From Komagataeibacter sucrofermentans DSM 15973 (GTDB lineage: Bacteria > Pseudomonadota > Alphaproteobacteria > Acetobacterales > Acetobacteraceae): a stretch of DNA of 64,000 nt. Positions 1-64,000 of the stretch are shown piece by piece; position 1 is the first letter of the stretch; each line of letters begins with the position of its first letter. The DNA lies in contig NZ_CP137157.1 in assembly GCF_040581405.1 (NCBI RefSeq), positions 1,616,001-1,680,000 on the forward strand. Reading direction: 5' to 3'. Below the pieces are notes generated by a model. It did no database searches. It was not told the origin of the DNA and saw only the letters and a program-made list of their open reading frames with translations. Position numbers and translations under genes: made by a program.

Positions 1-1432
1 CCAACCGGTCCTGCGCCACCTGGTTCTTTTCCAGATTGGCGAAGCGGAAAATGCCGCGTCCGTCTTCCTTCGCCTGCCGCATGGCGGTATCGGCGTGGCT
101 GAGCAGGGATTCGCTGTCCGGACCGTTGGCAGGGAAGGTGCTGATGCCGATCGAGCACGAAATCGACAGCGTGTTCTGCCCGATCTGAAGCGGCCGACCG
201 ATGGTTTCAAGCAGCTGGCGGCCGATATCCTCGATCTGCTTGCCGTCGCAATCGGGCACCACCACCACGAATTCGTCACCGCCCGAGCGGCTGAGCACGT
301 AATCTTCCTTGGCGATGGAGCGGATGCGCCCTGCGATCTCGACAAGGAATTGGTCGGCATAGACATGGCCAAGCGCATCGTTGATATCGCGGAAACGGTC
401 AATATCGAGCATGAAAATGGCCAGCGTGCGGTTGCCGGGCTGGGCGATGATGTCTTCCATGACGCGATGCAGCGCGCCACGGTTGAGCAGGCCGGTCAGG
501 CTGTCATAGCGGGCAAGCTGGGTCATGTGGGTCTTGGTGGCGTGCTGCTCCAGCGCCAGCGCACAGAAGGGCAGGCACGCGCCCACCAGGCGCTGCGGCC
601 ATGCGCCAAGCTGATTGGGCTCGCGCAGGTACAGCGCGAAAATGCCCGTCACGCGCCCGTCACCTGCCATGACGGGTGCTGCATAGCACGACTGCAGCCC
701 CAGCGAGCGGCACATGGACTGATAATTATCCCACACCAGGCGGCCGGTATAGGAGGCATTGGCCTTGAGCTTTTCCACATCCGAAGGCGACGGCACGGTG
801 GTTTCAAGCGCATTGCGGATGCGCGGCGGCAGGGCGGAGGTGCAGATCACCCGCCAGGGCTGCGCATCATCAAGCACCAGCAGGGCCGCGACCGAATTGG
901 GCACGAAGGCTTCAACCTTGCGGCAGATCAGCTCGCCAATATCCTGAATCAGCATGTCACTGGCCGGCGCCTGCAGCACGTCGTTCTGCAGGATCAGGAT
1001 CTTGCGGCGCTGGCTCTCTTCCGTGACGTTCTTCATCACGCCCATGTAGTACGTGAGCCGCTTGTCCCCCGTGCCGATCTGCACCTTGGAGAGCGAAAGC
1101 TCGCCACAGATGTATTCCCCATCCGCGCGGGTGAATTCCACCTCGCGCGATGTGCCGACAATGCGGTTATGCCCGGTCTCGCGATTGCGGTCGATGTAGC
1201 GGTCGTGCTCATGGCGCAGGCGGGTGGGCACCAGGCAGTCGACATTGCGGCCGATCACGTCAGCCCGGGGAATGCCCCACAGCGATTCCGCCGCCTGATT
1301 ATAGAAGATGATCTCGTTTTCCTGCCCGATGATGACGGTTGCATCAATGGCCTGCTCAAGGGCGGGAAGAAGGATTTCTGTGGTGAGGGCAGTGATGTCG
1401 GGCATCGTCGTGCTGTCTTTCTTCGCTATCAT
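1..1432 (-). CDS. pdeA1: PAS-GAF-GGDEF c-di-GMP enzyme, PdeA1-like (3' part outside window)
   Basis: Cyclic-di-GMP turnover enzyme, partial: the reading frame runs off the left edge, so any EAL domain lies outside. Counting from the internal Met (codon at 1405-1403), an N-terminal PAS domain (about residues 10-125) is followed by a GAF-like segment and a GGDEF domain with an intact SGGDEF motif (269-283 on the plus strand). The PAS domain resembles the heme PAS of E. coli DosP: His67 (HEHDRYID) aligns with the proximal heme His77, while the distal Met95 position is Thr85 (VGTSRE). Heme PAS domains of this kind are established for A. xylinum PDEA1. The start at 1432 gives an ATGA overlap with the upstream regulator gene; the Met at 1405 is the alternative. 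The pairing with a CRP/FNR gene is that of the cdg1 operon, hence the symbol; whether the product is net phosphodiesterase or cyclase cannot be settled here. Confidence 0.75.
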   Translation of the reverse strand, partial: MIAKKDSTTMPDITALTTEILLPALEQAIDATVIIGQENEIIFYNQAAESLWGIPRADVIGRNVDCLVPTRLRHEHDRYIDRNRETGHNRIVGTSREVEFTRADGEYICGELSLSKVQIGTGDKRLTYYMGVMKNVTEESQRRKILILQNDVLQAPASDMLIQDIGELICRKVEAFVPNSVAALLVLDDAQPWRVICTSALPPRIRNALETTVPSPSDVEKLKANASYTGRLVWDNYQSMCRSLGLQSCYAAPVMAGDGRVTGIFALYLREPNQLGAWPQRLVGACLPFCALALEQHATKTHMTQLARYDSLTGLLNRGALHRVMEDIIAQPGNRTLAIFMLDIDRFRDINDALGHVYADQFLVEIAGRIRSIAKEDYVLSRSGGDEFVVVVPDCDGKQIEDIGRQLLETIGRPLQIGQNTLSISCSIGISTFPANGPDSESLLSHADTAMRQAKEDGRGIFRFANLEKNQVAQDRL

Positions 1433-2055
1433 TCGGGATGGGCCACGATCGCCCGCAGGCGGTCAGGATCGAGAATATGGATGGCGCGGCGTTCCCGGGA
1501 GATAAGCTGCTCCCGATGGAAGGCGCTGAGCAGGCGGCTGACGGTCTCGGTTGTCAGGCCAAGGAAATCAGCCATGTCGGCGCGTGAGATGGCCGGATCA
1601 ACGGGCCAGAGTTCACCTGACCCCATACGTGTGCCCTGACCGAGCAGGAAGGTTGCGAGGCGCTCGCGCGCGGTCTGGCGGCCAAGCATGAGCAGCCGGT
1701 TATGCAGGCTGACCAGCAGTTGGCGGGCAGAATTCAGCGAAGCCGCGCAGGCACCGGGCGAGGTTTCATGCAGGTGGCTCAGATAGGGCGCGGGCACGCA
1801 CACCACCTGTAGCGTGCGCATGGCTTCGGCGCTGTAGTGGTAGCGGGTGCAGGGATAGGCGGGAAGCACGTCGCCTTTATGGGCAAAACCGATAATCTGC
1901 CGCCGCCCGTCAGGCAGTGATTTGAAAAGACGCGCCCCTCCGGCCACCACATGGAAATGCATGCTGGCGGGCATATCTTCCGTCATGAATTCCCGACGTT
2001 CGGAAAATGTCCGTTTCATTCCATCAGAAGACAGAGAGGGCCGCACAAGAGACAT
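1429..2055 (-). CDS. cdg1a: CRP/FNR-family transcriptional regulator of the cdg1 operon
   Basis: A 208-residue CRP/FNR-type regulator. The N-terminal half is a cyclic-nucleotide-binding-like beta barrel; the C-terminal half has a winged helix with the family's recognition-helix signature (SRADMADFLGLTTETVSRLL, about residues 148-167). No Fe-S cysteine cluster typical of FNR is visible at the N-terminus, so the ligand is unknown. Its stop codon overlaps the start of the downstream PAS-GGDEF gene (ATGA), so the two are translationally coupled. In A. xylinum the cdg1 operon begins with a gene for a putative activator of this family followed by pdeA1 and dgc1; the symbol rests on that arrangement. 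Confidence 0.8.
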   Translation of the reverse strand: MSLVRPSLSSDGMKRTFSERREFMTEDMPASMHFHVVAGGARLFKSLPDGRRQIIGFAHKGDVLPAYPCTRYHYSAEAMRTLQVVCVPAPYLSHLHETSPGACAASLNSARQLLVSLHNRLLMLGRQTARERLATFLLGQGTRMGSGELWPVDPAISRADMADFLGLTTETVSRLLSAFHREQLISRERRAIHILDPDRLRAIVAHPE

Positions 2056-2988
2056 GTTAATTTTTTTCTGTTTTCAGCACGATTACGAATGCTCTCATTA
2101 ATGACATATTTCCGCCATAAGTTAATTTGTAAAATATATGCAGAATATCCGATACGGTTTTTATGCATCTGCCTGATAGTTTATACTTTCAGTTAATGGT
2201 TAACGGATTGCCAGACCGTATAATGTAAGTGTCCATAGCGGATCGGGACTTCACTTACCTCATCACGATACCCCATGGCGTATGACGCAGCGCCGCCCGC
2301 CGGGATCGGTAACGGACACGCATTTCCACGCTTGCGGCACGCGATCCATATGGCGCACGACATGCCGTGAGCATGGATGTGTTATCGTTGATTCCGATCA
2401 TTGCGGCCGGACCGGTACCGTCTGTCAGGCAGATGAGGTTCCTGTTCCCATGGCGCCCTTGCAGGAACCGGGGTTGCCTTCGCCTTCTCCTGTCAGGGCC
2501 GGACGGGAAATAACCCGTTATCCGGCACCTGGTGGGTTGCCTCGCCTGTATGCCACGGGGGGAACCCCATGGCGTTCTGTTGCCCCCTTCGTGGCCTGTC
2601 GGGCCGGGAGGCTGACCGTGCGCACCCGCGTGGTCAGCGTGCAGCGGCCTGGATACGCCTGTCAGCGCGTGGTCATGCCTTGCAGGCGGGAAGAAGACAG
2701 TCGTGCCATCATATCGGACCACGTGGTCCATGACTGACAGGCAGGCAGTTCATTCCCCTCTCCCATGGCGCAACCATGAGCCTTCAATCTCATGGAGATG
2801 ATTTAAGATTTTATGAAAGTTTTCGGGAATTTCAAAAATATAAAATATATCGCATATAATATGCATCTTATTGAAAAGACCGAGAATTTTTCTAAAAATC
2901 GCGAAAAACCGCCATAATTTCTAAGTCGTATCGCAGCGGTCTTTTTTTGAACAACAGGACGTGAACAGTCCTCTATCCACCCCGCGCC
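2056..2988. other. Intergenic region, no convincing gene
   Basis: A 933-base spacer between two minus-strand genes. The flanks (2056-2230 and 2800-2950) are AT-rich and the 2250-2750 core is GC-rich. Open frames exist on both strands of the core, but they are Cys/Pro/Arg-rich, lack a Shine-Dalgarno site and match nothing I recognise. The promoter of the cdg1-type operon should lie in 2056-2250. A decayed gene in the core is possible. Confidence 0.5.
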
Positions 2989-4311
2989 TCACGTCCGGCC
3001 AGACGCGCCGGTGGGCAGGCCCGTGAGAATCATGGCCGTGGTGGGGCGGGTGGCCGCGACATAAAGCAGTTGCTGTGCCTCAAGCACATTGGTGGCGGCG
3101 CGGCGGCTGATATCGCCCACATCCACGAACACACGGCCAAACGTACTGCCCTGCGCGGTATGCACGGTCATGGCGTAAACCGCCTGAAGCCGCCCGATGC
3201 TGCGGCGGAACACAAAGCGGTGCTGCCAGCGCGCGCGCTCAAGGGCGGCCTCGCGCTTCAGGCGCTGCTCGATCTCCCCCATGTTCGCGCCGGGGCGCAG
3301 GATGGCCACCGGCGTTTCATCGCCCGCCAGGGTACGCAGCACCACATCATACACCGGCAGGTCGGTGGTCCATCCGGGCACCTTTGAGGTGGCGGGAAAG
3401 GCATGGCGCAGCACGCCGGGGCGGATATCAGCTATTTCCGCCTCCTCATTAGTGGCCACCATCACGCGGCGGCCTTCCACATCCATGACCGGAACGCGGG
3501 CAATCACGCGCTCGCCCACCACAAAGGGCATGGGCGTCTCGCCCCCGTGCACCCACCGGCGCACGGTGCGGTTCACGGCCTCGACCCGCGCATTGGTCCA
3601 GCACAGGTAGCGGAACGCATCACTATCGGCCCGGAAGGCATCAGAGGTGAAAGCACGCTGCATCCAGGCATCTGGCGCGCGCGGCACGAACAGGCCCGCG
3701 CCCTCATGGTGGCTGGCGCGGCACCATGACCAGTCCAGCGGGCCGCCCTGGCTTTCGCGGATGGCGGTGGCGGCGGCCACCAGCGGGTTGTCGGCCGCCT
3801 GCCGCACCACGGTTTCGAGATGCGAGGCCGAACGTATGGCGAAGGACGGGCTGATCGCCTCGCCCACTGGCGGCAGCTGCGCCGGGTCGCCCACAAACAG
3901 CACGAAGCGGTCGGGCACAAGGTCGCGCACCCAGCGCATGAGTTCGGAACCAACCATGGAACATTCATCAATGATGATGACATCCGCCGTAATCGGCTCG
4001 GGCCGGTCGGCGCGTTGCAGCACCTCACGGCCATCCTGCGCGCCGGGCTGGAGCGAGAGCACGTTATGAATGGTGCGGCACGGTGCAAGCTTGCCCACCC
4101 GCGCCTTGAGCACGGCGGTGGCCTTGTGGGTGGCGGCGGTAAACACCACATCCGCCCCCTGTTTGTGCAGCGCGCGGGCCACCTGCTGCATGAGGGTGGT
4201 TTTGCCCGTGCCTGCGTAACCGGTCAGCAGATGCGTGGCCGAGACCCCGCGCGCGGCCAGGATTTCAGCCAGCGCACGCTCCTGGCACGCGGTCAGGACC
4301 GTGCGGGACAT
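2989..4311 (-). CDS. RecD/Dda-like superfamily 1 DNA helicase
   Basis: ATP-dependent 5'-3' DNA helicase of superfamily 1B (RecD-like, UvrD_C_2 type), 440 residues. Walker A is GYAGTGKTT (residues 31-39), Walker B/motif II is IIIDECSMV (112-120), and the C-terminal motif with HTAQGS (384-389) followed by LYVAATR is the UvrD_C_2 signature. It has no long N-terminal RecD domain, so it is closer to the small stand-alone helicases (Dda, RecD2 core) than to the RecBCD subunit. No recB/recC neighbour is present. Expected role: unwinding at forks or during repair; the specific pathway cannot be told from sequence. Confidence 0.85.
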   Translation of the reverse strand: MSRTVLTACQERALAEILAARGVSATHLLTGYAGTGKTTLMQQVARALHKQGADVVFTAATHKATAVLKARVGKLAPCRTIHNVLSLQPGAQDGREVLQRADRPEPITADVIIIDECSMVGSELMRWVRDLVPDRFVLFVGDPAQLPPVGEAISPSFAIRSASHLETVVRQAADNPLVAAATAIRESQGGPLDWSWCRASHHEGAGLFVPRAPDAWMQRAFTSDAFRADSDAFRYLCWTNARVEAVNRTVRRWVHGGETPMPFVVGERVIARVPVMDVEGRRVMVATNEEAEIADIRPGVLRHAFPATSKVPGWTTDLPVYDVVLRTLAGDETPVAILRPGANMGEIEQRLKREAALERARWQHRFVFRRSIGRLQAVYAMTVHTAQGSTFGRVFVDVGDISRRAATNVLEAQQLLYVAATRPTTAMILTGLPTGASGRT

Positions 4312-4848
4312 GGAATGCTGGATCCTTGGATGGAGCGGGACGGGCGCATCGGGGGGTGAAGCGTTCCTTCTGGGCAGGGCATGGCTGGGGCAGTATTAGG
4401 CCGCCCCCTTCAAACGGGCCAGCACAAATGCATGGCTCATGAATGAAATACCCCGCCACCTCCATGAAGATCGGACATGGCTTGACGCGCCGCGCGCGCC
4501 CTCGTTACGCTGAACCGCGCCTGAAGCAAGGCGTTACAGGCCGCATGATGCCCTGCGCGCCCTTCCCCATCACAGTGCGTTGCAACCGGCGCTGGCCATG
4601 TGTGGCGGCAGGTCACGTTCACCGCGCTTTCATGCCCCTGCCCTTACAGTGCAATCGGGACATGCGCGCGATGGGTGAGGAAACCGGGCAGACCACGGCA
4701 CCCCTGTTACCCTGCTGGCACCCTTTCATGAACGCGACGCCTGCCCATCATCCCGCCCGCTCCCGGCCCCGACGCCCGCATGCATGACAGCGCCACGACC
4801 GGCACGACGGGAGCCGTCATCGCCCTTCAGCAAAGGTTGTAAGTTCCC
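4312..4848. other. Intergenic region between divergent genes
   Basis: A 537-base spacer between the minus-strand helicase and the plus-strand MFS gene, so it should hold two promoters. I see no convincing small gene: the open frames are Arg/Pro/His-rich without Shine-Dalgarno sites. No strong hairpin or repeat was noticed. Confidence 0.4.
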
Positions 4849-6075
4849 TTGCCGCTTTCTTTCGCCTTTGGCGCCCGCGCCATACGCTCGCTGCGCCATC
4901 GCAACTACGCCATATGGGCCAGCGGCGCTGTCGTATCGAACATTGGCACCTGGATGCAACGCACGGCGCAGGACTGGTTTGTGCTGACCCAACTGACCGC
5001 GCATGACGCGACGGCGGTGGGCATGACCATGGCCTTCCAGATGGCGCCGCAACTGCTGTTCCTGCCATGGACAGGCTATGCCGCCGACCGTTTCGACCGC
5101 CGCGGCCTGCTCATGCTCACCCAGGGCCTGATGGGCGCCCTGTCACTCGGGCTTGGCATACTGACGGTCAGCGGCACGGCGCGACTGTGGGAGATGTATG
5201 TCTTTGCCTTCCTGTTTGGCAGCGTGGCCGCTTTTGATGGCCCGGCACGCCAGACCTTCGTATCGGAACTCGTCGGGCGCGACGACCTGCCCAATGCGGT
5301 GGCGCTCAATTCGGTCTCCTTCAATGCCGGGCGCATGCTGGGGCCGGTGGCGGCGGGGGCGTGCATTGCCGCCGTGGGCACGGGGTGGGCATTCGTGCTC
5401 AACGGCATTTCGTTCATTGCCGTGCTCATGTCGCTGCTGGCCCTACGCGGGCGGGCCGTGGCACTACCCGCAAAGCGGGGCGCGCGGGGCCTGCTGGAAG
5501 GCTTCCGCTACGTATGGCGGCACCCTGACCTGCGCACCATCGTGCTGATGCTTCTGCTCATTGGCATGTTTGGCCTGAATTTTCCGCTGTTCATTTCCAC
5601 CATGGCGGTCAGCGTATTTCATGTCGGCGCGGGGCAGTATGGGCTGCTGAGCGCCTGCATGGCGGTGGGCACCATGCTCGGCGCGGTTCTGGCGGCGGGT
5701 CGTGAAAAGGTCTCGATGGCAACCCTGCGCACGGGCGCGCTGCTGTTTGGGGTGGGGTGCCTGCTGGCCGCCGTGGCCCCCGGCTACGGGCTGTTTGCCG
5801 CGGCCCTCGGGCTGGTGGGGCTGGCGACCCTGACCTTTACCACCACGACCAACAGCCTGATGCAGCTTTCCGCCGCCCCCGAGATGCGGGGCCGCGTCAT
5901 GGCCATCCGCCTGGCCGTGGCCCTTGGCGGCACACCCGTGGGCGCGCCGGTCGTGGGGTGGGTGGCCAATCATTTTGGCCCGCGCTGGGGGCTGGGGCTG
6001 GCGGCGGCCTCCGGCTTTGCCGCCGTGCTGGTGAGCCTGCGGGCACAAAGGCCTATTTCAAAAACAGACCCGTGA
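4849..6075 (+). CDS. MFS transporter, EntS/MFS_3-like
   Basis: Major facilitator superfamily efflux protein of 408 residues, inner membrane, with about 12 hydrophobic segments. The start of the family is recognisable (LRHRNYAIWASGAVVSNIGT then WMQRTAQDW), as is the loop after TM2 (AADRFDRRGLL) and a TM4-5 motif (FDGPARQTFVSEL) typical of MFS_3/EntS-like exporters. The chosen start is TTG at 4849, preceded by AAAGG at 4832 and by an in-frame stop (4840-4842) that excludes any earlier start; a later start would cut into TM1. Substrate unknown: EntS exports enterobactin, but no siderophore genes are nearby. Confidence 0.8.
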   Translation: MPLSFAFGARAIRSLRHRNYAIWASGAVVSNIGTWMQRTAQDWFVLTQLTAHDATAVGMTMAFQMAPQLLFLPWTGYAADRFDRRGLLMLTQGLMGALSLGLGILTVSGTARLWEMYVFAFLFGSVAAFDGPARQTFVSELVGRDDLPNAVALNSVSFNAGRMLGPVAAGACIAAVGTGWAFVLNGISFIAVLMSLLALRGRAVALPAKRGARGLLEGFRYVWRHPDLRTIVLMLLLIGMFGLNFPLFISTMAVSVFHVGAGQYGLLSACMAVGTMLGAVLAAGREKVSMATLRTGALLFGVGCLLAAVAPGYGLFAAALGLVGLATLTFTTTTNSLMQLSAAPEMRGRVMAIRLAVALGGTPVGAPVVGWVANHFGPRWGLGLAAASGFAAVLVSLRAQRPISKTDP

Positions 6076-6110
6076 CCAAAAATTTTTCAGGATGTTCGCC
6101 AGCATTGCCC

Positions 6111-7214
6111 TCAGGCGCAACGGCGGCCGTTCACCCATACTTCCTGCACGCTCAGGTCAGCCCCCATCACCACAATATCGGCCCGGCGACCGGGCATGAG
6201 CATGCCACGGTCATGCAGGCCCAGCCAGTTGGCGGCATGCGTACTGACCAGTGCGGCCGCCTGTGGCAGCGAGGCCCCGGCCTGCATGGCGTTACGCAGC
6301 GCCTGATCCAGTGTCAGCACGCTGCCCGCCAGCGTGCCATCAGGCAGCCGCGCCACGCCATCGGCCACCATCACGTTCTGGCCACCGAGTTCACTCGGGC
6401 CATCACCCGCGCCGGTGCCGCGCATGGCATCGGTTACGAACACCAGCCGGTTCCCCATGACCCGATGCGCCAGCCGGAACAGCGCAGGATGGACATGATG
6501 GGTATCAAACACCATCTCGGCATAGGCCATGTCACTGCACAGCAGGGCCGCAGCAGCCCCCGGCGCGCGCGCCATGACCGGCGGCATGGCGTTGAACAGA
6601 TGCGTGCCCCCTGCCGTGCCCCCCATGCCGCAGATCCGGCATATGGCCCGCTCCGCCTGCTCGTAACCCGCCTGCGTATGCCCGATATTGACCCGTATGC
6701 CCGCATTGACGAATTTCTGGATGGCGGCATCCGCCTGCTCGATTTCCGGGGCCAGCGTCACGATCTTGATGGCGCCGGTCTCGATCACCGCACTCACCCG
6801 CGCGGGCGTGGGCAATACAGTAAAGGGCGGCTGCGCGCCACGCCTGTGGGGGTTGATGAACGGCCCTTCCAGATGGGCGCCGGGAATGCTGGGGCCGCCA
6901 TAAATGCCCAGATGCACCACATCGGCCACCGCATGCAGCGCCGCCATCACATCAATCCACGGGGCGGTGATGGTGGTGGGCAGCAGGGTGGTCACGCCAT
7001 GCGCCATATGAAACATGGCCAGATGGCGGATGGCATCCACCCCATCCATCACGTCAGCCCCGCCGCCGCCATGCACATGCCCATCAATAAAACCGGGCAG
7101 AATGTAGCGATCAGGCACAAGCGAGAGCGGGCGGACATCGGTAATGGCCGTATCAAACACGACACGCCCCGGCATGACCCGGTCTGGCAGTACGATGTGG
7201 CCATCAATATTCAC
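6111..7214 (-). CDS. nagA: N-acetylglucosamine-6-phosphate deacetylase
   Basis: Converts N-acetylglucosamine 6-phosphate to glucosamine 6-phosphate and acetate in amino-sugar catabolism and peptidoglycan recycling; cytosolic amidohydrolase of 367 residues, the family's usual length. Visible: GFIDGHVHGGGG (residues 41-52, metal-site HxH), GAHLEGPF with the metal-binding Glu115, GTHLFNAM, and the catalytic Asp in LVFVTDAM. The usual partners nagB and a PTS permease are not adjacent. It lies downstream of the PAS-GGDEF-EAL gene in the same direction but 283 bases away, so it probably has its own promoter. Confidence 0.93.
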   Translation of the reverse strand: MNIDGHIVLPDRVMPGRVVFDTAITDVRPLSLVPDRYILPGFIDGHVHGGGGADVMDGVDAIRHLAMFHMAHGVTTLLPTTITAPWIDVMAALHAVADVVHLGIYGGPSIPGAHLEGPFINPHRRGAQPPFTVLPTPARVSAVIETGAIKIVTLAPEIEQADAAIQKFVNAGIRVNIGHTQAGYEQAERAICRICGMGGTAGGTHLFNAMPPVMARAPGAAAALLCSDMAYAEMVFDTHHVHPALFRLAHRVMGNRLVFVTDAMRGTGAGDGPSELGGQNVMVADGVARLPDGTLAGSVLTLDQALRNAMQAGASLPQAAALVSTHAANWLGLHDRGMLMPGRRADIVVMGADLSVQEVWVNGRRCA

Positions 7215-7497
7215 GGTGCGGCGTTCCCTATCCGGCAGGGGTGTAAAGGCTTTACGGCCCTGTTACCCTACTGCACCGTGAAAGGCCATATGTTGCGTGA
7301 ATACGACCGCAATCCAGATCAGAATAAGATACGTATCAGATACAATAAATATCCTGCGTGTAATGCCTGTAGCCGTTACATGAAATGACGGGATGCGTAT
7401 TTCCCGCGCCATCATGGGCCGTGCCCCGGTCATGCTTCACGCACCACGAGGCTGGCCTGATCCACCCTGCCCTGCCTGCACGGTCCGGCAGGTTCCC

Positions 7498-10134
7498 TCA
7501 GTTGCCCACGCCACCCGACTGATAGGCGGAGAACCAGGCCGCCAGTTCCTCCGCTGGCAGCGGCTTGGAGAACATGTAGCCCTGCAGCACGTCGCAATCC
7601 ATGTTGGCCAGCAGGCGGCGCTGTTCTTCATGTTCCACGCCTTCGGCCACCACGGTCATGCCCAGGCTCTGGCCAATGCGCACCACGGCCATCACCACCG
7701 CCCGCACCTTCTCGATGCTTTCCAGCCCGGTCATGAAGCTGCGGTCGATCTTCACCTCGTTGACCGGCAGGCCCGCAAGGTTGGACAGGCTGGAGAACCC
7801 GGTGCCAAAATCATCCATCGACATGCCAACCCCCATTTCACGCAGCTTCTGGGCTACGCGGATGGTGCGTTCGTAATTGTCGATCATGGTGCTTTCGGTA
7901 ATTTCTATGGTCAGGCTCTCGGGCGGGATCCCGGTCTCTGCCAGCAGTTCGGTCACGAACTGGGGCAGTGTTTCATCACGGAAATGCAGCGGCGACAGGT
8001 TGACCGAAACCACCGGCACCTCCACCCCATCACGAATCCACTGCGCCATCTGGCGGCATGCCGCGCGCAGCGACCATTTGCCGATGGCCTCGATCTGCCC
8101 CGTTTCCTCCGCCACGGTAATGAAGCGCGCGGGCGAGACAAAACCAAGCGAGGGGTCGATCCAGCGCGAAAGCGCCTCCACGCCGTAAAGCTTGCCGCTG
8201 CTGGCGTGCACCTGCGGCTGATAGAACAGGCGCAGCCGGTCATGGGCAATGGCATCACGCAGGGCGGCGGCCAGAATGAGGCGGTCGCTGGCCTGCTGGT
8301 TCATGCGCGGGCTGAAAAAGCAGCAATGCCCGCCCCCGTTCGCCTTGGCCTGGAACATGGCGGTCTCGGCATTCTTGAGCAGGGTGTCGCCGTCCTCGCC
8401 ATTTTCGGGGTGAACGGCCACGCCAAGACTGGCCGAGAGGCTGACCGGCACATCGCCAATATGCGATGGCACGGCCAGCACGCGCAGGATATTGGCGCTG
8501 AGCGTGGAGGCATGCTGCTGCTCGCCATTGGTCACGATGGTGAACTGGTCGCCACCGCTGCGCACCAGCGTGTCGTCTATGCTCAGCACCTCGCGCAGCA
8601 GGCCGGCAATGCGGGCAATCAGGTCATCACCCGCCGTATGGCCGAACACGTCGTTGATATGCTTGAAGTTATCTATGCCCACGGTCACGAGCATGAGGTT
8701 ACCCCGCACGGCGCGGCGCAGCATGCGCGGCATGTTCTGGCGCAGCCAGCGGCGGTTGGGCAGGCTGGTCAGCAGGTCAAAGTCGGACAGGCGGTTGATA
8801 TGTTCCTTCGCCTCCTGCCGCTCTATGGCCAGGGTGCACAGGTGCAGGCTGGTGGCCACGGCCTTCTGGCAGGCGGCATCGGGCAGCGAACTGGTGCGCG
8901 AGTAGCAGGTGAACACGCCCGCCACCCGGTTGTTGCGCAGGATGATGGGCGTGGCGCGCGCGGCCTTGATGCCGTTATGCAGCGTCTGCTCGCGCATGTG
9001 CTGCCAGCGCGGGTCATGGGCAATGTCCGGGCTTTCGGCCACGCTGCCGGTGCTCGCGGCAACGCCCGAGCAGGCGGCATCGAGGCCTATGGGTAGCGTG
9101 TCATACAGCTTGACCAGCGAGAGCGGCAGGCTGGCGCGGCCCTTGCATTTAAGCCGGTCGTCCTTTTCCACCAGGTAGATGGCGGGCATGACATCGGGAA
9201 TATAATGCTCGATGCGGCGGCAGATGAAGTCCATCACCTCATGCAGGCCCAGATCGCTTGAAATCGCTTCCAGCGTGTCGCGCTGCAGGCTGTCAAGGAA
9301 GTGCTGCTCGGTAATGTCGGTCAGCACCACCACGATGTTCTCGATCTCGCCGCTGTCATTGAACACGGGGTTCATGGCCGCCGAGACCCAGATATCGCGG
9401 CCACTGGCGTGGCGGGCGCGAATATCGAGCGTGAAGCCGCGGGCGTTGCGCGCGCCCTCGTGCAACTGGTTGAGAATGCCGATATCGGTCGTATCGCCCG
9501 CGAGGATGACCGACAGGCCATGCCCCGTCACCCGCTCGGCGCCAAAGCCGAACATGTCGCTGAAGGCGCGATTGACATAGATGATGCGGAATTCAGGGTC
9601 GAGAATGGCCACGCCACGGTCGGTCTCGCGCACCACGAGCGAGAGCAGGCGGATCTTCTCGCGGTCATCAACTTCCTGTGAAATATCGCGAATCAGCGCC
9701 ATGTAGCCGATCTTGCCATCCACCGCGATGCGCGACAGCGAGAGGTTGGCCCAGAAGGTCGTGCCATCGAAACGCTCGACGCAGACCTCGCGGCTGGTGC
9801 CGACGATCTTGTTGATCCCGGTCTCGCGGTTGTGGCGGATCAGGTCATCATGGGTGGAGCGGATGTTGCGCGGCACCAGCACGTTGACATTGCGCCCGAT
9901 CACATCCTGCCGCGAACAGTGCCACAGGCCCTCCGCCGCCTTGTTGAAAAAGGTGACGGTGTTATGTTCATCAATCAGGACAACGCCAAGAATGGTCTGT
10001 TCCAGCGCGGGCAGGACGGTTACCTGCATGTCGTCTATCATGTCGCGGGGCATCTGGCTGTAGGTCTCCGGCTGGCTGAAAGCGAACGGGGGTAAGGCTG
10101 AAATCGTGACACCTGATTTTATGTTCCGGGCCAC
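7498..10134 (-). CDS. Heme-PAS/PAS/GAF/GGDEF/EAL c-di-GMP phosphodiesterase
   Basis: Predicted c-di-GMP phosphodiesterase of 878 residues. Order: PAS1 (about 38-150), PAS2 (about 168-280), GAF (about 285-440), GGDEF-type domain (about 450-610), EAL domain (about 618-870). PAS1 resembles DosP heme PAS: His95 (RSTHDDLIRH) aligns with the proximal heme ligand and Thr113 replaces the distal Met. The GGDEF motif is degraded to SGGDQF (527-531), which should abolish cyclase activity but may leave a GTP-binding regulatory site. The EAL domain keeps its catalytic motifs: EALSRW (653-658), TIEITES, DDFGTG (774-779), VAEGVE. It is divergent from the phytochrome-like kinase gene. Domain order is that of A. 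xylinum PDEA isoenzymes; which one is not determinable. Confidence 0.9.
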   Translation of the reverse strand: MARNIKSGVTISALPPFAFSQPETYSQMPRDMIDDMQVTVLPALEQTILGVVLIDEHNTVTFFNKAAEGLWHCSRQDVIGRNVNVLVPRNIRSTHDDLIRHNRETGINKIVGTSREVCVERFDGTTFWANLSLSRIAVDGKIGYMALIRDISQEVDDREKIRLLSLVVRETDRGVAILDPEFRIIYVNRAFSDMFGFGAERVTGHGLSVILAGDTTDIGILNQLHEGARNARGFTLDIRARHASGRDIWVSAAMNPVFNDSGEIENIVVVLTDITEQHFLDSLQRDTLEAISSDLGLHEVMDFICRRIEHYIPDVMPAIYLVEKDDRLKCKGRASLPLSLVKLYDTLPIGLDAACSGVAASTGSVAESPDIAHDPRWQHMREQTLHNGIKAARATPIILRNNRVAGVFTCYSRTSSLPDAACQKAVATSLHLCTLAIERQEAKEHINRLSDFDLLTSLPNRRWLRQNMPRMLRRAVRGNLMLVTVGIDNFKHINDVFGHTAGDDLIARIAGLLREVLSIDDTLVRSGGDQFTIVTNGEQQHASTLSANILRVLAVPSHIGDVPVSLSASLGVAVHPENGEDGDTLLKNAETAMFQAKANGGGHCCFFSPRMNQQASDRLILAAALRDAIAHDRLRLFYQPQVHASSGKLYGVEALSRWIDPSLGFVSPARFITVAEETGQIEAIGKWSLRAACRQMAQWIRDGVEVPVVSVNLSPLHFRDETLPQFVTELLAETGIPPESLTIEITESTMIDNYERTIRVAQKLREMGVGMSMDDFGTGFSSLSNLAGLPVNEVKIDRSFMTGLESIEKVRAVVMAVVRIGQSLGMTVVAEGVEHEEQRRLLANMDCDVLQGYMFSKPLPAEELAAWFSAYQSGGVGN

Positions 10135-10559
10135 TGTAATAAGTGACAGCCAGCATGATGTTTCATACCCATGACTGTGTTAATAAAGAGTATATGCCAA
10201 ACCGTATAAAATATTGTACAAATCATGCATGTAATGAACAGGGTATATGCGGGCATGACGTGCGGCGCGTGGGGGCGTGAATATCCGGGCGGCCTCCCCC
10301 ACGGCAGATGACAGGTCCGGCGCGGCCCTTGATGGAGCGCCCGATGCGTTCCCCTCCTTTTTCGCTGCGCTGTCACTTAATGGTGCAGTCGCGTGCATCG
10401 CTGGAAAAACCGGTACTGCAGGTATAGCATCACACTCCGCGTCGCATGCAGGAGCCTGTATGGCACAACTGAAGTCCCGTTACCCCACCGGGCAGACTAC
10501 GCTGTCCGGCCCTGTTCCCCCCCGGCCGCCCCGCCGGGGCGAAAGTGAAATGACGCAGC
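10135..10559. other. Divergent promoter region of the PDE and phytochrome-kinase genes
   Basis: A 425-base spacer between the minus-strand phosphodiesterase and the plus-strand kinase. The first 110 bases next to the phosphodiesterase are AT-rich and likely hold its promoter. I found no RNA gene or convincing small ORF. An in-frame TGA lies two codons before the kinase start, which fixes that start. Confidence 0.4.
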
Positions 10560-13073
10560 ATGACTGAACAGGCATTCCACCAGGCAGGAGATGAAGGCAT
10601 CCAGCCCCATGGCTGGCTGCTGGCGTGCGATGCGCGGCTGGGGCACATCGTGCGCTGGTCGGCCAACGCCCCGGCGCATCTGGGGCTTGACGGGCTGGAG
10701 ACGGGCCTGCCGCTGCGCGATGTGATCGGCCGCGACGCCACCCACAACATCCGCAACGCGCTGGCCATGCATGGCGAGGCCCATCGCCGCCCGGCGCTGG
10801 TCTTTGGCCAGGAACTGCCCTGTGGCGGGCGGTATGACGTGGCCATCCACACCGCAGGCCCCGACATCATGCTGGAATGGGAGCCCGCCCTGAGCGAACG
10901 CGACGGTGCGCACCTGTCGCTGCTGCGCACCATGATCGACCGCATCCGCGAGATTACCGACTTTGACCGGCTGTTCCGCACGGTCGTGCGCCTGCTCTCG
11001 GGCGTGCTGCGCTATGACCGCGTCATGCTCTACCGCTTTGCCGAGGACGGATCGGGCAAGGTCGAGGCCGAGCATCACGGCCCCAACCTCGAAAGTTTCC
11101 TGGGCCAGCACTTCCCCGCCTCCGACATGCCCGCCCCCTCGCGCAGGCTTTACAGCACCAACCTCATCCGCGTGATCGGCGACGTGGCGGCCGTGCCCGT
11201 GCCCGTGATCTCGCCGGGCCATCCCCTGCCGCCCGACCTGTCGCACGCCCATCTGCGCGCGGGCACGCCAAGCCATTACAGCTACATGCGCGGCATGGAC
11301 GTTTCAGCCTGCGCGTCGGTCTCGCTGATGGTGGATGGCCGCCTGTGGGGCATGATCGTGTGTCATCACTACAGCGCCCATGTGCTCAACATGAGCGAGC
11401 GCATCGTGGCGCGCATGTTTGGCGAGTTCGTCTCGCTCCAGATCACCAACCTGCTGCGCACCAAGCGTCTGGACATGACGCGCCAGACCCATGGGCTGAT
11501 CGAAACCTTCCTCAAGGGCGCGGCCCCCGTGGCGGACATGCCCGCCTACCTCATGGCGCATCTGACCGACATGCTCACCTTCGTGCAGTGCGATGGCGCG
11601 GCATTATGGGTGGGCGGCCAGTGGACCTATACCGGCCAGCACCCGCCGCCCGCGGCCATGCCAGCCATGCTGGACCTTGCCCGCGCCCGCGCAGGCAGCC
11701 AGATCTGGCATACAAGCTGCCTGACCGCCTACATCCCCGATGCCGAACAGTATGTGCGCGAGGCGGCGGGGATGATGATCGTGCCGATTTCGTCGCAGCC
11801 CGGCGATTACCTGCTGGTGTTCCGTGGCGAGGAAATACGCAGCATGAAGTGGGCCGCCGACCCCGCCGCCCCACCCCGGAGCGAAGATGAAGACGGCTAT
11901 TTCGGCCCGCGCAGCAGTTTTGCGGTCTGGACCCAGCAGGTTACCGGCGCCTGCCTGCCGTGGTCGGGCGATGACATGGAGGCTGCGACGCTGGTCCGTT
12001 CCGCGCTGATCGAGGTCATGGGCGCCTACCACCAGTTACAACTGCGTGAACGCGCCACCGCCGACCTGCGCCAGCGCATGCTCAACGAGGAACTGAACCA
12101 CCGGGTCAAGAACATTCTGGCCGTGGTGCAATCGCTGGTCAGCCAGCCGGTGGAACCCGAAATGACGGCGGCCCAGCATGTCGCGCGCCTGCGCGGGCGC
12201 ATCCGCGCGCTGGGGCTGGCGCATGACCAGGCCGTGCGCAGCGATGGCGGCGGCCTGCTGCGCGCCCTTCTTGATGCGGAACTCGCGCCCTACCGCGAGC
12301 GTTGCTTCATCACCTGCACCGGCCCGCGCATCTGGCTGACAGGCCAGGCGCTGTCGGTGCTGGCGCTGGTGGTGCATGAACTGGCCACCAACGCCGTCAA
12401 ATACGGGGCGCTGGGTCAGGCGCGCGGGCGGCTTGATGTGGCATGGTCGCATGATGCGGCACACGATGAGTGGCGCATTACATGGCGCGAGCGTGGTGGC
12501 CCTGCCGTCACCCAACCCCGACGCCGGGGTTTTGGCTCGGTGCTGATGAAGCGCGGCTTTCCGCATGAACTCGGCGGGGCCACGCATGCGCATTTCCACC
12601 CTGACGGGCTGGAGGTGATCATGCACCTGCCCTGCCGCCATGTCAGACCCGCCCCGGATATGGAAACCCCGGACGCCGCCCCTGCTCCGTTACACGCTGA
12701 GGCCCCAAAGGAGAATCCCGTGCTCGATGCTGACATCCTGCTGGTGGAAGACCAGTTCCTCATTGCCATGGAAGCCGAAAGCGCGATTGAGGAAATCAAT
12801 ATCGGGCAGGTCCGCACCGTCGCCTCGGTCTATGAAGCGATGAATGCCATCAGCGCGCGCGTGCCGGATGTGGCGATACTTGATGTAAACCTCGGCGGTG
12901 AAAACTCGCTTGAGGTCGCGCGCATCCTTCAGGCGCGGGGCGTGCCCTTCATCTTCGCCACCGGCTATGCCGACCGCACCATGATCCCGCCCGAGCTGCG
13001 CGACGTGCCGGTTGAGCGCAAGCCCTATTCAGCGCGCGCTCTGGCGGAAAAAATACGCCAGATCGTATCCTGA
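10560..13073 (+). CDS. Phytochrome-like PAS-GAF-PHY HWE histidine kinase with receiver domain
   Basis: An 837-residue photoreceptor-type hybrid kinase. Order: PAS_2 starting at IQPHG (14-18), GAF (about 130-300), PHY (about 310-490), HWE/HisKA_2 kinase (about 505-700), receiver (about 720-835). GAF shows PASDMP (187-192) and the conserved His239; PHY shows the tongue motif GPRSSF. The kinase has phospho-acceptor His514 in NHRVKN and the N-box VHELATNAVKYG; the receiver has its phosphorylation site at Asp775 in LDVNLGG. The biliverdin-attaching Cys that normally sits about 11 residues before IQPHG is absent (Glu3 there), and the in-frame stop just upstream rules out a longer N-terminus. Chromophore binding is therefore non-covalent or lost. 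No adjacent heme oxygenase gene. Confidence 0.9.
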   Translation: MTEQAFHQAGDEGIQPHGWLLACDARLGHIVRWSANAPAHLGLDGLETGLPLRDVIGRDATHNIRNALAMHGEAHRRPALVFGQELPCGGRYDVAIHTAGPDIMLEWEPALSERDGAHLSLLRTMIDRIREITDFDRLFRTVVRLLSGVLRYDRVMLYRFAEDGSGKVEAEHHGPNLESFLGQHFPASDMPAPSRRLYSTNLIRVIGDVAAVPVPVISPGHPLPPDLSHAHLRAGTPSHYSYMRGMDVSACASVSLMVDGRLWGMIVCHHYSAHVLNMSERIVARMFGEFVSLQITNLLRTKRLDMTRQTHGLIETFLKGAAPVADMPAYLMAHLTDMLTFVQCDGAALWVGGQWTYTGQHPPPAAMPAMLDLARARAGSQIWHTSCLTAYIPDAEQYVREAAGMMIVPISSQPGDYLLVFRGEEIRSMKWAADPAAPPRSEDEDGYFGPRSSFAVWTQQVTGACLPWSGDDMEAATLVRSALIEVMGAYHQLQLRERATADLRQRMLNEELNHRVKNILAVVQSLVSQPVEPEMTAAQHVARLRGRIRALGLAHDQAVRSDGGGLLRALLDAELAPYRERCFITCTGPRIWLTGQALSVLALVVHELATNAVKYGALGQARGRLDVAWSHDAAHDEWRITWRERGGPAVTQPRRRGFGSVLMKRGFPHELGGATHAHFHPDGLEVIMHLPCRHVRPAPDMETPDAAPAPLHAEAPKENPVLDADILLVEDQFLIAMEAESAIEEINIGQVRTVASVYEAMNAISARVPDVAILDVNLGGENSLEVARILQARGVPFIFATGYADRTMIPPELRDVPVERKPYSARALAEKIRQIVS

Positions 13074-13115
13074 CCCGATCCTGACAGCCCCGCGCCCCAA
13101 GGAGATTTTCCACTT

Positions 13116-14255
13116 ATGAAACGCCTTCCCGGTCTCTTTCGTGCTTCTTTCTCCGGTATGGCCAGTATGACGGCCCTCAGCCTGTGCACCCCCGCCCAGG
13201 CGGCCCCCCAACCCGATGCGCTGCAGGTGCCATCGGGGTTTCATGTCAGCGTGGTCTCGGATCACGTGCCGGGCGCGCGTGAACTCGCCCGTGGCGCGCG
13301 GGGCACCATCTTCGCGGGCAGCCGGGGGCCGGGCAAGGTCTATGCCATTACGGGCGTGGACGGGGGCGGGCCGGTAATGGTGCGCACCATTGCCCAGGGG
13401 CTGACCCTGCCGGTGGGCGTGGCCTACCATGATGGCGACCTGTATGTGTCCGACACGCAGCGTATTGTCGTGCTGCGTGATATCGAAAATCACCTCGACA
13501 AACCGCCCAAACCCGAAACCGTGGCTGACAACCTGCCCTACCGCATGGGCGACCATTCATGGAAATTCATTGCCTTCGGGCCAGATAACCGGCTGTACGT
13601 GCCCATCGGCGCACCGTGCAACATCTGCGACGTGGGGCATGATTTTGGCCGGATCATCAGCATGGCGCCTGATGGCACCGACCGGCGGGACGTGGCGTTT
13701 GGCATTCGCAACACGGTCGGATTCACATGGCAGCCCGGCAGCGGCACCATGTGGTTTACCGATAACGGGCGCGACAATATGGGCGATGACATGCCATCGG
13801 ATGAACTCAACCGGCTTGATACGCCCGACCAGTCCTTTGGTTATCCCTACTGCCACCAGGGCAACGTGCCGGACCCGGAATTTGGCAGGCAGCATGCCTG
13901 CTCCGAATTCACGCCGCCCGCCCTGCTGCTCGGCGCGCATGTGGCAGCGCTCGGCCTGCGGTTTTATGAGGGCACCCAGTTTCCCGCCGCCTATCACGGC
14001 AACCTCATCATTGCCGAGCACGGATCATGGAACCGCAGCCAGCTTGCGGGTTATCAGGTCGTGAACGTGGCGTTCGACGCGGATGGCAAGCCCAGGGCGC
14101 CGCAGGTGCTCGTGGGCGGGTTCCGGCAGGGGCAGCATGCATGGGGGCGGCCAGCGGACGTGCTACCCCTGCCCGATGGCAGCGTGCTGATCAGCGATGA
14201 TCTGTCCGGCACGGTCTATCGCCTGAGCTATGGCGGGGCCGCACCCACGCCGTAA
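13116..14255 (+). CDS. Secreted sorbosone dehydrogenase-like PQQ beta-propeller
   Basis: Exported protein of 379 residues in the soluble glucose/sorbosone dehydrogenase family. A signal peptide is evident (KR start, hydrophobic stretch, likely cleavage after CTPAQA near residue 29). The propeller keeps family motifs such as LPVGVAYHDGDLYVSD, DHSWKFIAFGPDNRLYVPIG, FGIRNTVGFTWQP, WFTDNGRDNMGDD and HGSWNRS. In acetic acid bacteria relatives oxidise L-sorbosone or aldoses in the periplasm with PQQ; the substrate here is inferred, not shown. AAGGAG lies 11 bases before the ATG. Only 42 bases separate it from the kinase gene, so readthrough is possible. Confidence 0.82.
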   Translation: MKRLPGLFRASFSGMASMTALSLCTPAQAAPQPDALQVPSGFHVSVVSDHVPGARELARGARGTIFAGSRGPGKVYAITGVDGGGPVMVRTIAQGLTLPVGVAYHDGDLYVSDTQRIVVLRDIENHLDKPPKPETVADNLPYRMGDHSWKFIAFGPDNRLYVPIGAPCNICDVGHDFGRIISMAPDGTDRRDVAFGIRNTVGFTWQPGSGTMWFTDNGRDNMGDDMPSDELNRLDTPDQSFGYPYCHQGNVPDPEFGRQHACSEFTPPALLLGAHVAALGLRFYEGTQFPAAYHGNLIIAEHGSWNRSQLAGYQVVNVAFDADGKPRAPQVLVGGFRQGQHAWGRPADVLPLPDGSVLISDDLSGTVYRLSYGGAAPTP

Positions 14256-14356
14256 GCCATGCAACCAGCCTGCCGCCCCTGCCCTGCGGAAACGGTGCGA
14301 CACAACCGGGCGGAGAAGTACGGCAGGCCCCTCCATTCCAGCCAAGGAGGCATGTC

Positions 14357-14929
14357 ATGTCCATGCGCAAAACGCTCATGTTCGCCGCCCTGCTCATTCT
14401 GCCCGGCATGACCGCGCAGGCTGCGCGTCCCCCTACAACGCCAGCCCCTGCCATACTGCCCGATACGACCCAGCCCACCCCGCCACAGCGGCTGTACCGG
14501 CATTTATGGGCCGACGACAAAGGTGTGAGCCATATCACCACCTGCCCGGTGCATGATTTTTTTCTTAAAAGCATGTCGCCCCCTGCCGGGCCGCAATGGC
14601 AGGACCCCATGGCCCCGCAGATGGCGACCATCATGATGACGGTCCAGCCCGCTCACTGGAATGGCACCTGGCACCCCGACCCCAAGCCACAGTGGATCAT
14701 TCCGCTGCAGGGACGGTGGTATGTGCGGGCAATGGATGGCACGCGGGTGGAAATGGGCCCCGGCGACATCCTGCTTGGCGAGGATCAGGCCGTGCGGCCC
14801 ATGGCCAAAGGCCCCTTTCGTGGCAAAAAAGGCCATGATGCGGGCAATGTAGGCGATGGTCCGGTCACGCTCATGGTGATCCAGTCCGAGGCGGCACCGG
14901 TTACGAACCAGCCCTGCCGCTACAATTGA
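14357..14929 (+). CDS. Exported cupin-domain protein
   Basis: A 190-residue protein with an N-terminal signal peptide (hydrophobic core MFAALLILPGM, cleavage likely after AQA, near residue 22) and a small cupin barrel: HWNGTWHPDPKPQWIIPLQG followed by GDILLGEDQ. Such barrels bind a metal or small ligand; no specific activity can be assigned. AAGGAGG precedes the start by seven bases. It follows the PQQ-propeller gene by about 100 bases in the same direction, so the two may act together in the periplasm. Confidence 0.75.
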   Translation: MSMRKTLMFAALLILPGMTAQAARPPTTPAPAILPDTTQPTPPQRLYRHLWADDKGVSHITTCPVHDFFLKSMSPPAGPQWQDPMAPQMATIMMTVQPAHWNGTWHPDPKPQWIIPLQGRWYVRAMDGTRVEMGPGDILLGEDQAVRPMAKGPFRGKKGHDAGNVGDGPVTLMVIQSEAAPVTNQPCRYN

Positions 14930-15125
14930 AGGTACCTGGCCTTATCCACAGATTCCGGGGATAGTCAGAAAGATAACCCTGTGGAAAAAACATGAATATT
15001 TTCATTCATGCTGTAAAATAAACAATCTTTCAAAAGGGCATATGGTTTCGCGGCCCTGCCCCAGCGTGCCGGCCATGGAGCCACGCATGGAGGGCTGGGT
15101 CGCAGCGCCCATGCGGGCCGCGCCC
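14930..15125. other. Short spacer with two DnaA-box-like sequences
   Basis: Between the convergent cupin and amidohydrolase genes. TTATCCACA at 14942-14950 is a perfect match to the DnaA-box consensus, and about 35 bases on lies an inverted TTTTCCACA-like sequence in a short AT-rich tract. The six-base complementarity CCACAG/CTGTGG could instead form a weak hairpin. No dnaA, dnaN or other origin-linked gene is near, so an origin is not claimed. Confidence 0.3.
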
Positions 15126-16475
15126 TCAGTCGAGGCGCTGGATGCGCCGCGCATGTCGGGCATGCTCACGCAGGATATCGGTCAGCCCCGGCAAGTTGGG
15201 CTCGCAGTTCTCCACCAGCACGCGACCGTTGACGATCGTGGTGCCCGCCACGGCGGGGCCACAGCGCAGCCAGGCCTCGACCGGATCGGTCAGCGCGCCC
15301 GCCAGCGCCACGTCGGACATATGCCAGATCACAAGATCCGCGCAGGCGCCGGGGCGCAGATGACCGATCTCGTCCTCCCACCCCAGGCAGGCGGCTCCGC
15401 CCCGCGTGGCCATGTTCAGCGCCTCACGCGCGCCCATGGATTCCGGGCCGCCGCGCATGCGGCCAAGCAGCATGGCGTTGCGGGTTTCCATCCACATCGA
15501 GGCATGATCGGTCGTGGCCGAACCATTGCAGCCCAGCCCCACGCGCATGCCGCGCTCCTGCAGGTTCTGTACGTCGGCGCTGCCACCGCCGATCATCATG
15601 TTCGAGCCGGGACACTGCACCACACTCACCCCGGCCTGCGCCAGGCGATCGATCTCGGATGAGGAAGGATAGATGTAATGGGCAACCCATGAGCGCGGGC
15701 TGGCCCAGCCCATCTGCTCGAAATGCTCGGTTGGCGTGCAGCCATAAACGCTCAGGCTGTAGTCATCTTCCTCCATGTCCTCGGCCAGATGGGTATGCAG
15801 GCGCAGGTCATGGCGCTCGGCCAGCGCCACGGACTCCCGCATGACGCGATCGGAGGCCGAGAACAGCGATGCCGGGCCAAGGGCAACCCGCCCCATGGCG
15901 CCGGGCGCGCGATCATGGAAAAGACCGACCAGCCGCTCGCAATCGGCCATGATGGCCTCTTCATCCTGCACGAGGGCGGCGGGGGGCAGGCCACCATCTT
16001 CCACCGAGCGGGTCATGCTGCCGCGTGTCGCGTAGAAACGGAACCCGATGTCACGCGCCGCGCGGAACTGCGCATCGATCAGGCCGGGCCGGGGATGGAC
16101 GTACATATGATCCATCGAGGTGGTGCACCCGCCCATCAGCAGTTCCACCATGGCCACATAGGTGGCGACATAGGTCGCCTCCTCATCAAGCACGGTCCAC
16201 AGGGGATACAGTTCCTGCAGCCACGTGAAGAGCTTGCTGCGCGTGACCGGCGCGTACGAACGCGTCAGATTCTGGATCATGTGGTGATGGGCATTGACCA
16301 GGCCAGGCGTGACCAGCCGCCCGCGCGCGCTTATGACGCGACGGGCCTCGGGCCGGGGCTGCCCTGCGGCGCCAACGGCGTGGACGCGATTTTCCCTGAT
16401 CGCTATCCAGCCATCAGGAATTTCCCATTCACGGTCAATGTAAAGGTGGGCATCACAAATCAGGATATCGATCAT
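15126..16475 (-). CDS. Amidohydrolase, 8-oxoguanine deaminase-like
   Basis: A 449-residue metal-dependent deaminase of the amidohydrolase superfamily, ATZ/TRZ-guanine-deaminase branch and closest by eye to 8-oxoguanine deaminases. Visible: LVTPGLVNAHHHM with the metal HxH (63-65), GCTTSMDHMY, HTHLAED, and HY after the fifth strand. The strand-8 position, normally Asp in (C/V)DGSAS, reads GLGCNGSAT with Asn317 (codon AAT at 15527-15525). That Asp is a metal ligand and catalytic base in the family, so activity may be altered. Family function: hydrolytic deamination of oxidised guanine or related heterocycles, feeding purine catabolism. No other purine genes adjoin. Confidence 0.78.
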   Translation of the reverse strand: MIDILICDAHLYIDREWEIPDGWIAIRENRVHAVGAAGQPRPEARRVISARGRLVTPGLVNAHHHMIQNLTRSYAPVTRSKLFTWLQELYPLWTVLDEEATYVATYVAMVELLMGGCTTSMDHMYVHPRPGLIDAQFRAARDIGFRFYATRGSMTRSVEDGGLPPAALVQDEEAIMADCERLVGLFHDRAPGAMGRVALGPASLFSASDRVMRESVALAERHDLRLHTHLAEDMEEDDYSLSVYGCTPTEHFEQMGWASPRSWVAHYIYPSSSEIDRLAQAGVSVVQCPGSNMMIGGGSADVQNLQERGMRVGLGCNGSATTDHASMWMETRNAMLLGRMRGGPESMGAREALNMATRGGAACLGWEDEIGHLRPGACADLVIWHMSDVALAGALTDPVEAWLRCGPAVAGTTIVNGRVLVENCEPNLPGLTDILREHARHARRIQRLD

Positions 16476-17377
16476 TACTTACCCATGCTGCCCCAGTACC
16501 GGCATGGGCAGGCTCAGGACAGGCCCACTGCATCCCGGTTTGCTGGAGACGTAAACGCTTCATCATCACTTAAGTAAATTCATTAGGTATTTTTCGAAAC
16601 ATGCCATCATCATGCGTGCCTGTCTATATGTATAGATCGGAATATTGAGGGGGAAAAAGGAGAATAACAACCCGCGATTGTAAAAAACAGGCGCGAAAGA
16701 CCACCTTCTTTCCCTTTCAGGTTGTATGGAAAAGATAGAATTAATGTGGAAATCGTGTTTTCTTGCAAAAAAATTGGAACAAAATATTACGTTAATATAT
16801 ATTAACTTTATGCTTTGTGATTTTATTTAGATCAGTCTATAAAAAATCACTTAAAAGATGCCTATTCATTTCTAAAGCACATAGTTCCCGACTGGAAAAT
16901 TGACACTTAGGTATATTTTCCTATAATCTGAACTATGCCGGCGTATTAACAGGTCATGCCTCGGAATAGCAGCATTATTACCTTTGAACGGCATCATATT
17001 ATTAATATATGTTTATGTGAACACTATCAATATTTATGAAAGCGTCGACTGTCTCACTTACCATAATCGTATAATGAAATGGTTCGGTTAAAAACGTCTT
17101 TATGAATATGGCAAAAATCGGGCAGCGCCTGCACCCGGTGCCGGATCTTGCGGCAGGGCATCCGCAACAGGATACATGCCGTACCTCAATAAAAAATATT
17201 CATGATATTATCAGAAACATTCCACCTGCGGTTGCATTTGTGCCTTCAGTCCCTCGCGTTGATGTGATCCTGCCCGATCATACCGGGGCGTGCGGTATTG
17301 CTGGTTGCATTTGCCGTATCCTCTGGCCGATACCACCGTCATGGCGCGGACTGTCCCGCGTTACGCGGAAGACGGAT
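16476..17377. other. Long AT-rich intergenic region
   Basis: About 900 bases, mostly AT-rich (16570-17110), between the divergent amidohydrolase and DUF1275 genes. It holds the consensus promoter annotated at 16900-16927. An open frame continues upstream of the DUF1275 start to 17102, but its translation has none of the family's sequence and is judged non-coding. No other gene was recognised; the composition would suit foreign DNA or a long regulatory leader. Confidence 0.45.
16900..16927 (+). promoter_or_regulatory. Consensus sigma-70-type promoter
   Basis: TTGACA at 16900-16905 and TATAAT at 16922-16927, both perfect consensus hexamers, separated by 16 bases. The predicted transcript would start near 16934. 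The first recognisable gene downstream on this strand is the DUF1275 protein about 440 bases away, so the transcript would have a long leader or encode an unrecognised RNA. Confidence 0.6.
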
Positions 17378-18079
17378 ATGCTGGTTCACGAAGGCCCATC
17401 GCGCAGTATCAGAACCGACCTCAGGCTGGGCTGCACGCTTGCCGCGGTGGCAGGCGGCGTCAATGCGACCGGTTTTCTGGCAGTCGGTGCCTATGCCGCG
17501 AACATGACAGGCAACCTTTCTGCCATGGCGACAGGGCTGGCGCAGGGCGGGCGCATGACCGTGCTGTGTAGCCTGGGGCTGGTCGTGGCCTTCGTGGCGG
17601 GGGCCATGGTGGCAACGCTGCGCCTCAGGGCCGGATACAGGCGAGGCGTGGCGTGCATACATGCCCGCATCATCGTGCTGGAGGGCATCGTACTCGTGGC
17701 GCTGGGACTGACCTCACCCTGTCTGCCCACGCGGCCAGGCGTGGGCGTGCTGGGCTATGGCCTTGCTTTCCTTATGGGGATGCAGAACGCAACGGTCACC
17801 CATATTTCAGGTGCGCGGGTACGCACCACGCACATGACCGGCATGCTCACCGACCTCGGGCTGGAACTGGCCCAGTGGATGGAAAACCGCACGCGCCCCT
17901 CGCCTGACGTGACAACCCGGCTGCGCCTTCATGGGGCGATCATCGCCTCCTTCGTGCTGGGCGGCAGCGCGGGCGCCCTGGGTTACGGGTTGTGGGGCGC
18001 GCGGGCACTCACGGGGCTGGGGGCGGGGCTGATCCTGCTTGCGCTGCCTGCCGTCCTGCGGGGTAGATGGCGGGCATAA
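17378..18079 (+). CDS. DUF1275 (YoaK-like) membrane protein
   Basis: A 233-residue inner-membrane protein of the DUF1275/YoaK family, function unknown. Family features: VNATGFLAVGAYAANMTGN near the N-terminus, GYGLAFLMGMQNATVTHISG in the middle, RTTHMTGMLTDLGLEL after it, and about six hydrophobic segments. Start chosen at ATG 17378 (MLVHEG) because length and N-terminus then fit the family; the in-frame extension to 17102 looks non-coding. The next gene (ybaK-like) starts about 100 bases downstream in the same direction. Confidence 0.8.
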   Translation: MLVHEGPSRSIRTDLRLGCTLAAVAGGVNATGFLAVGAYAANMTGNLSAMATGLAQGGRMTVLCSLGLVVAFVAGAMVATLRLRAGYRRGVACIHARIIVLEGIVLVALGLTSPCLPTRPGVGVLGYGLAFLMGMQNATVTHISGARVRTTHMTGMLTDLGLELAQWMENRTRPSPDVTTRLRLHGAIIASFVLGGSAGALGYGLWGARALTGLGAGLILLALPAVLRGRWRA

Positions 18080-18176
18080 AGCGCAGGGCAACGCGGTTGC
18101 ATGCCACCGGGTGTCATTTTATCCTTGGTGTTGCAACAGGCTGCATGGCCGCGCCAGAGGGATGGGAACAGACAGC

Positions 18177-18674
18177 ATGACACAACAGACAAAGGCTACC
18201 GAATTTCTCACCGCCAGTGACGTGCCCTTTTCGGTGCACCATTATGAATACGCGCCCGGCGGCGGGCTGATCGGCATGCAGGCGGCATCCTCCATCGGGG
18301 CCAACCCCGCCTGCGTGCTCAAGACCCTGGTGGTGGAGGTGGACCGCACAACACCTGTCTGCCTTGTGGTGCCGGCTGACCACAGGGTCAACTTCAAGGC
18401 GGTCGCGGCCCTGTTCGGGGGGCGCAACGCCCGCATGATGCCACCGGAAAAATCCGCCGCGCTGACCGGTTTCCGCTCCGGTGGCACCAGCCCGTTCGGG
18501 CAGGCCAACCCGATGCCTGTCGTGCTGTCGGCTGCGGCCATGGCGCAACCCACGGTCTATATCAATGCGGGCGACCAGGGGCTTGTCGTCTCGCTTGCCC
18601 CGGCCGATGCCCAGAAAGCCGTCGCAGCCGAGGTGGCCGATATTTCGGCCCCGCCCCCCGCCAGCAAGGGCTGA
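18177..18674 (+). CDS. ybaK: YbaK/EbsC-family aminoacyl-tRNA deacylase
   Basis: A 165-residue trans-editing deacylase, which in E. coli hydrolyses Cys-tRNA(Pro) made in error by prolyl-tRNA synthetase. Seen: VFKTLVV-like core (CVLKTLVVEV), a conserved Lys in RVNFKAVAALFG, and GGTSPFGQ, the YbaK signature loop, followed by VYINAGDQGL. Start ATG at 18177 (MTQQTK); an ATG five codons earlier (18162) is possible. Whether the substrate is Cys-tRNA(Pro) (YbaK) or Ala-tRNA(Pro) (ProX) cannot be told by eye, though the overall pattern is YbaK. Confidence 0.85.
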   Translation: MTQQTKATEFLTASDVPFSVHHYEYAPGGGLIGMQAASSIGANPACVLKTLVVEVDRTTPVCLVVPADHRVNFKAVAALFGGRNARMMPPEKSAALTGFRSGGTSPFGQANPMPVVLSAAAMAQPTVYINAGDQGLVVSLAPADAQKAVAAEVADISAPPPASKG

Positions 18675-18754
18675 TCTCCCCACCACGGCAGGGCAGGCCA
18701 GCGCGGGGCTTAAATCCATTCCCCTTGCGTTTCAAACCCTGCTATGCGGGAGGC

Positions 18755-19657
18755 ATGAACAACAAGACCCTGACAGCCCGCATGCTGCCATTTGCCGCGG
18801 CAGTGGCCATCCTGTCGTGGGCCAGCGCTTACCCGGTGGTGCGCATTGCGCTGCGTGACATGCCGCCGGTGCCGCTGGCCGCGATCCGTTACGCGGTGGC
18901 AGCGGTGCTGGCGGCCGTATGGCTGGCCTGCAGGCGCGTGCCGCCGCCCGCATGGCGCGACGTGCCACGCGTGCTTGCCTGCGCGGGCATTGGCATTTCA
19001 CTTTATAATGTACTCTTCAACATCGGCGAGGTTACGGTCTCGGCCGGGGCGGCGAGCCTGCTCATCAGTTCCTCTCCGCTGCTGACCGCGCTGATTGCCA
19101 TGCCCGTTCTGGGCGAGCGGCTGACCGGGTGGGGCTGGGCAGGCTCCGTGCTCAGTTTCTCGGGCGTGATCCTGATCGCGGGCAGTCAGTCAGGCGGCAT
19201 CGCCTTCGGCTCGGGGGCGACGATGCTGCTGGCCGCGGCCCTGTGCGCCGCGATCTATACCATCATGCTGCGCCAGCTCATGCCGCGCTACGGGGCACTG
19301 CCCACCATCGCCTACATCCTCATGGCGGGGGCGCTGCTGCTTGTGCCGTGGCTGCCCCGCGCCTGCGTGGTTGTTGCCCATGCGCCGTGGTCGTGCACGG
19401 CGGCGGTGATTGAGCTGGGCCTCTTTCCCGCGGCCCTGGGCTATGGCGCATGGACCTTCGTAATCAGCCACATGGGCGCCGCGCGGGGCTCCGCGCTGCT
19501 CTATGCCCTGCCCCCCGCCACCATACTGCTGGCCTTTGCCCTGACGGGGGAAGTGCCCGCAGCCCGCACGCTGCTTGGCGGTGGAGTGGTCATGCTGGGG
19601 GTCGTGATCATGAACACATGGGGCCACCCGGCACGGCGGCAGCCCTCACGGGGCTGA
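18755..19657 (+). CDS. EamA/DMT-superfamily transporter
   Basis: A 300-residue inner-membrane protein with ten predicted helices arranged as two EamA repeats. Seen: the first repeat starts SWASAYPVVRIALRDMPP and the conserved end of the first half reads SLLISSSPLLTALIAMPVLGERL, the usual EamA pattern. Relatives export amino acids or small metabolites; the substrate is unknown. ATG at 18755 follows GGGAGG very closely (one-base gap); an in-frame TTG ten codons earlier is an alternative. Confidence 0.8.
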   Translation: MNNKTLTARMLPFAAAVAILSWASAYPVVRIALRDMPPVPLAAIRYAVAAVLAAVWLACRRVPPPAWRDVPRVLACAGIGISLYNVLFNIGEVTVSAGAASLLISSSPLLTALIAMPVLGERLTGWGWAGSVLSFSGVILIAGSQSGGIAFGSGATMLLAAALCAAIYTIMLRQLMPRYGALPTIAYILMAGALLLVPWLPRACVVVAHAPWSCTAAVIELGLFPAALGYGAWTFVISHMGAARGSALLYALPPATILLAFALTGEVPAARTLLGGGVVMLGVVIMNTWGHPARRQPSRG

Positions 19658-19758
19658 AACGGCATGATGGCGGACTATCTCAAAAACAGGGGTTTCAAAC
19701 CGTCTCTTAACCTTTTGCGGGCATAACGCCGTGAACAGGAACGAGACAGGGATTGAGA

Positions 19759-22713
19759 ATGGCTGTTTCCCCCGATCATGCGGAAATGGCTGCCTGCTGG
19801 GCCAGTTTCGATGCCGCATGGTACCATGCCCGCTATGCGCCGGTGCTGGACCTTATGGGAGTAACACCCGCGCAGGCGTGTGATTTCTACCACGAGCATG
19901 GCGTAGCACTATGCCACGCCCCCAACCCGTTCTTTGATGAGGAATGGTACCGCGCCACCTATCCTGACGTGGCGGCGCTGATAGCACAGGGTGCGTGGCG
20001 CAGCGGGTTCGACCATTATCTGAACGTGGGCCTGCGCGACCATAACCCCCACTGGCTGTTTGACGAACACGCCTACCGCGCCGCCTACCCCGACATGACG
20101 CAGGCCGGCCTCGAGCAGGCGGGCTACCGCAATGGTTACGACCATTACCTGCGCGCGGGCGATACGGAAATGCGCACCGGGTCATGCTTTTTCGACCCCG
20201 CCACCTATCTTGCCCTTGCGCCCGAGGGAGAAGGCAGCACCCTCGCCCGCCCTTTTGCCGATTATCTGCTACGCGGGGCCACGGCCCTGCCATGGCGCAC
20301 TCTCTCGCCCTATTTCGATGCGGAATGGTACGCGCGCACTTATCCCGATGTGCAGGCGGACATTACGCAGGGGGTGTGGCAGTCCGCCCTGCACCATTAT
20401 CTGTGCAATGCCACGCCGCTGGCCTTTGACCCCGGCCCCCTGTTTTCCGAATCCTTCTACTGCGCCGTCAACCCCGATGTGCTCGAGGCGGTGGAACGGG
20501 GCGAACTGCGCAACGGCTATGCCCACTTCCTGCGCCACGGCGTGCATGAACTGCGCAAGCCGTGTTCGATGCTGGACCTGGCGCAATACATGCGCGACCC
20601 TGCCATTCAGGCCGATGTGACAGAAGGCCGCGCGCGCGATGGCTTTGGCCACTATCTCACCGCCCGCCCCGACCTGCGGCCTGCCGCCCCGCCCGCCGTA
20701 ACCGAGATGCAGGCCCGCGCCCTGTTTCGCCACATGTGCGCCGTGCGCCTGCCGCTGCTGCTGGCGGCGGGTATCGATTTCAGCAGCGGGGAACCGCCCG
20801 CGCTGAGTGTCATCATCATCGCGCATGACCAGTTTGAAATGACCATGTCCACCCTCGCCTCGCTGCGGGCCAATTACGCGGGCGCGCTGCAGGTGATCGT
20901 GGTCGATTCCGGCTCGCGCGATGGCGTGGCCCATATCGAGCAGCACGTAAAAGGCATCGAGGTGCTGCGCTTTGCGGGCAATATCGGCTTCGTGCGCGGG
21001 TGCAATGCGGGCCTTGCCAGAGTGGTGGCGCCTGCCGTGCTGTTTCTCAACAACGACGTTGATCTGCAATACGGCGCGATTGCCAACGCACTGGCCCGCC
21101 TCATGGCTGATGAGACAACGGGGGCCGTGGGCGGACGCATCATCCGCACCCATGGCGTGCTGCAGGAGGCAGGCAGCATCGTATGGCGCGATGGCTCGGT
21201 GCAGGGCTACATGCGCGATGCCCACCCCGCCGTGCCCGAGGCCGGATTTGTGCGCGCGGTTGATTTCTGCTCGGGCGTGTTCCTCATGGTCCGCGCCGAT
21301 GTGGTGCAGGCCCTTGGCGGATTTGATGAAGCCTATGCCCCCGCCTATTTCGAGGAGACGGATCTGTGCCTGCGCATCCGCGCGCAGGGCTACCGCATCC
21401 TGTACGACCCCACCGTATGCCTGGTGCATTATGAATGTGGCACGTCGGACGCCACCAGCGCCTCACGCCTGATCGCGCGCAACAGCGCCCTGTTCACCCG
21501 CCGCCATGGCCCGGAACTGCGGCGCAGGCCCCTGCGGCACGACCCGCTGCAGGCCCGCGCCCGGCATGCCGATGCGGGGCGCGGGCATGTGCTGTTCATC
21601 GAGGACAGGCTGCCACTGCGTTATCTGGGCTCGGGCTTCACGCGCTCGAACGATATCATCACGGCGCTGGCTGAACTGGGCTACCGCGTTACGGTCTACC
21701 CCGTTTTTCGTCCGATTGAGGATCTGGCCACGATCCGGGCCGCCTTCCCCGATCATGTCGAGGTCATTCACGATCGAGAACTGCCAGACCTGGGCGCTTT
21801 CCTGCAGGAGCGCCGCAGCTGCTTTGATGCCATCTGGATCGCCCGCACCCATAATGCCGCCCGCCTCGCCCCTATTTTAAACGAGGCCGCCTCCAGCATT
21901 CCCACCGACCGCATCGTGGTTGACACCGAGGCTCTGGCCACCTGCCGTGACGTAGCCTACGAGCGCCTGCACGGCCTTGCCAGTCCCCAGCCTTTTGCCG
22001 CGCGGCTGGCGGCGGAACTGGCCCCGCTGTTCATTGCCCGCCAGATCGTGGCGGTGAACGGGGCCGAGGCCGATCTGCTGCGTGAAGCAGGTTTTGATAA
22101 TGTGTCCGTTCTGGGCCATGCGCAGGTGCCCCGCGCCACGGGGCCGGGCTGGGAGGCGCGGGGGGACATCCTGTTCCTTGGCGCGGTGCATGACCAGAAT
22201 GCACCCAACCTTGATTCGCTCGCCTGGTTCAGCGCCGAAGTGCTGCCCCTGCTTGTGGCCGAACTCGGGCCGGACATCCGCTTTGGCGTGTGCGGTTATG
22301 TCAATCCGCGCGTTGATCTTGGCCCCCTGCGCCAGCACCCCAATGTGCGCATGCTGGGCCAGGTGGCCGATACGGCTCCCATCTATGACCGGTATCGCGT
22401 CTTTGTCGCCCCCACCCGTTTCGCTGCGGGCATTGCCTATAAACTGCACGAGGCGGCGGCCAATGGCCTGCCCATCGTCGGTTCGCCCCTTCTGTGCCAG
22501 CAGGCGGGCTGGCAGGAGGGGCATGACATGCTCTGCGCCGACATAACCGACCCTGCCGCTTTTGCCGCGCAGATCATCCGGCTGTATCATGACCAGACAT
22601 TATGGGACACGGTGCGCGCCAATGCGCTGCACCGCATTGCCACCGAGCAGGCGCCGGATGCCTATCAGGAACGGATCAGTGACATCATGCACGGCCTGTT
22701 CGCGCCAGACTGA
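19759..22713 (+). CDS. Bifunctional GT2/GT4-type glycosyltransferase with N-terminal repeats
   Basis: A 984-residue cytosolic protein. Residues 1 to about 310 contain some six degenerate repeats of 45-50 residues built on FDEEWY-(x3)-YPDV-...-G-(x4)-G-(x2)-HYL. A GT2 (GT-A fold) domain follows from about 350: LSVIIIAHDQFEMTMSTLAS, the metal-binding FLNNDVDL, and GFDEAYAPAYFEETDLCLR. The C-terminal third is GT-B/GT4-like: VLFIEDRLPLRYLGSGFTR, GDILFLGAVHDQNAPN, VAPTRFAAGIAYKLHEAAAN. Such fusions build surface polysaccharide or glycosylate proteins; the product is unknown. Start is ATG 19759 with AGGG nine bases upstream. A NUDIX gene resembling ADP-sugar diphosphatases lies next downstream. Confidence 0.85.
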   Translation: MAVSPDHAEMAACWASFDAAWYHARYAPVLDLMGVTPAQACDFYHEHGVALCHAPNPFFDEEWYRATYPDVAALIAQGAWRSGFDHYLNVGLRDHNPHWLFDEHAYRAAYPDMTQAGLEQAGYRNGYDHYLRAGDTEMRTGSCFFDPATYLALAPEGEGSTLARPFADYLLRGATALPWRTLSPYFDAEWYARTYPDVQADITQGVWQSALHHYLCNATPLAFDPGPLFSESFYCAVNPDVLEAVERGELRNGYAHFLRHGVHELRKPCSMLDLAQYMRDPAIQADVTEGRARDGFGHYLTARPDLRPAAPPAVTEMQARALFRHMCAVRLPLLLAAGIDFSSGEPPALSVIIIAHDQFEMTMSTLASLRANYAGALQVIVVDSGSRDGVAHIEQHVKGIEVLRFAGNIGFVRGCNAGLARVVAPAVLFLNNDVDLQYGAIANALARLMADETTGAVGGRIIRTHGVLQEAGSIVWRDGSVQGYMRDAHPAVPEAGFVRAVDFCSGVFLMVRADVVQALGGFDEAYAPAYFEETDLCLRIRAQGYRILYDPTVCLVHYECGTSDATSASRLIARNSALFTRRHGPELRRRPLRHDPLQARARHADAGRGHVLFIEDRLPLRYLGSGFTRSNDIITALAELGYRVTVYPVFRPIEDLATIRAAFPDHVEVIHDRELPDLGAFLQERRSCFDAIWIARTHNAARLAPILNEAASSIPTDRIVVDTEALATCRDVAYERLHGLASPQPFAARLAAELAPLFIARQIVAVNGAEADLLREAGFDNVSVLGHAQVPRATGPGWEARGDILFLGAVHDQNAPNLDSLAWFSAEVLPLLVAELGPDIRFGVCGYVNPRVDLGPLRQHPNVRMLGQVADTAPIYDRYRVFVAPTRFAAGIAYKLHEAAANGLPIVGSPLLCQQAGWQEGHDMLCADITDPAAFAAQIIRLYHDQTLWDTVRANALHRIATEQAPDAYQERISDIMHGLFAPD

Positions 22714-22843
22714 GAGCGTTTGAAAACAGCGCCTTGATCGCGGGGGATCGCCTCTGCTCAAGGAAGGTGGTGTTATCCTGAACTGGCTTTTCAACAGTCC
22801 CTGAGGCCGGTCGCGTTGCTGGCCCGTATCATGGAGAGGCCGG

Positions 22844-23521
22844 ATGACCGATATTTCCTTTGCTGAAGGCATTGATGCCGCCCTGCAGGCCCGCGTGCTG
22901 GCCGCCCCGCATTTCCGCCGGTGGCATGAGGCCATGCGTACCCGCTTCACGTTGCGCCATGTGCTCGTGCGCGACGCGGTGGCCTTTGGCCCGGACCGCA
23001 TGGGCTTCATACTCGTGGAGGCCGACGCCCTGCATGATGGCCAGGCCGTGCCCGGCCTCGCGCTGCTGCGGGGTGATTCCGTATCGGTCATGGTCGTGCT
23101 GCAATGCCCCGGCTACCCCGACCGCACCATTCTCACGCGTGAGCCCCGCGTGCCGGTAGCCCGGCCCGACCTGCTGGCCCTGCCAGCGGGCATGCTCGAT
23201 GGCGGCGCGTTTGTCAGCACCGCGCTGCGCGAACTGTCGGAGGAAGTGGGAGCCGACCTGCGGGTGCGTGCCGAGGATCTGGTGGAACTGACGCGTGTCT
23301 GGCTCTCACCGGGTGGGTGTGACGAGGCGATTGGCCTGTACTATGCCGAACTGCGCATAGACGAGGCCCTGGCCCAGAGCCTGACGGACCGGCAGACCGG
23401 ACTTGCCTGCGAGCACGAACATATCCGCCTGCGGGTGATTGACCTGGCCGATCTGCCCCATATTGGCATGACAGATGCCAAAACGTTGCTTTCATGGCAC
23501 TTGTACCAGGCACGAAAATGA
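22844..23521 (+). CDS. NUDIX hydrolase, ADP-sugar diphosphatase-like
   Basis: A 225-residue NUDIX pyrophosphatase. The box reads PAGMLDGGAFVSTA then RELSEEVGA: the REL-x-EE-x-G half is intact, but the Glu normally six residues after the first Gly is missing and the spacing is one residue shorter. The PAGMLD start recalls plant ADP-sugar and related nucleotide-sugar diphosphatases, suggesting a nucleotide-sugar substrate; this is by eye only. GGAGAGG lies just upstream of the ATG. It follows the large glycosyltransferase gene by 130 bases in the same direction. Confidence 0.75.
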   Translation: MTDISFAEGIDAALQARVLAAPHFRRWHEAMRTRFTLRHVLVRDAVAFGPDRMGFILVEADALHDGQAVPGLALLRGDSVSVMVVLQCPGYPDRTILTREPRVPVARPDLLALPAGMLDGGAFVSTALRELSEEVGADLRVRAEDLVELTRVWLSPGGCDEAIGLYYAELRIDEALAQSLTDRQTGLACEHEHIRLRVIDLADLPHIGMTDAKTLLSWHLYQARK

Positions 23522-23536
23522 ACATACGTTTTTTTG

Positions 23537-23565
23537 TTGACACAACAATGTGAGGGTTGTCATAA
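23537..23565 (+). promoter_or_regulatory. Promoter of the candidate small RNA
   Basis: TTGACA (23537-23542), a 17-base spacer, then TCATAA (23560-23565). This is a good sigma-70-type promoter 16 bases after the NUDIX stop codon, pointing at the hairpin-and-terminator structure that follows. Confidence 0.6.
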
Positions 23566-23570
23566 CGGCG

Positions 23571-23649
23571 GGAAGCAGACTGCCTTGTGCAACTGCTTCT
23601 TGGACGTTTCCTCCCTAAACTCAGCGGTGCATATGCACCGCTTTTTTTT
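23571..23649 (+). ncRNA. Candidate trans-acting small RNA with anti-Shine-Dalgarno loop
   Basis: A transcript of about 79 nt is predicted between a strong promoter and an intrinsic terminator, with no open frame. Structure by eye: a perfect 7-bp stem GAAGCAG (23572-23578)/CTGCTTC (23593-23599), a single-stranded stretch carrying CCTCCC (23610-23615), and a terminator hairpin AGCGGTGCAT/ATGCACCGCT (23623-23642) with eight Ts. Exposed C-rich anti-Shine-Dalgarno segments between two hairpins are a hallmark of alphaproteobacterial sRNAs that repress translation. I cannot assign it to a named family. Confidence 0.6.
23623..23649 (+). terminator. Intrinsic terminator of the candidate sRNA
   Basis: A perfect 20-base palindrome (23623-23642) followed by a T run to 23649. 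It would end the small RNA and any readthrough from the NUDIX gene. Confidence 0.85.
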
Positions 23650-23735
23650 GCCCTGTTTTATATAAATTTCCTATAACTCTATGTCGTGTAGTATAATGCG
23701 GCACAGACCAAATTACATGAGGGGAACAAAGCAGA

Positions 23736-24092
23736 ATGAGCGGTATCTTCAATGATGTTATGGGCAAGCTGAGCGATCTGGCTGGTGCGACAGGCCTGTC
23801 GGAGCAGGTGCATTCCTACCTGGCCGAGCTTCTTACCCCCGCCACCATCACCAACCTGCTGAACCAGGCGGAACAGGCCGGGCTGGGTGACAGGGTGCGC
23901 TCATGGATTGGCGATGGCCACAATCTGCCCATCTCGACCGATGAACTGCGCACGCTGCTGAGCAATGAGCAGGTCCAGGCCATGGTGAACAAGACCGGCC
24001 TGCCCGCTGCGACCATCCTGCCTGTTCTGGCCCATCTGCTGCCCGAGGCCGTCAATACCCAGACCCCGGCAGCCGCCCCCAAAACCGCCTGA
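23736..24092 (+). CDS. YidB/DUF937-like small protein
   Basis: A 118-residue soluble protein similar to the YidB/DUF937 family: LSEQVHSYLAELLTPATITNLLNQAEQAGLGDRVRSWIG matches the family's helical core, followed by ELRTLLSNEQVQAMVNKTGL and the end LPVLAHLLPEAVNTQTP. Function unknown in all members. The start is preceded by GAGGGG. It is a single-gene unit: the sRNA terminator lies upstream and its own terminator 10 bases downstream. Confidence 0.78.
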   Translation: MSGIFNDVMGKLSDLAGATGLSEQVHSYLAELLTPATITNLLNQAEQAGLGDRVRSWIGDGHNLPISTDELRTLLSNEQVQAMVNKTGLPAATILPVLAHLLPEAVNTQTPAAAPKTA

Positions 24093-24102
24093 ATACAAAA
24101 CG

Positions 24103-24131
24103 GGGCCGGTCACATGTGATCGGCCCTTTTT
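24103..24131 (+). terminator. Intrinsic terminator after the YidB-like gene
   Basis: Twelve-base inverted repeat (GGGCCGGTCACA with TGTGATCGGCCC, one G-T wobble) followed by five Ts, directly after the stop codon. Confidence 0.8.
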
Positions 24132-24269
24132 CATGGATGCTGCGGAAAGCATCAGAGGTCATTTTAACTTTTTGGGACGCTTGGCCGCGACATTATTCGC
24201 TGGCGGGCGCATGGCCCTGACAACCTGACTTAATGTCAAAACCACTCCACGGAAATTCCACAGATCTAG

Positions 24270-24286
24270 CAGCCTGTCGGGTTGGG
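24270..24286 (+). repeat. Left terminal inverted repeat of the IS
   Basis: 17 bases, exact complement of the right end at 25703-25719. Confidence 0.9.
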
Positions 24287-24322
24287 GTAACCTGTGAAGG
24301 GGTGAGGTTGTAAGGTTATGAG

Positions 24323-25667
24323 ATGAGCAGCTTTATCCCGTTTGACCGGTCTCAGCCGTATCTTCTGCCGCCTGATTTGAAGTCGTGGCTTCCGGCTGAC
24401 GATATGGCGCATTTCATTGTTACCGCTGTTGAGCGGGTTCCGATGAATGCGTTTTGTGTGCCAGTACGCACGGGAGGCAAGGCACAGTATCATCCGCGGC
24501 TGATGCTGGCCCTTCTGATTTTCAGTTACGCGAACGGAATTTTTTCCTCACGGCGGATCGAGCGGGCGACATATCGTGACATCGGGGTGCGCTTCGTGGC
24601 GGCGAACCTGCATCCGGATCACGACACGATTGCCGCCTTTCGCCGAACGAACCGGACGGCCATTGAAGCTGCATTTGCGCAGGTCCTGCTTCTGGCGCGC
24701 GAGACGGGCCTGCTGCGTCTGGGTGTGGTGTCGATCGACGGCACGAAGATTGATGCCGACGCCTCGAAATACCGCTCCCTGCGCTACGACCGGATCAGGG
24801 CCCTGCGTGAACAGTTGGGGGTGGATATCGCGAAACTGATGGAACAGGCGGAGCACGCGGACGCCACAGACAGTGATCCGCAGGCATTGCCGGAAGAACT
24901 TGCCCGCCGGGAAACGCTGAAAGCGAAGCTGGATGAAGCCTGCGCCCGGCTGGAAGCCGACGCGAAGGCTCAGGCCGAGGCGGCGCGACCGGCATACGAG
25001 AAAAAGAAAGCCGTCTATGACGCAAAAACAGGGCGTCGCGGCCGGGCGCCGAAACCGCCTGATGAGGAACCGCCACCCGACCGGCAGATCAGCCTGACTG
25101 ATCCCGACAGCCGCCTCATGCGGCGTTCGGACGCCCATGAGTTCCGGCAGGCTTACAAATGCCCAGGCTGTGGTCTGCGCTGAAGGCAGCCAGCTGATCG
25201 TGACAACCGGCGTTGTCGCCACGTCAGCGGACGCGCCATCCTTTGCCGACACGGTGCTGTCGATGGAAGACACAATCGGTCTCCCGGAGAAGGTGCTTGC
25301 TGACACCGGTTACGCCAGCGGGCAGGCGGTCCGGAAACTGCGGGAAAAGGGCATTGATCCGCTGGTCGCCATTGGACGGCCCTGTGCCCGTAGACCTTAC
25401 GACTTCCGACCCCGGCCCGCAGAAAGGGAGCCACGCCGGATAACCGAACCCTGGCGGCTTGCCATGAAGGACAGGCTGGAAACTACAGAAGCCGGAGATG
25501 TTTACAGACTACGAAAACAGACCGTTGAACCGGTCTTTGGAATTATCAAAAGCATCATGGGGTTCAGAAGATTCAGTCTGCGCAGCCTTGCAAAAGTTAC
25601 GACCGAATGGACACTCGTCGCTCTCGCATACAACTGCAAAAGAATGGCTCGGCTTCACGCAGCATAA
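24323..25667 (+). pseudogene. IS1182-family DDE transposase, frameshifted
   Basis: Two overlapping frames together make one transposase of the usual 450 or so residues. The first frame (24323-25183) starts SSFIPFDRSQPYLLPPDL and contains the DUF772-type N-terminus and the first catalytic Asp (VVSIDGTKID). It shifts at an AAA run (25157-25159): removing one A restores the expected join FRQAYNAQAVV. The second frame runs to 25667 and holds the other catalytic motifs (VLADTGYAS and VEPVFGIIKS). The first-frame product alone lacks two of the three DDE residues and should be inactive. IS1182 members are not known to rely on frameshifting, so mutation or sequencing error is likelier than recoding. 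Confidence 0.85.
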
Positions 25668-25702
25668 GCCGGGTCAGCCTCAGCGGTATCAGCCGCAAAA
25701 TG

Positions 25703-25719
25703 CCCAACCCGACAGGCTG
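25703..25719 (-). repeat. Right terminal inverted repeat of the IS
   Basis: 17 bases, exact complement of the left end at 24270-24286. Confidence 0.9.
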
Positions 25720-25821
25720 CTAGATAGATTTCCATAGGCACTAATATACGATGATAGATTTTCCCCTACAGGGAACTATCACACATTATTCTAATTTTCG
25801 TGAGTTTTCTGCGGGACGCCG

Positions 25822-25896
25822 TGGTGGGCGCAACAGGGATTGAACCTGTGACCCCTACCATGTCAAGATAGTGCTCTACCGCTGAGCTATGCGCCC
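25822..25896 (-). tRNA. tRNA-Val (anticodon GAC)
   Basis: A 75-base cloverleaf with encoded CCA. Read on the minus strand: acceptor GGGCGCA pairs with TGCGCCC plus discriminator A and CCA; D arm GCTCAGCGGTAGAGC; anticodon arm CTATC-TTGACAT-GGTAG with anticodon GAC; T arm ACAGGTTCAATCCCTGT. GAC reads GUC and GUU valine codons. Confidence 0.95.
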
Positions 25897-26071
25897 TCGG
25901 CGTCCGCTGAAATGGCTTTTACTGCCCCTTTCAGGCGGGCGCAACCCCTCTTTTCAAAAAAAACGCATTGACCCCCAAGCTGCCGCCTGCCCCTATGGCG
26001 GCCATGCGCTGCCCTGCCTTTCCGTTCCCGCCATCTGCTCGTATGTGGCTGTTCCCCATGGGAAAACCCGC

Positions 26072-26932
26072 ATGACGGAACGCGCCGTGCCGCCCTTTCA
26101 CATCATTGAGCCACACGGCATCCATCGGCCTGTTATCGTGGCGTCTCCCCATTCGGGGCGTAACTACATGCCTGAGTTCCTGCGCCTGTCGCGGCTGGGC
26201 GCGCTTGCGCTGCGGCGCAGCGAGGACTGTTATGTGGAGCAGCTGTTTGAAGCAGCGCCAAGGCAGGGAGCCACCTTGCTGCACGCCACCTTTCCGCGCG
26301 CCTATTGCGATGTGAACCGCGAGGCATGGGAACTCGACCCAACCATGTTCCGCGAACCGCTGCCCGCCTGGTGCAATACCACCAGCCGCAAGGTCAAGGC
26401 CGGGTTTGGCACCATTGCCCGCATTGTCTCGCGTGATGGGCCGATCTATGCGCGTCCGCTCCCCTTCGATGAGGCGGAAAAGCGGATACGCACCTGCTGG
26501 CGGCCCTATCATGATGCTCTGGCCCATCTGGTGCATGACAGCGTGGCGCGGCACGGCTTCTGCCTCCTGCTTGATGCCCATTCCATGCCTGCAGTGAAAG
26601 GGCGCGGAGAGCAGCCGGATTTTGTTCTGGGCAATGCCTGGGGCACGGCCTGCACCCAGCAGATGACGGCGCTGGTGGAGCATGTGCTGACAGGCCACGG
26701 CTACAGCGTTGCGCGCAACGTGCCTTTTGCAGGGGGGTATGTAACCCGGCATTACGGGCAGCCACGGCGCGGAGTGCAGGCCCTGCAATTGGAAATGAGC
26801 CGGGCGCTGTATATGGATCAGGACAGCCTGCAGCCCCATGAAGGCTTCGCGCGCCTGCAATCCGTGCTGATGGAAGTCGTGGCCATGCTGGCGCAATATG
26901 GCGACATGCTGGCGCAGATGGCAGCCGAATAG
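26072..26932 (+). CDS. N-formylglutamate amidohydrolase family protein
   Basis: A 286-residue zinc hydrolase of the FGase family, which in histidine degradation releases glutamate from N-formylglutamate (HutG). Seen: VASPHSGRNYMP, the family's first metal motif, a conserved Asp/Arg block (SEDCYVEQLFEAAPRQG), CDVNREAWELDPTMF, LLLDAHSMP, and the end of the domain ALQLEMSRALYMD. Start ATG 26072 (MTERAV); the frame is open further upstream but the residues do not look native. No hut genes adjoin, so a specific role in histidine breakdown is not implied. Confidence 0.85.
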   Translation: MTERAVPPFHIIEPHGIHRPVIVASPHSGRNYMPEFLRLSRLGALALRRSEDCYVEQLFEAAPRQGATLLHATFPRAYCDVNREAWELDPTMFREPLPAWCNTTSRKVKAGFGTIARIVSRDGPIYARPLPFDEAEKRIRTCWRPYHDALAHLVHDSVARHGFCLLLDAHSMPAVKGRGEQPDFVLGNAWGTACTQQMTALVEHVLTGHGYSVARNVPFAGGYVTRHYGQPRRGVQALQLEMSRALYMDQDSLQPHEGFARLQSVLMEVVAMLAQYGDMLAQMAAE

Positions 26933-27427
26933 GCCACGAGGGCGCAAAAGCGCGGCGGAAGTCGCTTTCATCGCCTGTATGCCCGGCCTGTCACCTTGAT
27001 CCGGGCACGCTCTATTACTGATCTTCTGCCTTTGATCGCAGCGCCTGTTTTCGGCGCCCGGCCTCACATGGCCCGCGCACCAATAAGGCCCGGCGCACGT
27101 CGCCACGCAACGCCAGTGTAAAATACCGCGCATATTGACGCAGCGCACCAATCATTCGCGCAATAAATTTTCCCCTCCCGGCCCGAGACCGGAATAAATT
27201 ATAAGGTATATGGTCTTAATTTTATTATGGATCGCCTCATTCCGGCATGTCCGCTTATTGTAATAGTCTTTTTTTATTTTATGCAGTCTGTCCGCAACCG
27301 GGCAAGGGATACCTCGTTGATCTCCTCACAGCGTGCAGTCCCGGGATTGCTTCCTCAGCAAAACCCCATGATGGAACGAGGAAAAACAAGGATCCCCTGT
27401 AGCCGCTGCCAGTAAAAGGTGAAGATC
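26933..27427. other. Intergenic region before the stress-protein genes
   Basis: About 495 bases. The first part is GC-rich, the last 250 AT-rich; TTGACG at about 27137 is a possible -35 element. A 62-codon open frame in 27227-27415 has no family resemblance. No repeat or RNA gene was noticed. Confidence 0.4.
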
Positions 27428-27787
27428 ATGAGTCATCATATCTCCCTGCATAACCGTATCGCCCTGGCCCCTGCCGATAGTCGCGGGGGCGGCGGTGCCG
27501 CGCACAATCCCGGCAATTTCGCCAATGACCGCGCCAAGGCGGCCGAGGCAGGGCACAAGGGGGGGCAGAACAGTTCTGGCAACTTTGCCCGTGACCCTGA
27601 ACGCGCCGCCGAGGCGGGCCGCAAGGGTGGCCAGCACAGCCACGGCAGCACGGGCCATGAGGCGGAAAAAACCACGCAGGCAAGCCGCGGGGGCACAGCC
27701 CCCCGTTCCGGCAATTTTGCTGATGACCCCGAGCGGGCGGCACAGGCCGGGCGCAAGGGCGGCCAGCACAGCCACAGCAAAACCTGA
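27428..27787 (+). CDS. KGG-repeat stress-induced protein
   Basis: A 119-residue, hydrophilic, glycine-rich protein with three copies of the unit GNFA-x-D-xx-RAAEAG-x-KGGQ, the 'stress-induced bacterial acidophilic repeat' (KGG) motif of E. coli YciG and fungal Con-10 proteins. Probably intrinsically disordered; relatives accumulate in stationary phase or desiccation, mechanism unknown. AAGGTGAAG precedes the ATG. The next gene, a PRC-barrel protein, starts 92 bases downstream in the same direction. Confidence 0.85.
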   Translation: MSHHISLHNRIALAPADSRGGGGAAHNPGNFANDRAKAAEAGHKGGQNSSGNFARDPERAAEAGRKGGQHSHGSTGHEAEKTTQASRGGTAPRSGNFADDPERAAQAGRKGGQHSHSKT

Positions 27788-27879
27788 ACGCACCGGCTCG
27801 GGGCGTGATGGGGCTACACGGCCATGCCGTGGCCCCTTCCCCCTCTGGCTACATGACAGAACCCGCAAGGAGAAGTTTC

Positions 27880-28257
27880 ATGTCTGCTACGGCAACCAGC
27901 ACAATGACCAACAAGCATGACCTCATTTCCTCCGACCAGGTTGAAGGCACGGCAGTGTATTCACCGGCGGGCGAGAAACTGGGCACGGTCAAGTATTTCA
28001 TGGTCGACAAGATTTCAGGCGATGTCGCCTATGTTGTCATGAGCTTTGGCGGCTTCATGGGTATGGGGAACAGCTACCACCCCCTGCCGTGGAAAGCCCT
28101 TCATTATGACCCCAACCGTGGCGGCTACATCGTGGCCCTCACGCGCGCGCAGCTTGAAGGCGCACCGGCCTATGAACAGGATATGTCGCCTGACTGGAGC
28201 AATGACACCTATGGCCAGCAGGTCGATACCTATTACGGCGGATTGCCCCACGTATAA
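27880..28257 (+). CDS. PRC-barrel domain protein
   Basis: A 125-residue cytosolic protein consisting of one PRC barrel: VEGTAVYSPAGEKLGTVKYFMVDKISGDVAYVVMSFGGFMGMG and YHPLPWKALHYDP match the family closely. PRC barrels serve as small ligand- or partner-binding modules; alphaproteobacterial stand-alone forms are often stress induced. AAGGAGAAG lies six bases before the chosen ATG (27880). Pairs with the upstream KGG protein and is followed by a terminator. Confidence 0.85.
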   Translation: MSATATSTMTNKHDLISSDQVEGTAVYSPAGEKLGTVKYFMVDKISGDVAYVVMSFGGFMGMGNSYHPLPWKALHYDPNRGGYIVALTRAQLEGAPAYEQDMSPDWSNDTYGQQVDTYYGGLPHV

Positions 28258-28281
28258 ATCGGGCCGTAATCGGTAAACTTG

Positions 28282-28324
28282 AACCGCAGGTGACAGCTTT
28301 AGGCCGTAACCTGCGGTTTTTTTT
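28282..28324 (+). terminator. Intrinsic terminator after the PRC-barrel gene
   Basis: Stem AACCGCAGG/CCTGCGGTT (28282-28290 with 28310-28318), a 19-base loop, and eight Ts including the stem end. Confidence 0.85.
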
Positions 28325-28346
28325 GGCCTGCCGTAATCATGAAAAA

Positions 28347-28368
28347 TTTCTGGTGAAGCTTTTTTCAA
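28347..28368 (+). repeat. Interspersed gene-end repeat, copy 1
   Basis: This 22-base core (TGGTGAAGCTTTTTTC in the middle) is identical, in inverted orientation, to 46321-46342. It sits in the spacer between convergent genes and may belong to a degenerate family with copies near 28995-29075 and 57641-57695. Confidence 0.6.
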
Positions 28369-28399
28369 GCTGACAAAAACGGCACCCGAAAAGTCTCCA

Positions 28400-28936
28400 T
28401 CATTTTTCCCCTGCGCGCCAGGCCCGTTCCCGCGCGAGAAGTATCTTCTTGCGCACGACACCCCAGCGATAGCCCGACAGGCTGCCATCGTGGCGGATCA
28501 CGCGATGGCAGGGCACCACCACGGCCAGCCGGTTGGCCGCACAGGCCCCGGCGACCGCCCGCACCGCGCCCGGTCGGCCAATGCGGGCCGCAAGTTCGCC
28601 GTAAGTTACGGTATGGCCGCAGGGTATGCCGCGCAGGGCCTGCCAGACCTGCCGCTGGAAGGGCGTGCCCTGCACCTCAAGCGGCAGGTCGGGCATGGCC
28701 CATGGGGTCTCGACGCAGGTGGTCACGACCGCCAGCGCGTGCGCCAGTGCCGCATCATCCGTGCCTCCGGCCCGTGCCGTAGGAAAACACGCCTGCACGG
28801 CCTGTTGCAGCACATGCTCATCCGCATCGAGCATGATGGCCACAAGCCCCTCCGGGCCAAGCGCCACCATGACCATGCCAAGGCTTGAAGGCCCCGTGAT
28901 GAAACGGATGTCGGTATTCTGTTTTAATGGTGCCAT
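28400..28936 (-). CDS. ogt: Methylated-DNA--protein-cysteine methyltransferase
   Basis: Suicide repair enzyme that takes the methyl group from O6-methylguanine (and O4-methylthymine). 178 residues: N-terminal domain, then TPFQRQVWQALRGIPCGHTVTYGELA, the DNA-binding helix-turn-helix, and the active site VVPCHRVI. The end LSGYRWGVVRKKILLARE is of the Ada C-terminal type, but no AdaA Cys-rich domain is present, so it is a stand-alone Ogt and not the Ada regulator. Confidence 0.93.
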   Translation of the reverse strand: MAPLKQNTDIRFITGPSSLGMVMVALGPEGLVAIMLDADEHVLQQAVQACFPTARAGGTDDAALAHALAVVTTCVETPWAMPDLPLEVQGTPFQRQVWQALRGIPCGHTVTYGELAARIGRPGAVRAVAGACAANRLAVVVPCHRVIRHDGSLSGYRWGVVRKKILLARERAWRAGEK

Positions 28937-29031
28937 GACCGGACAGCCTCATTCCGTGCGGCAGCTATTGCAGCAGAGAGCGGGGCTATCATGCAAAAGT
29001 TTTTGGTGACGTTTTTTTAAGCTCAAAAAAA

Positions 29032-29057
29032 GTGCCGCCTTTGAAAAAAGGCGGCAC
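29032..29057 (-). terminator. Terminator hairpin after the YVTN-propeller gene
   Basis: Stem GTGCCGCCTT/AAGGCGGCAC (29032-29041 with 29048-29057); on the minus strand it is followed by a run of Ts. The hairpin resembles the one at 57641-57670 and belongs to the same interspersed repeat family. Confidence 0.75.
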
Positions 29058-29086
29058 CCAAAAACTTTTATTTTTATAACAGTTCC

Positions 29087-30271
29087 TTAACGCAGGATGC
29101 CGGTATGCCCGACCGAGTAGCGGCCCGGCTGCGGCCATACGGTCAGGCCATGAGGCTCCTGCCCCACCGGGATCTTGCGCATGGCCCCCGTGGTGGTGTC
29201 GATGGCGTAGACGACATCATCAAACCGGCCCGAAAGCCACAGCGTTTTGCCATCATTGCTGACATTGCCCATGTCGGGGCTGCCACCGCCGGGAATGGGC
29301 CAGTTGGCCACCACCTTGTCGGTTGCAAAGTCGATCACGCTCACGCCACCCGCCTTGCCATGCGGCGGCCCATGAATCTTGTGCGAGCCACGGTTGGCCA
29401 CGTACATCATGGTGCCGTCACGGCTGGGATACAGGCCATGGGTGCCGATGCCGGTGGGGATGAAGCCCGTTTCGCGGAAGCTGTCGCCGTCGATGACGAA
29501 CACGCCATCGGCATGCATGTCGGCCACGTAAAATTTGTGCCCGTCGGGCGCGGTCAGGATATCCTGCGGCATGCCGCCGCCAGACAGCTTGAGGTAGCCA
29601 ATAACCGTACGGTTGACGGTATCAACCTTGGCAAGGTAGCCGCCAAACTCACAGGTGAAGATGGCGTAGCGTCCGTCGATGGAAAAATCGGCGTGGTTGA
29701 CGCCCTTGCACTGCGGCACCGACACCGACCCCTGCAACGCCATGGTGTGCGGATCGCGGAAGTCGAGCCGTTCACGCGCCTCGGCCACCGTAATGGCCGA
29801 TTTGCCATCGGGGGTGAAATACATGTTGTACGGATCATCCACCGCCACTTCAGGCAGGGGCTGGGTGGTGCGCGGGTCGATGGGGGTAAGCGTGCCCCTG
29901 GTCGTGCCCTCGGCGTTGTTGGTCACCCACAGGGTGCGCAGATCCCACGCGGGCACGACGTGCTGCGGGCTCTTGCCCACCTTGAAGCGCGAGACGACCG
30001 TATAGGTCTGCGGGTCGATCACGTACACATTGTTCGAGCGCAGGTTGGGCACGTAAATGCGCGCCGGATCCTTGGCCACCTCGGGGTTGAGGTTGTTGGC
30101 CCGGGTCTCGGTATAGATGTTGTGGGGGTCGAGCACGGGCGGCATGCCGGGAATGGTGTCAACAGCCTGCGCCATGGCCACCCCACCTTGCAGCAGCAGC
30201 ATGCCCAGACCCAGACCCAGACCCAGACCCAGACCCAGACCCAGAACCGGTAGTTTTTTCTTGTGTGTCAT
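29087..30271 (-). CDS. Exported YVTN-family beta-propeller protein
   Basis: A 394-residue exported protein. The signal peptide is unusual: KKK, then a pure (Leu-Gly)n stretch encoded by a hexanucleotide repeat, then MLLLQGGVAMAQA with cleavage after AQA near residue 36. The mature part has about seven YVTN-type blades (e.g. DPARIYVPNLRSNNVYVID, HKFYVADMHADGVFVID, MMYVANRGSHKI). Such propellers bind partners or cofactors and often occur with PQQ/quinoprotein dehydrogenases, but no catalytic residues can be named. The exported creatininase homologue lies 52 bases upstream in the same direction, so the two are probably co-transcribed. Confidence 0.82.
   Translation of the reverse strand: MTHKKKLPVLGLGLGLGLGLGLGMLLLQGGVAMAQAVDTIPGMPPVLDPHNIYTETRANNLNPEVAKDPARIYVPNLRSNNVYVIDPQTYTVVSRFKVGKSPQHVVPAWDLRTLWVTNNAEGTTRGTLTPIDPRTTQPLPEVAVDDPYNMYFTPDGKSAITVAEARERLDFRDPHTMALQGSVSVPQCKGVNHADFSIDGRYAIFTCEFGGYLAKVDTVNRTVIGYLKLSGGGMPQDILTAPDGHKFYVADMHADGVFVIDGDSFRETGFIPTGIGTHGLYPSRDGTMMYVANRGSHKIHGPPHGKAGGVSVIDFATDKVVANWPIPGGGSPDMGNVSNDGKTLWLSGRFDDVVYAIDTTTGAMRKIPVGQEPHGLTVWPQPGRYSVGHTGILR
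30204..30245 (-). repeat. Seven tandem hexanucleotide repeats within a signal peptide
   Basis: CCCAGA x7 on the plus strand, coding (Leu-Gly) pairs on the minus strand. Since the unit is six bases, slippage changes the hydrophobic core by two residues without breaking the frame. Confidence 0.95.
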
Positions 30272-30323
30272 AGTGTGATCCTGTTCGTCGCGGCCCCTAT
30301 AGCACGCCGTGGCAGCAGCGCAA

Positions 30324-31145
30324 TCAGGGCGAATTCCGTCCTGTTAGGTCGTGTTGCATGGCCGCAACCGTGGCGTTGACCTGCATGTCCGCCCCCACCT
30401 GCCCAAGGGCTGCATCGGCCCGGCGCGGATCGCCGCCATACACGCCCTGCGCCGCGGTGGGCAGCGGGGCCGTACGCAGCGCCTGCTGGCGCACGAGGGC
30501 GGGGTCGAGGGCCAGCATCAGCGCGGTGTCAGACAGGTCGGCATGCGTGCCCACCTCGGCTGCGTGGCCATGCTGGCGCAGCCAGGTTGCATAGGCGCCC
30601 GGCACCACGTCGTAATAGGCAGGCACGTACAGCACGTGCGCGCCCGCAGCCTGCCAGCGGTGGTTGAGCGTATCGGCCACCATGCGCAGATCCTTCTGGT
30701 AGCCGCCATGGTCACCGATCAGCACCACGCGCGTGAAGCCCTGCACGCGAAAGCTCTCGGCTGCATCGCTGAGCAGCGCGCGGAAGGTGGCCGGCGTGAT
30801 GCTGATGGTACCCGGAAAGCGCATGTGCGAGGTGCGCGGCGACGTGCCGCCTTCGGGCACGTAAGCCACCACCGGGGCCACGAGGGCATGGCCCGCAGCG
30901 CGTGCAATGCGGCGGGCGAGCAGCAGGGCGCGCACGTCATGCTTGCCCACCGCGATGTAAGGCCCGCTCTGTTCCGTGCCGCCAACGGGCAGGATGATGG
31001 TTGTATCCCCCCCCTGCACCGCGTTGCGGATTTCGGTCCAGGTCAGGTCCGTAAAATCAACCGTGTCGGGGCTGGCTGCGGCCGGGCCGCACCACAGGGC
31101 GGCAAGCAGGCTGCCCATGGCCAGAAGGGCTGGACGGTTACGCAT
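30324..31145 (-). CDS. Exported creatininase-family protein
   Basis: A 273-residue member of the creatininase superfamily with a signal peptide (LLAMGSLLAALWCGPAAA, cleavage near residue 25). Metal-site motifs are partly recognisable: LPVGGTEQSGPYIAVGKHD (the His of the usual EQHG is Ser), IGDHGGYQKD, and GTHADLSDTALML in place of HAGExET. The family includes creatinine amidohydrolase and the mycofactocin peptidase MftE; an exported form with an altered metal site is unlikely to be either. Start ATG 31145; a TTG three codons earlier is possible. Probably co-transcribed with the YVTN propeller, and divergent from the catalase gene. Confidence 0.8.
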   Translation of the reverse strand: MRNRPALLAMGSLLAALWCGPAAASPDTVDFTDLTWTEIRNAVQGGDTTIILPVGGTEQSGPYIAVGKHDVRALLLARRIARAAGHALVAPVVAYVPEGGTSPRTSHMRFPGTISITPATFRALLSDAAESFRVQGFTRVVLIGDHGGYQKDLRMVADTLNHRWQAAGAHVLYVPAYYDVVPGAYATWLRQHGHAAEVGTHADLSDTALMLALDPALVRQQALRTAPLPTAAQGVYGGDPRRADAALGQVGADMQVNATVAAMQHDLTGRNSP

Positions 31146-31304
31146 GGATGGCAAGGCTCTCCTGCAACAAGCGATTCATGCGCTCCTGTGCCCTGTAGCG
31201 GCACGATTGGCAACAGTCATACGACACATGCATGAAACCCTGCTCACCCATACCCGTTGGAAAAGCCACATCTCCCGCTCTCCAGCACGGACATACACCC
31301 CCTC

Positions 31305-33407
31305 ATGACAAAAACACCCAAAGCCCCCAAGGCCGTGGCGACCCATACTGGCGCCGGTGGCGAAACCCACCAGACCGCTGGCGGCGATACGCCGGTCATG
31401 ACCACCCAGCAAGGGCTGGCGGTGTCAGATGACCAGAATACCCTGCGTGCGGGCGCGCGTGGTCCGGCCCTGATGGAGGACTTCCATTTCCGCGAAAAGA
31501 TCTTCCATTTCGACCATGAGCGCATCCCCGAGCGCGTGGTGCACGCCCGTGGCTACGGCGCGCATGGCTATTTTGAACTGACTGACAGCCTGGCCGATGT
31601 GTGCAAGGCCGATATCTTCAACAGGGTGGGCGAGCGCACGCCCGCCTTCGTGCGGTTTTCCACCGTGGCGGGCAACAAGGGCTCGGCCGATGTGGTGCGC
31701 GACGTGCGCGGCTTTGCCGTCAAGCTCTATACCAGCGAGGGCAACTGGGATCTGGTGGGCAACAACATCCCCGTTTTCTTCATTCAGGATGCCATCAAGT
31801 TCCCCGATTTCGTGCATGCCGCCAAGCAGGAACCAGACCGCGACTTTCCGCAGGCGCAGACCGCGCATGACAATTTCTGGGATTTCGTGTCGCTGTCGCC
31901 CGAGGCCACGCACATGGTCTGCTGGGCCATGTCGGACCGCGCCATCCCCCGCTCCTTCCGCTTCATGGAAGGGTTCGGGGTGCATACCTTCCGCCTGATC
32001 GATGCGGAAGGACAGTCCACTTACGTGAAATTCCACTGGAAGCCCAAACTGGGCCTGCAATCGGTGGTATGGAACGAGGCGCTCAAGATCAACGGGGCCG
32101 ACCCTGATTTCCACCGCCGCGACCTGTGGCAGGCCATCAAGTCAGGCAATTTCCCGGAATGGGAACTGGGCGTGCAACTGTTTGATGATGATTTTGCCGA
32201 CAGCTTCGACTTCGACATCCTCGACCCCACCAAGCTGATCCCCGAGGAACTGGTGCCCGTGCGCCGCGTGGGCCGCCTCGTGCTTGACCGCATGCCTGAC
32301 AACTTCTTTGCCGAGACCGAGCAGGTGGCCTTCTGCACCCAGAACATCATCCCCGGCATCGACTTCACCAACGACCCGCTGCTGCAGGGGCGCAACTTCT
32401 CGTACCTCGATACCCAGACCAAGCGCCTCGGTGGCCCCAACTTCACGCACATCCCCATAAACGCGCCCAAATGCCCGTTCGCCAACTTCCAGCAAGATGG
32501 CCACATGGCGATGCACAACCCCAAGGGGCGCGCCAATTACGAGCCCAATTCGTGGTCGCAGCCCGCCGGTGGCCCGCGTGAGACGCCCGCGGGCTACACC
32601 TCCTTCCCCGAGGAAGAATCCGGCCCCAAGCTGCGCCAGCGCTCGGAAACGTTTGCCGACCACTACAGCCAGGCCCGGCAGTTCTACATCAGCCAGACGC
32701 CAGTGGAACAGACCCACATGCGCGATGCCTTCGTGTTCGAACTGAGCAAGGTCGAAACGCCCGCCATTCGGGCGCGCATGGTCAGCTACCTGCTGCATGT
32801 CGATCAGGCGCTGGCCGAAGGTGTGGCGAGCGGGCTTGGCCTCTCGCCCCTGCCCGAACCCGCCCGCGCTGCCCGCCCGGTGGTGGAAGGGCTGGAACCC
32901 TCGCCCGCGCTGAGCATCCTCAAGAACGGGCCGGACAGTTTTGCAGGCCGCAAGCTGGGCATCGTGGTGACCAACGGCGTGAATGCGGACCTTCTCTCCG
33001 CCCTGATTGCCGCGACCGAGGCGGTGGATGGCACGGTTGAACTGATCGCCCCCACCGTGGCGGGCATTACGGACAGCGACGGTAATGAAATTGTAGCGCA
33101 ACAGAAGATCAATGGCGGCCCATCCGTGCTGTATGATGCCGTGGCCCTGCTACCCACGGTGGAAGGCGCAAACCTGCTGCGCCATGAGGCCACCATGCGC
33201 GACTTCATTGCCGATGCCTTCGCCCACGCCAAGTTCATCGCGCATAATGATGCCGCCGAGATCCTGCTGGCTGCGGCGGGTCTGCACCCACGTGCACGCG
33301 ACGCCGGTGTGATTGCACTGGAGAGCGGGGATGACGCCACTACCTTCATCCAGACCTGTGCGGCGCTGCGCCTGTGGTCGCGCGAAAATCAGGTCCACGC
33401 AGTCTGA
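31305..33407 (+). CDS. katE: Large-subunit (HPII/KatE-type) catalase
   Basis: Decomposes hydrogen peroxide. The 700-residue length and C-terminal flavodoxin/DJ-1-like domain ([21 protein letters not shown] onward) mark clade II catalases. Active site: His in [18 protein letters not shown], Asn in FVRFSTVAG...[15 protein letters not shown], and the heme-ligand Tyr in [10 protein letters not shown]. Start ATG 31305 (MTKTPK); its ribosome site is weak and an in-frame TTG 16 codons earlier is an alternative. Catalase suits a strict aerobe whose periplasmic dehydrogenases and NDH-2 generate peroxide. Confidence 0.95.
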
Positions 33408-33827
33408 AAACGCCCTGCGCCCGCCCCTCCGCCGCGATAGCGGAGGGGCGGGATGACCTTCCCTGAACCAGAAGGATTCTACTTTTATCGTTGCGCGCAG
33501 AATACTCTCGACCTGCCCGCGCAATTTTGAAATCAGGCTCTGGAATTTCCGTGACGACAGGGATTGTGCCGCAGGTCCCGCACCTTCATCTCCAGCATAA
33601 TAAAGTGAAGTGCTGATGATGGGCCAGACTTCTTCCTTCCTGATTTCATGGATATCGTGTGCGACTACATCTTCCCCGAATACCTTTTTCATTATCTCGA
33701 CTGAATCCCTGTTTTCATAAGGTTCGATTAAGACAGATTTCAGAAATACACTATAATTCCAGGCATCTTCTTCCAGAATCTCCACTACCGCATCGAGCAA
33801 TGCCTGATCGACTGCTTTCATTTCCAT
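33150..33827 (-). CDS. Small unknown protein; C-terminal part of frame antisense to catalase
   Basis: I do not recognise this gene. The open frame encodes 225 residues from ATG 33827, preceded by GAGGG five bases upstream, a good ribosome site. The first 120 or so residues look like an ordinary acidic, mixed helix/strand protein ([39 protein letters not shown]) and are AT-rich compared with neighbours. From about residue 125 the frame passes through the catalase hairpin and then runs antisense to katE, with Arg/Pro-rich sequence. The native protein probably ended near 33450 and its stop was lost by mutation or truncation. Confidence 0.5.
33420..33452 (+). terminator. Strong hairpin after the catalase gene
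   Basis: A perfect 13-bp GC stem (CCCGCCCCTCCGC with its complement) around a 7-base loop, 12 bases after the stop codon. There is no T run, so it may act as a stability or Rho-linked structure more than as a classic intrinsic terminator. Confidence 0.65.
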
Positions 33828-34004
33828 ATTTCCCTCACTTCAAGACCCCGATAATATTTTTTTACTCGTACGGCTGACACTCATGGCCCGCAAGGTTTCC
33901 GGTGCTTCATGCCCGGAAAGCCGCTATATCCGTTCACGGTGCATGATACCCATCAGGGCAACCGGGCAGGCCTGTCCGGCTGGATGAGACAGGAAGAACG
34001 CTCC

Positions 34005-34319
34005 ATGACCGACCCGAACCCCACGACTGGCCGCCCCGATATCTCCATCCTGTACTGCACGCGCTGCAACTGGCTGCTGCGCGCGGCATGGATGGCGCAG
34101 GAACTGCTCTCCACCTTTGGGGAGGAACTGGGCAGCGTCAGCCTCATCCCGGCCAGTGGTGGCCGGTTCGAGGTCACGGTCAACAGCCAGCTTGTATGGG
34201 AACGCAAGCGCGATGGCGGCTTTCCTGGCCCCAAGGAACTCAAGCAGCGCGTGCGCGACGTAATCGCGCCGGGGCGCGACATGGGCCATATTGACCGCAA
34301 TGGGGGCGCATCCGGTTAG
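34005..34319 (+). CDS. SelT/SelW/SelH-family (Rdx) thioredoxin-like protein
   Basis: A 104-residue protein of the SelW-like family: ISILYCTRCNWLLRAAWMAQELL contains the redox CxxC (CTRC), followed by the conserved SVSLIPASGGRFEVTVN and a C-terminal GGFPGPKELKQRVRDVI. Such proteins are thought to act in thiol redox reactions; no substrate is known for bacterial members. Start ATG 34005 has AGGAAG nine bases upstream. Confidence 0.85.
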   Translation: MTDPNPTTGRPDISILYCTRCNWLLRAAWMAQELLSTFGEELGSVSLIPASGGRFEVTVNSQLVWERKRDGGFPGPKELKQRVRDVIAPGRDMGHIDRNGGASG

Positions 34320-34401
34320 GGTCTGGTCTTTTTTGGCAAGTGTCGCGCACCATGCCGTCGGCTGCATTGTAACGCCTCATGGCGCACCCCATAATAGTAG
34401 C

Positions 34402-34785
34402 ATGAACGCTTCTGCTTCTTCGGCCGCCAGCGCGCGGCCTGCCGATATCCGTGCTGAAGTGGCACGGCTGCGGAAACTGGCGACCCTGCTCAATGCCGCC
34501 TTCCGTATGCCCGGCACGCAGGCGCGCTGGGGGCTTGATACACTGATCGGGTTGCTGCCCGTGGGCGGCACGGCGATCATGGCCGTTCCCTCCCTCTACA
34601 TCATCTGGAAAAGCTGGACGCTGGGCGCAAGCCAGCCGGTTCTGGCGCGCATGCTGGGCAATGTGCTGATCGAGGCGGCGGCTGACCTCGTGCCCGTTCT
34701 GGGCGATATTTTTGATACCGCCTTCAAGGCCGACCTGCGCAACGTGGCCCTGCTGGAAGCGCATCTGGGCCTGTCCACGCCCTAG
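34402..34785 (+). CDS. DUF4112 family membrane protein
   Basis: A 127-residue protein of the DUF4112 family, function unknown. The N-terminal half is a helix rich in Ala/Arg; the core matches the family: GTQARWGLDTLIGLLPVGG and LVPVLGDIFDTAFKADLRN, with one or two hydrophobic segments between (AIMAVPSLYIIW). Start ATG 34402. Ends 155 bases before the TPR-glycosyltransferase gene. Confidence 0.8.
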   Translation: MNASASSAASARPADIRAEVARLRKLATLLNAAFRMPGTQARWGLDTLIGLLPVGGTAIMAVPSLYIIWKSWTLGASQPVLARMLGNVLIEAAADLVPVLGDIFDTAFKADLRNVALLEAHLGLSTP

Positions 34786-34940
34786 ACGGGCGCGGCGGGG
34801 GCGCTACACTAGGCGCCCCTGCACCCCTGAATTCAAAGAAATCCGCCGCCCATGCCTCTCCCCTTTCTCCATACCGCGCGGGCGGGCCAGCCCAAGGCCC
34901 GCGCCTGCCATGGCCATCAGTCCATGGACGCCAGCGCGGC

Positions 34941-36557
34941 ATGAGCAAAAAAGCCCCCCACATGGCCACCGCAACCCGTGCCATGCTCGCCGATGCGCTC
35001 GGCCTGCTGCGCCAGGGTCAGTTCGCCCAGGCCCGTGCCGTGCTCGAAGGCTGCACGCCTTCCCCCGATGTCGAGATCCTGCTGGCGCATGCCCATGCGG
35101 GGTGCAACCGGGTGCAGGAGGCGGCCCGCCTGCTATGCCGGCAGGCTGTCGCCAACCCCGGCGCCCGCCACCCGGCACGTGACATGCTCGACCTGCTGCT
35201 GCCCCATGAGCGCGTGGATGAGGCCGAAGCCGTGCTGCGCGCCGTGCGCCAGCGCGCGGGGCAGGATATCCGCACGCATGACATGCTGGGCGAGCTGCTG
35301 CTGCAACGGGGCCGCACAGCGGAAGCGCATGCCGTGCTGACCGATGGGCTGAGCCTGTCACCCGCCCAGCTCACCACCGGCAACCTCATGGCCGTGTGCC
35401 TGATGGAACAGGGCGAATACGCCGCCGGGCGCGACCTGCTGCTCTATATTCTCGAACACCACCCCCGCAGCGCCATGACGCATGCCAACCTCGCGCACCT
35501 GCTGGCGGCGTGGAACCGCACCGATGAGTCGCTCAGGGTTCATGCCCGCGCCCTCGCGCTGCGCCCCGATGATGCCAATCTGCGCCTGAACCATGCCCTG
35601 ACCCTGCTCAAGAACGGGCAGATGGCGCAGGGCTGGGCCGAATATGAATGGCGGCGCAGGCTGCCCGGCCGCGAACGCCTGCCCGCAGCACGGATGCTGC
35701 CCGTGCTGGAGCCGGATGCCGACCTGCGGGGCAAGACCATCCTCATCACGCGCGAGGGGGGACTGGGCGACATGCTGATGATGCTGCGCTTCGTGCCGGT
35801 GCTGGCGGCCCTGGGCGCACGGGTGTACGTGCAGGCCCCCGACACGCTGCATGGCCTGATCCGCCGCATGGATGGCGTGCGCCGCATGTTCCATGACCGC
35901 CAGCCCGTGCCGTTTCATGACTGGCACTGCCCTTTCCTCAGCCTGCCGCATGTGCTGCACCGCATGGCGAACCATGCAGGTGCTGCGGTGCCCTACCTGC
36001 GGGCCGATGCGGGGCGCGTGCAGGCCTGGGCGCCCTTCCTGCCCGCGCGCCCCACATTGCGGGTGGGGCTGGTATGGGGCGGGGCCAGCAGGCCCGATGT
36101 GCCCGCCGCCCACGCCATGGACCGCAGGCGCTCCATCCCGCTGCGCAGCCTGGCACCGCTTGCAGGAGTGCCAGGCATCTCGCTGGTCAGCCTGCAGATG
36201 GGCACCTACGCCATGCAGATGATGGACATGCCCGCCGGGATGCGCCTGCATGACCCCATGGAAACCGTGCGGGACATGGATGATACGGCGGCCCTTATCA
36301 CAGGCCTCGATGTGGTGGTGTCGGTCGATACGTCGGTGGCCCATCTTGCTGGCGCGCTGGGCTGCCCGGTCATATTGCTCGACCGGTTTGACAATTGCTG
36401 GCGCTGGCTTTCAGGCCGCACCGACAGCCCGTGGTACCCCACGCTGCGCATCATTCGCCAGATCCGCACCGGGCAGTGGGATGACGTGGTGCGCAGGCTG
36501 TGCAGCATGCTGGCCAAGCGCGACCTGCCACCCTCGCGCCTGCAGCCTACTTCCTGA
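34941..36557 (+). CDS. TPR-containing GT9-like glycosyltransferase
   Basis: A 538-residue protein with N-terminal tetratricopeptide repeats (about residues 10-230; e.g. LLQRGRTAEAHAVL, LMEQGEYAAGRDLLLYILEHHP, NLAHLLAAWNRTDESLRVHARALAL) and a C-terminal heptosyltransferase-like domain: ITREGGLGDMLMMLRFVPVL, then LRVGLVWGG, ISLVSLQMG, and DVVVSVDTSVAHLAGALG. This TPR-GT9 form is common in Acetobacteraceae and is presumed to act on surface polysaccharide or proteins. No sugar-nucleotide genes adjoin. Confidence 0.85.
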   Translation: MSKKAPHMATATRAMLADALGLLRQGQFAQARAVLEGCTPSPDVEILLAHAHAGCNRVQEAARLLCRQAVANPGARHPARDMLDLLLPHERVDEAEAVLRAVRQRAGQDIRTHDMLGELLLQRGRTAEAHAVLTDGLSLSPAQLTTGNLMAVCLMEQGEYAAGRDLLLYILEHHPRSAMTHANLAHLLAAWNRTDESLRVHARALALRPDDANLRLNHALTLLKNGQMAQGWAEYEWRRRLPGRERLPAARMLPVLEPDADLRGKTILITREGGLGDMLMMLRFVPVLAALGARVYVQAPDTLHGLIRRMDGVRRMFHDRQPVPFHDWHCPFLSLPHVLHRMANHAGAAVPYLRADAGRVQAWAPFLPARPTLRVGLVWGGASRPDVPAAHAMDRRRSIPLRSLAPLAGVPGISLVSLQMGTYAMQMMDMPAGMRLHDPMETVRDMDDTAALITGLDVVVSVDTSVAHLAGALGCPVILLDRFDNCWRWLSGRTDSPWYPTLRIIRQIRTGQWDDVVRRLCSMLAKRDLPPSRLQPTS

Positions 36558-36565
36558 TAAGCCCC

Positions 36566-37987
36566 TTAACCCTGATAGAGCGGCCCCGGCGGCAGCAGCT
36601 TGCCGGGGTTGAGGATGTTGAGCGGGTCCATGGCGTGCTTGAGCGCGCGCATGACCGCGAGCGTGCCCGCGCCGTGCTCGGTCTCGAGAAATTCCAGCTT
36701 GCCCATGCCCACGCCGTGCTCGCCGCTGCATGAGCCACCAAGGGCCAGCGCCCGGTGCACGATCCTGCGGTCAAGCTCCAGCGCCCGGGCATGACCCGCG
36801 GGCGTATCATCGGTGATGATGAGGGAGTGGAAATTGCCATCGCCCACATGCCCCAGCAGCGGCACGCGCAGGCCGGAAGCTGCAATATCCTCCCGCACGC
36901 CCGCGATCAGTTCGCCCAGCTTCGAGATCGGCACGATGCAGTCGGTTGAAATGACGCGCGCGGTCGGCTCGATGGCCTTGGCGGCCCAGAAGGCATCGTG
37001 CCGGGCCTTCCACAGCCGGGTGCGTTCCTCCGCCGTATCGGCCCAGGCAAAGGCCAGCCCGTTATTGGACAGGGCAATGGCCTCGACCGCCGCCACCTGC
37101 TCCTGCACGCTTGCAGGCGCGCCGCCAAACTCGAAGAACAGCGTGGTGAGATCCTGATAGCCGTCCAGCTTCGAATACCGGATCGAGGCCGCCATCTGCA
37201 CGTCATCGAGCAGTTCCACCCGGCTGATGGGAATGCCGCACTGGATGATCTCGATCGCGGTCCGCACGGCGTCATTGAGGTCGGCAAACTGGCATACGGC
37301 GGCGGAAAGCGCCTCAGGGCGGCCATGCAGGCGCAGTTGCACCTCGGTGATGATGCCCAGCGTGCCTTCCGAGCCGATGAACAGCGATGTCAGGTCATAG
37401 CCGGTGGACGACTTGCGCACCCGCCCCCCGGTGCGGATCACCTCGCCCGTGGCCAGCACCACGGTCAGGCCCAGCACGTTCTCCTTCATGGTGCCATAGC
37501 GCACGGCGGCCGTGCCCGAGGCGCGCGTGGCGCACATGCCGCCCAGCGTGGCCTCGCCACCCGGATCAACCGGAAAGAACAGCCCCGTATCGCGGATCTG
37601 CGCATTGAGCGCCTGCCGCGTCAGCCCGGCCTGCACACGGCAGTCCAGGTCCTCGGGGTTCATCCCGACAATGGCGGTCATCTCGGACAGGTCGAGGCTG
37701 ATGGCCTGTTCGGCCGGCGTGACATGCCCCTCGACCGACGTGCCGGCGCCAAAGGCCACCAGCGGCACCGCATGGGCGTGGCAGGCACGCAGCACGGTAG
37801 CCACATCTTCCGTTTTACGGGCAAAGACCACGGCGGCGGGCAGGCAGGCGGCTTCCATGGCCTCGCCATGGCTGTGGGCCTCGAGCACCGAGGGCGACGT
37901 GCTGACCTGCCCGGCCAGCCCGCCGGCGCGGATGGCGCTCAGGGCGGCCTGAAGGCGGGCTGTGGGCGAGGCGGGCGTGTCAGTCAT
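36566..37987 (-). CDS. FAD-linked D-2-hydroxyacid dehydrogenase (D-lactate/glycolate type)
   Basis: A 473-residue VAO/PCMH-family flavoprotein. Seen: FGAGTSVEGH and DPGGEATLGGMCATRASG in the FAD-binding half, RKSSTGYDLTSLFIGSEGTLGIIT, then the cap with HVGDGNFHSLI and the end SGEHGVGMGKLEFL...MDPLNILNPGKLLPPG. The pattern is that of D-lactate dehydrogenase (cytochrome) and glycolate oxidase GlcD; exact substrate unresolved. In acetic acid bacteria such enzymes feed electrons from D-lactate to the quinone pool. Ends eight bases from the convergent TPR-GT gene. Confidence 0.87.
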   Translation of the reverse strand: MTDTPASPTARLQAALSAIRAGGLAGQVSTSPSVLEAHSHGEAMEAACLPAAVVFARKTEDVATVLRACHAHAVPLVAFGAGTSVEGHVTPAEQAISLDLSEMTAIVGMNPEDLDCRVQAGLTRQALNAQIRDTGLFFPVDPGGEATLGGMCATRASGTAAVRYGTMKENVLGLTVVLATGEVIRTGGRVRKSSTGYDLTSLFIGSEGTLGIITEVQLRLHGRPEALSAAVCQFADLNDAVRTAIEIIQCGIPISRVELLDDVQMAASIRYSKLDGYQDLTTLFFEFGGAPASVQEQVAAVEAIALSNNGLAFAWADTAEERTRLWKARHDAFWAAKAIEPTARVISTDCIVPISKLGELIAGVREDIAASGLRVPLLGHVGDGNFHSLIITDDTPAGHARALELDRRIVHRALALGGSCSGEHGVGMGKLEFLETEHGAGTLAVMRALKHAMDPLNILNPGKLLPPGPLYQG

Positions 37988-38166
37988 GCAGGGTGTCCAG
38001 GTAGAAAATCAACAAAGTGCCGTAGTCTAACAGCATATTACGGCACACGGCCAGACGGGCCAAACATGCCGGTCATGCCTGTTTTTTCAGGCATCTGCCT
38101 GCAACCGGCCCTTGCGCCTGCCCCCCTATGATGCCCAAATGCACGCCGCAAAACGGGGGAAAACAG

Positions 38167-39102
38167 ATGAACATGGCCTTTCTTACCTCGGGCATGATGC
38201 TGGCATTTGCTGCATTTTCCTCGTTCTCGATCAGTGATGCCTATTCCAAGCTGCTCGCAGGCCAGCTTGACCCGTTCGAGGTCGCCTTCTCGGGGGGCGT
38301 GTTTGGCTTTCTCATCATTCCATTCATCCGTAACAAAAACGAATCCTACAAGGACATCTTTGCCCCCACCCACCCGCTGATGTGGGTGGTGCGCGCCGTG
38401 GCCACCTTTGCCGCGACGGCCGCCAGCGTAGAGGCCTTCATGCTGCTGCCCATGCCCGAGGCCCTCTCGCTCATGTTTCTCATGCCGCTGTTCGTCACCA
38501 TCCTGTCCGTGACATTGCTGCATGAGAAAGTGTCGGGCTGGGCGTGGCTTTCGGTCATACTGGGTTTTGTGGGCGTGCTGATCGTGCTGCGGCCCGGCGT
38601 GCGGGCGCTGCATCTGGGGCATCTGTGCGCGCTGGTGGCCGCCATTGCCAATGCCGTGGGCGTGATCGCCTACCGGCTGGCGGGCAATGACACGCCCCGG
38701 CTCTCGCTGTTCGGCTCAAGCCTGTTCGGCCCGTTAGTCGGTGATGGCGTGCTGATGCTGGCCCATGCGCACTGGCCGCACGGGCTGAAAACATGGATGT
38801 TCCTGTTCGGCTACGGCTTTCTTGCCGCCCTTGGCCAATTGTTCATGATGATGGCCACCGCCCGCGCACCCGCCAACCGCGTGGCCCTGCCCCAATACAG
38901 CCAGATGCTGTGGGCGGTGGCGTTCAGCTACTTCCTGTTTCACCAGCCGCTTGATGGATGGACCTTCGCGGGCATTGTCGTGGTCACGCTATCGGGCATG
39001 ATCAACTGGATCCGCCAGCATATCGTATACGAAGAACTCATCCTGAAGGAACGCCGTGCCGCCCGGCGGCGGGCTGAGACCCATGTGCCTGATCGGGCCT
39101 GA
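38167..39102 (+). CDS. EamA/DMT-superfamily transporter
   Basis: A 311-residue inner-membrane protein with about ten hydrophobic segments in two EamA repeats. Seen: MWVVRAVATFAATAASVEAF, MPEALSLMFLMPLFVTILSV then LLHEKVSGW, and the second-half equivalent ALPQYSQMLWAVAFSYFLF. Start ATG 38167 (MNMAFLT) has GGGGGA upstream; the ATG 13 codons earlier lacks one. Substrate unknown. Confidence 0.82.
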   Translation: MNMAFLTSGMMLAFAAFSSFSISDAYSKLLAGQLDPFEVAFSGGVFGFLIIPFIRNKNESYKDIFAPTHPLMWVVRAVATFAATAASVEAFMLLPMPEALSLMFLMPLFVTILSVTLLHEKVSGWAWLSVILGFVGVLIVLRPGVRALHLGHLCALVAAIANAVGVIAYRLAGNDTPRLSLFGSSLFGPLVGDGVLMLAHAHWPHGLKTWMFLFGYGFLAALGQLFMMMATARAPANRVALPQYSQMLWAVAFSYFLFHQPLDGWTFAGIVVVTLSGMINWIRQHIVYEELILKERRAARRRAETHVPDRA

Positions 39103-39114
39103 AAATAGGGCCTG

Positions 39115-40056
39115 TCAGCGCGGCGTGGTAAGCAGGATGAACAGCACCATGGTCAGCACGGAGGCAACCGCGCTGAGAAACAGGGTTGAGGCCGCCTCCT
39201 GCTCATCGGTTTTGAAGCGGACTGCCAGAATGACCACGACCGTGCCCACGGGAATGGACAGCGTAAGCACCGTGGCGCGAATGACATCATGCGGCATGCC
39301 CAGCACGGCCAGCACCAGCCACGCCCCGGCGGGCACGACAATGTTGCGCGCGAGCACCGTCATCACCACCGGCAGCGTAATGTGCACGCGCTGCAGGAAC
39401 AGCACCACGCCTGATGCAAACAGCGCCACGCCTGTTGCGGTATTGCCCAGCAGGCCCATGGCGCCGAGCAGCGAACGGGGCAGATGCACGTTCAGCACCA
39501 CCAGCAGCGTAGCCAGAAGCGGCGCCCACACGATCGGCTCCTTCAGCGCGGCCCTCACCTGCCCCATGAAACTGACCGATGCGCCATCCGCCACGGTTGC
39601 ATCATGGCCCAGCATCATCATGCAGACCGGCGTCTGTACCAGCACCATGGCGAAGACGGCAGCCGATATGGCAACCGCCGTGCTGTCATGCCCGATCAGG
39701 ACCGGCAGCATGGCGGACCCGATAAAAGGCACCGAGGGCGCGCCAATGGCCAGCCCCTGCAATGCCGCCGCCGCCCCGCCACGATGCGCCACATGCCGCG
39801 ACACCAGATACGCCACGCCAAAACTTGCGCACATGAGCCCGAAGACCGAAGCCGCGAGTGGCATCTGGCCTGCAAGGATGGTGCGCGGCATGTGGGCAAT
39901 GCCCACGAACAGGTTGAGCGGAAACGCATAGAGCATGACCAGCCGGTTCAGAACGGCAACATGCGTGCCATCAAAATCATGGTGCCACCCGGCACGGTAC
40001 CCCAGAACAAATACCACAATGAGCGGCAGCATCGCGGCAATAATGGTCGAAAGCAT
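39115..40056 (-). CDS. AEC (auxin efflux carrier)-family transporter
   Basis: A 313-residue inner-membrane protein of the AEC family with about ten helices: VFVLGYRAGWHHDFD, LVMLYAFPLNLFVGIA, PSVPFIGSAMLPVLIGHDS, and the C-terminal RNIVVPAGAWLVLAVLGMP then SIPVGTVVVILAVRF. Bacterial AEC proteins include malonate (MdcF/MadF-like) and other small-acid carriers; the substrate is undetermined. Start ATG 40056 (MLSTII); an upstream in-frame extension looks non-coding. Convergent with the DMT gene, 12 bases apart. Confidence 0.8.
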   Translation of the reverse strand: MLSTIIAAMLPLIVVFVLGYRAGWHHDFDGTHVAVLNRLVMLYAFPLNLFVGIAHMPRTILAGQMPLAASVFGLMCASFGVAYLVSRHVAHRGGAAAALQGLAIGAPSVPFIGSAMLPVLIGHDSTAVAISAAVFAMVLVQTPVCMMMLGHDATVADGASVSFMGQVRAALKEPIVWAPLLATLLVVLNVHLPRSLLGAMGLLGNTATGVALFASGVVLFLQRVHITLPVVMTVLARNIVVPAGAWLVLAVLGMPHDVIRATVLTLSIPVGTVVVILAVRFKTDEQEAASTLFLSAVASVLTMVLFILLTTPR

Positions 40057-40716
40057 GGAACGAAGCGGCCTTATCCTACGCGCACCCGGCCATGTCGTGG
40101 CTGGGGAACTGCCAAAAACAATCCTGAGCAGACCTGCGCGGATAAGGCAATGGCATCCCTGCATCCGGGATCACGTTTCGCCTTCAATGAAAGCTGACGG
40201 TTTCTTTATGTTGCAAACAATAATTTTTAATTTTTTTTAAATTTACTACAAATTAATTCAAAATATTTAATAAAATATTTTTGTTACTTTCAAACAACCC
40301 CAGACCATTTTTTAGATTGGCTCTGGCGGACGTTATCAAAAAAACAATTTCTTTTATTTCAAAAGAGATTCTATGCATGAAGTCGCCTGCAGACAGACCA
40401 TACAAATGGAAACTCATTCCTGTGGATGTCGGTCGACTGCACGAAAATCAATACATGGATCATTCCCGTTAAAATATTTTTTATGCTTTCATGCCTCAAC
40501 GTATACATTGCTGCGCATCGTCTGAAGCAGCGATACATGGTCTTTTACAAACCTGTCCAGATTACATTTACTTATAAGTAAAAAACAATTAAATAAAATT
40601 TACGTGAAGAAATATAAAAGAAAAACTCTGAAACAATACTGGCGTTTGCGTGCAGCTATCCCCTCCCCAGAACGGTGCCCGAGCATCGTTCACTGCCGCA
40701 CGAAAAGACCCAGCCC
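40057..40716. other. AT-rich divergent intergenic region
   Basis: About 660 bases between the AEC transporter (minus) and the acyltransferase (plus), AT-rich from about 40200 to 40640. One 63-codon open frame (40281-40472) has no ribosome site and no resemblance. Both flanking promoters should lie here. Nothing else was recognised. Confidence 0.4.
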
Positions 40717-42738
40717 ATGGCCCCAGATCCCTCCCGCCGATACCGCCGCGATATTGATGGCCTGCGCGCCATTGCCGTTACCGCCGTGGTTCTGTTCCAT
40801 GCTGGTCTTTACCCGCTTAAATCGGGATTTACCGGCGTGGACATCTTTTTTGTCATTTCCGGCTTTCTCATAGGCGGCATCGTGTACCGCGATGTCGGGG
40901 CGGGGCGCTTCCACTTTGATGCTTTCTATGCCCGCCGCGCCGCCCGCATCCTGCCCGCACTCATGGCCGTCATCGCCTTTGTCACGATCCTTGGCCTCGT
41001 GCTGGCAAGCCCGCAGGACTACAGGCAGATCGCAATCGGGGCGATGGCGGCCCTGAGCGGGTGGTCCAACATCCTGTTCTGGCGCCAGATCAACTATTTC
41101 TCGCCCGATGCGCATCTTGATCCGTTTCTCATGACATGGTCGCTCGGCGTGGAAGAACAGTTCTACCTGCTGTTTCCCTTCCTGCTGCTTGCGCTGCGCC
41201 GCACGGCGCGCCCTTTCGTGCTCGGGGTCATTGGCGTGCTCTGCCTGGGTTCCCTTACGCTTGCCGTCATTGGCATGGGCCGCTGGCCCACGGCGGTTTT
41301 CTATCTTCTGCCCACGCGGGCATGGGAACTCGGGGCAGGAACCTTTCTGGCCATCGCCCGCTCAAGGGCAACAAAACCCCTGCCCGCCCTGGCCGCCAAC
41401 ATACTGGGCTTTAGCGGTATCGGGCTTGTCGTGCTGTCCGTGTGCCTGTTTAACGAACATACGCCCTTCCCCGGCCTGGCCGCGCTGCTGCCGGTGGGGG
41501 GCACGCTGGCGCTCCTGCTGGCGGAGGGCAGTGTTTTCAACCGCCTCGTCCTGTCCGCGCGCCCATTCGTGGGGGTGGGGCTTGTTTCCTATTCATGGTA
41601 TCTGTGGCACTGGCCACTCATGGCGTTGACATGGCTGTGCATGGCGCAAGCCCCCGGCCCCACGCAGCTTGTGGGCGTGGCGGTCGTGTCTCTGGGGCTG
41701 GCCGTGCTGTCATGGCGTTATATCGAACAGCCCTTCCGCCATGCCCGCCTACCCAACCACACGGTCCTGCTGCGCTATGGCAGCGCTACCGCATTATGCG
41801 GGGTTGCCCTGTCAGTCATTTACATGAGCCACGGCTTTCCCGCCCGCTTCAACCCCGCCCTTCAACTGACGGAAGCCAGCCTGGCGGCAGGGCGGGGCGG
41901 TTCCTGCCTGGCCAATTATGGCGATGCCCAACCCAATACCGGCTCCGCCTGCGTGCATGAGACCGGACACCTGCAGATCGCCCTGCTGGGTGATAGCCAC
42001 GCGGCAGCCCTTGCCCCCGCCCTTTCGCGCATCGCGCGCGAAGGCGGGTATGATTTCGTGCAGTTCACCAAATCATCCTGCCCGCCGCTGATGGGGGCCA
42101 CACGCCTCATGCCGCAGCATCCGGGCCATGCGGCCACCTGCGCGCTCTACAACGAACGCGCCATAAACCTGGTGGCCAGCAACCCTGAAGTGCAACTGGT
42201 GGTCCTGACCGGCTACTGGTCCGCCCCTTATGAGACCGATGCAGGCGACGACGCCTATGTGGACCCCCGACATCCGGTGGATGATGGCGTGGTGGCTGGC
42301 ATCGCCCGCATGCGCGCCGCCCTGATCCGCACCGAAACCATCCTGACCCATGCAGGCAAGAAAGTGATCGTGCTGGGCGACGTGCCGCATTTCCGCCTCG
42401 ACCCCGCGCGGGAGGCGGTCACGGCGTTCATGCCCGTGCGCTCATGGATCGAGCACCGGCTTGACCCTGACCTTGCGCGTGCGGACGGGATCGCCCCGCT
42501 GCCCTGGGTCGCAACCCCCTCCCGTTCCATTGAAAATGCCGTGCGTGCGGCCGCCACCGCGATTGGCGGCATAACCTATGCTTCGTTGCATGACCGCTTC
42601 TGCACGCCGCAGGGGTGCCGGTTCAGCCGTGATTCCGCATCGCTCTATGTAGACTCCCAGCACCTGTCAGACATGGGGGGCACATTCGCCCTCAATGGCC
42701 TGATTGATGTCGCGCCCTCCACAATGGCGAACAGGTAA
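40717..42738 (+). CDS. OafA/YrhL-like membrane acyltransferase with SGNH domain
   Basis: A 673-residue integral membrane O-acyltransferase. The N-terminal acyltransferase-3 domain (about 10-370, ten or so helices) shows RRDIDGLRAIAVTAVVLFHA, GFTGVDIFFVISGFLIG, and TWSLGVEEQFYLLFPF. The C-terminal SGNH domain begins after about 410 with LLGDSHAAALAPAL (Gly425 to His428) and ends with the catalytic pair Asp-x-x-His in YVDSQHLSDMGG. Relatives acetylate LPS O-antigen or exopolysaccharide. A GTG 14 codons upstream is an alternative start; neither has a strong ribosome site. Confidence 0.88.
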   Translation: MAPDPSRRYRRDIDGLRAIAVTAVVLFHAGLYPLKSGFTGVDIFFVISGFLIGGIVYRDVGAGRFHFDAFYARRAARILPALMAVIAFVTILGLVLASPQDYRQIAIGAMAALSGWSNILFWRQINYFSPDAHLDPFLMTWSLGVEEQFYLLFPFLLLALRRTARPFVLGVIGVLCLGSLTLAVIGMGRWPTAVFYLLPTRAWELGAGTFLAIARSRATKPLPALAANILGFSGIGLVVLSVCLFNEHTPFPGLAALLPVGGTLALLLAEGSVFNRLVLSARPFVGVGLVSYSWYLWHWPLMALTWLCMAQAPGPTQLVGVAVVSLGLAVLSWRYIEQPFRHARLPNHTVLLRYGSATALCGVALSVIYMSHGFPARFNPALQLTEASLAAGRGGSCLANYGDAQPNTGSACVHETGHLQIALLGDSHAAALAPALSRIAREGGYDFVQFTKSSCPPLMGATRLMPQHPGHAATCALYNERAINLVASNPEVQLVVLTGYWSAPYETDAGDDAYVDPRHPVDDGVVAGIARMRAALIRTETILTHAGKKVIVLGDVPHFRLDPAREAVTAFMPVRSWIEHRLDPDLARADGIAPLPWVATPSRSIENAVRAAATAIGGITYASLHDRFCTPQGCRFSRDSASLYVDSQHLSDMGGTFALNGLIDVAPSTMANR

Positions 42739-43266
42739 ACGGGGCTGCCTGTCCTCGTGATTTCCTTCATGCCTGCCCGTGCCAGGCAGCCATGCCCGTC
42801 ATGGCCGTTCTGGCATGAAGCCGCTCGCCTCCTGTTGCCCCGACGCGGAGAAGGCAGCATGAAACCATAAAATATTTCCTTTTTGATAATTAATTAACAT
42901 GTTGATTTATCTATATTTGCACCAAGTTCCTAATGGCACTGAATGCATATATCACGGTTACGTTACCGACCTCTCCCTTGCGCGAGGGGGATCGTCTATA
43001 TATCACTGGATATAGATGATTCTCCGGCTTTCCACCGGGGCATATCCAGAACTGTCCGGTTTGCAGGAAGGGCATAGACTTATGCTTTACACGACCATGA
43101 GTATGAATTTCCAAATATCCGGCATTATGGAACATCAAAAAAAGCAGTAATAAAAAAACGAAATATTTTTACTGTATTTTCTTCACGCCGGGCTTTTTGC
43201 ATTGCGCGTAATGCGCTCTTGCGCCCCGACCTGATGAATACACCATTACCCTGAAGGAAAATCACC
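42739..43266. other. Intergenic region upstream of aldB
   Basis: About 530 bases: GC-rich at first, then AT-rich from 42870. GCATT-(6)-AATGC at 43199-43214 is an imperfect palindrome shortly before the aldB ribosome site and might be an operator. No convincing gene: a 75-codon minus-strand frame (42911-43138) lacks support. Confidence 0.35.
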
Positions 43267-44778
43267 GTGTCAGCAGACAGCATCACGGCGGCCCCGCCGT
43301 TCAAGTCCCGTTATGGTAACTACATTGGTGGCAAATGGGTTGCCCCCGTCGATGGTCATTACCTGACCAACACCTCCCCCGTTGATGGCCGCGTGCTGTG
43401 CGAGGTACCTGCTTCCACCGCAGCCGACGTGGAACTGGCGCTTGATGCCGCCCACAAGGCAAAGACCGCCTGGGGCGAGATGGCGCCTGCCGACCGCGCG
43501 CTGATCCTGCTCAAGGCAGCCGATGTCATGGAGAAGAACCTCGACCTGCTGGCCCGGGCCGAGACATGGGACAACGGCAAGCCTATCCGTGAAACCCTGA
43601 CCGCCGACATCCCGCTGGCGATCGATCATTTTCGCTACTTCGCTGGCTGCATCCGCGCCCAGGAAGGCACACTGAGCGAGATCGACGCGACCACCATCGC
43701 CTATCACTTCCATGAGCCGCTTGGCGTCGTGGCGCAGATCATTCCGTGGAACTTCCCGTTGCTCATGGGATCGTGGAAGCTGGCTCCTGCCCTGGTTGCC
43801 GGTAACTGCGTGGTCATGAAGCCTGCCGAGAGCACGCCTGCTTCCATGCTGGTGCTGATGGAACTGATCGGTGGCCTGTTCCCGCCCGGCACACTGAACA
43901 TCGTCAACGGCCTGGGCCGCGACGTGGGTGCCGCCCTGTCCAACAGCGACCGCATTGCCAAGATCGCCTTCACCGGTTCCACCCCCACCGGCAAGATGAT
44001 CGCGCATGCCGCTGCCGAGCACCTGATCCCGGCGACCCTGGAGCTGGGCGGCAAGTCGCCGAACATCTTCTTCGCCGACATCATGGACAAGGACGACGAC
44101 TACCTCGACAAGGCGATCGAAGGCTTCACCATGTTCGCCCTCAACCAGGGCCAGATCTGCTCCTGCCCCAGCCGTGCGCTGGTGCATGAATCGATCTATG
44201 AAAAGTTCATTGAACGCGCCCTGCCCCGCATCAAAGCGATCCGTCAGGGCAACCCGCTTGACCCCGACACCATGATGGGCGCGCAGAATTCGCACGGCCA
44301 CCAGGAAAAGATCCTGTCCTACATCGACATCGGCAAGGGAGAAGGCGCCCAACTGCTGACCGGTGGCGGCCGCCCCGACCTTGGTGGCGACCTGAACAAC
44401 GGGTGCTACGTGCAGCCGACCGTGTTCAAGGGCAACAACAAGATGCGCATCTTCCAGGAAGAGATATTTGGCCCGGTTCTGGCCGTGACCACCTTCAAGA
44501 CGGAAGAAGAAGCGCTGGCCATTGCCAACGACACCCCCTTCGGCCTCGGCTCGGGCGTGTGGAGCCGCGATGCGAACACCTGCTACCGCATGGGTCGCGG
44601 CCTTGAAGCCGGTCGCGTATGGATCAACTGCTACCACGTCTATCCGGCGCATGCCGCCTTTGGTGGCTACAAGAAATCCGGCATCGGGCGCGAGACCCAC
44701 AAGATGGTGCTCGAACATTACCAGCAGACCAAGAACATGCTGGTCAGCTACAGCGAAAAGAAGCGCGGCTTCTTTTGA
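43267..44778 (+). CDS. aldB: AldB-type aldehyde dehydrogenase
   Basis: Soluble NAD(P)-dependent aldehyde dehydrogenase of 503 residues, very like E. coli AldB: oxidises acetaldehyde and similar aldehydes. Seen: [20 protein letters not shown], catalytic Glu in [14 protein letters not shown], nucleophile Cys in [15 protein letters not shown], and the end [20 protein letters not shown] then [16 protein letters not shown]. Start is GTG at 43267, with AAGGAA just upstream. Codons are strongly biased, suggesting high expression. The ndh gene 200 bases downstream would reoxidise the NADH formed. Confidence 0.92.
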
Positions 44779-44982
44779 TCCGCTGAGGGGGTGAAAACCC
44801 CCTGGCCATAAGGCAGGACGCGGCGGTCGGGCTGTTTTACCGGGCCGGCCGCCGTGTTCCATTGTCCGGGCCATTAGCGTCGGGTCCGTGGCAGGACAGT
44901 TTTCGATATTTCAGGATATGCGACAGGGTTTTTTCCCACGGGACCGGGACACTGTGCGGCAGAAGTAAAAAAGAGGCATAGG

Positions 44983-46263
44983 ATGGCACAAAAGTTTCGG
45001 GTCGTAATCGTAGGCGGTGGCGTGGCTGGCCTGGCGCTGGCAACCCGGCTGGGTGACAAGATCGGCAGATCGGGCCGCGCGGAAATCACGCTGGTCGATA
45101 AAAGCTTCGCGCATGTGTGGAAGCCCATGCTGCACTGTTTTGCCGCCGGCACCGCCGCCAACGAGAACGACCGCATCAGCTTCCTGTCGCAGGCGAGCCG
45201 CCATCATTTTGAATTCTGGCCCGGCGAGATTGCGGGCATGGACCGCAAGGCCAAAACCATTACGCTTGCCCCGGTTGTCGAGCCCACGGGCGAGGTGATC
45301 CTTGATGAACGCAAGCTGGAATATGACGCGCTAGTGCTCTCGATCGGCAGCCGCGCCAATGATTTTGGCACGCCCGGCGTAGCCGAGCACTGCCTGTTCA
45401 TTGACAACCTTGTCGATGCCAACGGCTTCAACGACCGCTTCCGCATGGAACTGCTCAAGGCGTTCGGCAACAACGAGCAGCTTGACATCGCCATTGTGGG
45501 CGGTGGCGCCACCGGCACGCAGCTTGCCGCCGAACTGCACAAGGCGCTTGACCTCGCATCGCTTTACAGCTTTGGCAAGAAGCCGCCCAAACTGAACATC
45601 ACCCTGCTTGAGGCGGGCCCGCGCATCCTGCCCGCCTTCCCCGAGGCCGTGTCGGTCGCGGCCCAAAAAGAGCTTGAGGCGATTGGCGTCAAGGTCCAGA
45701 CCTCGGCCATGGTCAGTGGTGCTGATGAAAAAGGCTTCATGCTCAAGGATGGCACGCGCATTCCCGCTACCCTGCGCGTGTGGGCTGCAGGCGTTAAGGC
45801 CCCCGATGTGACGCGCAAATTTGGTGAACTCAAGCTGTCGCGCTCGGGCCAGCTTGAAGTGCGTCCCACGCTGCAACTCGTGGAAGATGACAGCATCTTT
45901 GCCATGGGTGACTGCGCCTTCATTGCTGAAAAGCCCGTGGCCCCCACGGCCCAGGCCGCCCGCCAGCAGGCCCATCACCTTGCGCGCTACATGCCCGCCT
46001 GGATTGGTGGCAAGGTGCTGCCGCCTTTTGCCTTCCACAACAAGGGCGCGGTTGTTGCCCTGGGTGACTATAACGGGTGGGGAACCTTCCCCGGCGGGCG
46101 CGTGTTTGGCGGTGGCTGGCTGCGCGGCATTACCGCGCGCATGGTGCATCTCATGCTCTATCGCCGGCACCAGTTTGAACTTTACGGCGCGTTCCGCGGC
46201 ACCATGTCATGCCTGGTGGACTGGCTGGACGTGTTCGTGCGGCCTTCCGTGCGGCTTGACTGA
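44983..46263 (+). CDS. ndh: Type II NADH dehydrogenase, copy 1
   Basis: Single-subunit, non-proton-pumping NADH:quinone oxidoreductase, 426 residues, peripheral on the inner membrane. Two Rossmann motifs: VVIVGGGVAGLALATRLG (FAD, near 7-24) and IAIVGGGATGTQLAAEL (NADH, near 168-184), plus DSIFAMGDCAFI and the quinone-site region PTAQAARQQAHHLAR. The C-terminal segment with FELYGAFRGTMSCLVDWLDVF is amphipathic and probably anchors it. A close paralogue lies inverted at 55233-56519. Follows aldB in the same direction and is convergent with a tetR gene. Confidence 0.92.
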   Translation: MAQKFRVVIVGGGVAGLALATRLGDKIGRSGRAEITLVDKSFAHVWKPMLHCFAAGTAANENDRISFLSQASRHHFEFWPGEIAGMDRKAKTITLAPVVEPTGEVILDERKLEYDALVLSIGSRANDFGTPGVAEHCLFIDNLVDANGFNDRFRMELLKAFGNNEQLDIAIVGGGATGTQLAAELHKALDLASLYSFGKKPPKLNITLLEAGPRILPAFPEAVSVAAQKELEAIGVKVQTSAMVSGADEKGFMLKDGTRIPATLRVWAAGVKAPDVTRKFGELKLSRSGQLEVRPTLQLVEDDSIFAMGDCAFIAEKPVAPTAQAARQQAHHLARYMPAWIGGKVLPPFAFHNKGAVVALGDYNGWGTFPGGRVFGGGWLRGITARMVHLMLYRRHQFELYGAFRGTMSCLVDWLDVFVRPSVRLD

Positions 46264-46320
46264 ATCATGCCAGCATAGGGAGCGCCGTTTTTTCACGAAG
46301 GCGGCCTTCCTTGAAGCTGT

Positions 46321-46342
46321 TTGAAAAAAGCTTCACCAGAAA
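46321..46342 (-). repeat. Interspersed gene-end repeat, copy 2
   Basis: Exact inverted copy of the 22-base core at 28347-28368, in the spacer between the convergent ndh and tetR genes. Confidence 0.6.
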
Positions 46343-46397
46343 CTTTCTTATGATTGCTATACCAGCAGGGCGGGCGCCATCAGACCCCACCCTTTCT

Positions 46398-47033
46398 TTA
46401 TGGTTCAGCCGAAGCGGGTGCGGCCCATAGCGAGGATTGCAGTGCGTATGTGTTCTGTAGCAGCGGCACCAGCGCCGGGCGGCCCTTGAGCCTGATCCAC
46501 TCATCAAGTGCCGTGCGAAAAATGGCGATACCGCAGCGCGCCATGAGGCGGGCGGCAGCCTTGCGGTTCTTGCGCTCGGTAATGCGCCTGGCCAGCCCAT
46601 CGGCCAGGCAGTCTTCCCACTTGCCGTATTTCTGCAGGCTCACGGTGTGGAGCGAGGGTGTTTTTTCGATCAGGAACACAAAGGCATAGGTATCCTGCCG
46701 GTTGGCCGCGATGCGTGGCACGAGCGAGGTGAAGGCGTGCATCATCGCATCGGCGGGGTGCATGTCGGCCGGGCACGCCGCGAGTGCTTCGGTCAGGGTC
46801 TGGGTCATGCCGCGCGTCCAGGCCAGCACGATGTCGCCCTTGGTCTCGAACATGCGGAACAGGGTGCGACGCGAGACTTCCGCCGCGTCGGCGATCTCGT
46901 CCACCGTCGTCTCGTCATATCCCTTGGCGGAGAACAGCCGCATTGCCTCGGCAATCAGCGTATTGCGCGCGCGGGCCTGCTTGCGTTCGCGCAGGCCTGG
47001 CTTTGGCTGATCGTCAGGGGCGTCGGACTTCAT
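46398..47033 (-). CDS. TetR-family transcriptional regulator
   Basis: A 211-residue TetR-type repressor. The N-terminal helix-turn-helix is clear: RNTLIAEAMRLFSAKGYDET, TVDEIADAAEVSRRTLFRMF, ETKGDIVLAWTRGM (residues 22-75). The C-terminal ligand domain is not assignable. Convergent with ndh; its targets are unknown, with the 2H phosphoesterase gene upstream or ndh as candidates by position. Confidence 0.9.
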   Translation of the reverse strand: MKSDAPDDQPKPGLRERKQARARNTLIAEAMRLFSAKGYDETTVDEIADAAEVSRRTLFRMFETKGDIVLAWTRGMTQTLTEALAACPADMHPADAMMHAFTSLVPRIAANRQDTYAFVFLIEKTPSLHTVSLQKYGKWEDCLADGLARRITERKNRKAAARLMARCGIAIFRTALDEWIRLKGRPALVPLLQNTYALQSSLWAAPASAEP

Positions 47034-47116
47034 GCAATCTCCTTGTGGGCATTCCCGTCATGCTGCATGGGTATTACGCATATTCAGGATGCGAGGAAGA
47101 GCAAAACGGTTTCCGG

Positions 47117-47791
47117 TTACGCCACAAGGAACTGGCGATGATAGGCATGCATGTCATCAAACAGGCAGAATTCCGGCGGGCCAAGATCGATTTCGGGCAG
47201 GCGCGCGGCCATGCGCCCCTGCCACTGCACCATAACATCGGCAAATTCACCGGCTTCGCGCGCGGTAAAGGCCCTGATCCTGTAGCCTATTGTGGCATGA
47301 AAAACATAGCGCTCCTGCCATGCATCATGCATGCCCAGATGGGCGGCAAGGCTGGCGCGGAAGCGGCGCAGCGCATTGGCGCCCTCCCGGTCCAGCGCCT
47401 CGAGCCGGATGCGGCAGCCCTGCCTGTCGCGCAGCGTGTCGGGCCGCGCGGGGCGCATGCGCAGGGGGTTGGGCAGCCTGCCGGGAAAGGCGCGGAGCCT
47501 TTCGCCCGCCCACGCATCGCATTGCGGCATGGGGGTATCACGGGCCAGGTCACGCGGCCATGTGCGCTTGCCCCGGCGGGAATTGTTCAGCCCGTCAAAA
47601 ACCGTCATGTGATAACTTGAAGGCGGCAGGAGCGCGATCTTTGCAGCAAAATCGAACTGGCCCATCTGGTTGTGCAGATCAAGCATGGCGTGAAAAAACG
47701 CGCCATCGCGGGGCAGATGGCAGATAACCGTATTGCCGGGAAAGTATCGGGGCCTGCCATCGGGATGAAATTTATTCTGATTGAACAGCAC
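47117..47791 (-). CDS. DUF1868 / 2H phosphoesterase-like protein
   Basis: A 224-residue protein of the 2H phosphoesterase superfamily, DUF1868 type: it starts FNQNKFHPDGRPRYFPGNTV, and the two catalytic HxT/S motifs are YHMTVFDG and FHATIGY. Members act on 2',3'-cyclic nucleotide or RNA-end phosphates; the substrate is unknown. Start GTG 47791 was chosen because GGAGGAGAAG precedes it by 10 bases and the family sequence begins right after; the frame remains open to 47872 with less native-looking sequence. Confidence 0.75.
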   Translation of the reverse strand: MLFNQNKFHPDGRPRYFPGNTVICHLPRDGAFFHAMLDLHNQMGQFDFAAKIALLPPSSYHMTVFDGLNNSRRGKRTWPRDLARDTPMPQCDAWAGERLRAFPGRLPNPLRMRPARPDTLRDRQGCRIRLEALDREGANALRRFRASLAAHLGMHDAWQERYVFHATIGYRIRAFTAREAGEFADVMVQWQGRMAARLPEIDLGPPEFCLFDDMHAYHRQFLVA

Positions 47792-48026
47792 TGCTTTCTT
47801 CTCCTCCGGCTGGCCGCCGCCCCTTCTCCGCGCCAGGCCCAGGTTTTTACCGCCATTTTTCCGGGCAACCACATGCTTTTACCGCAGGGGCAGGCATGCC
47901 TTGGGCCGAACAGGGGACCTTTATTGCCGCCTGCCGCTTTACAGCGCCATGATGGGCTGGAAATATGAACCCGACAGGGCAAATACCGCAACAGCCCCGC
48001 AGCCCCCATGAAGGACTGATCTTGAC

Positions 48027-49208
48027 ATGACCCTGCCTGCCCGAATCCTTGGCACGCTCGTGGCCAGCGTATGCCTCGCCACCCCCGCCCTGCATGCCCA
48101 TGCGGCTGAAACCACAGCCAGCCCCGGCACGCCGGTCGGCACAACCGCGCTGGCCCCGGCCCTGAGCCTGCCCGATGCGGGCCGCGCCCTGCGCATGACC
48201 TATCTTTCAACCGATGGCGTAACCGGCAAGGGCACGGTGCCCGTCACGGCGGAAGTCATCCTGCCGCCGGGCAAGGCCCCTGCGGGCGGGTGGCCTATCG
48301 TGGCCTGGGCGCATGGCACCGTTGGCATCGGGCAAGGCTGCACGCCCTCGCTCCACCCCTATAGCGCGCGCAACAGCACATATCTGGCCGCCTGGATGAA
48401 GCGGGGCTTCGCCGTCGTCGCCACCGATTATCAGGGGCTGGGCACGCCGGGCGTGCATCCTTACCTCGATACGCGCGTCGAGGCCTATAACGTGCTTGAT
48501 AGCGTGCGCGCCGCCGTGGCCGCCGTGCCGGGGCTGCGCAACACGGTCATGATCGTGGGCCAGTCGCAGGGCGGCGGGGCAGCCTTTGCCGCGGCGGCGT
48601 TTGCGGCCACCTATGCGCCGGATGTGAATATTCGCGGCACGGTGGCAACCGGCGTGCCCTACTTCACCCCAGCGCTCGGCGCGCAACTGACCGCGGCAGC
48701 CCAGGTGGCGGGGCCTGTGAAGTATGACCCACTTGTTGTCTACATGCTCTATCTGGGTGCCTCGCTTGCCGCACGCGACCCTGCCTTCCACCCCGAGGAA
48801 GCCTTTACCCCCCGCGCCATGGCTGCCTACCACGCCGCATCAACCACCTGCGTGGGCGACATGGAACAGAAGATCAGGGATGAAGGCCTGACCCTGCCCA
48901 ACGCCCTGCAACCCGGCTTCCCCAAGGCGCTGGCCCCCGCCTTCGCCGGCATGGCGTACCCCACCCTGAAGCTGGCACAGCCCCTGTTCGTGGGCACCGG
49001 CACCAATGACCACGACGTGCCGCCCGTGTTGCAGCTCTCGCTGGTCAAGGATGCCTGCGCGGCGGGCAGCACGGTTCAGGCCCATCTGTACAAGGGGCTG
49101 GACCATTCACAGACCGTCAACGCCTCGCTGCCTGATTCGGCGGCCTTTACGCAGGCGGTCATGACGGGCCAGCCGGTCACGCCGCAATGCGCGCCGGTGC
49201 CGCAGTAA
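48027..49208 (+). CDS. Secretory lipase-type alpha/beta hydrolase
   Basis: A 393-residue exported hydrolase of the secretory lipase (LIP) family. Signal peptide: RILGTLVASVCLATPALHAHA, cleavage near residue 27. The nucleophile Ser is in VGQSQGGGAAFAAA, preceded by GWPIVAWAHGTVG (oxyanion region); late motifs LFVGTGTNDHDVPP and KGLDHSQTV supply the Asp and His. Likely acts on esters or lipids in the periplasm or outside the cell; the true substrate is not known. Confidence 0.85.
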   Translation: MTLPARILGTLVASVCLATPALHAHAAETTASPGTPVGTTALAPALSLPDAGRALRMTYLSTDGVTGKGTVPVTAEVILPPGKAPAGGWPIVAWAHGTVGIGQGCTPSLHPYSARNSTYLAAWMKRGFAVVATDYQGLGTPGVHPYLDTRVEAYNVLDSVRAAVAAVPGLRNTVMIVGQSQGGGAAFAAAAFAATYAPDVNIRGTVATGVPYFTPALGAQLTAAAQVAGPVKYDPLVVYMLYLGASLAARDPAFHPEEAFTPRAMAAYHAASTTCVGDMEQKIRDEGLTLPNALQPGFPKALAPAFAGMAYPTLKLAQPLFVGTGTNDHDVPPVLQLSLVKDACAAGSTVQAHLYKGLDHSQTVNASLPDSAAFTQAVMTGQPVTPQCAPVPQ

Positions 49209-49216
49209 GGCCATTC

Positions 49217-50005
49217 CTAGCCCGTCGCGTGCAGGAATTCCTCGACCATGCGCAGGAATTCCCATGGCTGCTCGGCATGCAGCCAGTGCCCGGCCCCCTT
49301 CAGGCGCACCAGCCGGTAATGGGGAAAAAGCTGGCGCATGAGCGGGTAATGATCGGGCTGCACATAGGGTGAAGCCCCACCCGCCACAAACAGCACCGGG
49401 CCACCATACTGCGTGCCCGGCGGCAGGGCGGGCCAGCCCACTACCTGCGCCATGCCCGCCACGATCTGCTCCAGCCCTATCTGCCAGTGCGGGTTGGCAC
49501 CGAGCACGATGTTCTGCTTCATCATGTCGCGCACGGGCTTTTCGGCAATGGCGGGGGCAAGCCAGGCATCGGCCTCGCCCAATGTCAGAGTGGCGGGAAA
49601 ATGCAGCCCGGCCAGCGCAGTCGCGATCGCACCCGAATGCGCATGCCCGCCCGGCCCCGGTGCAATATCGGCCACAAGCAGGGCATGCACGCAGGCAGGC
49701 GCCTGCAACGCCAGCATCATCGCCACCTTGCCCCCCATGGAATGCCCGATAATCGTGGCGGGCAATGCGTCATGCGCGGCCAGCGTTTCATGCACATCGG
49801 CTGCCATGGTGGGGTAATCCATCGGCCCATGCGGGCTGCCGCCATGGTTGCGCAGGTCAAGGGCAAGGACGCGGCGGGTTGTGGCAAGGCGGCGCTGGAA
49901 AAACCCGAAATTGCGCGCCCGCCCGAACAGCCCGTGCAGAAAAACCACCGGCGGCAGGCTGCTATTTCCATTCTCCGGTCCGCGTTCGATCACATCAAGC
50001 AGCAC
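49217..50005 (-). CDS. Alpha/beta hydrolase, YbfF/ABHD11-like
   Basis: A 262-residue cytosolic esterase-type hydrolase: PPVVFLHGLFGRARNFGFFQ (HG oxyanion motif), ALDLRNHGGSPHGPMDYP, nucleophile in IIGHSMGGKVAMMLAL, and catalytic His in LKGAGHWLHAEQPWEF. YbfF of E. coli hydrolyses short acyl and acyl-CoA esters. Start is GTG 50005, with AAGGAG ten bases upstream. Convergent with the secreted lipase gene (eight bases apart). Confidence 0.87.
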   Translation of the reverse strand: MLLDVIERGPENGNSSLPPVVFLHGLFGRARNFGFFQRRLATTRRVLALDLRNHGGSPHGPMDYPTMAADVHETLAAHDALPATIIGHSMGGKVAMMLALQAPACVHALLVADIAPGPGGHAHSGAIATALAGLHFPATLTLGEADAWLAPAIAEKPVRDMMKQNIVLGANPHWQIGLEQIVAGMAQVVGWPALPPGTQYGGPVLFVAGGASPYVQPDHYPLMRQLFPHYRLVRLKGAGHWLHAEQPWEFLRMVEEFLHATG

Positions 50006-50212
50006 GCTGGCCCGCTCCTTCTCTTATGCCTCAAGGCCGCAAGCATAGCCTGCGGATAAAGACCGCGTGCTCATAATTCCGTGCCCCCGCCGCCCTGCCC
50101 TGCCGTGGGCCGCCCTTGAAAACCCTTCCGCGCGGACCGACATGTAAATCGTTACGCCCGATGAAGATGATCGGCGCGATGTTTTTTAATAAAAACAGGA
50201 CTGGAACAGACC

Positions 50213-50464
50213 ATGAGCGCTGCTGAAACCCTCCGCAAACTCAGCCCCGAAGATGTGCAGGAAATTGCCAAGCAGCTTGAGGGCACGCTGCACCAGCACA
50301 AGACCGACCTGCACAAGCAGATTGCCGAGCACCTGGCCAGCCTGAAGGGCGAGGTCACGCTGCATGAGAACAAGATCCCCACCTCGTGCAAGGTTTACGG
50401 GATGATGTTCCTGCTTGCCGCCGCGCTGGCGAGCTTCATCTTTGGCCGTAAATCGGCTGAATAA
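50213..50464 (+). CDS. Small membrane-anchored helical protein
   Basis: I do not recognise this 83-residue protein. Residues 5-50 form a charged amphipathic helix (LSPEDVQEIAKQLEGTLHQH, KTDLHKQIAEHLASLKGEV), then a short linker and one C-terminal membrane segment (YGMMFLLAAALASFIFG) ending in a positive tail. This tail-anchored layout suits a small scaffold or regulator of a membrane complex; nothing more is inferred. No operon partner. Confidence 0.6.
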   Translation: MSAAETLRKLSPEDVQEIAKQLEGTLHQHKTDLHKQIAEHLASLKGEVTLHENKIPTSCKVYGMMFLLAAALASFIFGRKSAE

Positions 50465-50503
50465 GCCCTGCGGGCACGGGCAGCCCGGCGTGGTTGCCCG
50501 TGT

Positions 50504-52216
50504 TCAGAAGCGGAAGACGAAATTCGACTGGTAATAGGTGCCGCTCGACCCGCCCGCCTCATTGAGCGCGCGCGATGTCATGAACCGCGAGACATACTGC
50601 GTCCATGACAGATGGGTATTGATCTGCCACGCCACTGAAACCTGTGGCGCCATGCCCACGAACCGCCCCCGGAAATTACCCGCGAACTTGTAGTAACCCG
50701 ATGATTTGTAAACCGGGTCATTTACGCTATCGCGCCAGAACAGCGGGTATTTGAACTGGATGCTGACGGACTTGAACGGCGTGATGCGCACGAGCGGGGC
50801 AAAGCTGATCAGGTTCGAGCCTGTCATGTAGGTTGTGGTGTCGAGATAGTTGGTCTGCGGGTTGAAGGGCGAGAGATAGGTGCCCACCGTGCCCTGGCTT
50901 CTTGAGGCATTGCCGCCAGAATACACATCCGTCTGGATACCGGCAAAGGTGTGCAGCGACTGCTCGGGCAGCCGATAACCCACCGTGCTGTTGATGGCAT
51001 AGGCGCTGACCCCGCGCGCCGCGTTGTTGCTGGCGTTACGGAACACGCCGCCCTGCCATATGCCACCCACCGAGAATTCGATCGGGCCTGCAATGCCATG
51101 CCAGCGCATGCCGAAGTTGTTGCGCGTATCCGATCCGTTGACCGCCTTCTTCGGCCCCGCGATTGCCCCGGCCGAACCATTGAGCTTGTAGCCGATATAG
51201 AACGCATCAACGAAGGAATACCCCTTCTGCCCCATGAAGGTGAAATCCGGGGGTGCCCAGGTGGCGTTAAAGCCGTACAGGCGGCTGCCATAGTTCTCCA
51301 CATCGTGGAACATGCGGCGGTCACTGTCATCGGTCTGCACGAAATCCCATGCATCGATGCGGACACGCTGCCACACCATATAGGCGCGGAACCCATCCCA
51401 TGACAGCGGCACGTTGGGCGTCTCGCGTGCATAGAGCATGTACGATGGCGCATCGAGAAACTGCTGGCGGCCAAACATGAAGCCGCTTTTGGCACCCAGC
51501 ATGTTCCACCGCACCTCCACGAAGGCCTGCTGCGCATCGAGCCGCTTGCGATAGGTCGAGCCATAGCCATAACCGCCCCACCCGCCTGCATCCGCATTGA
51601 CCAGCTGGCCAAAAAACCGCAGGTGCTCGCCAATATGCAGGTCTGCGCCATACAGGTTGCGCACGCCAAAGCGGCCGGAATCATTGGGTTTCTGCGTGCC
51701 CAGGCCGGGGCGCGTTTCAAACCAGTTGCGCAGCCGCGTCTCACCCGAGAAACTGATCCACACATTGCCGCTGCGGGTGAGCGGAATGTATTTCAGCGCA
51801 TCGAACAGGTCATCATGCTTCTTGGGGTCGCGCAGGTTGCGCCAGTCCTCGGCCCAGGGGCTGACGCCATACCGCCCCACCGGCCCGAAGCCCGCGGCCT
51901 CGCCATTGCCACGGTTGAACACGCCCCAGTCATACTGATGGCCGCTGCGGCGGTTTTCCTGCCCGCCAATGCGGATGGGCTGCCCCACCGGGTTGGCATG
52001 CGGAAACGTGAGGATGGGCGGGCGCTGGGTCATATGCACCACCATGCGCTCCGGCTGACCGGGCGCGGTGCTGCCGCCTGCGGGCACGACCGGATCAGGC
52101 GCCGCCTGGGCTGCATGCACCGCCAGCATGGACATGCACAGGGCGCCCCCACGCATATACCGATACCCCAGTTGTGTTGCTGAATGGAGGGTGGACATCA
52201 TGTTCATGCACCACAT
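50504..52216 (-). CDS. Alginate-export-domain outer-membrane porin
   Basis: A 570-residue outer-membrane beta-barrel of the Alginate_exp type. After an N-terminal signal region (MLAVHAAQA, cleavage near residue 38) come aromatic-rich strands (WISFSGETRLRNWFETRPG, FMFGRQQFLDAPSYML, NNFGMRWHGIAGPIEFSVGG), and the C-terminus ends NFVFRF, a typical barrel terminal Phe. Homologues pass alginate or other substrates; the substrate here is unknown. Several Met codons near the start (52216, 52207, 52201, 52198) have no good ribosome site, so the exact start is uncertain. Confidence 0.85.
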   Translation of the reverse strand: MWCMNMMSTLHSATQLGYRYMRGGALCMSMLAVHAAQAAPDPVVPAGGSTAPGQPERMVVHMTQRPPILTFPHANPVGQPIRIGGQENRRSGHQYDWGVFNRGNGEAAGFGPVGRYGVSPWAEDWRNLRDPKKHDDLFDALKYIPLTRSGNVWISFSGETRLRNWFETRPGLGTQKPNDSGRFGVRNLYGADLHIGEHLRFFGQLVNADAGGWGGYGYGSTYRKRLDAQQAFVEVRWNMLGAKSGFMFGRQQFLDAPSYMLYARETPNVPLSWDGFRAYMVWQRVRIDAWDFVQTDDSDRRMFHDVENYGSRLYGFNATWAPPDFTFMGQKGYSFVDAFYIGYKLNGSAGAIAGPKKAVNGSDTRNNFGMRWHGIAGPIEFSVGGIWQGGVFRNASNNAARGVSAYAINSTVGYRLPEQSLHTFAGIQTDVYSGGNASRSQGTVGTYLSPFNPQTNYLDTTTYMTGSNLISFAPLVRITPFKSVSIQFKYPLFWRDSVNDPVYKSSGYYKFAGNFRGRFVGMAPQVSVAWQINTHLSWTQYVSRFMTSRALNEAGGSSGTYYQSNFVFRF

Positions 52217-52696
52217 GGCGTGCCGGGTGGCTGCGGCAGCAGGTTAAATACTGATAACGATCGTATTATGATAAAATATTCCGGTCAATATCGTATTTTA
52301 TAATCCTCTCCATCGTGAAACCGTATGAACCAGCCCGGCGGCAAAAGGCTGATACAGGAGTATCTCCTTGAAAAAACGCTGTTAAGCCACAAGGAACCAG
52401 ATGCCGATTCATTGCACGAGAATGATCGTACGATACGAAAATATCCCGGAAAAATACCTTCTTTCCGCCTGTAGCATTTATGCCACGGACAGGGCATCAA
52501 ACCTGCCCGTCCTTCCTGCAGGGCGTTAATAAACATAACATATCGTATTTAATATTGACGCACGCAGCCTCTTGTCTCTTTATGCCCTTCCGCCCCGGCA
52601 CGCCATGCGGCCCATCAGGGGCGTTGTCAAAAAGACCATCACGCCATAGTGGTGCTGCATCGTTGCTCTTCCCGCGATGTACCGATCAGGAATGCC
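52217..52696. other. Divergent regulatory region between the porin and metQ
   Basis: About 480 bases, partly AT-rich. The 8-mer ATCGTATT occurs three times (52260, 52290, 52542), and a related palindromic cluster ATCGTACGAT lies near 52425, suggesting a shared regulator site. I looked for SAM-type riboswitch features before metQ and saw none. Confidence 0.4.
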
Positions 52697-53518
52697 ATGA
52701 AACAGATTGCCCCCCTCACCCGTCGCACCCTGCTTAGCCTGTTTGGCGGCATCGTCTGCCTGCCCATGGCAACACGGGCCATGGCGGCAGAAGGCAAGCT
52801 GATCCGCGTTGGCATCATGGCGGGCGAGGACGAAGATCTGTGGCGCGTGATTACGGCCAATGCCGCGAAGGAAGGACTCAATCTCGGCATCGTGACATTC
52901 TCCGATTACAACACGCCCAACGAGGCGCTGGCCGAGCACGAGATTGATGCCAACGCCTTTCAGCACGCCCCGTTCCTCGAGGCCCAGAAAGCGGCCCGTG
53001 GTTATGACATCGTCAGCGTGTGCACCACCTATTTCTCCCCCATCGGGCTGTATTCAGCGCGGTGGAAAGCTCTGGCTGACCTGCCGGACAAGGCCGTGAT
53101 CGGCGTGCCGAACGACCCGAGCAATGAAGGCCGCGCCCTGCGCCTGCTCGAAGCGCTGGGGCTGATCAGACTTGATTCCGCAGTAGGCCTGCTGCCCACC
53201 CCGCTCGACGTGACCGAAAACCCCCATCACTTCTCCTTCCGCGAGCTTGATGCGGGCATTGTCGGCCGCACGCTGCCTGATGTGGATGCCGCCGTAATCA
53301 ACACCAACTGGGCGCTGAAGGCTGGCGTGGACATACAGAAGCAGCGGATCGGGGTGGAATCGCTGCAAAACAACCCTTACGTCAACTTCGTGGCCGTCAA
53401 TGCCGCTGATGCCCATGCCCCCTGGGTCGAGGCGCTGGTCCGCGCCGTGCACCAGCCCGCCACGCGTGAGGCGATCGCCACCATCTTCCACGGCGCGGTT
53501 GAACCGGCATGGACGTAA
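52697..53518 (+). CDS. metQ: Methionine ABC transporter substrate-binding protein
   Basis: Periplasmic D/L-methionine-binding protein of the NlpA/MetQ family, 273 residues: [68 protein letters not shown]-type motif ([15 protein letters not shown]), and [12 protein letters not shown]. The signal has a twin-arginine-like RR ([11 protein letters not shown]) and no lipobox with small residue before its single Cys, so a soluble periplasmic protein is predicted, unlike the usual lipoprotein. AGGAA precedes the ATG. First gene of a metQ-metN-metI operon; the metN start overlaps its end by ten bases. Confidence 0.9.
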
Positions 53519-54543
53519 ATGTTGTTGACGTACGCCATGTGAGCCGCCGCTTTGGCGGGCATGTGGCGCTTGATGATGTCTCCTTCTCGGTTGCAAAGGG
53601 CGAGATCCTGGGCGTGATCGGGCGATCAGGAGCGGGCAAGAGTTCGCTGCTGCGCTGCCTTGGCGCGCTCGACCGGCCTGATGCGGGGCAGATCCTGATA
53701 GAAGGCCAGGACATCACCACCCTGCCGCAGGCGCAGCTTGTGCCATTGCGGCGGCGCATCGGCTTCGTGTTCCAGCATTTCAACCTGCTCAGTTCGCGCA
53801 CGGTGGCCGGCAATATCAGCCTGGCGCTTGAAATCGCGGGCGTGCCGCGCGCGCAACGCCAGGCGCGCATTGAGGCGCTGCTGGCGCTGGTGGGCCTTTC
53901 GGCGCATGGGGATAAATGGCCTGCCCAGCTTTCGGGCGGGCAGAAGCAGCGCGTGGGCATTGCGCGCGCGCTGGCCAATGACCCGGCCCTGCTGCTGTGC
54001 GATGAAGCCACCTCCGCCCTCGATCCCGAAACCACCACCGCCATCCTCGACCTGCTGGCCGAGATCAATCGCGAACTGGGGCTGACCATCATCCTCATCA
54101 CGCATGAGATGGATGTGATCCGCCGCATTGCCACCCATCTCGTGGTACTGGACCAGGGCCGCATTGTAGAAAACGCCCCCACGCTGGCCATCATGGGGGC
54201 GGCCACGCAATCCACTGTTACCCAGGCCCTGCTGTCGGAAACGCAGCCACAGGTGCCACCCGCCCTGCGCGCGCGGCTGGTGGCGGAGCCTGCGCCCGAG
54301 GGATGGGCGATCATCCGCATCAGGCTGGCGGGCGAGGCGGCGTGGCAGCCCCTGCTGTCGCTGCTGGGCCAGCAATATGGCGTGGAAGCCACCGTGCTGC
54401 AGGGCGGCACCACCGAGATCGCGGGCCAGCCCTTTGCCGACCAGATCGTGTCGGTGACCGGTTATTGTGCCGAGATCCATGATTTCCTGACGCAGTTCGA
54501 CCCCTCACTGAAGGTTCTTGGCCATGTCCCGGCTGATCATTGA
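53509..54543 (+). CDS. metN: Methionine ABC transporter ATP-binding protein
   Basis: ATPase of the methionine importer, 344 residues. Walker [10 protein letters not shown] (residues 39-47), Q-loop region [10 protein letters not shown], signature [16 protein letters not shown], Walker [16 protein letters not shown], and H-loop ITHEMD. The C-terminal 80 or so residues are a NIL domain ([15 protein letters not shown] onward), which senses methionine and gives trans-inhibition in E. coli MetN. Overlaps metQ and metI ends, consistent with translational coupling. Confidence 0.95.
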
Positions 54544-55177
54544 CCTGATCGCACGCGCAACGTGGGAGACGACCATCATGGTCGCCTGCTCGGGGCTGCT
54601 CGCGGTGCTCGGCGGCCTGCCGCTGGCCCTGCTCATGGTGGCCATGCGGCGTGGTGGCCTGATGCCCTGCCCGCCCGCCGCCCGCCTGCTGGGGCTGGTG
54701 GTGGACATCCTGCGCGCCATTCCCTTCATCATCCTGCTCGTCATCCTCATTCCCGTGACGCGGATGATCGTGGGCACCTCACTGGGCACGACGGCGGCCA
54801 TCGTGCCGCTTTCGCTGGCGGCCATTCCCTATTTTGCCCGCATTGCCGAGGTCTCGCTGCGCGCGGTGGACCCCAATCTGGTCGATGCCGTGCACGCCAT
54901 GGGCGGCACGCGGTGGATGATCGTGCGCCATGTGCTCATACCCGAAGCCCTGCCCGGCCTCGTAGCAGGGTTGACGGTCACCCTCATTACCCTGACCGGG
55001 GCCTCGGCCATGGCAGGCGCCGTGGGCGCGGGGGGGCTGGGTGACCTTGCCATCCGCTACGGCTACCAGCGCTTCAATTCGCAGGTCATGTCGCTTGTGG
55101 TGCTGGTGCTGATCGTGTTCGTGGCCATTATACAGGCGGCAGGCAACGCCCTGTCGAACCACCTGCGCCACGATTAG
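54524..55177 (+). CDS. metI: Methionine ABC transporter permease
   Basis: Inner-membrane permease of 217 residues with five or so helices. The EAA loop is visible (AVDPNLVDAVHAMGGTRWMIVRHVLIPEALPGL), and the family end reads GAVGAGGLGDLAIRYGYQRFN. Start ATG 54524, overlapping metN by 20 bases. Completes the three-gene methionine importer. Confidence 0.93.
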   Translation: MSRLIIDLIARATWETTIMVACSGLLAVLGGLPLALLMVAMRRGGLMPCPPAARLLGLVVDILRAIPFIILLVILIPVTRMIVGTSLGTTAAIVPLSLAAIPYFARIAEVSLRAVDPNLVDAVHAMGGTRWMIVRHVLIPEALPGLVAGLTVTLITLTGASAMAGAVGAGGLGDLAIRYGYQRFNSQVMSLVVLVLIVFVAIIQAAGNALSNHLRHD

Positions 55178-55232
55178 GGGCTGCGCGAAAAGGCAGCCCC
55201 GAAGCAGCCATAGGGGGTCTGCGCCCCTGCCC

Positions 55233-56519
55233 TCAGTCCAGCCGGATCGAGGGGCGCACGAACACGTCAAGCCAGTCGACAAGGCACGAGATCGTGCCGC
55301 GCACCGGCCCATACAGCTCGAACTGGTGCTGGCGATAGAGCATGAGATGCACCATCCGCGCCGACAGGCCATGCAGCCAGCCCCCGCCAAACACCGTGCC
55401 ACCGGGGAAGGTGCCCCAGCCATTGTAATCGCCCAATGCCACGACCGCTCCCTTATTATGGAAGGTGAAGGCAGGCATGGGCTGGCCACTCATCATCCAC
55501 CGGGGCAGATGGCGGGCCAGATGATGGGCCTGCTGCCGGGCCGCCTGGGCTGTAGGGGCAACGGGCTTTTCAGCAATGAAGGCGCAGTCGCCCATGGCGA
55601 AGATGTTGTCATCATCAAGCACCTGCAGCGAGGGCCGCACTTCAAGCTGGCCCGAGCGCGACAGCTTGAGGCCGCCAAATTTGCTGGTTACATCCGGCGC
55701 CTTGACCCCCGCAGCCCACACCCGCAGCGTTGCAGGCACGCGCGAGCCATCCTTGAGCATGAAGCCGTTTTCATCAGCACCGCTGACCATGGCACCTGCG
55801 CGCACGCTCACGCCAATGGCCTCAAGCTGCCTGACCGCCGCCGCCGACACCGCCTCGGGGAAGGCAGGCAGAATACGGGGACCGGCCTCAAGCAGGGTAA
55901 TGCGCAGCTTGGGCGGCTTCTGGCCAAAGCTGTAGAGCGAGGCCAGATCAAGCGCCTTGTGCAGTTCGGCGGCGAGTTGGGTGCCGGTCGCCCCCCCGCC
56001 CACGATGGCAATATCGAGTTCGTTGTTATTGGCAAAGGACCGCAGCAGTTCCATGCGGAAGCGGTCGTTGAAGCCATTGGCATCGACAAGGTTGTCAATG
56101 AACAGGCAGTGCTCGGCCACGCCGGGCGTGCCAAAATCATTGGCGCGGCTGCCGATTGACAGCACCACCGCATCATAATCAAGCGTGCGGGCCTCCACCA
56201 CCACCTCCCCGCTGAGCGGATCCTTGATGGGAGCGAGCGCGATGGTCTTGGCCGCGCGGTCGAGCGCCGTGATCTCACCGGGCCAGAACTCGAAATGGTG
56301 CCGGCTGGCCTGTGACATGAAGCTGATGCGGTCATTCTCGTTGGCGGCGGTGCCAGCCGCAAAACAGTGCAGCATCGGCTTCCACACATGGGCGAAGCTC
56401 TTGTCCACCAGCGTGATTTCCGCACGGCCCGATTTGCCGACCGAATTGCCCAGCCGCGTGGCGAGCGCAAGGCCCGCAACACCGCCGCCTACAATCACGA
56501 TCCGAAACTTTTGTGCCAT
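55233..56519 (-). CDS. ndh: Type II NADH dehydrogenase, copy 2
   Basis: A 428-residue paralogue of the NDH-2 at 44983-46263, with most residues the same by eye, including both Rossmann motifs (IVIVGGGVAGLALATRLG; IAIVGGGATGTQLAAEL) and the C-terminal segment. Start ATG 56519 (MAQKFR) matches the other copy; the frame extends 23 codons upstream without homologous sequence. Differences cluster in the 90-120 region and 200-260. Opposite orientation to copy 1; its other neighbour is a divergent SDR gene. Two enzymes could serve different oxygen or growth conditions. Confidence 0.92.
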   Translation of the reverse strand: MAQKFRIVIVGGGVAGLALATRLGNSVGKSGRAEITLVDKSFAHVWKPMLHCFAAGTAANENDRISFMSQASRHHFEFWPGEITALDRAAKTIALAPIKDPLSGEVVVEARTLDYDAVVLSIGSRANDFGTPGVAEHCLFIDNLVDANGFNDRFRMELLRSFANNNELDIAIVGGGATGTQLAAELHKALDLASLYSFGQKPPKLRITLLEAGPRILPAFPEAVSAAAVRQLEAIGVSVRAGAMVSGADENGFMLKDGSRVPATLRVWAAGVKAPDVTSKFGGLKLSRSGQLEVRPSLQVLDDDNIFAMGDCAFIAEKPVAPTAQAARQQAHHLARHLPRWMMSGQPMPAFTFHNKGAVVALGDYNGWGTFPGGTVFGGGWLHGLSARMVHLMLYRQHQFELYGPVRGTISCLVDWLDVFVRPSIRLD

Positions 56520-56856
56520 CTCGATAATGCTCCACACCCGCTCGCACGGCGTGCCGGTTTCCGCATGGAAAACACCGCCCCGCCACATTCATAACAAACC
56601 ATATTTGTGGCGAGTATAGGTGATCCCCCCCGTGCCTGAAACATGCGCAGGCCCGAATTCTGGTGCCATTTCGCAATGGATACCCCTTTTCCCCGCTGTC
56701 TGACCGCGCCAGAGCAGGAAAAACGGGCCGATCACGCCCCCCGATCAAAAGAACCCGATCGGGCTGGCGCAGACCGGGCCGCCTCTTGCGGGGCGGGCAA
56801 CATCTTGGTACCCCCCGCGTTAACCCGCCTGATGCCAGCGACAAGCAGGAGACCCC
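56520..56856. other. Divergent promoter region of ndh copy 2 and the SDR gene
   Basis: About 340 bases, moderately GC-rich. The half nearer ndh has short AT tracts (56585-56615) where its promoter may lie. No gene or RNA recognised. Confidence 0.35.
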
Positions 56857-57618
56857 ATGACAGCCACACCCACCGGACGCATTGCAGGCAAGGTTGCCAT
56901 CATTACAGGTGCAGCAAGCGGCATTGGCCGCGCCACGGCAGAGCGTTTTGCCGCCGAGGGCGCGCAGCTTGCCCTGACCGACCTCAATACCGATGCACTC
57001 GATGAACTGACCGACCAGCTTGAAAAAAACGGCGTGGACGTGATCTCGGTGCCAGCCGATGTAACCAGCGAGGCCGATATCGCCCGCGTGGTGCACGAAA
57101 CCATGAAGCATTTTGGCCGCATCGACATTCTCGTAGCCAATGCCGGGGTCATCCCCGAGGCCGATCTCGCCTCCGCCACGGCCGATCTGTGGGATCACAC
57201 CATGGCGGTGGATGCGCGCGGCATGTTCCTGTGCTGCAAGCATGCGGCAGCCGAGATGGTCCATGCCGGACAGGGCGCGATCGTGTGCCTGTCCTCCATC
57301 TCCGCCTTTGCCGGGCAGAAGGGTCAGGCGGTGTATGGCCCGGCCAAGTTCGTGGCATCGGGCATCACCAAGCACCTCGCCATCGACCTGGCCGACAAGG
57401 GCGTGCGGGTCAATGCCGTGGCCCCGGGCACCATCGACACGCCTGCGGTGGCGGGCATGGATGCGGACGGCATTCGCAAGGTGGTCGAGATGCACCCGAT
57501 GGGCCGCATGGGCAAGCCATCAGAAATTGCCGCCGCCATCCTGTTCCTGGCCTCGGATGACGCCTCCTTCATCACCGGCGCGGTGCTGCCGGTTGATGGC
57601 GGCTATCTGGCGCAGTAA
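56857..57618 (+). CDS. Short-chain dehydrogenase/reductase
   Basis: A classical SDR of 253 residues: cofactor motif TGAASGIG (residues 19-26), NAG (NAGVIPEADL), catalytic Ser in IVCLSSISAFAG, YGPAK (Tyr-x-x-x-Lys), and end FITGAVLPVDGGYLAQ. The Asp after strand 2 (LALTDLNTDAL) suggests NAD preference. Substrate unknown; such enzymes in acetic acid bacteria often reduce or oxidise sugars and polyols. GGAG lies nine bases upstream of the ATG. Ends 74 bases before the convergent glpR. Confidence 0.87.
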   Translation: MTATPTGRIAGKVAIITGAASGIGRATAERFAAEGAQLALTDLNTDALDELTDQLEKNGVDVISVPADVTSEADIARVVHETMKHFGRIDILVANAGVIPEADLASATADLWDHTMAVDARGMFLCCKHAAAEMVHAGQGAIVCLSSISAFAGQKGQAVYGPAKFVASGITKHLAIDLADKGVRVNAVAPGTIDTPAVAGMDADGIRKVVEMHPMGRMGKPSEIAAAILFLASDDASFITGAVLPVDGGYLAQ

Positions 57619-57640
57619 CTGAAAAAACAGACATTTCCGG

Positions 57641-57670
57641 GATGCCGCCTTTTTTCAGGAAGGCGGCATC
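57641..57670. terminator. Bidirectional hairpin between SDR and glpR
   Basis: Perfect 11-bp stem GATGCCGCCTT (57641-57651)/AAGGCGGCATC (57660-57670) between convergent genes; A and T tracts flank it on either side. It resembles the hairpin at 29032-29057 and is followed by a CTGAAGCTTTT segment like the interspersed repeats. Confidence 0.65.
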
Positions 57671-57691
57671 TTCTGAAGCTTTTATCCAGAT

Positions 57692-58450
57692 TCAGGTGAT
57701 GTGCAGTTCCACATCATGGGCGCGCAGCATGGCGCATATCTGCTCGGACGGCTGCCGATCGGTAAAAAAGCCATGCACATGCGAAAGATGCCCAAGCCGC
57801 CCCATGGGCCTGCGGCCGAATTTGGTCTGGTCGGCCAGCAGGTAGACACGCCTGGCATTACGCATCATGGCCTGGGCCACGCTGATCTCATCGGCATCGA
57901 AATCGAGCAGCGTGCCATCATCTTCGATGCCGCTGATGCCGATCACGGCAAAATCGGTGCGATACTGCTCGATGAAGGTGCTGGCGGCCGAACCGGTAAT
58001 GCCCCCATCATAAAACCGCACCTGCCCCCCCGTCACGATCACCTGAAAATCGGTCTGGGCGGAAAGCGGGGTGGCCACGTGCAGGTTGTTGGTAATGACC
58101 CGCAGCGCCTTGTGCCGCCGCAAGGCCTTGGCAAAGGCCTCGGTGGTGGTGCCGATGCTGACAAAAAGCGATGAATTATCAGGTATCTGGCGGGCTGCAA
58201 GGTTGCCAATGGCCTCCTTGGCCCGCCGGTTGAGCACCTGGCGTTCGGAATAGGCGATATTCTCGACCGACGAGGCCAGACCCGCCCCGCCATGATGCCG
58301 CGCCACCAGCCCGCGGCGGGCCAGAAGGTTGACATCACGGCGGATGGTCTGGACCGCAACATTCAGCCTCTGGGCCAGATCCTCGTTGGAGACATAGCCC
58401 TGGGTACGCACCAGCGCGGTAATTTCCCGGTGACGTTCTTCTGCTGACAC
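57692..58450 (-). CDS. glpR: DeoR-family repressor of the glycerol operon
   Basis: A 252-residue DeoR-type regulator. HTH: ITALVRTQGYVSNEDLAQRL then NVAVQTIRRDVNLL (residues 10-43), with the family signature RRDVNLLARRGLVARHHGGA. C-terminal sugar-phosphate-isomerase-like domain: LFVSIGTTTEAFAKAL and ISGIEDDGTLLDFDADEISVAQAM. E. coli GlpR is inactivated by glycerol 3-phosphate. Last gene of the operon, 33 bases after fba, and a GlpR-type palindrome stands before glpD, so autoregulation is expected. Confidence 0.92.
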   Translation of the reverse strand: MSAEERHREITALVRTQGYVSNEDLAQRLNVAVQTIRRDVNLLARRGLVARHHGGAGLASSVENIAYSERQVLNRRAKEAIGNLAARQIPDNSSLFVSIGTTTEAFAKALRRHKALRVITNNLHVATPLSAQTDFQVIVTGGQVRFYDGGITGSAASTFIEQYRTDFAVIGISGIEDDGTLLDFDADEISVAQAMMRNARRVYLLADQTKFGRRPMGRLGHLSHVHGFFTDRQPSEQICAMLRAHDVELHIT

Positions 58451-58483
58451 GTTGCCTGTTACTCCCCCTTCACATGCGGTCTT

Positions 58484-59590
58484 TTATATTACGCGCGCGA
58501 CGCTACGCCCTGTCGCCCCAAGATCGGCGAAGGACTGCTCAAGCCGCGCCACGATGCCCTGCTCGCCCACGCGCAGCCATTTGCGCGGATCATACAGCTT
58601 TTTGGTCGGCTTGCCGGTGGAAGGCGCAATCTGGTGGCTGAACGCCTCCGCGTGCTCATGCACGTAGCGGCCAATGCTGGTGGCAAAGGCGAACTGGATG
58701 TCGGTGTCGATGTTCATCTTGAACACACCGTAGGATACGGCCTCGGTAATCCTGGCCTGCTCCGAGCCTGAACCGCCATGGAACACCAGCGCCAGCGGCT
58801 TCTCGCCAAGGTTGGTGGCCTTGGCCACCGCCGCCTGCGAGTTGCGCAGGATCTCGGGGCGCAGCTTGACGTTGCCCGGCGCATACACGCCATGCACGTT
58901 GCCAAACGAGGCCGCGATGGTCACAAACCCCAGGGGGGAAAGCGCCTCATACGCCTTCAGCACATCCTCGGGCTGGGTGTAGAGATGGGCATTATCGGCG
59001 CCATCATCGAGGTCATGGCCAATGCCGTCTTCCTCGCCGCCGGTCACGCCAAGCTCGATTTCAAGCCCGATGCCCAGCGGCGACATGCGGCGCAGGAAGC
59101 GGGCGCATTCGGCAATGTTGTCTTCCAGCGGTTCAGCCGAAAGGTCGATCATGTGCGAGGAGAACAGCGGGCGGCCGGTTTCCTTCACCGCCTCCTCGCT
59201 GGCATCGATCAGGCCGGAAATCCATGGCAGCAGCTTGCGGTCGGCGTGATCGGTATGCAGGATCACGCACACGCCGTAAGCAGCGGCCACGGTATGGACA
59301 TGACGCGCCGCAGCCACCGCACCGAGCACGCGGGCCTGTTCGGCATCTTTCATGCCTTCGCCCGCATAGAACCGCGCGCCACCGTTGGAAAGCTGGATGA
59401 TGACATCCGCCCGGTTGCGCGCCGCCGCCTCAAGCACCGCGTTGATGCTGTCGGTGCCCACCACGTTGACCGCCGGCAGGGCATAGCCCTCATCGCGGCA
59501 GGTCTCGACAAGGCGACGGTAATCCGCGCCCGTCACCACGCCGGGGCGCAGGCCCAGGCGGCTCGATGCGGTGTGTGCTGTATTGGTCAT
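58484..59590 (-). CDS. fba: Class II fructose-bisphosphate aldolase
   Basis: A 368-residue zinc aldolase of class IIA joining dihydroxyacetone phosphate and glyceraldehyde 3-phosphate to fructose 1,6-bisphosphate. Seen: VILHTDHADRKLLPWI (metal His and catalytic Asp), LEIELGVTGGEEDG, FGNVHGVYAPGNVKL, ALVFHGGSGSE, and NIDTDIQFAFATSI. Lies 51 bases after glpX in the same direction. Its place in a glycerol operon points to use in the gluconeogenic direction. Confidence 0.93.
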   Translation of the reverse strand: MTNTAHTASSRLGLRPGVVTGADYRRLVETCRDEGYALPAVNVVGTDSINAVLEAAARNRADVIIQLSNGGARFYAGEGMKDAEQARVLGAVAAARHVHTVAAAYGVCVILHTDHADRKLLPWISGLIDASEEAVKETGRPLFSSHMIDLSAEPLEDNIAECARFLRRMSPLGIGLEIELGVTGGEEDGIGHDLDDGADNAHLYTQPEDVLKAYEALSPLGFVTIAASFGNVHGVYAPGNVKLRPEILRNSQAAVAKATNLGEKPLALVFHGGSGSEQARITEAVSYGVFKMNIDTDIQFAFATSIGRYVHEHAEAFSHQIAPSTGKPTKKLYDPRKWLRVGEQGIVARLEQSFADLGATGRSVARVI

Positions 59591-59641
59591 GTCGTTTCTC
59601 TATTGCCTGTTCTTGTTGTTATGCAATCGATGAAATACTGC

Positions 59642-60628
59642 TCACCAGGTCTTGGTCTGGTAATCGTGGTGGCCCTCCACAAACCGGATGGTGCCGGATT
59701 TGGAGCGCATGACCAGCGAATGCGTGACGGTGCGGATGCCACTGCGGCGGATGCCATGCAGCAACGCCCCGCCCGTTACCCCGGTTGCGGAGAACAGCAC
59801 GTCACCACGCGCCATGTCTTCCAGCGCCAGCTTGCGCGAGGGGTCAGCACCCGGGTTCATCTTGCGCGCGCGCGCCACCTGGTCGTCATCCTCAAACAGG
59901 AGGCGGCCCTGCATCTGGCCATGAACGCAGCGCACGGCAGCGGCGGCCAGCACGCCTTCGGGCGCGCCACCGGAGCCGACATAGATGTCGATCTCGCTCT
60001 CTTCCAGGCAGGCGGCGATGGCGGCAGCCACGTCGCCATCGCTCAGCAGGGTCACGCGCGCGCCTGCGGCCCGCGCGCGGGCGATCAGTTCCTCATGGCG
60101 TTCACGGTCGAGCGTGCAGAGCATGAGGTCGGACACCGCGCATTTCTTGGCCTGCGCGAGCGACTTGAGGTTGGCCTCGATGGTGCTGTCGAGATCCACC
60201 ACGCCCTCTGGCAGGTAGGGGCCGACCACGATCTTGTCCATATAGATGTCAGGCGCGTGCAGGAAGTTGCCGCTTTCCGCCAGCGCCACCACGGTCAGCG
60301 CGTTGGGCAGGTTCTTGGCGCACAGGTTGGTGCCTTCAAGCGGGTCGACGGCAATATCCATGCCCGGGCCGCCGGAGCCCACCTTCTCGCCAATGAATAG
60401 CATTGGCGCTTCATCCATCTCGCCTTCACCGATCACCACGGTGCCATCAATGGCGACCGTATCGAACGCGCGCCGCATGGCTTCCACCGCCGCGCCATCG
60501 GCTTCGTTCTTGAGGCCACGACCGGTCCAGGCCGATGCGGCGACCGCAGCCGCCTCGGTAACGCGCACGAGTTCAAGGGCCAGATTGCGATCGGTAACCT
60601 GATAGGGATTATGCCGTGTGGTGGTCAT
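59642..60628 (-). CDS. glpX: Class II fructose-1,6-bisphosphatase
   Basis: Hydrolyses fructose 1,6-bisphosphate to fructose 6-phosphate; 328 residues, GlpX type. Motifs: VTEAAAVAASAWTGRG, VIGEGEMDEAPMLFIGE (metal), AVDPLEGTNLCAK, and YVGSGGAPEGVLAAAAVRCVHG. Start ATG 60628 (MTTTRHN) has AAGAG upstream; the frame runs on but the sequence before it is not conserved. Between glpK and fba, 34 bases from glpK. Confidence 0.95.
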   Translation of the reverse strand: MTTTRHNPYQVTDRNLALELVRVTEAAAVAASAWTGRGLKNEADGAAVEAMRRAFDTVAIDGTVVIGEGEMDEAPMLFIGEKVGSGGPGMDIAVDPLEGTNLCAKNLPNALTVVALAESGNFLHAPDIYMDKIVVGPYLPEGVVDLDSTIEANLKSLAQAKKCAVSDLMLCTLDRERHEELIARARAAGARVTLLSDGDVAAAIAACLEESEIDIYVGSGGAPEGVLAAAAVRCVHGQMQGRLLFEDDDQVARARKMNPGADPSRKLALEDMARGDVLFSATGVTGGALLHGIRRSGIRTVTHSLVMRSKSGTIRFVEGHHDYQTKTW

Positions 60629-60662
60629 GAAACACTCTTTTCCTGTTCGTCTGTGGTCTTGA

Positions 60663-62162
60663 TTACGCTGCAACGGTGGAACTGAGCGTGCGGCGGACTG
60701 CCACATGCCATCCGGCTACCATAGTATCGCGCTGCGCCTTGTCCATCGTCGGGCGGAACAGATGCCCGCGTGTCCAGGTGCCTTCCAGTTCGGCGATGCT
60801 TTCCCACACCCCGGTCGCCAGCCCCGCGAGGAAGGCGGCCCCGAGCGCCGTGGTCTCGACCTGTCGTGGCCGCTCCACCGGCGTCTGGAGCATATCGGCG
60901 AGGAACTGGCAGAACCAGTCATTGACCGACATGCCGCCATCAACACGCAGTGCGCTGAGCTTGCCGCCGCCATCCTCATGCATGGCGTCCATCAGGTCCA
61001 TGGTCTGGTAGGCCACCGATTCCAGGGCGGCGCGCGCGATGTGCGCGGCCGTGGCATCAAGCGTGAGGCCACAGATCAGGCCACGGGCGTCGGGGTCCCA
61101 GTGGGGCGCGCCAAGCCCCACGAAGCCGGGCACCATATACACGCCGTGGCTGTGCGGCACGCGGGTGGCCATGTCATCGGTCTGGGAGGCATGGGTGATG
61201 AGGTTCAGCCCGTCACGCAGCCAGCGGATGGCCGCGCCCGCAACAAAGATCGAGCCTTCGAGGGCATAGGTCGTCTCCGCCCCAATGCGGTAGGCGATGG
61301 TGGTGAGCATCCGGTTTTCAGACATGACGGGCGTCGCGCCGGTGTTGAGCAGCGCGAAGCAGCCCGTGCCGTAAGTCGCCTTGGCCGTGCCGGGGCGGAA
61401 GCAGGCCTGCCCCACCATGGCGGCGTTCTGGTCGCCTGCCATGCCAGCCACCTTGAGCGGCTCGCCAAACAGCTCCGGCGCCGTCTCGCCAAACACTTCG
61501 CTGTTGGTTTTCACTTCAGGCAGAATGGCGCGCGGCACCTTGAACAGCGCCAGCAATTCATCATCCCACGCGCAGGTGTGGATATTGAACAGAAGCGTGC
61601 GCGAGGCGTTGGTGGTGTCGGTGGCGTGCACGCGGCCGCCGGTCAGCCGCCATAAAAGAAAGCTGTCGATGGTGCCGCAGGCCAGTTCGCCCTTCTCGGC
61701 GCGCGCACGGGCGCCTTCCACATTATCAAGAATCCACGCAATCTTGGTGGCGGAGAAATAGGGGTCGAGCAGCAGGCCGGTGCGCTCGCGCACGAGGGGC
61801 TCGAACCCCTCCTCATGCATGCGTGCGCAGATGGGCGTGGTGCGCCGGTCCTGCCAGACAATGGCGCGGTGGATGGGCCTGCCGGTGCTACGCTCCCACA
61901 CCACGATGGTTTCGCGCTGGTTGGTAATGCCGATGCCCGCGATCACGCCGGGGCCGCCTGCCTTTTCAATGGCCTCCTGCGCGGTGGAGAGAACGTTGGA
62001 CCAGATTTCCTCCGGGTCATGCTCGACCCAGCCCTGGCTGGGATAATGCTGGGCGAACTCGATGCGGGAGACCGAAATGGCCGTGATATCGCGATCGAAC
62101 ACGATGCTGCGGGTCGAGGTTGTTCCCTGGTCGATGGCGAGAATTCTGTTCTTCTTGTTCAT
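60663..62162 (-). CDS. glpK: Glycerol kinase
   Basis: ATP-dependent phosphorylation of glycerol to glycerol 3-phosphate; 499 residues, full length. Seen: [18 protein letters not shown] (phosphate-1), [43 protein letters not shown], the FGGY signature region with [20 protein letters not shown], and [16 protein letters not shown] (adenosine site). Start ATG 62162 with GGAGAAG upstream. Lies 73 bases after glpD. Confidence 0.96.
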
Positions 62163-62235
62163 TATCTTCTCCTGCCCCAACAGGGCGGATGCGAGTTTGG
62201 GCCGCAGGCGTGTTGCACCTGCGGCCTGATAATTT

Positions 62236-63798
62236 TTACGCGGAAGTCGGCGCCGTGCCCGGCTTGCGGGCCTTGAGGTAGGCCTCGAGGCGGGCCGTGT
62301 CCTCATCGGTTACATGCAGGCCAAGGCGGGAGCGGCGCCACAGGATGTCCTGCGTGGTCTGCGCCCATTCGTTTGCGATCAGGTATTCCACCTCACGCGC
62401 GCTCAGGCCCGCGCCAAACAGTTCGCCCATATCCTCCATGCTACGGGCATCGCCTACGATCCCGGTGGCGCGCGATCCGTAATTGCGCACCAGCCGCCAG
62501 CTCAGGTCGGGGCCAAGGAACGGGGCCTGCGCGCGCAGGCGGGCCAGCGCGCCCTCGAACCCGCCCTCGCCCAGATCACCGCCAGGCAGCACCTTTTCCG
62601 CCGTCCAGCCAGGTGCCGACAGCACGGGCAGGAAGGGCTGGAGCTTCTCGATCGCGTGCTCGGCAAGGCGACGGTAGGTGGTGATCTTGCCGCCAAAGAT
62701 GGATAGCATGGGCGCCTGATTGCCCTGCGTATCCACATCGAGCACATAGTCACGCGTTACGGCGGAGGCGTTCTTGGCCGCGTCATCATAAAGCGGGCGC
62801 ACGCCAGCGTAGCTCCACACCACATCGGCCGGTGTTACGGGCTTGGTGAAGTAGCGGCTCACGCTCTCGCACAGGTAGCTGATTTCCTCGGGCGAGATCT
62901 CGACATCGCCGGGGGCCTGCGTCCAGGGCACGTCGGTCGTGCCGATCAGGGTGAATTTCTGCTCGTAGGGAATGGCGAAGACGATGCGCTTGTCCGGGTT
63001 CTGCAGGATATAGGCCTGCGGCCCGTCAAACAGGCGCGGCACCACGATGTGGCTGCCCTTGACGAGGCGCACGTTCTTGGTGGAGTTCACCTGCGCACGC
63101 TCGCGCAGCACCTCGCTCACCCACGGCCCACCGGCATTGACCAGCACGCGGGCGCGCACGGTGGTGGTGGTGCCATCGAGCGTGTTCTCGATATCGGCTT
63201 CCCACACGCCATTGGCGCGGCGGGCGCTGACCATGCGGGTGCGGGTGCGGATATCGGCCCCGCGTGCCTTGGCATCCATCGCGTTGAGCACGACGAGGCG
63301 GCTGTCCTGCACCCAGCCATCGGAATAGGCGAAGCCGCGGGCGAGCTTGCCATTGAGCGGCTGGCCTGCCGATGACGTGCGGAAGTCGAGCGACTTGCAC
63401 TTGGGCAGCGTCATGTTGGGCGCGAGGTGATCATACAGGAACAGGCCAAGGCGCAGCATCCAGGCCGGGCGTGCCTGCGGCGTGTAGGGCAGCACGAAGC
63501 GCATGGGCCAGATGATGTGGGGCGCGATGCGCAGCAGCTTCTCGCGCTCGATCAGCGCCTCGCGCACCAGACGGAATTCATAATATTCCAGGTAGCGCAG
63601 GCCGCCATGGATCAGCTTGGTGCTGGCCGATGAGGTGTGGCTGGCCAGATCATCCTGCTCGACAAGCAGGACCGATGCGCCGCGCCCGGCAGCATCGCGC
63701 GCGATGCCCGTGCCGTTTACACCCCCGCCCACGACCAGCAGGTCGAGCAGGCCACCCGGTGCCGGGGGGGTGCGCAATGATTCGTCCATGGACGCCAT
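62236..63798 (-). CDS. glpD: Aerobic glycerol-3-phosphate dehydrogenase
   Basis: Membrane-associated FAD enzyme oxidising glycerol 3-phosphate to dihydroxyacetone phosphate and passing electrons to quinone. 520 residues: [21 protein letters not shown] (FAD), [43 protein letters not shown], and the C-terminal cap [21 protein letters not shown] stands ten bases before the ATG. First gene of glpD-glpK-glpX-fba-glpR, with a GlpR-type operator 24 bases upstream of its start. Confidence 0.95.
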
Positions 63799-63821
63799 AG
63801 TAGATGTTCCTCCTGATACAC

Positions 63822-63839
63822 ATGTTCGTAACCGAACAT
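63822..63839 (-). promoter_or_regulatory. GlpR-type operator of the glp operon
   Basis: An 18-base palindrome ATGTTCGGTTACGAACAT (minus-strand reading; arms ATGTTCG and CGAACAT are exact). It resembles the E. coli GlpR consensus built on TTCG-(4)-CGAA. It lies between a possible -35 (TTGAAC, 63853-63848 on the minus strand) and the glpD ribosome site; TACGAA at 63830-63825 is 17 bases from that -35, so the palindrome would cover the -10 region. Confidence 0.75.
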
Positions 63840-64000
63840 TCTGATCGGTTCAAGAGGGTGCGCGCACATTTTTTCATGCTGCGCGTTTAAATAATTCCTT
63901 CTTTTTCAAGGCATGATAGTGCCCGGCATTAGCCATAAATTCGCCATCCCGAGTAATTTATATGCCGGAGTGATTTTTGTGCATGTGCGAAATCGCGCAT
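63840..64000. other. Upstream region of the glp operon to window end
   Basis: AT-rich for the last 120 bases. It likely contains promoter elements of the glp operon on the minus strand. No gene start is seen before the window ends. Confidence 0.4.

Follow-up and report, generated by a model that had tools for sequence, protein, structure and literature searches.

Introduction

The closest described systems are the small RNAs (sRNAs) MmgR of Sinorhizobium meliloti and SisA of Caulobacter crescentus. In S. meliloti, PhaR (AniA) is reported to bind the mmgR promoter and to repress mmgR (PMC12542648), and the PhaR consensus has been given as TGCRNYGCASMA (PMC6201568). SisA is an alpha-r8 sRNA whose pairing was demonstrated in Caulobacter by structure probing and compensatory mutation. 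Its 10-mer is reported to pair with the sponge CrfA, which it binds much less strongly when hfq is missing, and with a TonB-dependent receptor mRNA; in the latter, pairing involves the 5' region, and the compensatory change lay at position -6 relative to the start codon (PMC12559287). The same report places alpha-r8 in all Alphaproteobacteria except Rickettsiales and states that, in most species, a single alpha-r8 gene sits next to the gene for N-formylglutamate amidohydrolase (FGase) (PMC12559287).

Komagataeibacter is described as the main genus for bacterial cellulose. Among the titles returned by a literature search on small RNA and Komagataeibacter, none dealt with a native sRNA of the genus, and in the paper collection searched, none was found to name Acetobacteraceae together with MmgR.

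Here, we analysed a stretch of 64,000 nucleotides of a Komagataeibacter genome (the window), in which a first-pass annotation had proposed a translation-repressing sRNA at 23537-23649. Very probably, this RNA is the Komagataeibacter orthologue of the alpha-r8 sRNA and would, assisted by Hfq, block the translation of several mRNAs via the segment UUUCCUCCCU. The RNA family and the kind of RNA are already known, and what is new is Komagataeibacter as host. The less expected part is the promoter wiring, which is without a PhaR box, unlike that of many relatives.

Family Identity and Architecture of the RNA

The Rfam model RF00519 (suhB/MmgR, alpha-r8; full title "Makes More Granules Regulator RNA") matched 23588-23656 on the + strand with 49.7 bits, above its gathering score of 41. 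Within the window, this family and one tRNA reached the gathering score and no other Rfam family did, and in the whole genome the same place is the top-scoring one for RF00519 (E 4.1e-9). The first-pass annotation had proposed a small RNA of the alphaproteobacterial, trans-acting type whose anti-Shine-Dalgarno segment lies between two hairpins, and Rfam puts the RNA in just such a family; the kind of RNA was thus correctly named, while the known family behind it went unrecognised. All the elements are present in the sequence, namely TTGACA, the 7-bp stem, the core, and a terminator with eight T.

The RF00519 score, the fold, and conservation within the genus point to 23571-23649 (+) as the probable transcript, whose ends we infer. 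The RNA would accordingly have a length of about 79 nt, with 23537-23570 as the probable promoter, so that the 113-base span put forward earlier does hold the RNA and was too long by its promoter part. At its beginning stands a 5' hairpin (23572-23599, +) with an outer stem of 7 bp, GAAGCAG (23572-23578) against CTGCTTC (23593-23599), and an inner stem of 23581-23583 with 23589-23591. It is followed by the anti-Shine-Dalgarno core UUUCCUCCCU at 23607-23616 (+), read as TTTCCTCCCT in the DNA and identical to the 10-mer of PMC12559287. A Rho-independent terminator (23623-23649, +) closes the RNA; its stem occupies 23623-23642, and the eight T that end at 23649 are likely to bind Hfq. The family's arrangement, a weak hairpin 5' of the core and a Rho-independent terminator 3' of it, is therefore found here.

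The 79-nt RNA folds with -28.7 kcal/mol, compared with a mean of -16.68 in dinucleotide shuffles (z -4.34), and none of 200 shuffles was as stable. In this MFE fold the core is mostly exposed: the UCC of UUUCC forms three weak pairs with GGA, reduced to two UCC/GGA pairs in the centroid fold, and UCCCUAAACU is free. The exposed C-rich segment described in the first-pass annotation can be kept for UCCCUAAACU and has to be qualified for the weakly paired UCC. The fold of the 113-base span (z -3.89, 1/200 shuffles as stable) is unsuitable for this purpose, since it includes the promoter, which pairs with part of the core. The pattern CTCCCTAAACT, with up to one mismatch, occurs once in the window, where 0.17 occurrences are expected and at least one was seen in 16/100 shuffles.

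The statement that the span holds no reading frame is right for ORFs of at least 60 aa, none of which was found over the RNA, and too strong for shorter ones, as four mechanical ORFs of 22-48 aa overlap it. One of them is a 43-aa frame (23534-23665) that could be taken for a short coding gene. This frame starts at the -35 element, however, and it is shifted by C/CC length changes in the hairpin among members of the genus, so we regard a coding function as hardly credible.

A diverged alpha-r8-like RNA was seen elsewhere in the same genome, outside the window (L002:1501-1587, +; C1:1602073-1602159). It has the core ACGTCTCCCAATCCCTAAACT, a terminator, and 30.2 bits to RF00519, which is below gathering. 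With 0-2 mismatches it is present in 5/5 Komagataeibacter genomes of a 249-genome set, in which its pattern reached 10 genomes at up to three mismatches (reversed control 2). The five matches outside the genus, with 2-3 mismatches and no hairpin plus T-run by eye, were taken as chance. Judged by its sequence, L002 looks like a diverged sibling of the window sRNA, and as its anti-Shine-Dalgarno core is altered, it may have other targets. The third-best RF00519 match of the genome (L003, 25.6 bits) was dropped as an apparent coding sequence.

Conservation of the Structure in Relatives

For comparison beyond the genus we used the wider family, which, from the genus Komagataeibacter, we take to be the Acetobacteraceae. 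A total of 76 distinct family sequences were picked for an exact TTTCCTCCCTA, which loci L061 and L106 do not have, and the invariance of its 11 bases is consequently the result of this selection. In 76/76 MFE folds, at least five pairs lie 5' of the core. The core is wholly unpaired in 13/76 folds and has at least 7 of its 11 nt unpaired in 65/76. In the 11 folds that leave five or fewer of the 11 nt free, the 5' segment sometimes adopts a different arrangement and the core is drawn in. Folded alone and compared with simple base shuffles, the 5' piece showed a mean z of -2.55 and lay below -1 in 64/76 sequences; the mean z of the 17 Komagataeibacter sequences was only -1.35, and the 5' piece of L017 adopted an alternative pairing.

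RNAalifold on a MAFFT alignment recovered the terminator and, apart from it, only a GGA/UCC mini-hairpin. Misalignment of the stems had hidden the 5' hairpin, which is why per-sequence folds and an arm-swap control were used. The 3' arms of the hairpin exist in 44 versions (last 12 nt). When 5' and 3' halves were exchanged, 1210/7253 chimeras were as stable as native, and for Komagataeibacter 3' halves combined with foreign 5' halves the number was 62/1003. We read this as a 5' hairpin that is maintained by co-variation across genera. Komagataeibacter itself shows one compensatory change, in which a C-G pair of the inner stem becomes U-A (locus L026), and 44/500 shuffles equalled it; as two hairpin length classes are out of register, only the inner stem and the terminator were counted at this level. 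The terminator stem shows no change across 12 distinct genus sequences. Covariance of the stem in relatives, proposed earlier as a check, is on this reading seen across genera and shrinks to this one change inside Komagataeibacter, for which reason the genus alone is insufficient proof of the 5' stem.

Promoter and PhaR Box

The putative promoter (23537-23566, +) consists of TTGACA at 23537-23542, an 18-nt spacer, and the -10 element CATAAC at 23561-23566, with a predicted start site. A consensus-based promoter scan reported no site for sigma-70 here because the -10 CATAAC is poor. Nevertheless, TTGTTGACACA, GTGA (23550-23553, inside the spacer), and CATAA display no variation over 19/19 Komagataeibacter loci, and the pattern in this genus reads TTGACAC-N6-GTGA-N7-CATAA. 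The GTGA is a possible regulator site. Genus g43 has loci, among them L085 and L088, in which a GTGA stands at equal distance from TTGACAC.

PhaR boxes were counted as TGCRNYGCA (strict) or YGCRNYGCR (looser) in the 90 bases that begin 115 and end 26 bases 5' of the linker GTTTCC, which cover the promoter plus roughly the first ten bases of the RNA. Upstream of the sRNA, neither the strict nor the looser motif was found in any of the 19 Komagataeibacter loci. High-scoring loci of other genera carry the strict motif in 24/30 cases and the looser one in 29/30, and 13 of them have two strict boxes. A further set of 27 loci came from non-Komagataeibacter genomes that are sRNA-positive and gave no PHB synthase match, some of these being incomplete drafts with synthase-bearing sister genomes; here the counts were 15 strict and 18 looser (locus L043 is counted in both sets of non-Komagataeibacter loci). 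The chance rate in simple base shuffles was 0.2-0.9% for the strict and 1.6-3.7% for the looser motif.

PHB synthase (PF07167, E<=1e-20) was not detected in the five Komagataeibacter genomes of the 249-genome set, including the genome studied here, while PhaR (PF07879) was found in 7/7 genomes of the genus tested. Of an MmgR-type PHB circuit, which is not needed for membership in the family, both the PhaR box and PhaC are thus missing. This bears on the idea that the sRNA is a full equivalent of MmgR, repressed by PhaR and limiting PHB granules through phasins. Such a role would agree with the common RNA family RF00519 and with the retained PhaR gene, but there is no upstream PhaR-box motif at any of the 19 loci and no synthase in 5/5 genomes, and we consider it very unlikely.

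It is conceivable, if somewhat doubtful, that the alpha-r8 sRNA of Komagataeibacter was instead freed from the PHB/PhaR circuit and placed under a new promoter, with the surviving PhaR redeployed to carbon-overflow genes. The candidates for such genes are those near PhaR-box-like sites, i.e., PPDK, the SSF symporter, the GntP permease, and the OprB porin. In some other family members without PHB synthase, such as genera g43 and g73, the sRNA was perhaps released from PHB/PhaR in the same way. If this were true, survival of the sRNA would track PhaR-era carbon control rather than PHB as such.

The PhaR-box-like sites themselves were sought in the same genome outside the window, where the pattern TTGTGCRNYGCAV gave 11 matches at nine sites (reversed control 1). 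Five of the nine are intergenic (L155, L161, L153, L159), and their neighbours are PPDK and the SSF symporter, the GntP permease and a short-chain dehydrogenase, the OprB porin, and a 253-aa frame to which no Pfam family matched. The remaining four (L152, L156, L157, L158) have no clear promoter position. The motif matches may outline a PhaR regulon in a genus that lacks PHB synthase.

Genomic Neighbourhood

The sRNA lies in an intergenic stretch (23522-23735) between a NUDIX hydrolase gene (22844-23521, +; PF00293, E 2.3e-06) and a yidB-like gene (23736-24092, +; PF20159, E 1.2e-16), and this position is the same in 19/19 genus loci. Since the NUDIX gene is on the same strand and its stop codon, ending at 23521, is only 15 nt 5' of the -35 element, the RNA with its strong terminator might be the 3' end of the NUDIX mRNA, either as a terminator or as an sRNA released by processing, and not an independent gene. 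The invariance of the promoter elements over 19/19 genus loci argues against this, as do the PhaR-box motifs in the promoter region of 24/30 loci of other genera; moreover, the NUDIX protein was matched in 0/30 RNA-bearing loci of other genera within 1.5 kb. We therefore judge an origin from the NUDIX mRNA to be improbable.

A role in cis, as leader or attenuator of the yidB-like gene, is even less probable. This gene starts 86 nt past the terminator in the window and follows next on the same strand in 19/19 genus loci, but no match to the YidB protein was found in the 30 RNA-bearing loci of other genera.

Further downstream, between the yidB-like gene and FGase, an insertion sequence (24264-25725, +) with perfect 23-bp inverted ends was found. 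It has CTAG at each end, and its two transposase parts, DUF772 (24323-25183) and DDE_Tnp_1 (25137-25667), overlap in different reading frames. In Komagataeibacter xylinus K2G30, this region measures 240 bp where the window has 1652. FGase (25889-26932, +; PF05013, E 4.2e-73; start codon mechanical) is located beyond the yidB-like gene and the insertion sequence, 2.2 kb 3' of the sRNA; its vicinity is usual for alpha-r8 copies and not a strict requirement. It lies within 1.5 kb of the sRNA in 16/18 other genus loci, beyond yidB, and in 21/30 loci of other genera.

Around the sRNA, the DNA shares 90-93% identity with three records of K. xylinus and one of K. melomenusus; with a short K. nataicola record the figure is 92.6%. 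Judged by this locus, the genome falls within that group. A 31-base piece of the RNA was found unchanged in 14 named sequences, all of them Komagataeibacter, a number from which the genome's own and near-identical records may be omitted.

Distribution in the Family

A lack of conservation of stem and loop in relatives had been named in advance as a refuting outcome, and the RNA withstood this test: the sRNA is above threshold in 19/19 Komagataeibacter genomes searched, and 207/249 family genomes have an RF00519 match at E<=0.001 (203/249 above cut-off), with up to eight matches per genome. Among 14 control genomes, Caulobacter alone was above cut-off. Many copies, with 7-8 matches, were observed in G079, G246, and G108, and locus L040 carries three tandem alpha-r8 copies within about 0.6 kb.

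The sRNA and PHB synthase occur together in 175 of the 249 genomes; 32 have the sRNA only, one has the synthase only, and 41 have neither. Thus, 41 of the 42 genomes without sRNA match (1.7-3.7 Mb in size) are without PHB synthase, and the same 41 are without PhaR. The one exception for both genes is G098, a draft of about 300 contigs. By comparison, 59/63 tested sRNA-positive genomes, which were chosen and not random and include six Komagataeibacter genomes from outside the 249-genome set, possess PhaR; it is absent from G027, G205, G241, and G057. A model built from 57 family sequences (R1) reached at best 23.0 bits in the 42 sRNA-negative genomes, against 84.3 bits in one positive control and 81.0 in another, though a very diverged copy could escape it because of the strict filters used. 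Weak R1 matches in 14/42 of these genomes (E 0.006-0.08) were taken as chance.

Counting the joint absence of PhaR and the sRNA as many independent events was not adopted, as the negative genomes may share one or a few losses. The 42 sRNA-negative genomes suggest that the published rule, by which Rickettsiales alone among the Alphaproteobacteria are without alpha-r8 (PMC12559287), has exceptions in this family. Taken together, the sRNA absences and the promoter changes allow one to ask for the role of alpha-r8 apart from PHB storage. What lends some interest to an otherwise ordinary family member is its changed promoter, together with the fact that PhaR and the sRNA are missing from the same genomes.

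Putative Mechanism and Targets

Transcription, RNA ends, Hfq binding, repression, and targets are all predictions from sequence data. A dedicated promoter would give rise to an RNA of about 79 nt ending at its own terminator. With the help of Hfq, UUUCCUCCCU would be presented in the linker between the two hairpins and would pair with Shine-Dalgarno sites of the GGGAGGA type, blocking the translation of several mRNAs. Such a SisA-like mechanism is suggested by the same core, the same arrangement, and the presence of an hfq gene in the genome. Pairing of the C-rich segment, as assumed in the first-pass annotation, is in line with the homologue SisA, whose identical 10-mer is reported to pair with RNA partners (PMC12559287). 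In Komagataeibacter, synthesis of the sRNA might furthermore be uncoupled from PhaR, which would give it a role in general carbon or envelope control and not in PHB storage.

A genome search for RGGGAGGA followed by ATG at 3-11 nt yielded 23 matches, two of them at one site (reversed control 2). This excess is no evidence of targets, since ordinary ribosome sites would give the same excess. Duplex energies were calculated for 9 of the 23 matches, the lowest being -25.3 for a 67-aa frame, and they are no test of targeting because the search pattern itself selects the seed. The candidate frames include sufB (SUFBD domain) and, presumably, thiG, zapA, a nitrilase, a trehalohydrolase, and a sugar epimerase; all were dropped as claims. 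What the conserved sRNA with its defined pairing core does offer is a handle on post-transcriptional control in Komagataeibacter.

Comparison with Known Systems

RNAs of the SmelA075/SmelA099 type, presumably those called 'cuckoo' RNAs, resemble the window sRNA in being short and in having an anti-Shine-Dalgarno motif. Their motif CCUCCUCCC is reported to lie in hairpin loops (PMC3927594), whereas Komagataeibacter presents UUUCCUCCCU in a linker, and CCUCCUCCC in hairpin loops is not a feature of the window sRNA.

MmgR of Sinorhizobium meliloti is much closer. It shares the RF00519 model above gathering, the family core, and the terminator, and its reported length of 77 nt (PMC7143759) compares with about 79 nt inferred for the Komagataeibacter RNA. 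The difference lies in the wiring: MmgR is repressed by PhaR (AniA) and limits PHB, while the Komagataeibacter loci are without the PhaR-box motif and PHB synthase was not detected in the five genomes of the genus searched. From SisA of Caulobacter crescentus, the locus differs in number, with four siblings and the sponge CrfA in Caulobacter against one copy over threshold plus sub-threshold matches in our genome. In architecture the two agree, both carrying the same 10-mer between a weak hairpin and a terminator at an FGase-linked locus.
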